DNA from: Desulfobacteraceae bacterium
GTDB taxonomy: Bacteria; Desulfobacterota; Desulfobacteria; Desulfobacterales; SKZT01
Reading direction: 5' to 3'
DNA length: 40,312 nt
Assembly (NCBI GenBank): GCA_011389745.1
Contig: JAABTQ010000031.1
Location: forward strand, 1 to 40,312
Under the pieces are notes generated by a model, which was not told the DNA's origin, did no database searches, and saw only the letters and a list, made by a program, of their open reading frames with translations. The position numbers and the translations under genes are program-made. Of the stretch, positions 1-40,312 are shown piece after piece; the stretch's first letter is position 1, and each line of letters opens with the position of its first letter.

Positions 1-762
1 AGCATTGCAAACCGCTACATACTGACATTTGCTGTCTATGGAAATTTTCACCGCCATGTTCGCATCTGCTGCGCTGTCGATATAAACATGGCATATACCA
101 TCGGCATGACCCAATACGGGAATATGAGTGTTTTCAATGATATGCCTGACAAAAGCGTTGCTTCCCCGTGGAACAATCAAATCGATATATTGATCCATAC
201 CCAGCATTTCAGCTACATCTGTGCGGGTTTCCAGCAATGCCAGCCAACCCTGAGGAATTTTAGACTCCATACTTGCCCTGGTGATAATTTCCGCAAGAAG
301 CCTGTTGGTTTCAGATGCTTCGCTTCCGCCTTTTAACAATACCGCATTTCCGCTTTTTAAGCATAACGCCGATATTTGGACAAGGGCATCAGGCCTGGAC
401 TCAAAAATAACACCTATAACCCCTATGGGGCAGCTTACCTTGTAGAGTTCAAGGCCTTCATCCAACTCCATAGCACGCAATGGTACACCCACAGGATCTT
501 TCATGCCGATCAGGCTTTTGAGTCCGCTGCATGCTTCTTCAATCTTGCTTTCATCGAATTTCAACCTTTTTAGCAAGGGTGCCGCAAGGTTTTGCTTTTC
601 CGACCGTTCCAGATCAATTCGGTTGGCCGCGATTATCTCATGCTGACTATCTTTCAATGCATCCGCAATATTTTTCAGGGCCTGATTCTTGGCCTCGCTT
701 TTTACGGCAGCCATTAAATTGGAAGCTTTTTTTGCAAGCTTGGATTTTTCTCTGATGTTCAT
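1..762 (-). CDS. proA: glutamate-5-semialdehyde dehydrogenase (gamma-glutamyl phosphate reductase), N-terminal 254 residues, cut by window edge
   Basis: ProA reduces gamma-glutamyl phosphate to glutamate-5-semialdehyde with NADPH, the second step of proline synthesis in the cytoplasm. Translating the minus strand from the ATG at 762 gives an unbroken 254-residue frame that runs off the window. It starts MNIREKSKLAKKASNL and carries the family's IGVIGVIFESRPDAL block, LLKGGSEA, LIVPRGSNAF and the CHVYID segment. The nucleophilic cysteine in the QYVAVCNA block is residue 252, only three codons from the edge, so the C-terminal half lies outside. A GAGGTGA sequence just upstream fits a ribosome binding site. 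The gene is divergent from the unknown gene that starts at 879, and about 116 bp are shared between them. Identification is firm from motifs; the state of the missing half is unknown. Confidence 0.95.
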   Translation of the reverse strand, partial: MNIREKSKLAKKASNLMAAVKSEAKNQALKNIADALKDSQHEIIAANRIDLERSEKQNLAAPLLKRLKFDESKIEEACSGLKSLIGMKDPVGVPLRAMELDEGLELYKVSCPIGVIGVIFESRPDALVQISALCLKSGNAVLLKGGSEASETNRLLAEIITRASMESKIPQGWLALLETRTDVAEMLGMDQYIDLIVPRGSNAFVRHIIENTHIPVLGHADGICHVYIDSAADANMAVKISIDSKCQYVAVCNA

Positions 763-878
763 ATGTCACCTCTGACTTTATCCGGATTGAATTCATATTG
801 ATTACCCGAAACACTTGGTGTAATTAAATGGGCAACATACACCAAATCTTTTGTGAATTCAAACTTGAAGGAAACCCA

Positions 879-2048
879 ATGGGAATTAAAAAAAAGAAAA
901 AGTCTAAAAAGCAAAATAAAACAGCACCAAACCGCCATATTCAAAAAACCGGCCTGGAATCTTCGACACAACCTTTGAGTGATTTGCAGGGCGAGATAAC
1001 CGAAGATATTGTGTATTTTTTCAGATCTTCCCCCGATGCCATGAGAAGTCCGCAAATTGCTACTGAAACTTTAATCAAAGCTGTATTGCCGACTGAAAAA
1101 ATCGCCATGGAACCTGAATTCGATGATATTACCGGAGACCCCATCAGTTGTACCTTAATATATTCAGAGACCATCAGTAAAATGGATGTTAACTGGGAAA
1201 CATTCGGTAATCTTCCACCCCAAATAGCTGCATCCATCAGGCTTGAGATCCTGGAAGAAACCATCCGGCAGTTTCTTACCGAATCATTGCGATTAGAAAT
1301 TCTTGACGGATTAAACCTTTATCGCTTAAGAAAAAAACGATCCGGGGAAAAGATGGAGGCGGGCATTGCAGCGGCGCTTCAACTGGTATTAAAAGATGAT
1401 AAAAACAACCCCATATGGCCCAAAATCGGCCTGTTGCTTGGAATTGCCCACAACAGCATCTCTCTTGGCCTGGAAATCAAGGATAGCTTTAATGAAATCT
1501 TAAATGAAAATAAAGATTTGCTGAAATCGGACAATCAAAAAAGATATGAAATCCTGAAAAAAGCATGTTCAAAAATAGATGCCAATCCCAGACTCATCAA
1601 TTTTTTCAATCGCCAAACAAAAAAAAATTATAATGAAGGTGTCGATGCAGTTCTCCAAGGAAAATTGCATTTCGGTTTTTTAAGCACGGAGGAACTGGAA
1701 AACTTATCCGAACATATCGTCAAGTCCCTTGGATTTTCGGATCCAGGTAAGTTTAAAGATGCAAATGCTTTCTTTTCCGTAATGGCTGAAAAAAAACAAA
1801 AGCACGTGATATCCGGCATAGAAAATTTTATTAATGAAACCTTCACGCCTGAAAAGATAGAACAGATGGTTCAAAAACTGAACTCAATTTTAAAAGACCC
1901 CGGAGATTTGCAAAAATGGGTATCTTTTATCCTTATGATCAGAAGTACTTTGCAAGGTGATGACACAATTGAAAGCCGGAAAGTTATTTTAATTTTTATC
2001 ACTCTTGGAGAATTTGATACATTTCAGTATAAATTTCAAAAATCATGA
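879..2048 (+). CDS. uncharacterised 389-aa protein with poly-lysine N terminus
   Basis: I do not recognise this protein. The ATG at 879 is preferred because GAAGGAAA lies about six bases before it; an in-frame upstream codon at 828 has no such site. The first 20 residues are strongly basic (MGIKKKKKSKKQNK). The rest looks mostly alpha-helical and charged, with no signal peptide, no membrane segment and no obvious catalytic motif. Residues of about 35-140 contain an acidic stretch followed by amphipathic helices, and the C-terminal third is lysine/glutamate rich. It is divergent from proA, and its stop codon overlaps the end of the convergent 102-aa gene by 6 bp. Codon use resembles the neighbours. 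The basic head could bind nucleic acid or ribosomes, but that is a guess from charge alone. Confidence 0.8.
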   Translation: MGIKKKKKSKKQNKTAPNRHIQKTGLESSTQPLSDLQGEITEDIVYFFRSSPDAMRSPQIATETLIKAVLPTEKIAMEPEFDDITGDPISCTLIYSETISKMDVNWETFGNLPPQIAASIRLEILEETIRQFLTESLRLEILDGLNLYRLRKKRSGEKMEAGIAAALQLVLKDDKNNPIWPKIGLLLGIAHNSISLGLEIKDSFNEILNENKDLLKSDNQKRYEILKKACSKIDANPRLINFFNRQTKKNYNEGVDAVLQGKLHFGFLSTEELENLSEHIVKSLGFSDPGKFKDANAFFSVMAEKKQKHVISGIENFINETFTPEKIEQMVQKLNSILKDPGDLQKWVSFILMIRSTLQGDDTIESRKVILIFITLGEFDTFQYKFQKS

Positions 2049-2351
2049 AACATCTGCCGGCGGTTCAAAAAAAATGGGATCGGATAAGTCATCAAAGGCA
2101 AAATTGTAGAACACTTTGTGACCGTCATAATCGAGAACGCGAAAGTCGTCCTCGGGCCGAAGATCTCCAAGGATCATCGTATAATAAGCACCGTATAACT
2201 CTTTTACCCTTTTTTCCGGCACTTCATAAGCGATGAACTTTTTTATGCCTTTGGCCGACAGCTTTTTGATAATTTCAGGATCATCCAAAGACTCGTATGT
2301 GGTTAAAATCAATATGGGACCCGTCCCAGTGAAATATATTCCGGCTTTCAT
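2043..2351 (-). CDS. uncharacterised 102-aa cytosolic protein
   Basis: I do not recognise this family. The product begins MKAGIYFTGTGPILILTTYES and reads as a small alpha/beta protein: a beta-strand with a GTG turn, an ILILTTYES strand, a helix (DDPEIIKKLSAKGI), another strand (KKFIAYEVPE), then an acidic tail with aromatic residues. There is no signal peptide or membrane helix. The ATG at 2351 has AAGGAA about eight bases upstream, and a plausible promoter lies at 2412-2440. It is convergent with the 389-aa gene, and the two stop regions overlap by 6 bp with no terminator between them. Coding status is supported by the good start region, by dense use of hydrophobic/charged alternation and by the lack of any better frame on the opposite strand. 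Confidence 0.7.
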   Translation of the reverse strand: MKAGIYFTGTGPILILTTYESLDDPEIIKKLSAKGIKKFIAYEVPEKRVKELYGAYYTMILGDLRPEDDFRVLDYDGHKVFYNFAFDDLSDPIFFEPPADVS

Positions 2352-2411
2352 AATATGTATTCCTTATATTTAATCGTTGGACTTCAACTTTTAACCGGTT
2401 GTCTTATAATA

Positions 2412-2440
2412 ATTGTGAACCAAGCCTGATTCATTGTCAA
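2412..2440 (-). promoter_or_regulatory. candidate sigma-70 promoter for the 102-aa gene
   Basis: Read on the minus strand, a perfect TTGACA (2435-2440) is followed after 17 bp by CACAAT (2412-2417), four of six matches to the -10 consensus. It points at the gene starting at 2351 and would leave a leader of about 55 nt. The call rests on spacing and consensus only. Confidence 0.4.
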
Positions 2441-2584
2441 AGAATATAATGTAAATAGCTGTGAAATTTTTTCGTATCCTCACAAACATTTTTATCCTTG
2501 CATTTTTCTTTCAAAATCATTAAATAAATCGGCCATTATACTAAATGAACCGGATTAATCTTATATATACAGGAAGGAAATGTC

Positions 2585-3916
2585 ATGAGCATCAACCCAT
2601 TGGCACAGGAACTGAACGCAATCATCAAATCCGGGAATTCCCACTTGATGGAAATGTTATCCAAAACCGGCAGAAGACTCTTTTTCCCCAAAGGTATTTT
2701 AACCCAGAGTGCTGAAGCCCGGCAAAAAGCATACGATAAATTCAATGCAACCATTGGTATCGCCACGGAAAATCTTCACACCATGCATCTTCCATCGGTG
2801 ATGAAAAGCATACAGGGATTGAGAACCAGCGATACGCTTACCTATGCGCCATCTTTCGGCATTCCGGGGCTTAGACAGGCCTGGAAAGATGCCATGATCA
2901 AAAAAAACCCGACCCTGAAGGACAAACAAATCAGCCTTCCCATTGTCACGAACGGTATTACTCACGGGATCAGCGTATTTGCCGACATGTTCCTTGATCC
3001 TGATGATGTACTCATTTTTCCCGATAAAATGTGGGGTAATAACATTCTGATCATGTCTGTCAGACGTGATGCGGAAATCAACCATTATCCCCTGTTTTCC
3101 AGTGCCGGTGGTTTTAACATCGCCGGATTTGAAAAAACTGTGCGAATGCATGCCCATAACAACTACAAGGTGATTGTTTTCTTAAATTTTCCCAACAACC
3201 CTACGGGATACACACCTACCGAGGCGGAAGGGCAAAAAATCGTTGACATTCTGACAAAAGTGGCTGAAGAAGGCACCAATGTCATTGCCGTTACCGATGA
3301 CGCTTATTTTGGTTTACGCTATGAAGACACGCCTTTAAAGGAATCCCTTTTTGCTCATCTTTGCAATCGGCATCCGCGTATGCTTGCAGTCAAACTTGAC
3401 GGAGCCACAAAAGAAATGTTCGTTTGGGGTCTCAGGGTCGGTTTTATCACCTATAACACCATGGTCGATGGTGACCCGATTCCTTTTTATGAGGCTCTTG
3501 AACGAAAAACCGCCGGCGATATCCGGGGTTCCATTTCAAATGCCAGCCACCTGAGCCAATCCATTGTGCTGCGTGCCATGCTTCATCCTGATGAACTGGA
3601 CCGCGAACGGGAAAAAAATATTCTGATTTTAAAATCCCGGGCCAACAAAATCAAAGAAATTCTGGCAGATCGAAAATATGATGATGCCTGGGAAATGTAT
3701 CCGTTTAATTCCGGATATTTCATGTGCCTGAAAATGAAAACCGTCAATGCTGAAACCCTTCGGGTACATCTTCTGGATAAATACCGGGTGGGAACCATCT
3801 CCATCAATCCTACAGACTTGCGGATTGCGTTCTCCTGCGTTGATGAAGAGAACTTGCAGGAACTTTTTGATACAATCTTTATGGGTATAAAGGACCTGGA
3901 AGCGCAAAAAGCATAG
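2585..3916 (+). CDS. PLP-dependent class I/II aminotransferase, substrate unknown
   Basis: A 443-residue fold-type I aminotransferase. The NPTG motif (residues 205-208), the aspartate/tyrosine pair in VTDDAYFGLRYED (about 238-243), the Schiff-base lysine in LDGATKEMF (K276) and the following arginine in WGLRVGF (R284) are all present, as is a C-terminal RIAFS arginine segment. It transfers an amino group between an amino acid and a 2-oxo acid with pyridoxal phosphate. The sequence does not settle the substrate: the length and the long N-terminal arm before the first strand are unlike AspC or HisC, and I see no signature for a single acceptor. AGGAAGG about seven bases before the ATG decides the start. 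It stands alone, with 233 bp upstream and 133 bp downstream free of genes. Confidence 0.88.
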   Translation: MSINPLAQELNAIIKSGNSHLMEMLSKTGRRLFFPKGILTQSAEARQKAYDKFNATIGIATENLHTMHLPSVMKSIQGLRTSDTLTYAPSFGIPGLRQAWKDAMIKKNPTLKDKQISLPIVTNGITHGISVFADMFLDPDDVLIFPDKMWGNNILIMSVRRDAEINHYPLFSSAGGFNIAGFEKTVRMHAHNNYKVIVFLNFPNNPTGYTPTEAEGQKIVDILTKVAEEGTNVIAVTDDAYFGLRYEDTPLKESLFAHLCNRHPRMLAVKLDGATKEMFVWGLRVGFITYNTMVDGDPIPFYEALERKTAGDIRGSISNASHLSQSIVLRAMLHPDELDREREKNILILKSRANKIKEILADRKYDDAWEMYPFNSGYFMCLKMKTVNAETLRVHLLDKYRVGTISINPTDLRIAFSCVDEENLQELFDTIFMGIKDLEAQKA

Positions 3917-4049
3917 GGAAAAATCTGTATTGACGTTTGGGAAGCCCTTTTTTCAGAAAAAACCATAAACACAATATTGCTATTTTTCCATCATCCGATT
4001 ATGATGTTGCCATCACCAACTCCACGCAAATATTCTGGAGGATTAAAAA

Positions 4050-4799
4050 ATGGCCCGAAAAATTGCGATAACCAACCAAAAAGGGGGCGTCGGCAAAACC
4101 ACAACAGCGCTGGGGCTTGCTGCAGCTTTTCAGATAAAAGGTAAAAAAGTGCTTCTTGTGGATCTGGACACCCAGGGAAATGCTTCGGCCGCTATAGGGT
4201 TGATTCTTGAACAAGATACTTCTACATTAAAAGAGCTTTTATCCGAAAAAGCCAATCCTTTAGACTATATTGTTTCCACCGATATTATGGATATTATTCC
4301 ATCCAACAATTCATTAAAAGACATTGAAAAAGACCTGTCACAAAATGAAACTTTTGATCAGCTCAAAAGGTGTCTTGGCCCGGTCGAATCCAATTATGAC
4401 TTTATTCTCTTTGACTGTCCACCCAGTTTTAATATATTTACAATCAATGGACTCGTGGCTTCTGACGGATACATCGTTCCGGTAGATGTGGGCTACTTTG
4501 CTATCCTGGGCCTTAAGCAGCTTCTTGAAGAGATCGATCAAATCAAACAGAAACTCAACCCTTCTCTTTATCTCATGGGGGTGCTGGCAAGCAAGGTCGA
4601 CAAACGAACAACATTATCGGACCAGGTGATCGAAACATTGAAAAATAATTTCCAGGATACTCTTTTCAAGACCACCATCCGGGTCAATATTGATCTGGTG
4701 CGGGCCCAAATTGCCAATGAATCGATTTTCAAATTCAACCCGAAAAGTACCGGAGCTCAGGATTTTCTTAGCCTTTCCGAGGAGATAATCAATGACTAA
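4050..4799 (+). CDS. orphan ParA/Soj-family ATPase
   Basis: A 249-residue ParA-type P-loop ATPase. The deviant Walker A motif KGGVGKTT is at residues 11-18 with its signature lysine K11, followed by VLLVDLDTQGNAS (Walker A') and FILFDCPPS (Walker B). Such proteins form ATP-dependent dimers on DNA and position plasmids, chromosome origins or protein clusters. There is no ParB gene, parS-like repeat or gidA/gidB neighbourhood in the window, so this is not the usual chromosomal parAB pair. Instead the last eight bases overlap the start of a small gene, which implies coupled translation. GGAGG sits eight bases before the ATG. Cargo positioning by this ParA with the next gene as partner is an inference. 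Confidence 0.9.
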   Translation: MARKIAITNQKGGVGKTTTALGLAAAFQIKGKKVLLVDLDTQGNASAAIGLILEQDTSTLKELLSEKANPLDYIVSTDIMDIIPSNNSLKDIEKDLSQNETFDQLKRCLGPVESNYDFILFDCPPSFNIFTINGLVASDGYIVPVDVGYFAILGLKQLLEEIDQIKQKLNPSLYLMGVLASKVDKRTTLSDQVIETLKNNFQDTLFKTTIRVNIDLVRAQIANESIFKFNPKSTGAQDFLSLSEEIIND

Positions 4800-5130
4800 A
4801 AAGAAAAAAGTCGATATTGCCGGACAACTAAATGCACTTAACCCCGGCATTCCAACCCGAACCCGAACCATTAAATCCAATGCTCCCAAAGATCCCGAAC
4901 CAAAAGAATCCGTGATTGCCGGGGATATCTTCCAAGCACCCTTTGCAGGCGTATTTCTCTTATATGAAAACGTGGCCGTCATGGAAAAGCTCAGGAAATC
5001 AATAGTTGATGATAGCAGGCGCTTTCAGGGCCTGTTTTTCGAAAGCTTCACCAACGTATTGACTGCTTTGTATGAAACGATGCATACCAACATGAATTTC
5101 GCCTCAAAAATACTCCGGCGTATCCAATAA
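4792..5130 (+). CDS. small ParA-partner candidate with basic N terminus (112 aa), uncharacterised
   Basis: I do not recognise this 112-residue protein. It begins MTKKKKVDIAGQLNALNPGI, followed by an arginine/threonine/lysine stretch (PTRTRTIKSN, about 21-30). A proline-rich linker comes next, and then a helical C-terminal domain from about residue 45 that ends in a basic RRIQ tail. The ATG lies inside the 3' end of the ParA gene (8-bp overlap), so the two are almost certainly co-translated. In known ParA systems (ParB, McdB and similar partners) a short basic N-terminal segment of the partner stimulates the ATPase; the basic head here fits that role. This is an inference from architecture and linkage; no DNA-binding helix-turn-helix is evident. 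Confidence 0.72.
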   Translation: MTKKKKVDIAGQLNALNPGIPTRTRTIKSNAPKDPEPKESVIAGDIFQAPFAGVFLLYENVAVMEKLRKSIVDDSRRFQGLFFESFTNVLTALYETMHTNMNFASKILRRIQ

Positions 5131-5227
5131 CTTATCCATCGGTTTTTATACACTGAAAAACAAAACAATCTTCAATAATATGCCCATAGGAATCTACCCT
5201 TCCAAGGGCATCAGGCAAGGAATATTT

Positions 5228-7510
5228 ATGAATCAGCAGCACATTTTGCAAGCCGCCGAAGAAATGGCTGTTCAGGTTTTTCAAGTGGAAGGTACGGCAA
5301 AACTTATTGCTGAGGGAGCTACGGTCCCTTTTATCGCAAGATACCGTAAGGAAGTGACCGGAAGTCTTGATGAAGTGGTTATTACATCCATCCGTGACCG
5401 TCTGAACCAACTGGAAGAGCTTGACACCCGAAAATCGGCAATCCTGAAATCTCTTGAACAAAACGGCCATCTCACTGATGAGCTTAAGGAAAAAGTTTTC
5501 GCAGCTCCGACTCTTGCCGTTTTAGAAGATATATACCTTCCCTTCCGCCCCAAGCGGAGAACCCGGGGAACCATAGCCCGCGAAAAAGGCCTTGAACCTC
5601 TGGCGCTCCAAATTCTGGAACAGAGAGGAATTGACCCGGTTTTAAAGGCCAGGGATTATATTGACACGGAAAAAGGAGTGGAAACCGAAGATGACGCTCT
5701 CGCAGGAGCCCGGGATATTATTGCTGAAATGGCCAATGAAGATGAAACCGCACGGGCGCAGCTTCGACGGTTGTTTTTCGAAAAAGGCTTTTTCACAAGC
5801 AACGTGGCTTCAGGAAAAGAAACAGAAGGCATAAAATACAAAGACTATTTCGAATGGCAGGAGCAAGCCTCAACAGCACCTTCCCATCGAATTCTGGCCA
5901 TGCGACGTGGTGAAAAGGAAGAGATATTAAACCTGAGCGCCTCTCCCTCCGAAGAATATGCCATTGATATATTGGAAAAACTTTTTATCAAGTCGGACGG
6001 ACCCGATGCCCAACAAATCAAATTGGCTGTTCATGATGCCTACAAACGACTGCTTTCCAGATCCATGGAAACAGAACTTAGGCTTGCAACAAAGCAACGG
6101 GCCGATGCGGATGCTATCAGAATCTTTGCGGAAAATCTTCGCCACCTTCTTATGGCGCCACCATTAGGGCCAAAACGTGTCATGGGTATCGACCCTGGTT
6201 TTCGAACCGGATGCAAAATTGCCTGCATGGATCGTCAGGGAAAACTTCTTCACCATGACACGGTATATCTTCACATGTCTGAAAATAAAGAACGGGAATC
6301 AGCCGAAAAAATAAAAAGACTGTGCCGGAAATACGACATCGAAGCCATTGCTGTGGGAAACGGCACTGCAGGACGAGAAACCCAGGCATTCGTTCAAAAC
6401 CTCCGGATTGATTCCATGCCTGTATTGCTGGTCAACGAAGCTGGTGCTTCGGTCTATTCGGCCTCCGAGGCTGCCCGCCGTGAGTTTCCGGACCTGGATC
6501 TGACCATCAGGGGTGCGGTGTCTATCGGACGAAGACTTATGGATCCTATCTCTGAACTGGTCAAGATTGAGCCGAAATCCATCGGCGTCGGACAATACCA
6601 GCATGACGTGGACCAGACCGACCTTAAAAACTCATTGGATGATGTGGTAATAAGCTGTGTAAATGCCGTGGGTGTTGATATCAACAGGGCCAGTGTCGAA
6701 CTTCTGACGTATGTCTCGGGTCTTGGACCATCACTTGCCGGAAACATTGTTACTTTTCGAAATGAGAATGGGGCATTTAACAGCAGGAAAGAATTGAAAA
6801 AAGTCGCCCGTTTAGGACCCAAGGCTTTTGAGCAATGTGCGGGCTTTTTGCGAATTCAGGATGGTATCGATCCTCTGGATACCAGTGCGGTGCATCCGGA
6901 ATCCTATCCTGTTGTCGAAGCAATGGCTAAAAATTTGGATTGCAACGTCGCTGACCTTATCAAAAACAAAGCCTTAAGAGATAAGATTGATATCAGCCAA
7001 TATATTACGGAAACCATTGGAATCCCTACCCTGACCGATATCATGCTGGAATTGGCCAAACCCGGACGCGATCCCAGAGAGTCATTCGACAGCTTTGAAT
7101 TTGCCGAGGGAATTCAGGAAATTCAGGATTTGAGACCAGGCATGTCTTTGCCGGGAATCATCACCAACGTCACGGCTTTTGGAGCATTTGTCGACATTGG
7201 GGTGCATCAGGACGGTTTAGTGCATATCAGCGAGCTGGCGGATCGGTTTGTAAAAAGCCCTTCGGATGTGGTTAGGGTTCATCAGAAAGTGCGGGTAAAG
7301 GTTCTTGAAGTAGATATTGGTCGAAAACGGATCGCACTTTCCATGAGACAGGATCCGGGCGTCCAGGATTCTTTACGAAAAATCAAAGACCCTAAAAACC
7401 CCATATCCGTGCCAAAATCCGGTAAAAAAAGCAAAAACAATGAAAAACAAAAGGCCCCTGCTCCGTTTAATAATCCTTTTGCAGATCTTTTCGGAAAAAA
7501 CAACAAATGA
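5228..7510 (+). CDS. tex: Tex family RNA-binding transcription accessory protein
   Basis: A 760-residue Tex protein, the bacterial relative of eukaryotic Spt6, a cytoplasmic nucleic-acid-binding factor linked to transcription. The order of domains is typical: an N-terminal helical region (MNQQHILQAAEEMAVQVFQVEG), a YqgF/RuvC-like domain starting near residue 318 (VMGIDPGFRTGCK), tandem helix-hairpin-helix motifs (VSGLGPSLAGNIV, ARLGPKAFEQCAGFLRI, about 490-560) and a C-terminal S1 domain of about residues 633-706 (GIITNVTAFGAFVDIGVHQDG). A basic, low-complexity tail of about 50 residues follows. The start at 5228 is chosen because AAGGA lies just upstream; the in-frame ATG at 5180 lacks a ribosome binding site and would add 16 residues foreign to the family. 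dtd follows after 120 bp that contain a REP-like hairpin. Confidence 0.95.
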   Translation: MNQQHILQAAEEMAVQVFQVEGTAKLIAEGATVPFIARYRKEVTGSLDEVVITSIRDRLNQLEELDTRKSAILKSLEQNGHLTDELKEKVFAAPTLAVLEDIYLPFRPKRRTRGTIAREKGLEPLALQILEQRGIDPVLKARDYIDTEKGVETEDDALAGARDIIAEMANEDETARAQLRRLFFEKGFFTSNVASGKETEGIKYKDYFEWQEQASTAPSHRILAMRRGEKEEILNLSASPSEEYAIDILEKLFIKSDGPDAQQIKLAVHDAYKRLLSRSMETELRLATKQRADADAIRIFAENLRHLLMAPPLGPKRVMGIDPGFRTGCKIACMDRQGKLLHHDTVYLHMSENKERESAEKIKRLCRKYDIEAIAVGNGTAGRETQAFVQNLRIDSMPVLLVNEAGASVYSASEAARREFPDLDLTIRGAVSIGRRLMDPISELVKIEPKSIGVGQYQHDVDQTDLKNSLDDVVISCVNAVGVDINRASVELLTYVSGLGPSLAGNIVTFRNENGAFNSRKELKKVARLGPKAFEQCAGFLRIQDGIDPLDTSAVHPESYPVVEAMAKNLDCNVADLIKNKALRDKIDISQYITETIGIPTLTDIMLELAKPGRDPRESFDSFEFAEGIQEIQDLRPGMSLPGIITNVTAFGAFVDIGVHQDGLVHISELADRFVKSPSDVVRVHQKVRVKVLEVDIGRKRIALSMRQDPGVQDSLRKIKDPKNPISVPKSGKKSKNNEKQKAPAPFNNPFADLFGKNNK

Positions 7511-7556
7511 TTGTGATCAAACCATAGACTGTATAATGGACAACGGGGTTCACATT

Positions 7557-7578
7557 GTGCGAATGAATTCGCACCTAC
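7557..7578 (-). repeat. REP-like palindrome with adjacent GTAG
   Basis: GTGCGAATGAATTCGCAC at 7557-7574 is a perfect inverted repeat with 8-bp arms and a 2-nt centre. On the minus strand the tetranucleotide GTAG (7575-7578) lies directly 5' of the hairpin, the arrangement seen in REP elements recognised by RAYT (TnpA-REP) transposases. It lies between tex and dtd. There is no U-tract, so it is not a standard terminator. Whether it is repeated in the genome cannot be seen here. Confidence 0.55.
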
Positions 7579-7630
7579 AATTGAGCACAAGTCTTTTCAC
7601 ACAAACAGGTTACACTCGAAAGAATTACTC

Positions 7631-8068
7631 ATGCGTGCAGTTATACAGAGAGTGAAGGAAAGCTCGGTTTTTATTGATGGACAATCAGTCGCAACAATCG
7701 GCCGGGGCCTGTTGGTTCTTTTGGGCGTTGCCAGGGATGATACAAAAAAGCAAGCGGATTTTCTTGCTGAAAAAATTCCTAATCTGCGAATCTTTGAAGA
7801 TAAAAACGGAAAAATGAACCTTTCCCTTTTGGATTCGGGTGGCCGGATGCTAGTGGTTTCCCAATTCACGCTTTTAGGAAATTGTCGAAAAGGACGGCGC
7901 CCTTCTTATATAGATGCGGCTGAACCTGATATGGCCAATGCCCTTTATGAATATTTTATGGAACAGGTTCGGGATAGGGGCATTGAGGTTCATTCCGGAA
8001 GGTTCAGAGCCATGATGGATGTCCATTTGATCAATGAGGGTCCTGTAACTTTGATTGTGGAAAGTTAA
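7631..8068 (+). CDS. dtd: D-aminoacyl-tRNA deacylase
   Basis: A 145-residue DTD that hydrolyses D-amino acids (and glycine mischarged on tRNA-Ala) from tRNA in the cytoplasm. The two family signatures are intact: SQFTL at residues 77-81 with the catalytic region, and the NEGPVT cross-subunit Gly-cisPro loop at 135-140. The sequence starts [13 protein letters not shown], as is usual for the family, and length is normal. The ribosome binding site is weak (GAAAG upstream). The next gene starts five bases after the stop codon, so the aminopeptidase is probably co-transcribed. Confidence 0.96.
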
Positions 8069-8072
8069 AGAC

Positions 8073-9485
8073 ATGAACAAAAAGCAGATTGAAGATTTCA
8101 AAAAGCGCACGGTCAGAAAACCGAAACTGGTCTGGGATGTGCTCACCAATAAGGAGAATATACAGGTTGATCAGTTAGCCGATGACTACAAGTTTTATTT
8201 AGATCAGGCAAAAACAGAAAGAGAGGCTGTTGCCGTCACCACGAAAAAGGCAGAGGCCAGTGGTTTTGAAAATATCGAAGATTCAGGAAACAGCTCCGGA
8301 AAATATTACCGTGTCTTTCGAAACAAATGTATTGCACTGGCCGTTGTCGGGAAAAACCCTTTGAGCGCCGGGGCCAGGATTATCGCAGCCCATATCGACT
8401 CCCCCCGGCTGGATTTAAAACAAAATCCACTTTACCAGGAAGTTGACCTGGCATTTTTTAAAACACACTATTATGGTGGTATTCGCAAATATCAATGGAT
8501 GGCAACCCCTTTGGCACTTCATGGAAAAATCATCAAAGCCGACGGTTCTTCCATGGATTTTGTCATCGGTGAGGACGAGACTGACCCGGTTTTCACAGTA
8601 TCGGACCTGTTGCCCCATCTTGCCGCAAAAGTGCAGAGTGAAAAGAAACTTTCCGAAGCCTTTGAAGGGGAAAAGCTGAATGTGCTTATCGGAAGCCATC
8701 CCCTGGGCGGGGAAGAAGTTGAAGATCGTTTTAAATTGAGTGTACTGCAATTTTTTTATGAAAAGTACGGCTTGGTGGAAGAAGACTTCACGTGTGCGGA
8801 AATCGAGGTGGTTCCCGCGGCCAAAGCAAGAGATATCGGTCTAGATCGAAGCATGATCGGGGCCTACGGGCAGGATGACCGTATTTGCGCATTCAGTGCT
8901 TTACATGCCATTTTAGGAATCGACAAGCCTGAATCCTGGGCAATGGCCTTCTTTTTCGATAAGGAAGAAATCGGCAGCGACGGCAATACCGGTGCCAAAT
9001 CTCATTTTGTGGAAAATTTCGTATCAGACCTTCTGGCCAAAACAGGAGAGGACGATACTGACCGAAATCTGCGAAGGGCGCTGCTCAATTCCATGGCAAT
9101 TTCGGCAGATGTAAACGGTGCACTTGATCCGGATTATCAGGAAGTCCACGAAAAAAGAAATGCCGCACGACTTGGCTATGGTGTTTGCATTACCAAATTT
9201 TCCGGCTCGGGCGGAAAATATGGCTCCAGCGATGCCGGAGCGGAATATCTCGGAACAATCCGAAAAATTTTCAACGATAATCATATTGTATGGCAAACCG
9301 GAGAACTGGGAAAAGTGGATGAGGGCGGCGGCGGCACCATTGCTAAGTTTCTTGCGGTCTATGGCATGGAAATTGTCGATTGCGGGCCTGCTCTTTTGTC
9401 CATGCATTCACCCTTTGAAATTTCCAGCAAGGCCGACCTTTTCATGGTTTGCAAAGCCTATAGGGCATTTTTCTCCACTGAATAA
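8073..9485 (+). CDS. M18 family zinc aminopeptidase
   Basis: A 470-residue M18 metallopeptidase (the family of aspartyl aminopeptidase and yeast aminopeptidase I), which removes N-terminal residues from peptides in the cytoplasm. The di-zinc ligands and catalytic residues are recognisable: IAAHIDSPRLD (H107, D109), GQDDR (around D268), FDKEEIGS (E298/E299), ISADVNGALDPD and the C-terminal SMHSPFE histidine. The ATG at 8073 follows the dtd stop by four bases and gives the natural MNKKQIEDFK start; an in-frame ATG at 8055 lies inside dtd. The specificity (acidic versus neutral residues) cannot be fixed from sequence alone. The next gene, for a cell-wall peptidase, begins within 40 bp. Confidence 0.93.
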   Translation: MNKKQIEDFKKRTVRKPKLVWDVLTNKENIQVDQLADDYKFYLDQAKTEREAVAVTTKKAEASGFENIEDSGNSSGKYYRVFRNKCIALAVVGKNPLSAGARIIAAHIDSPRLDLKQNPLYQEVDLAFFKTHYYGGIRKYQWMATPLALHGKIIKADGSSMDFVIGEDETDPVFTVSDLLPHLAAKVQSEKKLSEAFEGEKLNVLIGSHPLGGEEVEDRFKLSVLQFFYEKYGLVEEDFTCAEIEVVPAAKARDIGLDRSMIGAYGQDDRICAFSALHAILGIDKPESWAMAFFFDKEEIGSDGNTGAKSHFVENFVSDLLAKTGEDDTDRNLRRALLNSMAISADVNGALDPDYQEVHEKRNAARLGYGVCITKFSGSGGKYGSSDAGAEYLGTIRKIFNDNHIVWQTGELGKVDEGGGGTIAKFLAVYGMEIVDCGPALLSMHSPFEISSKADLFMVCKAYRAFFSTE

Positions 9486-9521
9486 TTGATGGCCGGGGTG
9501 GTCTTTCCAATGGGATGTCTA

Positions 9522-10742
9522 ATGCCGATCAAATCAATATATTTTGAGCTTTTAAAGATCTTTCTGTTTCTTTCCGGGTTTTTCCTGGTGGCATCATCCA
9601 GTGTGACCGCCCATAGCTTTGAATCTTTTGAAAGCCTTATCGGAGACAACGAATCCATTTTATTGGCCGGCCCTGATGGAAAAATATTATATTCAAAAAA
9701 TGCCGATCAGGAAATGATTCCGGCATCCACGATAAAATTATTGACCAGCCTGGCATCGTTTCATTTTCTTGGGAAAGATTATCGGTTTAAAACGGAATTT
9801 TATCTCGATAACCATCAAAATCTGGTGATCAAAGGATTCGGCGACCCATTGCTCATCTCGGAAATAGTGGATGAAATTGCCGCAAGGTCAGCGCCCTTGC
9901 TTTTGCCGGCCATTAACGATCTGCTTGTTGATGACAGTCATTTTTCCCAGCCGCTGACCATTCCGGGCATATCTTCCACATCCAGACCGTATAATGCTCC
10001 CAATGGTGCGCTGTGTGTCAATTTCAACACGGTTCATTTCAGACAGGGACCTGTCCCCGGTACCTGGATCAGTGCCGAACCCCAAACACCGTTGCTGCCA
10101 TTTGCTCTCGAACGTATCAAACAACCCGGGCACCAATCCAACAGGATCGTTTTATCCCACCATCAAAATGACATCAGCCTGTATGCAGGGCACATATTCG
10201 GATATTTTCTGGGAAAAAATGGTGTGAACATCCATGGCAATGTTCATATTGGAAAGGTAAGCATAGGAAATGGGCGACTTATTCTGACGTATGAGTCCGG
10301 GTTTACGGTAGAGCAAGTAAGCAGAGAACTTTTGGAATATTCCAACAACTTTATCGCCAACCAGCTTCTGGTTGCCATGGGAGCTAAAAAATACGGTTCT
10401 CCCGGAAACCTGAGAAATGGAGTGGATGCTGTAAAATCATACGCACAAAACCAACTCGGAATCCATCAGATGGCTCTTGTTGAAGGTTCCGGAATTTCCA
10501 GAAAAAACCGGATTTGTGCAAAAAACATGTTAAAGATTCTCGAAGCTTTCAGACCCCACTACCATCTGATGAAAAAAGAAAAAAATGCTTTTTATAAAAC
10601 CGGCACCCTTCACGGTGTCAGCAACCTTGCAGGCTTTATCCAAAACGCTAACGGCCGGCTTTATCCATTTGTCATCTTCATCAACAGAGCCGGAAAATCC
10701 TCAATACCGCTCATGGAGATGCTTATGCGGAAGGTGAACTGA
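9522..10742 (+). CDS. dacB: D-alanyl-D-alanine carboxypeptidase/endopeptidase, PBP4 (S13) type
   Basis: An S13-family penicillin-binding protein that trims peptidoglycan cross-links in the periplasm. The three active-site motifs are in place: S69-T-I-K72 (PASTIKLL), S274-N-N276 (YSNNF) and K359-T-G (KTGTLHG). The start at 9522 is preferred because it begins MPIKSIYF and runs into a clear signal peptide (hydrophobic core FLFLSGFFLVASSS, cleavage near SVTA-HS). In-frame alternatives at 9486 (TTG), 9489 and 9510 would lengthen the N-region without charge. At about 406 residues it is shorter than E. coli DacB (around 477), so the inserted domain between SxxK and SxN is probably reduced. It follows the aminopeptidase closely, and its 3' end overlaps the convergent folE2 by 20 bp. 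Confidence 0.9.
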   Translation: MPIKSIYFELLKIFLFLSGFFLVASSSVTAHSFESFESLIGDNESILLAGPDGKILYSKNADQEMIPASTIKLLTSLASFHFLGKDYRFKTEFYLDNHQNLVIKGFGDPLLISEIVDEIAARSAPLLLPAINDLLVDDSHFSQPLTIPGISSTSRPYNAPNGALCVNFNTVHFRQGPVPGTWISAEPQTPLLPFALERIKQPGHQSNRIVLSHHQNDISLYAGHIFGYFLGKNGVNIHGNVHIGKVSIGNGRLILTYESGFTVEQVSRELLEYSNNFIANQLLVAMGAKKYGSPGNLRNGVDAVKSYAQNQLGIHQMALVEGSGISRKNRICAKNMLKILEAFRPHYHLMKKEKNAFYKTGTLHGVSNLAGFIQNANGRLYPFVIFINRAGKSSIPLMEMLMRKVN

Positions 10743-11562
10743 TACGAGGCGGCTCTCCGCATGTGATCTGGGCATAAGCACTGTGGTTATGGATAGATTC
10801 GAAATTTTCCGCACCCACTGAAAACCACGTGATATTTTCATCTTCCTTGATTCGTTTGGCGACATCCCTGACAATGTCTTCGACAAATTTGGGGTTCGTA
10901 TAGGCTTTTTCCGTGACATACTTTTCATCCACGCGCTTTAACACGGAATACACCTCACATGATGCGGCTTCTTCCACCAGGTCAATCATGTCTTCCATCC
11001 ATACAAACTTCTTAAACCGGACACTCAGCCGAACTTCCCCCCTCTGATTGTGCGCCCCTGCTTCACTGATCTCCTTGGAACAGGGACATACCGATGAAAT
11101 GGGAACAATCACTTCGGATATCAGGTCCACTTTGCCGTTGGGATCACTGGCACCGATAATCCGGCATGTATAATCCATAAGACCGGGCGACCGGCTAACC
11201 GGGGCTTTCTTCTCAATAAAATACGGGAAAAGAACTTCAATATGCGCGGATGCCGCGTTCAAGTGCTCTTTCATCCGGCTTAAAATAGCCGAAAACCTTT
11301 TTAGTGACACCTCTGGTCGAAACAAATGAAGAAGCTCCACAAAACGGCTCATATGTGTGCCTTTGTATTTATGGGGAAGGTCAACATACATATTAATGGA
11401 TGCAACCGTATTCTGGTAGCCATCCTTTTTGTCCAGAACCCGGATAGGATAACGAAGATTCTTTATCCCCACCTTGTCGATGGGAATCTGTCGATAATCC
11501 CGCTGATTCTGGATATCTTTCATTTTCCAGGTTACCTGGTCAGGGCCTTTGAATAACAACAT
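10723..11562 (-). CDS. folE2: GTP cyclohydrolase I, type IB
   Basis: FolE2 (GCYH-IB) converts GTP to 7,8-dihydroneopterin triphosphate, the first step of folate synthesis and also of queuosine-type tRNA modification. The 279 residues include the family's early block QRDYRQIPIDKVGIKNLRYPI (about residues 20-40), THMSRFVELL (69-78) and the metal-site region VCPCSKEISEAGAHNQRG with C159, C161 and H171. AGGAG lies eight bases before the ATG at 11562, which argues for the full-length start and not the internal M14. It is the last gene of the minus-strand run after the TtcA-like gene (30-bp gap), and its 3' end overlaps dacB on the opposite strand by 20 bp. The type IB enzyme can use metals other than zinc. 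Confidence 0.95.
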   Translation of the reverse strand: MLLFKGPDQVTWKMKDIQNQRDYRQIPIDKVGIKNLRYPIRVLDKKDGYQNTVASINMYVDLPHKYKGTHMSRFVELLHLFRPEVSLKRFSAILSRMKEHLNAASAHIEVLFPYFIEKKAPVSRSPGLMDYTCRIIGASDPNGKVDLISEVIVPISSVCPCSKEISEAGAHNQRGEVRLSVRFKKFVWMEDMIDLVEEAASCEVYSVLKRVDEKYVTEKAYTNPKFVEDIVRDVAKRIKEDENITWFSVGAENFESIHNHSAYAQITCGEPPRISSPSA

Positions 11563-11592
11563 AATATCTTCTCCTGCTTCTCATTTGCCTGT

Positions 11593-12321
11593 TTAAAGAA
11601 GATAATCCTGTTTAATATGCTGCATGGATCTAAAAATGTTTCCCTTAATTTTTTTGTTGCTGTGATAAAGCTTATTTAAAAGTTCCTTGATTTCCTTACG
11701 CTTGGAAACTTTTGCCGTAGGGCAGGGATTGTTAAATACCGGGAAACCCTGTTGGGAAACAAATTTCCGGATTAAATTTTCATCGGCAAAACATAATGGC
11801 CTTATCAGGAAAAATTCTCCTTTAAAAAAAGACTGGGCGGGTTTCATGGTGCTGATTTCACCCGCATAACACATATTTAAAAAAAGCGTTTCGATAAGAT
11901 CGTCTTTATTATGGGCCAAGGCCACTTTGTTGCATCCCAGGCGGTGGGCGATCTCAAAAATACGTTTTCTACGGAGCTTGGCACATAAAAAGCACGGATT
12001 TTCGCGATTTTCCGGACTGTGCGCAATAACACCATGGTCCGTGTAATCCACTATCAGTTTGTACCCCATTTCCAGGCAGTAGCGGGAAAGGGAATCGGAA
12101 TATCCTTCTTCAAACCCAGGATCGATATATATGGGAAAGAGCATATAGTCAACAGGAACGCGACGCAAACGTTCATTTAAAAACCACATGAGGGTGAGGC
12201 TGTCCTTTCCGCCTGACAGCCCCACGGCTATGCGATCTTTATCAGAAATCATGTCATAACGGTGAATAGCCTTTCCCAAAACCCTGTTGAGCAATTTGTA
12301 TGTATAACTATATTTGGGCAA
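11593..12321 (-). CDS. TtcA-like tRNA sulfurtransferase / PP-loop ATPase
   Basis: A 242-residue PP-loop ATPase of the TtcA/TtuA superfamily. The ATP pyrophosphatase motif SGGKDS is at residues 36-41. Three cysteines, C110 and C113 (NPCFLCAK) and C200 (NNPCPTAK), match the pattern of the three cysteines that hold a [4Fe-4S] cluster in TtcA. Related enzymes thiolate cytidine 32 of tRNA. The protein is shorter than E. coli TtcA (about 311 residues), so the exact target base is uncertain. The frame opens with a TTG codon; a GGAGAA motif lies about 11 bases ahead of it. It is 23 bp downstream of rpoZ and 30 bp upstream of folE2, in what looks like one transcript. Confidence 0.85.
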   Translation of the reverse strand: MPKYSYTYKLLNRVLGKAIHRYDMISDKDRIAVGLSGGKDSLTLMWFLNERLRRVPVDYMLFPIYIDPGFEEGYSDSLSRYCLEMGYKLIVDYTDHGVIAHSPENRENPCFLCAKLRRKRIFEIAHRLGCNKVALAHNKDDLIETLFLNMCYAGEISTMKPAQSFFKGEFFLIRPLCFADENLIRKFVSQQGFPVFNNPCPTAKVSKRKEIKELLNKLYHSNKKIKGNIFRSMQHIKQDYLL

Positions 12322-12344
12322 AGAATATACATTTCTCCAATACG

Positions 12345-12548
12345 TTACGACGCTTTTTTCAAATCTTTTAAAGAAACCTTACCTGCAGCGATCTCTCTGA
12401 GGGCAACAACAATGTCCTCGTTTTTGGGTGAAGAAACCAGATATTCGGAACCTTCCCGAATTTGACGTACCCTTTTGGCAGTCAGATGAACCAGCAGAAA
12501 ACGGTTGTTTATCTGCTTTAAACAATCCTCAATGGTAATTCGAGCCAA
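12345..12548 (-). CDS. rpoZ: RNA polymerase omega subunit
   Basis: A 67-residue omega subunit, which stabilises the beta' subunit during RNA polymerase assembly. The sequence MARITIEDCLKQINNRFLLV, then LTAKRVRQIREGSEYLV, is diagnostic. The start is a TTG at 12548: it gives the canonical MARITIED N terminus and has GGAGG five bases upstream. An earlier TTG at 12560 would place that GGAGG inside the gene and add four unusual residues. It lies between greA (66 bp) and the TtcA-like gene (23 bp). In many bacteria rpoZ sits by gmk and spoT; neither is here. Confidence 0.95.
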   Translation of the reverse strand: MARITIEDCLKQINNRFLLVHLTAKRVRQIREGSEYLVSSPKNEDIVVALREIAAGKVSLKDLKKAS

Positions 12549-12626
12549 TGATGCCTCCAAAAATACTTATTTCGTTTAAAGGTTTTGTTTGTTGACAGAT
12601 CAGCACCCTTCAATGTCTTGTGGGTA

Positions 12627-13094
12627 TTACAAAATATCGACCAACTCATAGTGACGTTTTCCTCCGGGTGCATTTAACACAATTTCATCGCCGGTCTTCT
12701 TACCCACAATGGCTTGTCCAAGAGGAGATGAAACCGATATTCTCCCCATGGAAATATCCGACTCTTCGGGCCCCACAAGCTGATACTCCACATTTTCACC
12801 AGTGTCGATATTTTCCAATAAAACCCGGCAGGCGAATACAGCCCGGTCCGTGTTTACCTTGTCAGGATCAATAACATCAGCATTACCAAGTTTGTATTCC
12901 AGATCGCTCATACGGCCCTCGATAAAAGCCTGACGCTCCTTGGCCGCATGAAATTCGGCATTTTCCGACAGATCTCCGTGAGCGCGAGCCTCTTCTATTG
13001 CTTGAATGTTTTCCGGTCTTGCAACGGATTTCAGCTGCTCCAGTTCCTTTTTCAGAGTCTCATATCCTTCTCTGGTGAAAGGTATTCGTTCCAA
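12627..13094 (-). CDS. greA: transcription elongation factor GreA
   Basis: A 155-residue GreA, which enters the RNA polymerase secondary channel and stimulates cleavage of backtracked RNA. The N-terminal coiled coil carries the tip acidic residues in [14 protein letters not shown] (D41 and E44). The C-terminal FKBP-like domain ends in the usual [27 protein letters not shown] block. The start is a TTG at 13094, with GGAG seven bases upstream; no in-frame ATG gives a full coiled coil. Length is typical. It is separated from asd by 87 bp and from rpoZ by 66 bp, so the gene may have its own promoter in the asd-greA gap, though I saw no strong one. Confidence 0.96.
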
Positions 13095-13181
13095 TTCAAA
13101 ACTCCATTTTTCTTTTTATAAGGTTATTGCCTGATCAAATCAACGGGAAGATTTTCTCAACACCGCTGAATTTCCTTTTGT

Positions 13182-14207
13182 TTAAATGTAATCCTTAATG
13201 AGCATCTCGGCAATCTGTATGGCGTTTGTGGCAGCTCCCTTTCTGATATTATCTGCGACAACCCACATATTGACCCCGTGATTGGGGATCGATTCATCAT
13301 CCCTGATTCGCCCCACCAGTGTCAGATCCTGGCCTGCGGCATCAATGGCCATAGGATAAGCATTGTTTGCCGGATCATCCACAACTTTTACACCGGATGC
13401 TGCTTTTAATAATGCTTTGACATCCTCCGCAGAGATCGGCTCATGCGTTTCAACATTGACCGATTCGGAATGCCCGTAAAAAACAGGAACACGAACCGTC
13501 GTGGCAGTTACCGCAATGGAATCGTCCCCCATAATTTTTTTAGTTTCCCGTACCATCTTTATTTCTTCTTTTGTATAACCATTTTCCTGGAACTTGTCGA
13601 TATGCGGAAGACAATTAAAAGCGATCCTATGGGGATAAACATTTCGCTCGATCTTTAAAAAATTGATCATGGCACGGGTCTGATCCAGCAGTTCATCAAT
13701 CGCCTTTTTCCCTGTGCCTGACACCGCCTGGTAGGTTGACACCACGACACGTTTGATTTTATATTTTTGATGGATCGGCCATAAAGCCACAACCATCTGA
13801 ATGGTGGAACAATTCGGGTTAGCGATAATTCCTTTGGAAGTATAGTCCTTTATGGCGTAAGCATTGACCTCGGGCACGACTAAAGGAACATCCGGATCCA
13901 TGCGCCAGGCATTGGAATTATCAACAACCACACATCCATCTTTTGCGGCAAAGGGTGCAAAATATTCGCTGGTGCCGGTTCCCGCTGAAAAAAGAGCAAT
14001 ATCCATTCCCTTAAAAGAATCTTCTTTGAGTTCTTCCACAGGAAACAAGTCTCCCTGAAACCTGATCATCCGTCCTACGGACTTTTTAGAGGCCAGGAGT
14101 TTCAAGGAACGAATCGGAAAATTTCTTTCAGCCAGACTGGCAAGCATCTGATTGCCTACCGCACCCGTAGCTCCGGCAACAGCCACATTCACTCGTTTTT
14201 CTGACAC
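13182..14207 (-). CDS. asd: aspartate-semialdehyde dehydrogenase
   Basis: A 341-residue NADPH-dependent enzyme that reduces aspartyl phosphate to aspartate semialdehyde, at the branch point for lysine/diaminopimelate, threonine and methionine. The N-terminal dinucleotide fold begins VNVAVAGATGAVGNQM (G12-x-x-G15-x-x-G18). The nucleophilic cysteine is C133 in IIANPNCSTIQM, and the catalytic histidine region reads VFYGHSESVNVE. Length is normal. The start codon is GTG. It follows leuB by 23 bp, a gene pairing common in deltaproteobacteria. Confidence 0.96.
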   Translation of the reverse strand: MSEKRVNVAVAGATGAVGNQMLASLAERNFPIRSLKLLASKKSVGRMIRFQGDLFPVEELKEDSFKGMDIALFSAGTGTSEYFAPFAAKDGCVVVDNSNAWRMDPDVPLVVPEVNAYAIKDYTSKGIIANPNCSTIQMVVALWPIHQKYKIKRVVVSTYQAVSGTGKKAIDELLDQTRAMINFLKIERNVYPHRIAFNCLPHIDKFQENGYTKEEIKMVRETKKIMGDDSIAVTATTVRVPVFYGHSESVNVETHEPISAEDVKALLKAASGVKVVDDPANNAYPMAIDAAGQDLTLVGRIRDDESIPNHGVNMWVVADNIRKGAATNAIQIAEMLIKDYI

Positions 14208-14230
14208 CTTATATACATCCTTTCACTAAT

Positions 14231-15301
14231 TCATGGTTGATTCTCTATAAATTCTTTAACCAGGTCTCCCACCTCACTGGTGGAATACCCCATCTTTCCG
14301 GCAGCGATATCCTTTAAATCTTCACGAAGTACTTTAATCACAGCCTTTTCAATCAGAGATGCAGCATCGGTTTCGCCAAGGGTTTCAAGCATCAGTTGCC
14401 CCGAAGATATGGCAGCCATGGGGTTGATAATCCCCATACCCGTATACTTGGGTGCCGAACCGCCAATGGGCTCGAACATGGAAACACCCTCAGGGTTGAT
14501 ATTTCCGCCGGCGGCAATACCCATCCCGCCCTGAATCATGGCCCCCAGATCGGTGATAATATCTCCGAACATGTTGTCGGTAACAATCACATCAAACCAT
14601 TCCGGGTTTTTAACCATCCACATACAAGTAGCATCCACATGAGCATAGTCTGTTTGAATATCCGGATACTCTTTGGCGACTTCATAAAAAGCCCTCTCCC
14701 AAAGATCGAAGGCAAAGGTGAGCACATTGGTCTTTCCACACAGGGTCACTTTTTTACCTTTGTTGCGTTTTCTGCAATAGTCAAAAGCATAACGGATACA
14801 TCTTTCCACACCTTTTCGGGTATTAATGGATTCCTGCACCGCCACTTCATCGGGCGTTCCTTTTTTTAACACTCCCCCTGCTCCTGCGTATAATCCTTCG
14901 GTATTTTCCCGGATGACAACAAAATCGATATCCTCAGGCCCCTTATTTTTGAGAGGTGTCGAAACTCCCTCATAAAGCTTGACCGGCCTCAGATTAATAT
15001 ACTGGTCAAAATGAAACCGCATATTCAGCAAAATACCCTTTTCCAGAATGCCCGGCCTGACATCCGGATGACCTATTGCTCCGAGAAAAATGGCATCGAC
15101 TTTTTCCAGGGATTCTACCACGTCGTCGGGGAGAATCTGTCCGGTAGCTATATAATTATCTCCGCCGATGTTGTAATGGGTAAAATTCAAATGAAATTCG
15201 AATTTTTTTGCCGCAGCCTCCAAAACCTTGAGGCCCTCCGCAACAACTTCAGGTCCGGTACCATCACCGGGGATTACTGCAATTTGATAGGTTTTGGCCA
15301 T
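14231..15301 (-). CDS. leuB: 3-isopropylmalate dehydrogenase family enzyme
   Basis: A 356-residue member of the isocitrate/isopropylmalate dehydrogenase family, most likely LeuB, which oxidises and decarboxylates 3-isopropylmalate in leucine synthesis. Visible family blocks are [15 protein letters not shown], the substrate-arginine region [34 protein letters not shown], the metal-binding [13 protein letters not shown] and the cofactor loop [12 protein letters not shown]. The ATG at 15301 has AAGGAG five bases upstream; an adjacent ATG at 15304 and GTG at 15307 are too close to that site. Tartrate or other beta-decarboxylating activity cannot be excluded from sequence. The genes usually found with it (leuA, leuC, leuD) are absent here, and the preceding gene is psd. 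Confidence 0.88.
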
Positions 15302-15381
15302 CATCACTCCTTGATTTTGAAAATATTAAAAACTTTAGAAGTACATAAATTCCCCTTCGGGAAAATTTTTTCTCATATTTT

Positions 15382-16068
15382 TTATTTATGCTCATTGTCA
15401 ATATACCCCAATACCGTGGTCCCGCCTTTGACTTTGTTTCCTTTAGCGACGTTCAAGCGGGTTTGAGCCGGAAGATAGACATCAACACGGGAACCAAAAC
15501 ATATCAAACCCATTCGCTGTCCGCGTTTAACCGGGTCTCCCGGCTGGATATTGCAGATAATACGACGGGCAATAAGACCGGCAATCTGGACAAAACAAAT
15601 GATTCTCCCATCTGCAGTTTCCAAAAGCACCGCATTCTGTTCATTATCCATGGAAGCTTTGTTGAAACTAGCATTAAAAAATTTACCGGGGTTATAGATG
15701 ATATTTTTTACAACTCCCTCAAAGGGAACTCGATTGATATGGACATTAAAAACCGACATAAAAATGCTTATTTTCATACATGGCCCTTCCAAATAGGGGC
15801 TCTTCCCTTCATGTCCGGCAAAAATAACTTTTCCATCCGCAGGAGACACTATAGCATTTTGATCCGCCGGAATAACCCGATCAGGGTCTCTGAAAAACAA
15901 ACAAATTGAAAATGTCACCAAAAGCCCGATCAGCGAAAGCGTTGTCAACCCGAGCAAAGCAAAGACGGCTGTGGTAAAGGCCGCTGCAAAAACAAAATGA
16001 TACCCGGCCTTTGCCACGGGAAATGCAGTCTGTCCCGGTTCATCACTCCAATTAAAGTTATTTTTCAT
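15382..16068 (-). CDS. psd: phosphatidylserine decarboxylase proenzyme (short type)
   Basis: Psd makes phosphatidylethanolamine from phosphatidylserine at the inner face of the membrane. The proenzyme self-cleaves to form a pyruvoyl group. In this 228-residue protein the cleavage site is G192-S193 in GLICFGSRVDVYLP. A hydrophobic double segment covers residues of about 24-58, just before the IVSPADGK motif (D78), and NVHINR carries H110. The short length and FGS (not LGST) site mark the short, archaetidylserine-decarboxylase-like class. The ATG at 16068 has an AAAGAG site seven bases upstream; an in-frame codon at 16104 has none. The partner pssA is not adjacent. A candidate promoter and a 23-bp tandem repeat lie upstream. 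Confidence 0.94.
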   Translation of the reverse strand: MKNNFNWSDEPGQTAFPVAKAGYHFVFAAAFTTAVFALLGLTTLSLIGLLVTFSICLFFRDPDRVIPADQNAIVSPADGKVIFAGHEGKSPYLEGPCMKISIFMSVFNVHINRVPFEGVVKNIIYNPGKFFNASFNKASMDNEQNAVLLETADGRIICFVQIAGLIARRIICNIQPGDPVKRGQRMGLICFGSRVDVYLPAQTRLNVAKGNKVKGGTTVLGYIDNEHK

Positions 16069-16173
16069 ATCAATCTCTTTAGCTTTTGTTTTGCCGCAAC
16101 ACAATAAGGGTATTCGTCCCGCAAAAAATCAACAAAACAGCGGATCGGATACCCTCTGTATACAAAGTTATTA

Positions 16174-16203
16174 TTTCTATCAGAAAATCTTATTTTTTGT
16201 CAA
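16174..16203 (-). promoter_or_regulatory. candidate sigma-70 promoter for psd
   Basis: On the minus strand TTGACA (16198-16203) is a perfect -35 box; TAGAAA (16174-16179) follows after 18 bp with four of six -10 matches. Transcription would start about 100 nt before the psd ATG. The 23-bp tandem repeat at 16229-16273 lies just upstream, where an activator could bind. Confidence 0.4.
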
Positions 16204-16228
16204 CGATTACCGGATGTTTTTAGTCTTT

Positions 16229-16273
16229 AAAAGATAACAGATACCATTGGAAAAAGATAACTGATACCATTGG
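16229..16273. repeat. tandem 23-bp direct repeat, two copies
   Basis: Two 22-nt copies at 16229-16250 and 16252-16273 are repeated with a period of 23 bp. They differ at one position (GATAACAGATACC versus GATAACTGATACC) and share the core GATACCATTGG. The repeat lies between the end of arcC (16306) and the psd start, immediately upstream of the candidate psd promoter. Two near-identical sites on nearly the same helical face (23 bp, about 2.2 turns) look like tandem protein-binding sites, but no regulator is known from the sequence. Confidence 0.7.
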
Positions 16274-16305
16274 AATCAGATTATTTTGCATTTCCTTCCA
16301 TAAAA

Positions 16306-17235
16306 TTATATAAACTCGGTTCCCGCTCTTAAAACAACACTTTCTTTAATGTCTTTTATTGAAGTGATCACAGCCCTTTTGCCTGTCCGGTTTACAAATC
16401 TGACAGCCGCTTCCACCTTCGGTTGCATGGAACCGACTCCAAATTGGCCCTCATGAATATATTGGTCGGCCGATTCTTTTGTCAGTTGCCGAATCAATTT
16501 TTGATCAGAGGTTCCAAAATTTAATATGGCACCGGCAACATCGGTTGCAATAATAAATATGTCCACAGCGACTTCCTCAGCAAGAAGCGCACTTGCAAGA
16601 TCTTTGTCAATGACTGCATCGACTCCGCTGAAAGCTCTGCCTTCGCGAATCACCGGAATGCCACCTCCACCGCAGCAGATAACAATAAAATCCCTTTTGA
16701 TCAGACTTTGGATCTCTCTTTTTTCCACAATCGTTAACGGTTCCGGAGATGCCACCACACGCCGGTATCCTTTGGGTGTCACCATTGTCGGATATTCGAG
16801 AAAAGATGCTTCCTGTCGGGAAAAGGCAGGCCCGATCGGCTTGGCAGGATTCTTAAAACCCGGATCGTTCTTATCCACCACCACATAGGTAATCAATGAA
16901 ACCAGAAGCCTGTCGTTAATTCCCATTTCCATTAAGGCTTCATCAATTGCCGATTCAATCATATATCCGATCTGACCCTGAGTTTGTGCAACCAGGATTT
17001 CAAGAGGAAGCTTAGGTACTTTTTTGCACGACTCCTGCTGCAACATGATGTTACCCACCTGAGGTCCGTTTCCATGGGTAATAACAATCCGAAATTCTTC
17101 AGAAAGCTCTGCAATTTGACGAATCGGCACCCTCAAATTTTCGAACTGTTGTTGGATAGTACCCTCCTGTCCCTTCTTTATCAAAGCATTGCCTCCAAGA
17201 GCGATCAAAAGGACAGGTTTGGATTTGTTTGACAT
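16306..17235 (-). CDS. arcC: carbamate kinase
   Basis: A 309-residue amino-acid-kinase-fold enzyme that interconverts carbamoyl phosphate plus ADP with ATP, carbon dioxide and ammonia. Typical motifs are LLIALGGNALIKKG at the N terminus, VITHGNGPQVGN (H54-G-N), AKPIGPAF, VICCGGGGIPVI and DAVIDKDLAS. Length is that of the family. It is the last gene of a three-gene minus-strand operon (15 bp after the P-loop gene, which is 23 bp after rocD). There is no arginine deiminase or ornithine carbamoyltransferase in the window, so the source of the carbamoyl phosphate is not shown. In fermentative amino-acid breakdown the enzyme makes ATP. Confidence 0.96.
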   Translation of the reverse strand: MSNKSKPVLLIALGGNALIKKGQEGTIQQQFENLRVPIRQIAELSEEFRIVITHGNGPQVGNIMLQQESCKKVPKLPLEILVAQTQGQIGYMIESAIDEALMEMGINDRLLVSLITYVVVDKNDPGFKNPAKPIGPAFSRQEASFLEYPTMVTPKGYRRVVASPEPLTIVEKREIQSLIKRDFIVICCGGGGIPVIREGRAFSGVDAVIDKDLASALLAEEVAVDIFIIATDVAGAILNFGTSDQKLIRQLTKESADQYIHEGQFGVGSMQPKVEAAVRFVNRTGKRAVITSIKDIKESVVLRAGTEFI

Positions 17236-17250
17236 AATTTCACCATCCTA

Positions 17251-18582
17251 TTATTCCCATTTTGACCAGAGCAAACCAAGCTCATCTTCCAGTGTCGGCG
17301 TTCCGTGATTTTTATATCTATATTGGATCAGAATGCTTGCTTTATTGATCGAAATCAGCTTCGTCAGATCAACCGGGGTTGCAATCACTACAATATCACA
17401 AGGCACGCTGTTTATCGTTTCTTCAAGGTCTTTCATCTGCCGCCTTCCATATCCCATAGCCGGCAACAAAGGTCCGATTTGAGAATATCGTTTAAAAGTT
17501 TCCTTCAAAGATCCTACCAGATAGGGACGAGGGTCCACCATTTGAGCGACCCCAAAACGCCGGGCGGCAATCACCCCGGCCCCATAGGTCATTTCACCGT
17601 GGGTCAGGGTCGGACCGTCCTCAATGACCAGAACTTTTTTGCCTTTAATCTTTTCAACACCTTCTCCCACAAGTTCTGAATCCGCCAGTACAATCCCGGC
17701 ACGGGAATTGTTCTTTATAATAGCATTTCGAACTTTTTCAACATTTTCAGGTTCAGCGCTGTCCACTTTGTTAATCACCGCTATATCGGCCATGATTAAA
17801 TTGGTCTCGCCAGGGTGATAAGATGTCTCATGCCCTGCCCTGTGAGGATCAAAAACCACAATATGAATATCAGGCTTGAAAAATGGCGTATCATTGTTGC
17901 CTCCATCCCAGACAATAACATCTGCTTCCTTTTCAGCTTGTCTGAGGATTTTTTCATAGTCGATACCGGCATATACGACAATACCATCATTTACGTGCGG
18001 CTCATATTCTTCCCTTTCCTCGATGGTACAGTTATGTTTTTCAAAATCTTCATACACTGAAAAACGTTGTACTTCCTGTCGGGTTAAATCACCATAAGGC
18101 ATGGGATGTCTGACCACGACCACTTTTTTGCCCATTTTCCGCACAACATTAATAACTTCCCGGCTCGTTTGCGATTTACCGCATCCAGTGCGTATGGCGC
18201 ATACGGATATGACTTTTTTCCGGGATTTAAGCATGGTGTAAGATACACCGATTATCATAAAATCCGCACCGGCAGCTGTAACGATGCTTGCCTGGTGCAT
18301 CACATCCGTATGCCTGACATCACTATATGAAAAAGCCGCCAGGTCTACCTGGTAATCTTGGATAAGTTTAAACAGATTTTTATCGGAGTAAATTGGAATT
18401 CCCTGCGGGTATAATTTCCCAGCCAGTTGAGAAGGATACCGTCTTCCGTCAATGTCCGGAATTTGTGTTGCCGTAAAACAAATCACCCTGTAGCGTTCAT
18501 TATCCCTGAAATACATATTAAAATTATGAAAATCCCGTCCGGCAGCACCCATAATAATGACATTTTCGGTTTTTAAAGCCAT
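17251..18582 (-). CDS. cyclic 2,3-diphosphoglycerate synthetase-like P-loop NTPase
   Basis: A 443-residue protein that resembles archaeal cyclic 2,3-diphosphoglycerate synthetase. An N-terminal Rossmann-like part (VIIMGAAGRDFHNFNMYFRDN, residues 8-28) is followed by a P-loop domain: AIRTGCGKSQTSR (129-141) as Walker A, VIVWDGGNND (222-231) as a Walker B region, and INKVD (270-274), which looks like the G4 guanine-specificity motif. A conserved LVIEDGPTLTHGEMTYGAG stretch (318-336) follows. A mesophilic bacterium has no known use for cyclic diphosphoglycerate, and the gene sits between rocD and arcC with gaps of only 23 and 15 bp. The likely role is therefore an unassigned step linked to ornithine/carbamoyl metabolism. 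That role is inferred; family membership is from recognisable motifs. Confidence 0.8.
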   Translation of the reverse strand: MALKTENVIIMGAAGRDFHNFNMYFRDNERYRVICFTATQIPDIDGRRYPSQLAGKLYPQGIPIYSDKNLFKLIQDYQVDLAAFSYSDVRHTDVMHQASIVTAAGADFMIIGVSYTMLKSRKKVISVCAIRTGCGKSQTSREVINVVRKMGKKVVVVRHPMPYGDLTRQEVQRFSVYEDFEKHNCTIEEREEYEPHVNDGIVVYAGIDYEKILRQAEKEADVIVWDGGNNDTPFFKPDIHIVVFDPHRAGHETSYHPGETNLIMADIAVINKVDSAEPENVEKVRNAIIKNNSRAGIVLADSELVGEGVEKIKGKKVLVIEDGPTLTHGEMTYGAGVIAARRFGVAQMVDPRPYLVGSLKETFKRYSQIGPLLPAMGYGRRQMKDLEETINSVPCDIVVIATPVDLTKLISINKASILIQYRYKNHGTPTLEDELGLLWSKWE

Positions 18583-18605
18583 CTTTAAATTCCTTACCCA
18601 AAATA

Positions 18606-19805
18606 TTATTTTCTGAAAACAGAATCAATTCTCTCCAGGGCCCAATCGATTTCATCCCTGTTTATCACCAGAGGTGGTGCGAACCGAATAATATTTTCAT
18701 GGGTTTCCTTGCATAGCAGCCCTTTTTCCTGCAATTTTTCGCAAAATTTTCTGGCTCCGCCGACTTCAGGATAAAGCTCTACACCGATCATCAAGCCCTT
18801 CCCGCGAACATCTTTTATGATCGGGCTCTTTATTCGGCTCAATTGGTTAAGAAAATAACTCCCCATCTTTTCAGCATTTTCAATCATTTTTTCCTCAGTC
18901 AACACTTTCAGGGCTGTTCGAGCAACTGCACAAGCCAGTGGATTTCCTCCGAATGTGGAACCATGTTCCCCTGGCTGTAATACGTCCATGACCTCAGTAT
19001 TGGAAAGAACTGCTGAAATGGGATAAAACCCCCCTGATAAGGCTTTTCCGATAAGGGTCAGATCAGCCTCAATACCGTCATGTTCTTCCGCCAGAAATTT
19101 CCCGGTTCGGCCCAACCCCGTTTGAATTTCATCCAATATCAAAACAATATTGTGTTTTTCACATATTTTTTTGACATCCAAGAGGTACCCTGAAGGGGGG
19201 ATAACCACTCCCGCCTCACCTTGAATAGGTTCCACCAAAAATCCCACTGTGTTTGATGAAACAACACTTTCCAATGCCTGAGCATCCCCAAAGGGAATCA
19301 CCTTGAATCCCGGAGTAAAGGGTCCGAATCCTTTTCGGGAGTTTTCATCGGTACTGAAACTGACAATGGTAATGGTTCTTCCGTGAAAATTATTTTGGCA
19401 CACAACAATTTCCGCTTTATTTTCAGGTACGCCCTTAACCGTGTAACCCCATTTTCGTACCGTCTTGATCGCAGTCTCGACTGCTTCAGCACCACTGTTC
19501 ATGGGCAAGACCTTGTGAGAATGGGTCAAATGGCAAAGGTCTCGATACAATAAGGCAAGCTGATCGTTTCGAAAGGCCCGGGAAGTAAGTGTGAGTGTTT
19601 TTGCCTGCTCAATCATAGTCTGCATAATTTTCGGATGACAATGCCCTTGATTTACCGCGGAATATGCCGCAAGGCAGTCAAGATATTTGTTACCGTCAAT
19701 ATCCCAAACCCAAACCCCCGCCCCCCGGCTCAAAACAACATCCAATGGTTTATAATTGTGGGCACCCAAAAGCTGTTCCAGCGAAATATATTCTTCTTTT
19801 CTCAT
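18606..19805 (-). CDS. rocD: ornithine aminotransferase (ornithine--oxo-acid transaminase)
   Basis: A 399-residue class III PLP aminotransferase that moves the delta-amino group of ornithine to 2-oxoglutarate, giving glutamate-5-semialdehyde. Family blocks are visible: [53 protein letters not shown] (D225) and [10 protein letters not shown] with the Schiff-base lysine K254, then [12 protein letters not shown]. The ATG at 19805 has GGGA about seven bases before it; an upstream TTG at 19826 lacks a site. It is the first gene of the rocD-P-loop-arcC operon. N-acetylornithine or 4-aminobutyrate use is an alternative that this class does not exclude, but the overall match is to RocD. The product is the same semialdehyde that ProA makes. 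Confidence 0.9.
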
Positions 19806-20181
19806 ATTTCGTCCCTTTTTATTCAAAATTGAAAATCGTTACTTTCGATTAAATCTTGACGTAAGGTTGCTTAACCTTTATAAAAAATTATCTAAAATCA
19901 CAGGGCTTGTCACTAAAAAAAAAGCAGATATTACCGGTCGGAATGATAAGGAATTACGATCCTCATAAATTACATAGTGCTTATTATCCTGAGTTACCAA
20001 AATATATTTTATATGAAAATAATAAATGAAACCCCTTTACTAACCAATAATTTTTAGAATAAGATGAAATATTAACCGGGTGGTTTAATTACGGCAGAGA
20101 ACACGTGGCAGGAGTAATTAATACCGAATTGTTTTTTATTGAGTACAGATTCAAAAAGATTCAAAAATTAAGGATTTTTCA
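19806..20181. other. 376-bp intergenic region, divergent, AT-rich, with repeat elements
   Basis: This gap between divergent rocD and the 186-aa gene has no convincing coding frame. It holds the strong candidate promoter at 19856-19884. Immediately before the Shine-Dalgarno site of the 186-aa gene is a perfect 10-bp tandem duplication, GATTCAAAAA at 20148-20157 and 20158-20167. If the promoter is used, the leader is about 290 nt and AT-rich; I found no riboswitch or terminator hairpin in it. Confidence 0.6.
19856..19884 (+). promoter_or_regulatory. candidate sigma-70 promoter with palindrome in the spacer
   Basis: TTGACG (19856-19861) and TATAAA (19879-19884) are separated by exactly 17 bp. 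The spacer holds a perfect inverted repeat, AAGGTT (19863-19868), GCTT, AACCTT (19873-19878), where a repressor would block RNA polymerase. It points to the 186-aa gene about 300 bp away. The same palindrome also lies upstream of rocD on the other strand. Confidence 0.5.
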
Positions 20182-20742
20182 ATGAGTAACAACTTTATCA
20201 ATGATCTGATCGGCGCCCTGAACCGCATCGTCACCCCGGATATTGCTTTGCTTAAGGAGATTCTGATTGTAGGTGGTATGCCCGAAAAAACAGAAAATTT
20301 ACGATATTTGAGCTTTAACCGCTATGTTCATGCAAAAGAAAACAAGAGCATTGAATTTTCCGCTGTGGCTGTCCTCAATAACCGAAGAGTTGAGCACTGG
20401 CGCCTGGAAGGATACCATAAAAAACTGAGTCAGATGGTTTTCAGTACGCGATGGACCCGCAATCCCCTTGATCTATTTCTAAACAAACTTAGATGTGATT
20501 CTGAACTGATGGATATTATTGGTTCGGCAAATGCCCACTATAGTCTATTAGGCATTATGCAAACAGATGAGTTGGAAAAAACCGGCTTATTTAAACACAA
20601 ATTTCGAAGCATCCGTCCTGTTGTTGCCATTCCCGGTATAAATGACAATGATCTGAAAAAAATGATTGAATTTGAAAACAGCAATGAGATTGTTAAATCC
20701 AACGTCAGGGGTATTATGGTGTATCGCAAAGTCGGACGTTAG
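20182..20742 (+). CDS. uncharacterised 186-aa protein
   Basis: I do not recognise this protein. It starts MSNNFINDLIGALNRIVTPD with TTAAGGA about eight bases ahead of the ATG. There is no signal peptide or membrane segment. The middle (about residues 55-125) reads as strands and helices with several tryptophans and aromatic residues (VEHWRLEGYHKK, FSTRWTRNPLD), and the C-terminal part has IRPVVAIPGINDNDLKKMIEFEN and a basic end. Length and composition are those of a normal soluble protein. It stands alone, divergent from rocD and convergent with rluD (46-bp gap). The long leader with its own promoter suggests separate regulation, but nothing shows the role. Confidence 0.75.
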   Translation: MSNNFINDLIGALNRIVTPDIALLKEILIVGGMPEKTENLRYLSFNRYVHAKENKSIEFSAVAVLNNRRVEHWRLEGYHKKLSQMVFSTRWTRNPLDLFLNKLRCDSELMDIIGSANAHYSLLGIMQTDELEKTGLFKHKFRSIRPVVAIPGINDNDLKKMIEFENSNEIVKSNVRGIMVYRKVGR

Positions 20743-20788
20743 ATTGCCGGTTTGTGGCGCTTTCTTAAATATAAATGTTAAATAATGA

Positions 20789-21751
20789 TTATAAGTTTTC
20801 TCGAGGATCTCTTATAGAATCCATGATATCTTTCATATCATCGGGTATACTTGCCTCAAATGCCATCTCTTTTCTTTCAACAGGATGTTCAAATCGAATC
20901 CGCCATGCATGAAGCATTTGTCTTGGAATTCTTTTTATAGAGCCATCTTTTTTTCTGACGGTATTTTGTCTGTTTTTTCCATAAGTTTCATCACCTAATA
21001 TCGGATGATTGATGGCTGCGCAATGTACTCTGATTTGATGAGTGCGGCCGGTTTTCAGGTCCAATTGGAGCAAAGAGGCTTTTGGAAAATTTTCTTTGAC
21101 TCTCCACAGGGTTAAAGCATGACGGCCCCTGTAGCTGTTTACCGACATTTTTTTTCTGTCTTTGGGATGTCTTCCGATAGAAAAATCCATACTCCCACTT
21201 GTTAGCGGCATATGGCCCCAAACCAGTGCAAGATATTCTTTTTTAACTTTTCGTTCTTTAAACTGGTTAGCAAGCTTTTCATGGGCAAGTGAACATTTGG
21301 CGACTAATATAATGCCTGAAGTATCCTTATCAAGGCGATGCACTATTCCAGGCCTTAATTCTCCTCCAACTCCTTTCAAATCAGGACAATGAAACAACAA
21401 CCCGTTTACCAGTGTGGCACCCTGATGACCGGGTGCCGGATGAACAACCAGTCCGGGGGGTTTATCCACAACCATCAGGTAGGGGTCTTCAAACAGGAGA
21501 CGAAAAGGCACGGGCTCCGGGGAAAAACTTACCGGACTGGGTGGGGGTATAAAACCGGTTATGATATCACCTGGCTTCAGTTTATAACCGGCTTTTCTTG
21601 GGGAGTCCTGAACTTTTATGGTACCGATTTTAATTAGCGTGGCGGCAAATGATCGCGAACAATCTTCGATATAATTTGCAACAACAATATCAAGACGATT
21701 ATTGATGTTACTTTCATCAGCATAAATGGTAAAAGCGCCCTCTTTTACCAT
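20789..21751 (-). CDS. rluD: RluD-family rRNA pseudouridine synthase
   Basis: A 320-residue RluA/RluD-type enzyme that isomerises uridine to pseudouridine in RNA, most likely 23S rRNA helix 69. An N-terminal S4 RNA-binding domain (about residues 16-70: NRLDIVVANYIEDCSRSFAATLIKIGTI) precedes the catalytic domain. The catalytic aspartate is D141 in GIVHRLDKDTSGIIL, preceded by VVDKPPGLVVHPAPGH (95-110). TGRTHQIRVH is also intact. It is the second gene after carD (12-bp gap), and a near-operon of CarD plus RluD is the natural reading. RluB/RluC specificity cannot be fully excluded, but the S4 domain and overall layout favour RluD. Confidence 0.92.
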   Translation of the reverse strand: MVKEGAFTIYADESNINNRLDIVVANYIEDCSRSFAATLIKIGTIKVQDSPRKAGYKLKPGDIITGFIPPPSPVSFSPEPVPFRLLFEDPYLMVVDKPPGLVVHPAPGHQGATLVNGLLFHCPDLKGVGGELRPGIVHRLDKDTSGIILVAKCSLAHEKLANQFKERKVKKEYLALVWGHMPLTSGSMDFSIGRHPKDRKKMSVNSYRGRHALTLWRVKENFPKASLLQLDLKTGRTHQIRVHCAAINHPILGDETYGKNRQNTVRKKDGSIKRIPRQMLHAWRIRFEHPVERKEMAFEASIPDDMKDIMDSIRDPRENL

Positions 21752-21763
21752 GGCATCGCTAAT

Positions 21764-22315
21764 TTATGCCTGCTCCCTGGAAGGAAATAAAGATTCGATT
21801 TCCGACAAAATGGTATTTTCATCTGAATTCATCGCCGTTGACAGTTCTTTGACCAAAAGAAACTGCGCGGTATCATAAAGTTTTCTTTCCCCAAAAGACA
21901 GATCCTTGTTCAGTTTTAGAAGATACAGGTCTCTATAAACTTCAGCCACTTCATATAATGATCCGGTTTTTATTTTTTCCATGTAGTCCCGGTAACGGCG
22001 ATTCCAGGTCTGGCTGTCAATGGGTGAGTCACGGTCTTTTCTCATAATTTCGTAAACCTTGGGGATATCACTTTCGCTGATAACATCCCGCAGGCCGACA
22101 GAGTCCACATTCCACGTGGGAATCATGATTACCATATTATTTTCCAATACTTTCATAATATAAAAATCATGTTTTTCACCACTGATCACTTTACTTTCAA
22201 TTGCTTCGATACGCCCCACACCATGCGCGGGATAGACTGCAAGGTCCCCTATCTGAAATTCCCGGACACTTTTTTCAGGAATGTCGGATTTTTTGGCGGT
22301 TTCTTTTTCTGTCAT
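21764..22315 (-). CDS. CarD/CdnL-family transcriptional regulator
   Basis: A 183-residue CarD_CdnL_TRCF protein. The RNA-polymerase-interacting domain starts near residue 20 with FQIGDLAVYPAHGVGRIEAIE, then the strand-rich KHDFYIMKVLENNMVIMIPT. A helical C-terminal domain of about residues 95-175 (WNRRYRDYMEKIKTGSLYEVAEVYRDLYLL, then LSFGERKLYDTAQFLLVKELS) binds DNA near the -10 element. CarD proteins bind the polymerase beta subunit and stabilise open promoters, often at rRNA genes. An additional N-terminal run of about 17 polar residues precedes the fold. It has its own promoter at 22367-22395 behind the hppA terminator and is followed at 12 bp by rluD. Confidence 0.94.
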   Translation of the reverse strand: MTEKETAKKSDIPEKSVREFQIGDLAVYPAHGVGRIEAIESKVISGEKHDFYIMKVLENNMVIMIPTWNVDSVGLRDVISESDIPKVYEIMRKDRDSPIDSQTWNRRYRDYMEKIKTGSLYEVAEVYRDLYLLKLNKDLSFGERKLYDTAQFLLVKELSTAMNSDENTILSEIESLFPSREQA

Positions 22316-22366
22316 ATATTCACCAGTATGATCGTTACAGGGTTAGCAAAACGGCAAGTTTCTCTA

Positions 22367-22395
22367 TATATACCAATTTTACCCTGAACAATCAA
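22367..22395 (-). promoter_or_regulatory. candidate promoter of carD
   Basis: On the minus strand TTGATT (22390-22395) and TATATA (22367-22372) are 17 bp apart. Transcription would start near 22360, about 45 nt before the carD ATG. The hppA terminator ends right behind the -35 box. A CAGGGT/ACCCTG pair flanks the -10 region at some distance and could be an operator. Confidence 0.55.
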
Positions 22396-22398
22396 TAG

Positions 22399-22439
22399 AA
22401 AAAAGGATTGGCGCGCTTTCGCAACACCAATCCTTTTTT
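22399..22439 (-). terminator. intrinsic terminator of hppA (symmetrical)
   Basis: A 13-bp perfect stem pairs 22399-22411 with 22427-22439 (AAGGATTGG against CCAATCCTT within A and T runs), with a 15-nt loop that can form a further GCG/CGC helix. Each strand reads a stem followed by six T, so it can stop transcription from either side. On the minus strand it ends the hppA transcript, about 47 bp after the stop codon. Confidence 0.9.
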
Positions 22440-22485
22440 AATTCAGCTTACTACTGCCAAAATATACTCTGTCCCGACAATTTCC

Positions 22486-24498
22486 TTACATCAGGAACGG
22501 AACCATAAGCAGAGCAACAACGTTAAGGATTTTGATCATGGGGTTAACTGCGGGTCCAGCGGTATCTTTGTAGGGGTCGCCTACGGTGTCGCCGGTAACG
22601 GCAGCTTTGTGAGCTTCGCTTCCCTTGCCGCCCAGATGACCATCTTCAATGTATTTTTTGGCATTATCCCATGCAGCTCCACCAGTTGTCATGGAGATAG
22701 CGACAAACAGACCGGTAACAATGCTACCAATCAATAGACCACCCAAAGCGACTTTGCCGAGCAGGAGGCCAACGAGAACAGGCGTAACAACCGGAAGTAA
22801 AGCCGGAACGATCATTTCCTTGAGTGCAAACTTGGTGACGATGTCAACACAGGTCGCATAATCAGGTTTGGCTGTGCCTTCCATGATTCCCGGAATTTCA
22901 CGGAACTGACGACGAACTTCTTCAACAACAGCACCACCGGCAGCGCCGACAGCTTTCATGGTAATAGAGGCAAACAGGTAAGGAAGAAGACCACCGATGA
23001 AAAGACCAACGATGACATTAACATCGCTGAGTGAAAACTCGATTCCTCCGCCCTCGCCACCATGAATCTGGAATTCAAAAATGTAGCAAGCGAACAGAAC
23101 CAGAGCGGCCAAGCCTGCAGAACCAATAGCATAGCCTTTTGTTACGGCTTTGGTGGTGTTACCAACAGCATCCAGCGGATCGGTTACGGCGCGTACGCTG
23201 TCGTCCATACCGGCCATTTCGGCGATTCCACCTGCATTGTCGGTAATGGGACCGTAAGCATCAATGGCAATAACCATACCGGTCATGGAAAGCATAGCCA
23301 TGGCGGCCATGGCGATTCCGTAAAGCCCAGCAAAATAGTAGGAAGTCAGAATAGCGGCACAAATAGCGAGAACCGGAGCAGCAGTGGCCTGCATGCTGAC
23401 GGCAAGACCGGCAATGATGTTGGTGGCATGGCCGGTGAGAGAAGCTTCCGCTACAGCCTTAACCGGTGCATAAATGCCGGTGTAATATTCAGTGATGATA
23501 ACGATAACAACGGTCAGGACAAGACCTACCAGAGCTGAATAAAAAATCGCCATGGGTTCAATACCGGGAATTCCGACCATCATCTTCATGGTCACATAGT
23601 AGAAACCGATAGCAGCAAGGATAGCTGAGCCGAACATTCCTTTGTACAAAGCGCCCATGATATACTGGCTTTTGCCAAGTCTTACGAAGAAGACCGCAAT
23701 AATAGAAGCCAGAATGGAAATAGCGCCAAGCACCAGCGGAAATTGGGTTGCAATGGGGTTTTCAGGGAACAACAGAGACCCCAGAAGCATACCTGCTACA
23801 GCGGTTACCGCATATGTCTCGAAAAGGTCGGCGGCCATACCGGCACAGTCACCCACGTTGTCGCCCACGTTATCAGCAATAACAGCCGGGTTTCTTGGAT
23901 CGTCCTCAGGAATCCCAGCCTCGACTTTACCCACAAGGTCGGCACCGACATCAGCGCCTTTGGTGAAAATACCACCGCCAAGTCGGGCGAAAATAGAAAT
24001 GAGGCTTCCACCAAAACCAAGAGCAACCAGAGCCACAACATCGTTGGTTGCAAAGTAGAAACCTGCAACAGAGGTCAGAGCCAAACCGGCAACCATCATA
24101 CCGGTTACGGAACCGCCCTTGAAAGCCAGTGACAAACCAGCGGCCAGGCCCTTTCTTGCGGCTTCGGCTGTTCTGACATTGGCTATAACCGATACTCTCA
24201 TTCCGATATAACCGGCGGCATAAGAAGCAACAGCACCGATAGCAAATCCAATGGCTGCAATCATGCCCATGGTGGCAAAAATAATAATAAAAATAACAAC
24301 GCCGGCAATAGCAACGCTCTTAAGCTGACGGTTCAGGTAGGCAATAGCACCCTCTGCAATAGCACCTGAAATCTCTTGCATTTTTTCGTTACCTGCAGGT
24401 GCGCTCTTAATCATCCCTGCAATCAAAATGGCATAGATTACACCCACCAAACCGATAAGTGTACATACCAAAGGTATATTGCTCATAAAAAAGTCCAT
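22486..24498 (-). CDS. hppA: membrane-bound proton-pumping pyrophosphatase, K+-independent type
   Basis: A 670-residue polytopic membrane protein (about 16 hydrophobic segments) that couples pyrophosphate hydrolysis to proton pumping. The active-site loop is intact: [21 protein letters not shown] (residues 183-203), [20 protein letters not shown] and [13 protein letters not shown], and the C-terminal [14 protein letters not shown]. The residues that divide the family read [10 protein letters not shown]: lysine at 450 and threonine at 453, where the K+-dependent class has alanine. The enzyme should therefore be K+-independent; this follows from established family rules, not from assay. GGAGGG lies seven bases before the ATG at 24498. 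It follows pth by 27 bp and ends before a strong terminator. It may conserve energy from the pyrophosphate made in biosynthesis or sulfate activation. Confidence 0.96.
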
Positions 24499-24525
24499 TC
24501 TTTTCCCTCCATCTGAAAATTTACT

Positions 24526-25116
24526 TTAATTAATGGTTTTCAAACGATTAAACCGATTCATCCCTTCCTTTGCGCCTTCACAAAGGATTGTCAATACAGC
24601 GTCCATAGCCGTGGCGATTATTTTATCCAGCAGAGCTTTTTCTTCCGGATTAAAACGGCCTAAAACGTGATCAACCACGTCCGCACCAGCCTCGGAACGC
24701 CCGATACCTATACGAAGTCTGGTAAAATTGCCTCCGCCAAAGGCATCTTTAATGGATCTGATCCCCTTATGTCCCCCATCCCCTCCTTTCTCTTTAATTT
24801 TTATTCTTCCGAATGCAAGGTCTATGTCGTCATGAATGATTAACATATCCTCACATGATATCCTGTAAAAACCCGCCAGCCTCTGTACCGGCGGACCGCT
24901 AAGATTCATAAACGCCTGTGGTTTGGCCAACATGACATCTTTTGCCTGGATTTTGCCTTTTCCGTAAATCGTATCGAACTTATTTTTGTCCATTGAAATC
25001 CGAAAAGCATCCGCCAATCTTTCCACCACCATAAAGCCGGCATTGTGTCGGGTCATAGCATATTCTTTTCCCGGATTTCCCAGGCCGATGACAAGTTTTA
25101 AATGAGATTGCGGCAT
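24526..25116 (-). CDS. pth: peptidyl-tRNA hydrolase
   Basis: A 196-residue Pth that frees tRNA from prematurely dropped peptidyl-tRNA. The active-site set is present: N14 (GLGNPGKEY), H24 in MTRHNAGF, N71 in FMNLSG and D96 in IIHDDIDL, plus the GGDGGHKGIRSI loop. Length is typical. It is 9 bp after rplY, a standard rplY-pth pair in proteobacteria, and 27 bp before hppA, so these three are probably one transcript. Confidence 0.97.
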   Translation of the reverse strand: MPQSHLKLVIGLGNPGKEYAMTRHNAGFMVVERLADAFRISMDKNKFDTIYGKGKIQAKDVMLAKPQAFMNLSGPPVQRLAGFYRISCEDMLIIHDDIDLAFGRIKIKEKGGDGGHKGIRSIKDAFGGGNFTRLRIGIGRSEAGADVVDHVLGRFNPEEKALLDKIIATAMDAVLTILCEGAKEGMNRFNRLKTIN

Positions 25117-25125
25117 AATCCAGGG

Positions 25126-25773
25126 TTATTCTTCATCCCCGCCCTCTTCTTCGGAAACCTCACCTTCCTCGCCTTCTTCCTCAACCTCCGGAGCTTCTTC
25201 CTCTTCCTCCATCATAGCACCTGAAACCGTAACCACCGTAAAATTAGTGTCGGCTAATATCTCGATGTTGCCGGAAACCGGTACTTCCTCTATATGAATT
25301 GAGTCTCCGATTTGCATTTCAGTAACATCAATTGTTATAAACTCAGGGATATCAAGAGGAAAACAGAGCACATCGATTTCTCTTCGGATTAGCTGAAGAG
25401 TTCCTCCTGCTTCGGTGCCCTTGGCCATCCCGGTAAGCACTATGGGAACTTTGACCTGGATTTTTTTATCCATGGCCACTTCATACAAATCAATATGCAA
25501 AAAGCGCCTGGAAACCGGGTGAAGCTGGAGATCTTTAATCATCGCGGTTTTTTTGACGGACTCACCGTTTTTTATGGTCAGATTCAAAGGGGCCTGGTTG
25601 CTTCCGCTATGCTTCAAAAGCTTTTCAATATCCAACATGTCAACGGAGATAGGGATCGGTTCGCTTTTGGGGCCGTAAAGCACACCGGGTATAAGCCCCT
25701 GTCTTCTTAAAGCCCTGGAAATCCCTTTACCCGTTGATTTTCGAACATTTGCCGTAAGTTCTAACAGTTCCAA
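25126..25773 (-). CDS. rplY: ribosomal protein bL25, CTC-type with acidic tail
   Basis: A 215-residue bL25/CTC protein that binds 5S rRNA in the large subunit. The N-terminal domain opens ELTANVRKSTGKGISRALRRQGLIPGVLYG. The C-terminal TL5-like beta domain includes IDVTEMQIGDSIHIEEVPV, followed by a tail of about 30 residues made almost wholly of glutamate, aspartate and glycine. The start codon is TTG, with AAGGAGG about eight bases ahead. It is downstream of prs by 29 bp and upstream of pth by 9 bp. Confidence 0.95.
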   Translation of the reverse strand: MELLELTANVRKSTGKGISRALRRQGLIPGVLYGPKSEPIPISVDMLDIEKLLKHSGSNQAPLNLTIKNGESVKKTAMIKDLQLHPVSRRFLHIDLYEVAMDKKIQVKVPIVLTGMAKGTEAGGTLQLIRREIDVLCFPLDIPEFITIDVTEMQIGDSIHIEEVPVSGNIEILADTNFTVVTVSGAMMEEEEEAPEVEEEGEEGEVSEEEGGDEE

Positions 25774-25802
25774 AAAGTTTCCTCCTTACATACACAATAA
25801 AT

Positions 25803-26741
25803 TTATACAAACAGGGAAGTCACTGAGTCTCCCCTATGGCTTCGAATAATGGCCTCACCAAAAAGTTCTGTTACGGACAATACTTCAACCTTGCCACATT
25901 CCAGAATTTCAGGTTTAACAGGAATGGTGTCGGCTACAATGATACTGCGTAACTCTGAGCTGCATATCCTGTCTACAGCCGGCCCCGAAAGCACCGGATG
26001 AACACAGCAGGCATAAACTTCCCTTGCTCCCTTGTCCAGTATAGCGTGGGCAGCTTCCGTAAGGGTTCCGGCAGTATCCACCATATCATCTAAGATGATT
26101 GCCACCTTATCTGCCACATCTCCGATAACGGCCATTGCCTGAGAAATATTCGGAGCATCCCGGCGCTTATCAACAACAGCAAGATTGGCATTGAGCCTTT
26201 TGGCAAAGGCACGGGCTCGTTCAGCGCCTCCGGCATCCGGTGAAACAATGACCAGATTGCCCTTGAAATTTTCTTTGATATACTCGATGATTTTTGGAGC
26301 TGCAAAAAGGTTGTCAACCGGAATGTCAAAATACCCTTGAATCTGGCCGGCATGCAAATCCATGGTAATAATCCTTTTTGCACCGGCCTTTTGAAGCAGA
26401 TCGGCCACCAACTTGGCGCTGATGGGAACCCTGGGGGCTACTTTTTTATCCTGGCGCGCATATCCATAATATGGCATGACCGCTGTAATTCTGGTGGCTG
26501 ACGCTCGTTTTAGGGCATCAATCATGAGCAAAAGCTCGACAAGATTATCATTGACCGGTGCGCAGGTTGATTGGATAATAAAAACATCTCTCAGCCGCAC
26601 ATTGTCATTAATTTCAATTCGAACCTCTCCATCGCTAAAACGATTCACCATACATTTACCTAAGGGCGAACCAAGATAGTCACACACTTTTTTTGCAAAG
26701 CCAGGATTCGAGTTTCCGGAAAATATAATCAGTTCATCCAT
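25803..26741 (-). CDS. prs: ribose-phosphate pyrophosphokinase
   Basis: A 312-residue PRPP synthetase, which moves pyrophosphate from ATP to ribose 5-phosphate to supply nucleotide, histidine, tryptophan and NAD synthesis. Motifs include SDGEVRIEINDNVRLRDVFIIQST, PYYGYARQDKK (R96, Q97, D98), the metal-site region ITMDLHAGQIQGYF (H130) and the PRPP-binding loop VAIILDDMVDTAGTLTEAAHAI. The ATG at 26741 begins MDELIIFSGNSNP as in relatives; a TTG at 26759 would add six residues. It follows the tRNA-Gln gene by 53 bp, in the widely conserved order ispE, tRNA-Gln, prs. Confidence 0.97.
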   Translation of the reverse strand: MDELIIFSGNSNPGFAKKVCDYLGSPLGKCMVNRFSDGEVRIEINDNVRLRDVFIIQSTCAPVNDNLVELLLMIDALKRASATRITAVMPYYGYARQDKKVAPRVPISAKLVADLLQKAGAKRIITMDLHAGQIQGYFDIPVDNLFAAPKIIEYIKENFKGNLVIVSPDAGGAERARAFAKRLNANLAVVDKRRDAPNISQAMAVIGDVADKVAIILDDMVDTAGTLTEAAHAILDKGAREVYACCVHPVLSGPAVDRICSSELRSIIVADTIPVKPEILECGKVEVLSVTELFGEAIIRSHRGDSVTSLFV

Positions 26742-26794
26742 TAACACACCGGTGATCAATTAAAAAAAAAGGGCATTCCGTCTTTCAGCCTATT

Positions 26795-26869
26795 TGGCTG
26801 GGGCGGGAGGATTCGAACCTCCGAATGCAGGAACCAAAATCCTGTGTCTTACCGCTTGACGACGCCCCA
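26795..26869 (-). tRNA. tRNA-Gln (anticodon TTG)
   Basis: 75 nt including an encoded 3' CCA (26795-26797). The acceptor stem pairs TGGGGCG with CGCCCCA and the discriminator base is G. The anticodon arm is CAGGA, loop TTTTGGT, TCCTG, giving anticodon TTG, which reads CAA (and CAG by wobble). The T arm GGAGG-TTCGAAT-CCTCC is perfect. It lies between ispE and prs. Confidence 0.97.
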
Positions 26870-26953
26870 TTATCGCAATTCGTACTTTAAAAACCGATTC
26901 CATTAAAAAATCAGCCCGATCTTATTGGTCGCTATTTGCATTTAACCTTAACA

Positions 26954-27796
26954 TTACAATAACAGGTTCGCTAAAAACACTTTCCACAATTTATTTTCAG
27001 TTAATTTTTTCATAGCCTCCAAGGCTTGGCTCTCACTTTTATAAAGTCCAAAAACACTCGGACCACTTCCGGACATCAACACATTATCAGCTCCATGATG
27101 AAACAGGGCATTTTTTATTTCCAAAATCTCCGGATGCCATGAAGTGGCCACGACTTCTAAATCGTTGCACAAATTATTTCTAACATCAAAATTCCGGTTT
27201 TTAAAAATTGGATATTTAGGTTTTTTTTTACAATTTGTCAATCCTAAATTAAGATTTTTGTAAACCTGCGCCGTGGATACCTTAATATCAGGACATATGA
27301 GAATAACATGACAATCAGCCAAACCGTCATAAACAGTAAGTCTTTCACCAACTCCTCTGACAATGGCCGGTTTATCCAATATAAAAAAAGGAACATCAGC
27401 TCCAATGGCAAGTCCTATTTTTTGCAGCTGCTTTTGTGAAAATCTATTCGCATAGTGTTTATTCAATGTTTTTAAAACTGTGGCGGCGTTGCTTGATCCA
27501 CCCCCAAGTCCTGCTGCAACCGGGATTTTTTTGTCGATTCTTATTGAAAGTCCCGATGGTCGGTCCCCCATTTTCTCGAAAAATAAAGAGGCCGCCCTGA
27601 AAGCCAGGTTTGTCTTGTCTTCGGGCACACCAGGATGCTTGCACGACACACATATTTCATGACCAGTAAAATCAAATGACATTGAATCGTATAGACTGAC
27701 AGGACACATCAGGGAAAAAATATCGTGATAGCCGTCCGGACGCTTTTTAAGAACCTTCAGGAATAAATTGATTTTTGCCGGTGATAATATTTCCAT
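26954..27796 (-). CDS. ispE: 4-diphosphocytidyl-2-C-methyl-D-erythritol kinase
   Basis: A 280-residue GHMP kinase that phosphorylates CDP-methylerythritol in the non-mevalonate isoprenoid pathway. The N-terminal ILSPAKINLFLKVL carries K8, the ATP-binding loop IPVAAGLGGGSSNAA is at residues 91-105 and the catalytic aspartate is D134 in IGADVPFFI. The C-terminal MSGSGPSVFGLY motif is also present. Length is normal. No clear Shine-Dalgarno site precedes the ATG. The gene is separated from DUF1844 by a terminator, so it probably starts the ispE-tRNA-prs-rplY-pth transcript. Confidence 0.96.
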   Translation of the reverse strand: MEILSPAKINLFLKVLKKRPDGYHDIFSLMCPVSLYDSMSFDFTGHEICVSCKHPGVPEDKTNLAFRAASLFFEKMGDRPSGLSIRIDKKIPVAAGLGGGSSNAATVLKTLNKHYANRFSQKQLQKIGLAIGADVPFFILDKPAIVRGVGERLTVYDGLADCHVILICPDIKVSTAQVYKNLNLGLTNCKKKPKYPIFKNRNFDVRNNLCNDLEVVATSWHPEILEIKNALFHHGADNVLMSGSGPSVFGLYKSESQALEAMKKLTENKLWKVFLANLLL

Positions 27797-27820
27797 GGTT
27801 AAACAAATGCAAAATTATTA

Positions 27821-27852
27821 AAAAAAGGGACAAAAGTACTGTGCCCCTTTTT
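27821..27852 (-). terminator. intrinsic terminator of the serA-DUF1844 transcript
   Basis: An AAAAAGGG arm near 27822-27829 pairs with CCCTTTTT (27845-27852), extended by a short inner CA/TG pair. On the minus strand the stem ends in a run of six or seven T. It lies about 26 bp after the DUF1844 stop codon and 25 bp before the ispE start. Confidence 0.7.
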
Positions 27853-27877
27853 GAAAACATAGCAGCTCCGTATAATA

Positions 27878-28330
27878 TCAACTCATTTCACGCACATACA
27901 TAATCCTTAGATCATAGAGGATATTTTTCAACATCATCTCCTCATCTTTATCGAGATTGCCTTTGGTTTTTTCCTCCAGAATTCCCAGGATATCAATGGT
28001 CTGCTTTGCCAAAGGAAGATTTTTTTCCTTAACACCGGTCATTGGATCTTCGATGATTCCCAGTTGAACCAAAATAGAGGAATTGAGCGAAAGAACAAAC
28101 GTCTGAAAATTAATTTTTGGAAAATGTGTTTCCTGCCTGCCGCTTTTTTCCTGATTTTTGTCAGTTTTCCGGGCTTCTGGTTCTTCGGTTTTGGCTTTGC
28201 CGGGCTCCTTTTCGGGTTCTGCGTTTTTCAGCTTTTCCTTTGCCCCAACTTCATCTTGCCCGGTCTCCTGGGATTCGGAAGAAAACCTCCGACGGTCCTT
28301 TACCACAAATGTTTTTTTATCTTCCGACAT
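27878..28330 (-). CDS. DUF1844 protein with charged N-terminal region
   Basis: A 150-residue protein. The first 70 residues are a lysine/glutamate-rich, probably disordered stretch (EKLKNAEPEKEPGKAKTEEP). The remainder matches DUF1844: INFQTFVLSLNSSILVQLGIIEDP, then PLAKQTIDILGILEEKTKGNL and LKNILYDLRIMYVREM. That domain is a helical, function-unknown module common in deltaproteobacteria. AGGAGAT sits about seven bases ahead of the ATG. It is 29 bp downstream of serA and closes that operon. No enzymatic motif is seen. Confidence 0.88.
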   Translation of the reverse strand: MSEDKKTFVVKDRRRFSSESQETGQDEVGAKEKLKNAEPEKEPGKAKTEEPEARKTDKNQEKSGRQETHFPKINFQTFVLSLNSSILVQLGIIEDPMTGVKEKNLPLAKQTIDILGILEEKTKGNLDKDEEMMLKNILYDLRIMYVREMS

Positions 28331-28359
28331 GATCCATCTCCTTTTTTCGCTTCGCCTTT

Positions 28360-29940
28360 CTAAAGTTCCAGGGGCAGCACCCAGTTAACCAGAGGCAAGG
28401 CCTCTAATGCTACTTTCGCATCCGGAGTAATGGGCGTATCGGTGCGCAGAAAGATGATGTTGTTATCACCCTCTTCTTCCTGCCCCACTGTCATACGGGC
28501 AATATTGATATTGTGCTTTCCGAGGGTAGTTCCGATACTGCCGATAGCTCCGGGTTGGTCCAAATTCTGAATGATGGCCGCGTGGCCCACAGGATTCATT
28601 TCTAAACGAAAATCGTTGATTTTGACAACCCTGGCATCTTTTCTGCCGAATATGGTACCTGATACCGTGCTGGTCATCTCCGTGGTCACGACCTTTAAAG
28701 TGATCAGATTAATGAAATCTTCCGGCTCCGCTTTATTGGTCTCGGTGACTTTAATTCCCCTTTCTTTAGCCAGGACCGGCGCATTTACATAATTTATATC
28801 GTCTTTGACGATTGGCGTCAGAATTCCTTTTATGGCGGAAGTGGTGACCGGAGCAAGATCAAGCCCCTGAAAATCCCCGGCATACTCCACTGAAATTTCC
28901 TGCAATGCCCCGCAAATGAGCTGAGCTTGCAAACAACCCATCCGGTCGCCCAAAAACAGATACGGCCCGAGCTTTTTCAATAGTTCACCAGTAACAGAGG
29001 GAACATTGACCGCGTTTCGAATGGTACCGTTTTTTAAATAATCGATAATCTGCTCCGCAACCTGAACAGCCACGTTGGTCTGTGCTTCTTTAGTTGATGC
29101 GCCCAGATGAGGAGTGCAAATCACCTGATCCAGTTCAAGCAGCGGAATCAACCCCGGAGGCTCGGTTTCGAAAACATCCAGTGCCGCCCCGGCTACCTTT
29201 CCGGACTTGATTGCTTCATACAAATCCGCTTCTTTAACGATCCCCCCGCGGGCACAATTGATAATCATCACGCCGTCCTTCATTTTTTCAAAAGACGTTT
29301 TATTGATCAGGCCGACAGTTTCTTTCAACTTGGGGACATGCACGGTAATATAGTCTGCCCGACGGTACAATTCCTCAAGGGTTACATTTTCAAATCCGGT
29401 TTTTGCAATTTGTTCCGGGTTGACAAAAGGATCATAAATAATCACCTGCATTCTCAAACCACGCGCACGGTCAGCCACAATAGAACCGATTTTTCCGAAA
29501 CCAATCAAGCCGACTACTTTATTAAAAAGTTCCTTGCCCTGAAGTTTTTTCTTATCCCAACGTCCGGCCTTTAAAGACAAAGTGCCCTGGGGGATGTTCC
29601 TGCTTAAAGAAACCATCATACCGATCGCATGCTCGGCTGTGGTCACCACATTGCCCGTAGGTGTATTCATTACGACCACACCTCTTTTTGTGGCTGCGGG
29701 AATATCCACGTTGTCAAGGCCGATGCCGGCTCGGCCGACAACCTTCAGATTTTCGGCGGCACTAAGCAAGTCTTCCGTAACCTTGGTGGCACTTCGGATT
29801 ACCAGACCATCATATTGACCAATGATTTCCTTTAATTGCTCAGGAGAAAGACCGGTTTTAACATCAACCTGAATACTTTCTTCCTGCTGGAACATCTTAA
29901 TTCCTTCCTCGCCGAGATTATCGCTAACCAATACTTTCAT
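28360..29940 (-). CDS. serA: D-3-phosphoglycerate dehydrogenase, long type with ACT domain
   Basis: A 526-residue enzyme that oxidises 3-phosphoglycerate to 3-phosphohydroxypyruvate, opening serine synthesis. The substrate and NAD domains hold GFGKIG (residues 147-152), D170 as the NAD-binding acidic residue, R231, E260 and the catalytic H278 in CTPHLGASTKE. A middle intervening (ASB-like) domain covers about residues 320-440, and a C-terminal ACT domain, for likely serine feedback, starts near 445 (DQPGAIGSIGTTLGKHNINIARM). The ATG at 29940 has AGGGGG six bases upstream; an adjacent in-frame TTG at 29946 overlaps that site. It is divergent from the regulator starting at 30188. Confidence 0.96.
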   Translation of the reverse strand: MKVLVSDNLGEEGIKMFQQEESIQVDVKTGLSPEQLKEIIGQYDGLVIRSATKVTEDLLSAAENLKVVGRAGIGLDNVDIPAATKRGVVVMNTPTGNVVTTAEHAIGMMVSLSRNIPQGTLSLKAGRWDKKKLQGKELFNKVVGLIGFGKIGSIVADRARGLRMQVIIYDPFVNPEQIAKTGFENVTLEELYRRADYITVHVPKLKETVGLINKTSFEKMKDGVMIINCARGGIVKEADLYEAIKSGKVAGAALDVFETEPPGLIPLLELDQVICTPHLGASTKEAQTNVAVQVAEQIIDYLKNGTIRNAVNVPSVTGELLKKLGPYLFLGDRMGCLQAQLICGALQEISVEYAGDFQGLDLAPVTTSAIKGILTPIVKDDINYVNAPVLAKERGIKVTETNKAEPEDFINLITLKVVTTEMTSTVSGTIFGRKDARVVKINDFRLEMNPVGHAAIIQNLDQPGAIGSIGTTLGKHNINIARMTVGQEEEGDNNIIFLRTDTPITPDAKVALEALPLVNWVLPLEL

Positions 29941-30026
29941 TTTCAACCCCCTGAGAAATTTTTATCAAAATCAGATATTTATACAGATAAAATTATAACG
30001 ATTTTTAATAGTAAGATAAATTTTGT

Positions 30027-30055
30027 ATAACATCTGAGTTCATTAAATTTGTCAA
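30027..30055 (-). promoter_or_regulatory. candidate promoter of serA
   Basis: TTGACA on the minus strand (30050-30055) is a perfect -35 box. With 17-bp spacing the -10 would be TGTTAT (30027-30032), four of six matches; a TATAC sequence a few bases further on is an alternative. It is about 85 bp before the serA ATG, in the 247-bp gap shared with the divergent regulator. Confidence 0.4.
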
Positions 30056-30187
30056 GGGTAAAGCATATTTTTAGCCGATGAAGACAATTTATTTTTTTTA
30101 AAGTGAATCATTTTTTCCTTGCTCCAAACCATTTTGGCGTATAGAATTTTGATATTTTAATTGTTAACACTTACAAAACGAGGAATT

Positions 30188-31489
30188 ATGACAGGGGATC
30201 GACTGCGTGTTTCATCCGGGGTTGGTGAACTTGACCGGCTTCTTGGCGGCTTATTTATCGGTGACAATGTTGTCTGGTACGACGATGCCGGAAGCCTTGC
30301 TCTTGTTTTTTGCCTCAACTTTATACAGACGTCCCAGTCACAAAACAAACCCATTATTTATGTCAGTTTCGACAGAAGTCCAAAAAATCTCCTGGAAACG
30401 CTGGGACCTTTGGCACGATACCCGCTGCTAACCATTTTAGACTGTTTTACCCATGGCAAAGGTGAAAGCAATGAGGTTTTTTTAAAATTTTATCAAAACA
30501 CAAAAATTAAAGAAGCCGGGCGCATCATAGCGGTTGAAAATCCACGGAGTGTGGAAAAAACCATGAATGCTTTTTACGGGGTACATTCCACACTTGAAGG
30601 TGATGTCCGGTTCGTTTTTGAAAGCCTCACCGGAATGCAAAAACTTTGGGCAGGAGAAGAAGACATCCTAAACTTTTATTCTCACTCCTGCCCCCGTCTT
30701 TATGAATTAAACACCGTGGCTTACTGGATTATCGAAAAGCGCGCCCATTCCTCAAGGCTCAGAGCACAAATCAATCAGGTGGCACAAGTGGCTATCGACC
30801 TTTCTCTGAAAAGAGGTAAAACCACCTTGAGCATTATAAAAGCAGAAAAACGACAAATAGATACAATCAATACTCCTTTCAAATACTGGACTCAGGATTT
30901 AACGATTACGTTTGACCCGGAAAAAAAAAGCACGGGCGGAATAGACCTGGGTATGCGTTTTAAAGAGCTTCGGATTAAAAGAGGCTTCTCCCAGACTGAG
31001 CTGGCCAAACTGGTGGGCGTGACACCCTCAAGTATTTCACAGATTGAAAGCAACCTTATTTATCCCTCCCTTCCGGCCCTTTTAAAAGTTGCCGAAGTAC
31101 TTTCAGTAAATGTCAGTTCCTTTTTTCAGGATTCACCCAAAATCACCAACCACGTTGTTTTTCCGTCATCGGAAGCCCTGGATTTTCAATTACCCGGAAT
31201 TCCCAAAAAAAGTGCTCACACCAAGCGACTGACTTCGGTGGATTTTAATCCGAAAGCAGAACCATTCCTTATTGAAATCCCTCCAAAAGAAACCCTTTTA
31301 TCTCACTTTTTTATCCATAAAGGTGATGAAATGGGCTATATGCTTTCCGGCAAACTTACGCTCAAAATGGAAAAAACATCCTTTACCGTCAAACCCGGAG
31401 ATGTGATTTATTTGACTTCGGAGATGCCTTTGCAATGGAAAAATCCGGGTCCCGGCATTGCAAAACTTCTTTGGATCAAATTAAAATAA
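30188..31489 (+). CDS. KaiC/RadA-like domain (no Walker A) - XRE HTH - cupin fusion regulator
   Basis: A 433-residue three-part protein. Residues 1-240 resemble the RecA/KaiC fold: GVGELDRLLGGLFIGDNVVWYDDAGS stands where KaiC and RadA have the P-loop, but the GxxGxGKT residues are missing, so ATP binding in the usual way is unlikely. Residues of about 255-312 are an XRE-type helix-turn-helix (FKELRIKRGFSQTELAKLVG, then TPSSISQIES). Residues of about 360-430 are a cupin (FIHKGDEMGYMLSGKLTL, KPGDVIYLTSEMPLQW). XRE-cupin proteins usually sense small ligands; here a degenerate ATPase fold has been added in front. GAGGAA lies just before the ATG at 30188, which decides the start over a TTG at 30161. 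It is divergent from serA and may control it; that is inference. Confidence 0.85.
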   Translation: MTGDRLRVSSGVGELDRLLGGLFIGDNVVWYDDAGSLALVFCLNFIQTSQSQNKPIIYVSFDRSPKNLLETLGPLARYPLLTILDCFTHGKGESNEVFLKFYQNTKIKEAGRIIAVENPRSVEKTMNAFYGVHSTLEGDVRFVFESLTGMQKLWAGEEDILNFYSHSCPRLYELNTVAYWIIEKRAHSSRLRAQINQVAQVAIDLSLKRGKTTLSIIKAEKRQIDTINTPFKYWTQDLTITFDPEKKSTGGIDLGMRFKELRIKRGFSQTELAKLVGVTPSSISQIESNLIYPSLPALLKVAEVLSVNVSSFFQDSPKITNHVVFPSSEALDFQLPGIPKKSAHTKRLTSVDFNPKAEPFLIEIPPKETLLSHFFIHKGDEMGYMLSGKLTLKMEKTSFTVKPGDVIYLTSEMPLQWKNPGPGIAKLLWIKLK

Positions 31490-31575
31490 GCACGCGGTGT
31501 TTTCACTTAATAACTACAGTTTTTCAGGAAACTGCCCGCTTAAGCATCTCTTCTGATAAAAGCGTATCACGTGTG

Positions 31576-32550
31576 TCAGGCAGCATGCATGACCGAGGTT
31601 ATTAAAAATACCAGGTAACCTGCGTATGAAGTCACTAAAATCGCACCTTCATACCTGTTGATTCTGCCCGGACCACGAAAGCCGTATCCGATCACAAACA
31701 GCGAGAAAGTCAAAATGGTCATGAACAAAAAGTCGCGAGACAGAATCTCCGGAGAAATGATTATCGGATTAATCACCCCGGCAATGCCCACAACAGCGAG
31801 GGTATTGAACAAATTGGAACCAATCACATTGCCGAGGGCAATATCATGCTCTTTTCTGTGGACTGCCACAAGTGATGAAGCCAGTTCCGGAAGGGATGTC
31901 CCTAAGGCCACAACAGTCAGACCGATAACCAGGTCGCTTATGCCTAAACCATGTGCAATTTCCACAGCCCCCCATACCAGAATTCGCGAACTGACAATTA
32001 ACAGGATAATCCCGCCCAAAAGCCAAATAAGCGCCAGTTTCAAGGATATTGTATAAGCATCGAGTTTATTTTCCATTTCAGCATTTAAATTGTCATTACG
32101 ACTACGAAATCCCTGAATAATGGTCCACGCCATGAGTGCACCGAAAATCAAAAGCAAAACCCACCCATCGGTCTTTGTCAATTTGCCGTCGATAAGCTGA
32201 TATCCGGCAAATAAGGTGACGCCGAACAAAATCGGCAGTTCCTTGGCCAGTACCCGTGAACTGACCGCAATCGGACTGATTAATGCGGTCAGTCCCAGAA
32301 TCAGGGCAATATTGGCAGTATTGGAACCATAGGCATTGCCCATGGCAAGGCCGGGATTACCCTGGTAAGCCGCCAGGGCAGAAACCACCATTTCAGGTGC
32401 AGAGGTTCCAAACCCCACAATGACCATACCGATAAGAAGCGGTGGCATTCCTAAATAACGAGCCACTGCGGCGGCACCTTCAACAAACCGGTCCGCACCC
32501 CATACCAGAACGACCAATCCGCCGACAACAGCCACAATGGGTAGTATCAT
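31576..32550 (-). CDS. calcium/sodium antiporter family protein (CaCA, YrbG type)
   Basis: A 324-residue inner-membrane cation exchanger with ten hydrophobic segments in two homologous halves. Each half carries an alpha-repeat: VGFGTSAPEMVVSALAA with GNAYGSNTANIALILGL (residues 45-87), and VALGTSLPELASSLVA with GNVIGSNLFNTLAVVG in the second half. The GTSxPE motifs hold the acidic ion ligands. Such proteins exchange sodium or protons for calcium. The loop between the halves is short (about 20 residues, DNLNAEMENKLD). It follows the cupin gene by 80 bp, and a heptanucleotide tandem repeat lies between them. The ion specificity is not decided by sequence. Confidence 0.93.
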   Translation of the reverse strand: MILPIVAVVGGLVVLVWGADRFVEGAAAVARYLGMPPLLIGMVIVGFGTSAPEMVVSALAAYQGNPGLAMGNAYGSNTANIALILGLTALISPIAVSSRVLAKELPILFGVTLFAGYQLIDGKLTKTDGWVLLLIFGALMAWTIIQGFRSRNDNLNAEMENKLDAYTISLKLALIWLLGGIILLIVSSRILVWGAVEIAHGLGISDLVIGLTVVALGTSLPELASSLVAVHRKEHDIALGNVIGSNLFNTLAVVGIAGVINPIIISPEILSRDFLFMTILTFSLFVIGYGFRGPGRINRYEGAILVTSYAGYLVFLITSVMHAA

Positions 32551-32600
32551 TGATGTTTTCTCCGGTCCTTTACTGCAGTTTCAATCCCATCGGCCTCTTT

Positions 32601-32628
32601 ACTCTTCACTCTTCACTCTTCACTCTTC
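32601..32628. repeat. heptanucleotide tandem repeat, four copies
   Basis: Four perfect copies of ACTCTTC (GAAGAGT on the minus strand) run from 32601 to 32628, with a further degenerate copy just before. It starts two bases beyond the stop codon of the cupin gene and ends about 50 bp before the start of the antiporter gene, so changes in copy number would alter the intergenic spacing but not a reading frame. Confidence 0.9.
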
Positions 32629-32630
32629 AT

Positions 32631-32951
32631 TTATTTGGATCTGATTAAAGTCAACAACATTTTAAATCTCTTAACCGCCTTTAAGGCATGAGGTTCATTG
32701 GCCGGCATGACAATCATCTCACCTTGTTTAAGTTGATACGGATTTCCGGATATCCTGATTTCCACCTCACCATCCAGAACCTGGACCATGGCATCAAACG
32801 GAGCCGTATGCTCACTCAACCCCTGCCCCTGATCAAATGCGAATAACGTCACGGTCCCGGTGTTTTTCTCAACGATTGTTTTACTGACAATCGCCTCATG
32901 CTGATATTCCGCCATGTCCGCCAAAACAACCGGCTTTAATTCCTTTTTCAT
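32631..32951 (-). CDS. small cupin-domain protein
   Basis: A 106-residue single-domain cupin. The beta-barrel motifs are recognisable: HTAPFDAMVQVLDGEVEIRISG (residues of about 48-68), then KQGEMIVMPANEPHALKAVKRFKMLLTLI with the second-motif histidine. The first motif keeps one metal-type histidine (H48) but the second histidine of the usual HxH pair is not present, so metal binding is possible but not proven. AAAGGA lies six bases before the ATG. Related short cupins are found in many anaerobes with no assigned substrate. It is the first gene of the pair with the antiporter. Confidence 0.85.
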   Translation of the reverse strand: MKKELKPVVLADMAEYQHEAIVSKTIVEKNTGTVTLFAFDQGQGLSEHTAPFDAMVQVLDGEVEIRISGNPYQLKQGEMIVMPANEPHALKAVKRFKMLLTLIRSK

Positions 32952-33561
32952 TTTTTAATCCTTTCTTTGAATGTTTAAATGCCCGACAATCCAAATTATC
33001 AATAAGTTGACCCCGATGTTGCAAAACAATAAGCATGTTTCTTCGAGTCGGCATGTTTTTAAAGGATTGAATCAATAATTTATCGCTCATTCAGGAATTC
33101 ACATTCGGTGCAGTCTTTTGAAATCAGCAAAAAGCGAGTCCAGCCTTTGATAACAGCATATCCAATTGTTCTGAGTGAATTCCAATGCAACATCGGGGTT
33201 GATCTTCGAATTCCAGTTTTTCGCCCGAATCTTTTAATTACACCTGTTCCGATTGCAGATCAAGAGTTCAAAAACCAGGTTCAACACTCGAAAGGTATCC
33301 CTTCCACATGCTTTTTTATAGAGAATTCCCTCCTATATAGCGCTATAAGGATTTGATCTCAGCCCTGTATAATTTTGCCTGCCTGATAACTGCCTTGCGT
33401 CAATAACCCATGTTATCGCCACTTATCTTAACAAAACCTGAGAATCTGTTTGAAAAGATGTTGACCATGTATTAGAGAATGACATGCTAACAGTGCGACG
33501 GAAAGACGAAGTTTATGATTTTTATAAACCATCTGTTTTGATTACCGGATAGATTATAGAC
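32952..33561. other. 610-bp intergenic region with split inverted repeat, upstream of cydD
   Basis: No convincing gene is present: frames of 64-82 codons lack family-like sequence. ACCCCGATGTTGCA at 33010-33023 and its exact reverse complement at 33186-33199 form a 14-bp inverted repeat; in the same order GGAATTCAC (33094-33102) and GTGAATTCC (33175-33183) form a second one. A 12-bp palindrome follows at 33336. A weak -10-like TATAAT (33368-33373) lacks a fitting -35. GTTTAT/ATAAAC at 33511-33529 forms a small hairpin in the cydD leader. The cyd promoter could not be fixed. Confidence 0.6.
33336..33347. promoter_or_regulatory. 12-bp perfect palindrome, possible operator
   Basis: TATAGCGCTATA is its own reverse complement and lies about 215 bp before the cydD start. 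It lies a little ahead of a TATAAT sequence. The regulator encoded in the operon is a possible binder, but this is only positional inference. Confidence 0.3.
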
Positions 33562-35361
33562 ATGAATTCTCCTTCATCAACAGATACCCGCCCTTTGGTT
33601 CGATGGCTTATATCACAGGCAAAATCTGTTTGCCTCTGGATTTTTCTTTCCATTGGGATTGCATTTCTTGGTGGTTTGCTTGTTGTCTTACAAGCCCGCC
33701 TGATTGCCGATATCATTCATGGGGCGTTTATGGATCGATTGCCACGCGAAGAACTCTTGCCCATGTTCACTTTATTGGCCATAGTGATAGCTATCCGCGC
33801 TTTCCTTCAATGGGCGAAGGAGGTTTCCGGGTTTCAGGCAGGAGCACGTGTCCGTGAAAAGCTTCGAATGTCCATACTAAGACACCTGGCTGAATCAGGG
33901 CCGATCGGCATTGGCGGAAGACCCGCCGGTGCTTTGGCCAGTGTTGCGATAGAACAGGTTGAGGCAGTTCACGGCTTTTTTGCTGACTATCTTCCACAGT
34001 TGGTGATTGCTTTTCTGGTCCCAATCACCCTGGTGGCTTTTGTTTTTCCCATCAGTTGGGCGGCCGGAGCTCTGCTGCTGGCCACAGCCCCAATGGTTCC
34101 CCTTTTTATGGTGCTGATTGGAATGGGTGCTGAAAGTATCAGCCAGCGAAATTTCCAGGCACTTTCCCGAATGAGTGCTCATTTCCTTGATATTCTCCAG
34201 GGCCTGGGAACACTCAAACTGTTCGGTCGAAGCCGGGCTGAAACCGGATCTATCGAAAAGGTTTCCGAGCAATACCGCCTGCAAACCATGAAAGTATTGA
34301 AGGTCGCTTTTTTATCCGCAGCCGTGCTCGAATTTTTCAGCTCTTTTGCCATCGCCATGACGGCTATTTATTTAGGAATGAGTTTTCTGGGTTACATCAA
34401 TTTCGGAACCTACGGCACACCTCTGACTTTTGCCGACGGACTGTTCATTTTGATTCTAGCCCCGGATTTTTATCTTCCACTGCGGGACCTGGGAAGCCAT
34501 TTTCATGTCCGGGCGGAAGCCGTTGGAGCAGCCGGGGAAATCCAAAAGGTATTTGCGCTTCCAGTGAAAAAACAGGAAGGCGTTATTCCTACCTGGCAGA
34601 AGGGACATCCACTTAATATCCGTTTTGAAAATGTGCATTACGCATTTGATGGTGGCCGAAATGCTGTGCTTTGCGATGTTGACCTGGAGATTCAATCTGG
34701 AAAACGACTGGCAATTGTTGGTGCAAGCGGTTCGGGAAAGACAACGATCGGCCGGTTGCTGCTCACCTTTGGCCAACCCTCTGACGGTCGGATATTAATC
34801 AATGGCGTCGATCTTTCCACTCTGGATCCGGAATCCTGGCAAAAACACGTCTCATGGATCGGGCAACACCCGGTGTTGTTTCACGGAACCATTCGGGAAA
34901 ACATCAGGGTCGGCAATCCTGATGCTTCCAAAGAAGAGTTCGAGGCCGCAGCAACTGCCGCTTCCGTCAATGTTTTTACTGATCGCCTTCCGCACGGAAT
35001 AGATACTACCATCGGGGAACATGGCTCAGGCCTGTCCCGGGGCCAGGCACAACAGGTGGCATTGGCCCGCGCTTTTTTAAAAAATGCGTCCCTTATTTTA
35101 CTTGACGAGCCCACAGCCGGTCTGGACAGTGAAACTGAAACTAAAATTATGGATGCCATATTCAGGTTCTGCAAAGGTCGAACTTTGATTTTCATGACCC
35201 ACCGCCTTGGCCGCATTCATGAGGTAGACCAGATCGTGGTGCTGGCGAACGGAAAAGTCGCCGAGCAAGGCACTTTCGAAGAACTGATTCATTTACGGGG
35301 TTTGCTGTCACAATTTTTAACATCCCTGAATGAAGGGGTTCTTTTTTCGGAGGGCACATGA
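33562..35361 (+). CDS. cydD: heterodimeric ABC exporter subunit CydD (cytochrome bd assembly)
   Basis: A 599-residue fused membrane/ATPase half-transporter. About six membrane helices (residues 15-330) precede the nucleotide-binding domain: Walker A GASGSGKTT near residue 386, signature LSRGQAQQVALARA and Walker B LILLDEPTAGLD. With CydC it exports glutathione/cysteine (or haem-related) compounds to the periplasm, which cytochrome bd needs for assembly. The stop overlaps the CydC start in ATGA, so translation is coupled. The signature has R in place of the more usual second G (LSRGQ), an asymmetry seen in heterodimeric exporters. Only a weak ribosome binding site is seen before the ATG at 33562. 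Confidence 0.95.
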   Translation: MNSPSSTDTRPLVRWLISQAKSVCLWIFLSIGIAFLGGLLVVLQARLIADIIHGAFMDRLPREELLPMFTLLAIVIAIRAFLQWAKEVSGFQAGARVREKLRMSILRHLAESGPIGIGGRPAGALASVAIEQVEAVHGFFADYLPQLVIAFLVPITLVAFVFPISWAAGALLLATAPMVPLFMVLIGMGAESISQRNFQALSRMSAHFLDILQGLGTLKLFGRSRAETGSIEKVSEQYRLQTMKVLKVAFLSAAVLEFFSSFAIAMTAIYLGMSFLGYINFGTYGTPLTFADGLFILILAPDFYLPLRDLGSHFHVRAEAVGAAGEIQKVFALPVKKQEGVIPTWQKGHPLNIRFENVHYAFDGGRNAVLCDVDLEIQSGKRLAIVGASGSGKTTIGRLLLTFGQPSDGRILINGVDLSTLDPESWQKHVSWIGQHPVLFHGTIRENIRVGNPDASKEEFEAAATAASVNVFTDRLPHGIDTTIGEHGSGLSRGQAQQVALARAFLKNASLILLDEPTAGLDSETETKIMDAIFRFCKGRTLIFMTHRLGRIHEVDQIVVLANGKVAEQGTFEELIHLRGLLSQFLTSLNEGVLFSEGT

Positions 35362-37103
35362 AGTTATTCCGTACCCTTTTTCCGTTTATTCGACGTTTCC
35401 GTCCCCATCTTTACCGGATGTTCCTGGGAACACTTTCAGGGGCCATCGCCCTGGCTGCCGCTGTGGGTCTGCTTTCCTTATCCGGATGGTTTCTTTCGGC
35501 TGCCGCTTTTGCCGGGTTGACCTCGGCCACCGCCCAGACATTCAACTTTTTTTATCCCAGCGTGGGAGTGCGATTGTTTGCCTTTACCCGGATTATCTCA
35601 CGATATGGTGAACGCATTATTGCCCATGATACCACCTTTCGCATTCTTAAGACCCTTAGAGTCTGGTTTTATGAAAGCATTGAGCCGCTTGCCCCTGCAT
35701 GCCTGTCAAGATACCAAAGCGGAGAAATTCTAAACCGCCTGGTTTCAGATATTGACGCTCTGGACAATCTGTATATCCGGATTTTGTCTCCGGCTGTGTC
35801 GGCATTTTTGATCGTCATATTCCTGGGTATTTTCCTCAGCATGTTTGATGCCGTCCTTTCAGCAGCAGCATGCGGGATTCTTATAATCGCCATTGTGGTT
35901 GTGCCTTGGGCAGCTTCAGTTTCCTCCATGGGCATCGGACAAAATCTGGCCAAAATCAGTGGGATACTTCGCACCCATATTATTGAGGGCATCCAGGGAT
36001 TGACCGATCTGATCGTATTCGGAGCCATGAAAAAGCACCTGGAACGATTAAGCAGCTATCATCGGCAAATGATATCACTTCAGCGACAGATGAGTCATTT
36101 CCGGGGGTTGAGTAACGCCTCCATATCCTTGTTATCCGGATCTGCCGTCTGGATACTTTTATTTATCGGAGTATCTCTTGTGGATTCCGGCAAACTGCCG
36201 GGAGTATTTCTGGCATGCCTGGTACTGGCAGTATGGGCGGCTTTTGAAGCAGCCGTTCCTCTGGCCCATGCGTTTCAGCACCTGGGGCGTACACGGGAAG
36301 CTGCCGAACGTATCCACGAGATCATCTCGATACCACCTGCGGTTCTGTTTACGGAAAAGTCCAAGGGTGATCCTGAAACCTATGATATCGATTTTCAAAA
36401 TATCCGTTTTCACTATCATCCTGAAGACCCACCGGTTTTTGACGGGTTTAATTTCAAGATTTCTCACGGCCGGCGGACAGCGCTGGTAGGGGAAACCGGA
36501 TGTGGCAAATCGACCCTGGTTCATTTGCTGACACGCACATGGGATCCGACGAGAGGCCGTATCTGTATCGGAGACCTGGATTTGAAGGATTTAACCCAGG
36601 ATGAGCTTCGCAAATCCATAACCGTCATTTCTCAGCAGGCACACATTTTTAACGGAACACTGGCCGACAATCTGAAAATTGCCCGACTTGATGCCGGTAA
36701 ATCGGACATACTCCATGCTTTGGAAACGGTACGCCTGGCGGATTTTGTTTATTCCCTGCCCCAAGGTCTGAACACCTGGGTTGGTGAGAGCGGACATTGC
36801 CTCTCCGGAGGCCAGGCCCGAAGGCTTGCCCTGGCACGGGCTGTTTTGCATGATGCACCCGTGTGGGTGCTGGATGAACCCACCGAGGGATTGGACAAAA
36901 TCACTGAAATGGAAGTGATGCAATCACTGATGGAATGTGCCAAAAACCGCACCGTACTGATCATCACCCACCGGCTCCTGGATTTTCAAAAAATTGATCA
37001 GGTCGCTCTCATGGACAAGGGTCGTATAATCGCTTCAGGGTCCCACCATGACCTTATACAGGCCAATAACCGTTACCTCAAATTAGTGAGCAAAATGGTC
37101 TGA
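35358..37103 (+). CDS. cydC: heterodimeric ABC exporter subunit CydC (cytochrome bd assembly)
   Basis: A 581-residue partner of CydD with the same fused layout. The N-terminal segment begins MKLFRTLFPFIRRFRPHLYRMFLGTLSG and leads into about six membrane helices. The nucleotide-binding domain holds Walker A GETGCGKST near residue 378, signature LSGGQARRLALARA and Walker B VWVLDEPTEGLD. With the CydD half it makes a complete transporter. It overlaps cydD by 4 bp and is followed at 73 bp by the Rrf2 regulator, with a candidate promoter between them. Confidence 0.95.
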   Translation: MKLFRTLFPFIRRFRPHLYRMFLGTLSGAIALAAAVGLLSLSGWFLSAAAFAGLTSATAQTFNFFYPSVGVRLFAFTRIISRYGERIIAHDTTFRILKTLRVWFYESIEPLAPACLSRYQSGEILNRLVSDIDALDNLYIRILSPAVSAFLIVIFLGIFLSMFDAVLSAAACGILIIAIVVVPWAASVSSMGIGQNLAKISGILRTHIIEGIQGLTDLIVFGAMKKHLERLSSYHRQMISLQRQMSHFRGLSNASISLLSGSAVWILLFIGVSLVDSGKLPGVFLACLVLAVWAAFEAAVPLAHAFQHLGRTREAAERIHEIISIPPAVLFTEKSKGDPETYDIDFQNIRFHYHPEDPPVFDGFNFKISHGRRTALVGETGCGKSTLVHLLTRTWDPTRGRICIGDLDLKDLTQDELRKSITVISQQAHIFNGTLADNLKIARLDAGKSDILHALETVRLADFVYSLPQGLNTWVGESGHCLSGGQARRLALARAVLHDAPVWVLDEPTEGLDKITEMEVMQSLMECAKNRTVLIITHRLLDFQKIDQVALMDKGRIIASGSHHDLIQANNRYLKLVSKMV

Positions 37104-37111
37104 AAAATCGC

Positions 37112-37158
37112 TTGACAGACCGGACAAGTTGATATATCGGATTAAAATTATCCTAATT
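37112..37158 (+). promoter_or_regulatory. candidate promoter and operator of the Rrf2-cydAB part
   Basis: TTGACA (37112-37117) is a perfect -35; TATATC (37133-37138) follows at 15 bp, a short spacing of the kind that activators or repressors can control. Just after it, AATTA-TCC-TAATT (37146-37158) is a perfect inverted repeat, about 18 bp before the regulator's ATG, where an Rrf2-type repressor could bind. It would let the regulator plus cydAB be transcribed apart from cydDC. Confidence 0.45.
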
Positions 37159-37176
37159 GTTTATATTGAGGATATC

Positions 37177-37626
37177 ATGAGACTGACCCGAGCCGGAGAG
37201 TATGCCGTACGATGCGTTCTGTATCTTTCCCTAACGGGAAAAGGCGTACTGGCCAAACGTAAAGATATTGCCGGAACCATGGACATTCCCGACCAGTTTC
37301 TGGCTAAGATTGCCCAACAGCTCTCCCATGCAGGAATTATCGAAATCGTGCAGGGAGCAGGGGGCGGTTATCGTCTGGTCTTACCACCGGAAAAGCTGAC
37401 CCTTCTGGAGGTAATCGAAGCGGTCATTGGTGAAATTGTTCTCAACGACTGCGTGGCCAATCCGGATGGCTGTTACCGGAGTCCGTCGTGTACCGTACAC
37501 CTGGTTTGGGAAAAAGCCCGGGAGCAGTTGCGGGAAACATTGCGCCAAGCCCGCTTTATTGATCTCATGGCCGGAAACACCTGTATCGCAGACCTGATGA
37601 AATCGGCTGAGAACCGGTTGGGTTGA
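37177..37626 (+). CDS. Rrf2-family regulator with IscR-like cluster ligands
   Basis: A 149-residue Rrf2 winged-helix regulator. The N terminus MRLTRAGEYAVRCVLYLSL and the wing GAGGGYRLVLPPE are standard. Three cysteines and a histidine follow: C92, C99, C105 and H108. E. coli IscR holds its [2Fe-2S] cluster with C92, C98, C104 and H107, so the ligand set and order match, with one extra residue in the first gap. The protein should therefore sense redox, oxygen, nitric oxide or cluster supply, and its place between cydDC and cydAB points to control of the oxidase. The ATG at 37177 follows TTGAGGATATC; an in-frame TTG at 37129 would add 16 unrelated residues. Confidence 0.93.
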   Translation: MRLTRAGEYAVRCVLYLSLTGKGVLAKRKDIAGTMDIPDQFLAKIAQQLSHAGIIEIVQGAGGGYRLVLPPEKLTLLEVIEAVIGEIVLNDCVANPDGCYRSPSCTVHLVWEKAREQLRETLRQARFIDLMAGNTCIADLMKSAENRLG

Positions 37627-37675
37627 AAAAAACGACACTGACTTTAATAAACGTCCTACCAAAAAGGAGGCGTAT

Positions 37676-39031
37676 ATGGACGCATTGTTCCTGTCAAGGC
37701 TTCAATTTGCCGCAACCACCATGTTTCATTTTCTCTTTGTACCTTTGACACTTGGGCTTTCCATCATGGTCGCCTGGATGGAAACCCGGTATGTGAAAAC
37801 AGGTGATGAAACCTACCTGAAAATGACCAAATTCTGGGGAAAACTATTCCTGATTAATTTTGCCGTCGGTGTTGTTACCGGCATCACCCTGGAATTTCAA
37901 TTCGGCACCAACTGGTCCATTTACTCGGCATATGTCGGCGACATTTTCGGCTCACTTCTTGCCATCGAAGCCACTGCTGCATTTTTTCTCGAATCAACTT
38001 TCATCGGTGTGTGGATTTTCGGATGGAATAAGCTTTCCAAAAAGGCCCATGCCGGAGTCGCATGGCTGATAGCCTTCGGATCAAACCTTTCCGCGGTCTG
38101 GATTCTCATCGCCAATGCCTGGATGCAAAGCCCGGTCGGGTTTACCATCAGAGACGGTCGTGCCGAACTGGTCGATTTTGTTGCGGTGATCACTCAGAAA
38201 TTTGCCATCGTGAAGTTTATCCATACAGTTACTGCGGCATATGTGCTGACCGCTTTTTTTGTAATGGGCATCAGCGCCTATCATCTGCTGAAAAAACAGC
38301 ATATTGAGTTTTTTACCCGTTCTTTCAGAGCCGGCCTGACATTTGGGCTTGTATCCTCTCTGGTGGTGTTTATCCTGGGTGATCTCAACGGTGTGGTTGT
38401 GGCTGAAAAACAACCCACAAAACTTGCGGCCATGGAATCCCAGTGGGAAACCCAGACCCGTGCGCCGCTTTACCTGTTTTCCTGGCCGGATGAAAAAAAT
38501 GAACGCAATGCCATTGAAATCGGTGCCATACCCGGAGCACTGAGTTTTTTAACCAAACATGATATCAACGCTGAAGTTCGCGGTTTGAAAGATTTTCCTC
38601 CTGATGAACGTCCTCCCGTATTCATTACCAGTTTCGCTTTCAAGGGTATGGTAGGATTAGGTTGTGTGTTTATCCTTTTGACCGTGGTTGGATGGTTCAA
38701 AAGAAACAAACTGCTGGAAAATCCGAAATATTTAAAAATTATGATGTATTCAATCCCGCTTCCATATCTGGCTGTACAACTGGGATGGCTACTCACTGAA
38801 ATCGGAAGGCAACCCTGGATTGTTTACGGCCTTATAAGAACTTCCGATGCGGTATCACCGATCTCCACTTCCCAGGTGGCCATATCCCTTATCGGATTTA
38901 TTGTGGTTTACAGCCTTTTGGGTATTGCAGGTTTTTCGCTGATCGCGAAATATGCCATAAAAGGTCCGGATTCAGATGATAGCGAAGAGGACATTCAGCC
39001 CGGAGCCGCTCTTGATACGTCTGCGGCATGA
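37676..39031 (+). CDS. cydA: cytochrome bd ubiquinol oxidase subunit I, short Q-loop type
   Basis: A 451-residue membrane subunit that carries the hemes of a terminal quinol oxidase; it reduces oxygen to water with high affinity. Positions that match the E. coli heme and proton-path residues are visible: H18 (FHFLFVPLTLG), E98 and E106 (AIEATAAFFLEST), H183 (KFIHTVTAAY), and M325 in FKGMVGLG. The GRQPW motif (378-382) is intact. The length and the short stretch between helices 6 and 7 put it in the short Q-loop (S) class. AAAAAGGAGGCG precedes the ATG. It is followed by cydB after 55 bp. Confidence 0.96.
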   Translation: MDALFLSRLQFAATTMFHFLFVPLTLGLSIMVAWMETRYVKTGDETYLKMTKFWGKLFLINFAVGVVTGITLEFQFGTNWSIYSAYVGDIFGSLLAIEATAAFFLESTFIGVWIFGWNKLSKKAHAGVAWLIAFGSNLSAVWILIANAWMQSPVGFTIRDGRAELVDFVAVITQKFAIVKFIHTVTAAYVLTAFFVMGISAYHLLKKQHIEFFTRSFRAGLTFGLVSSLVVFILGDLNGVVVAEKQPTKLAAMESQWETQTRAPLYLFSWPDEKNERNAIEIGAIPGALSFLTKHDINAEVRGLKDFPPDERPPVFITSFAFKGMVGLGCVFILLTVVGWFKRNKLLENPKYLKIMMYSIPLPYLAVQLGWLLTEIGRQPWIVYGLIRTSDAVSPISTSQVAISLIGFIVVYSLLGIAGFSLIAKYAIKGPDSDDSEEDIQPGAALDTSAA

Positions 39032-39086
39032 ACCATTGAAGGCGCAATATGTCTAACACCAACAGGACACTATTTAGGAGGACAAT

Positions 39087-40103
39087 ATGGAGTTGCAATC
39101 AATTTGGTTTTTCCTCTGGGGCCTTCTTTGGGCCATATTTTTCATGACCGATGGTTATGACTTCGGTATCGGCACACTCTACCCGATCCTTGGTAAAAAT
39201 GAAGAAGACAAGCGGGTAATGATCAATGCTATAGGACCTCTGTGGGATGGCAACCAGGTGTGGCTGATTACGGCAGGTGGTGTGACTTTCGCCGCATTTC
39301 CTATTGTTTATGCGGTGATGTTTTCTTCCCTTTATACAGCGCTGATGTTGATACTTTTTGCCCTGATCATCAGAGGAGTTTCTTTTGAGTTTCGCGGTAA
39401 GATAGATAATCCCCGCTGGATAAAAATATGGGATACCTGCATATTTGTCGGAAGTTTCCTTCCTGCGCTATTATTCGGGGTGGCCTTTGCCAATATTTTT
39501 AAGGGCATTCCCATTGATGAGAATGGTATTTTCCAGGGAAACGTATTGGCACTGTTCAATCCCTACGGACTTTTAGGGGGTGTGCTGTTTGTGATGCTTT
39601 TTGTTCAACATGGTGCTATCTGGCTTACCATCAAAAGCGATGGAGACCTGCACGAAAACGCCATGCGCATTTCCAGGAAGACCTGGCCTATACTTCTATC
39701 GGTAGCAGTGATTTTTTTGGTATACACCAAATTCGCAACCAATCTTTATGACAACTACCTGGCAAATCCTGTCTTGCTTCTGGTCGTGCTTCTCACTGTG
39801 GCCGGACTTTTGGGAAGCCGGATTTTTATGGCCAAACAGGAATTTTTCAAGGCCTGGTTTTCATCGGCACTGACGATTGTCGGAACAATATTTTTCGGCG
39901 TTATCGGTCTGTTTCCCAACTTGTTTCCATCGAGCCTGGATCCGGCATACAGCCTGACGGCATTCAATGCTTCATCGAGTCCGCTGACACTGAAAATCAT
40001 GCTGGTGGTTGTGGTGATTTTTGTCCCTGTGATACTGGCTTATCAGATTTGGGCCTACAACCTCTTTAAAACCAAGGTAAATAAGCAGGAGATGACGTAT
40101 TAG
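39087..40103 (+). CDS. cydB: cytochrome bd ubiquinol oxidase subunit II
   Basis: A 338-residue membrane subunit, eight or nine hydrophobic segments, that pairs with CydA. The signature TDGYDFGIGTLYPILG (residues 21-36) and GPLWDGNQVWLITAGG (50-65) match the family, and the second half has normal length. A strong AGGAGGAC ribosome binding site precedes the ATG. I saw no CydX-like small gene after it: the stop is followed after 10 bp by the end of the convergent ABC ATPase gene, without a terminator hairpin. Confidence 0.96.
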   Translation: MELQSIWFFLWGLLWAIFFMTDGYDFGIGTLYPILGKNEEDKRVMINAIGPLWDGNQVWLITAGGVTFAAFPIVYAVMFSSLYTALMLILFALIIRGVSFEFRGKIDNPRWIKIWDTCIFVGSFLPALLFGVAFANIFKGIPIDENGIFQGNVLALFNPYGLLGGVLFVMLFVQHGAIWLTIKSDGDLHENAMRISRKTWPILLSVAVIFLVYTKFATNLYDNYLANPVLLLVVLLTVAGLLGSRIFMAKQEFFKAWFSSALTIVGTIFFGVIGLFPNLFPSSLDPAYSLTAFNASSSPLTLKIMLVVVVIFVPVILAYQIWAYNLFKTKVNKQEMTY

Positions 40104-40112
40104 AGGAAGGTT

Positions 40113-40312
40113 TTAAAACAAATCATCAAAAAGCCTTTCGCAAGCGTCCTGATCCTTGATCAAATCCCTGTCGAGATCCTTTATTACCCGTCCCTGGTTC
40201 ATGACCAATACCCTGTCCGCCAGGCGGCGCATCTGGTGTATACTGTGGGTCACCGCCAGAATTGTATATCGGGGTTTCAGTTCCAGAAAAAGTTCTTCGA
40301 TTTTGCGGGTGG
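40113..40312 (-). CDS. ABC transporter ATP-binding protein, C-terminal fragment, PstB-like
   Basis: The last 66 codons of an ABC ATPase that runs off the window. The frame reads TRKIEELFLELKPRYTILAVTHSIHQMRRLADRVLVMNQGR, followed by a short acidic end. The H-loop histidine is in AVTH. The TRKIEELFLELK segment and the general order resemble PstB and related anion importers, so a phosphate or oxyanion transporter is the best guess. The Walker and signature motifs lie outside and the substrate cannot be decided. It is convergent with cydB, 9 bp apart. Confidence 0.8.
   Translation of the reverse strand, partial: TRKIEELFLELKPRYTILAVTHSIHQMRRLADRVLVMNQGRVIKDLDRDLIKDQDACERLFDDLF

Follow-up and report, generated by a model that had tools for sequence, protein, structure and literature searches.

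A conserved regulator with a P-loop-less KaiC-like domain as a candidate repressor of ammonium-assimilation genes in Desulfobacterales

The locus and the encoded protein

The DNA analysed here, referred to as the window, is a stretch of 40,312 nucleotides (contig JAABTQ010000031.1, assembly GCA_011389745.1) from a Desulfobacteraceae bacterium. It contains a regulator gene whose product consists of a pseudo-KaiC domain, an XRE-type helix-turn-helix (HTH) and a cupin (Table 1). A GAGG lies 4 nt upstream of the ATG, and the same start is found in most homologues. The HTH and cupin behind the N-terminal domain, predicted in the initial annotation of this DNA, were recovered by Pfam as HTH_3 (residues 259-309, E 3.5e-14, 53 bits against a cutoff of 23) and Cupin_2 (residues 361-430, E 1.2e-11, 44.5 bits against 27.2); with both above their cutoffs, the protein belongs to the XRE-cupin regulators. 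In an alignment of 56 sequences the cupin residues H373 and E381 are invariant, while H377 is kept in 47/56 and Q416 in 38/56. The gene faces serA, which encodes phosphoglycerate dehydrogenase, across a gap of 247 bp, as had been described. The window also encodes, near the regulator, a stand-alone cupin-like protein of 106 aa (32631-32951, minus strand), two consecutive ABC-transporter ORFs (33562-37103, plus strand) that look like a putative CydDC-type pair, and a tRNA gene (26798-26869, minus strand; Rfam RF00005).

Table 1. Coordinates of the regulator gene, its domains and the adjoining features in the window
Feature	Position	Strand	Basis or remark
serA (phosphoglycerate dehydrogenase), divergent neighbour	28360..29946	-	adjacency unconserved; promoter region without operator
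Weak site resembling the operator, upstream of the regulator's ATG	30159..30175	.	8.4 bits; probably functionless
Regulator gene	30188..31489	+	433 aa; ATG start; GAGG at 30180-30183
Pseudo-KaiC domain, residues 2-249	30191..30934	+	AlphaFold2 and VIA-align
Degenerate P-loop position, residues 25-38, GDNVVWYDDAGSLA	30260..30301	+	conservation
DRSP, residues 62-65	30371..30382	+	D62 and S64 invariant
XRE/HTH_3 DNA-binding domain, residues 255-312	30950..31123	+	Pfam
Cupin domain, residues 360-430	31265..31477	+	Pfam and conservation

A KaiC fold that lacks the P-loop

The Pfam match of the window protein to KaiC (PF06745; residues 8-72, E 5e-4) stays below the gathering cutoff of 26.6 bits, with 19.9 bits for the full length and 22.1 bits for the domain alone; among homologous N-domains, 20/26 match the family at E values up to 1, the best at 2.9e-8. 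The fold was examined on an AlphaFold2 model built on the 56-sequence alignment (mean pLDDT 85.5). Compared by VIA-align, residues 2-249 of this model match PH0284 (2dr3) with Z 24.1 and an rmsd of 2.2 over 218 residues, and KaiC (7s65) with Z 23.9, the alignments spanning 207-218 residues. The KaiC/RecA fold of the N-terminal part, originally proposed from residues 11-36 (indeed GVGELDRLLGGLFIGDNVVWYDDAGS), is borne out by the model confidence and these Z values of about 24.

At the P-loop position G25, D26, N27, V28, D32, G35 and L37 are invariant in all 56 sequences. The Walker A motif GxxxxGK[ST] occurs in 0/56 homologues, 0/40 further distant or additional loci and 0/15 relatives fused to PPDK_N, and GDN[VI][VI]W is kept at its position, down to about 33% identity, in all but two divergent paralogues. 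Since Walker A is missing from every relative examined and its replacement is retained, the loss noticed in the single copy is ancestral and family-wide. The two divergent paralogues, L245 (genome G302) and L246 (G326), carry PETVLW instead of GDNVVW, and assimilation genes are absent from their vicinity. The protein differs from the KaiC/RecA-superfamily ATPases represented by PF06745 and PH0284, with which it shares the fold, in having no Walker A and in its DRSP segment, which we take, also from the order of the motifs, to correspond to the catalytic Glu pair of KaiC, with Asp-Arg in its place. Further invariant residues include D85, K91, S146, T148, C168, E183 and H187. It is plausible that a KaiC-like ATPase domain has been turned into a binding or scaffold domain.

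Members with a matching N-domain were found in about 62/146 genomes of the same order, and the pseudo-KaiC domain itself in 146/395 genomes of a phylum-wide search. In the GTDB species genomes 42 loci were found, nearly all of them from metagenome-assembled genomes and isolates of Desulfobacterota/Desulfobacterales, and the members include Desulfobacter latus and Desulfosarcina species. The regulator is conserved across the sulfate-reducing Desulfobacterales. In one subfamily, of about 350-370 residues, the protein stops behind the HTH and the cupin is missing, so pseudo-KaiC and HTH form the core, to which the cupin was added or from which it was lost. As this cupin-less subfamily retains the P-loop-less KaiC domain, the HTH, the operator described below and the genomic context, the KaiC-like part rather than the cupin is the constant module.

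The same genome encodes a paralogue of about 870 aa (contig 77, ~77400-80100; L002/L176), in which a pseudo-KaiC domain with GDNVVW is fused to PPDK_N. Profile comparison relates the domain families of the regulator and of the PPDK-type proteins with a probability of 99.7 and E 3e-26, and the model of the fused paralogue (mean pLDDT 74) matches KaiC at Z 15.4. In 9/15 loci this paralogue has an assimilation gene, of the GDH family or another kind, in its vicinity.

Linkage to ammonium-assimilation genes

The surroundings of the regulator were compared across 86 family loci. Ammonium-assimilation genes lie within 9 kb in 50/86 of them and are immediately adjacent in 40; for a control set of ordinary XRE-cupin genes, drawn from same-order genomes, the count is 1/40 loci. 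These neighbours are glutamate synthase, GDH, GlnA, GlnK, AmtB, GlnD and GltB, with identities verified by NCBIfam or Pfam; the glutamine-amidotransferase-like GATII seed was named from sequence and context only, without a Pfam hit. Among the neighbours, an FMN-binding glutamate synthase is the most frequent; it is mostly convergent and downstream, and the linkage extends to subfamilies 33-45% identical. An ORF-based count gave 46/86 linked family loci versus 0/40 control loci (Fisher p 1e-10), and the regulator and glutamate synthase co-occur (56/63 versus 42/83 genomes, p 9e-7), with p-values that treat loci and genomes as independent and overstate this independence because the genomes are related, the flanks also being unequal in length. 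Two observations count against a role in ammonium assimilation: 36/86 loci are unlinked, some of them with flanks shortened by contig ends, and within 9 kb of the window's own regulator no assimilation gene was found. At several loci (L036, L079, L086 and L090) the next gene 3' of the regulator, at a distance of about 130-280 bp, encodes a Cys-rich protein of 105-140 aa without a Pfam family.

A candidate operator in glutamate-synthase promoters

The upstream regions of the linked assimilation genes were pooled with those of the regulators and searched for a common motif. Expectation maximisation (EM) with a mononucleotide background drifted toward AT-rich sequence, which an order-2 background cured; the best-scoring random starts then converged on atTtAGTtnaACTaAat. 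The operator obtained de novo is a 15-bp palindrome, TTTAGTnnnACTAAA, located between the -35 and -10 elements of glutamate-synthase promoters. In the best sites, e.g., TTGACAATTAAAATTAGTACAGCTAATAA, it lies 8 bp past TTGAC and overlaps the -10 box. On held-out upstream regions of unlinked glutamate-synthase genes, 18/19 from regulator-positive genomes score at least 9.9 (shuffles 2.4), versus 5/19 glutamate-synthase upstreams from regulator-negative genomes (shuffles 1.5). The strict pattern TTGACN{5,9}THAGYNNNRCTDA precedes glutamate synthase in 22/56 regulator-positive and 2/42 negative genomes, matches having been assigned to genes by hand from coordinates (p 8e-5, with the same overstated independence). 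The window's own genome contains a single strict match, at positions 20640-20665 of contig 19, which is the glutamate-synthase promoter; another operator sits some 30 bp 5' of it, the pair falling within 20638-20709. As the reversed pattern also gives 2 chance matches there, the contig-19 match counts by its position and not by number.

The palindrome is tied to the regulator family by the cupin-less members, which carry it before their own gene (8/10 with at least 12.5 bits; shuffles 0.23). Most members of the main group have no such self-operator, 11/85 reaching at least 9.9. In the window itself the operator search gave no result above chance, and a scan of 29901-30200 found nothing in the serA promoter region and, as its best hit, the site before the regulator's own start listed in Table 1. 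The operator also has exceptions that speak against the proposed regulation: the distant subfamily of about 432 aa (L221-L232) has only weak sites before glutamate synthase, and a few regulator-negative genomes (G134, G006, G042 and G124) carry a good operator.

In the commoner subtype of glutamate synthase, most genes carry two A..G.. hexaloop hairpins and a terminator in the stretch from the operator to the coding sequence, an arrangement that has been reported for ANTAR targets (PMC3369931). The leader in the window's own genome (L281, contig 19, 20365-21165) contains the hairpins GCACAATGGCGTGC and AAGACAAAGGCGTCTT followed by a terminator, and a GAF-ANTAR protein is encoded directly upstream of it; by this layout it is predicted to be subject to ANTAR-type attenuation. 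An Rfam scan of related glutamate-synthase leaders returned zero families at the gathering threshold. ANTAR elements at glutamate synthase have already been reported in Desulfotomaculum (PMC3369931). Another palindrome 5' of glutamate synthase, AGACaacgttGTCT, was considered as an operator and set aside, because it is the second of the two hexaloop hairpins that, with the terminator, make up the ANTAR-type leader.

Discussion

The most probable function of the protein, to which we assign a probability of about 0.72, is that of a repressor acting via TTTAGTnnnACTAAA on genes of ammonium assimilation, above all glutamate synthase, with the pseudo-KaiC domain reporting nitrogen/glutamate status and the cupin as an accessory. 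The XRE HTH would bind the palindrome 8 bp after TTGAC, and its far half-site would cover the -10 element and block RNA polymerase; it is from this coverage that repression is inferred. The target in the window's genome would be the glutamate synthase on contig 19. The N-terminal KaiC-fold domain, its ATP-binding and catalytic motifs gone, would bind a ligand or partner, oligomerise and in this way receive the nitrogen or glutamate signal, and the cupin, missing from one subfamily, would be a second sensor. Where an ANTAR-type leader follows the operator, the regulator would control the initiation of the glutamate-synthase transcript and ANTAR its elongation.

The gene layout in the window would by itself suggest a different target, namely serA, with which the regulator shares a divergent intergenic region and to which the initial annotation had implicitly linked it. 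We regard control of serA as very improbable. A conserved serA neighbourhood was sought around the other family loci examined and was found near none of them, so the adjacency appears to be specific to the window's genome; the best site between the two genes, of 8.4 bits, belongs to the start of the regulator and not to the serA promoter, and both neighbourhood and operator evidence favour the assimilation genes. The supposition that the P-loop was lost recently, in a damaged window copy only, has practically nothing left to it: it is excluded for all sequences examined, from the regulators to the PPDK-fused relatives, by the absence of Walker A throughout and by a replacement motif conserved over great divergence. 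More has to be said about the operator. It could belong to another, co-occurring regulator, the protein described here using a different site or activating the assimilation genes, and both its persistence in some genomes that lack the gene and the scarcity of self-operators in the main group agree with that. However, the presence of the operator tracks that of the regulator, and the cupin-less subfamily has the same palindrome before its own gene, an arrangement typical of autoregulation, so this alternative seems to us unlikely.

A further question concerns the signal step only, and either answer is compatible with a repressor. Instead of sensing a small molecule, the pseudo-KaiC domain may be a hub for protein interaction or oligomerisation, with partners such as PII or the PPDK_N paralogue. 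KaiC-like domains normally form rings, a PII gene immediately adjoins the regulator at L091, L098 and L100, and the domain is shared with the PPDK_N fusion that so often neighbours assimilation genes. The invariant polar residues D32, D62, S64, D85, K91, C168, E183 and H187 would, however, suit a ligand pocket too, and we consider the hub a real possibility without preferring it. More doubtful, in our view, is the extension of the repressor model to the paralogue, in which the GDNVVW pseudo-KaiC domain would be a nitrogen/glutamate-status sensor common to the glutamate-synthase repressor and to the PPDK_N protein near glutamate dehydrogenase, and hence a common receptor for ammonium assimilation in Desulfobacterota, acting ahead of the ANTAR attenuation of one and the same transcript.

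An earlier description of the regulator was not found in the open-access literature. Its kind is already known, given the inactivated KaiC of archaea (PMC5847659) and the recruitment of an enzyme fold by BzdR (PMC3602430); its combination of domains and its proposed target are new. The archaeal signalling domains named iKaiC, including DUF835 and MEDS (PF14417), likewise have a KaiC fold without an active P-loop and are fused to other domains (PMC5847659), and the regulator, a signalling protein with a KaiC fold and a degenerate P-loop, falls under this definition. However, iKaiC has been described from archaeal two-component systems, whereas the domain described here is bacterial and fused to an XRE HTH, with or without a cupin, and to PPDK_N. 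Among the Pfam matches listed, MEDS appears for neither the window protein nor the regulator N-domains, and it matched 8/15 PPDK-type domains weakly (E up to 1, best 3.4e-4). With PuuR the protein shares the succession of HTH_3 and Cupin_2, the layout of small-molecule-responsive regulators; it differs by the 250-residue pseudo-KaiC domain before the HTH, by its gene context and by its proposed operator, and it scores 61.2 bits against a cutoff of 211 with the NCBIfam equivalog model of PuuR. BzdR is an XRE-type regulator with a recruited enzyme-like domain as well, in that case shikimate-kinase-like (PMC3602430). The enzyme fold is a different one, since Pfam finds no shikimate-kinase domain in the window protein, whose KaiC-like domain lies N-terminal to the HTH with the cupin after it.

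A regulator and an operator can thus be proposed for glutamate synthase in sulfate reducers that form a large group of environmental importance. The family would also provide a bacterial example of a former ATPase with a KaiC fold that now serves in regulation. It comes with a defined candidate operator, and the conserved residues of its candidate pocket make the question of the ligand testable. If the sensor is indeed common to the repressor and the PPDK_N protein, then ammonium assimilation in Desulfobacterota would have a P-loop-less ATPase of the clock type as its shared receptor.
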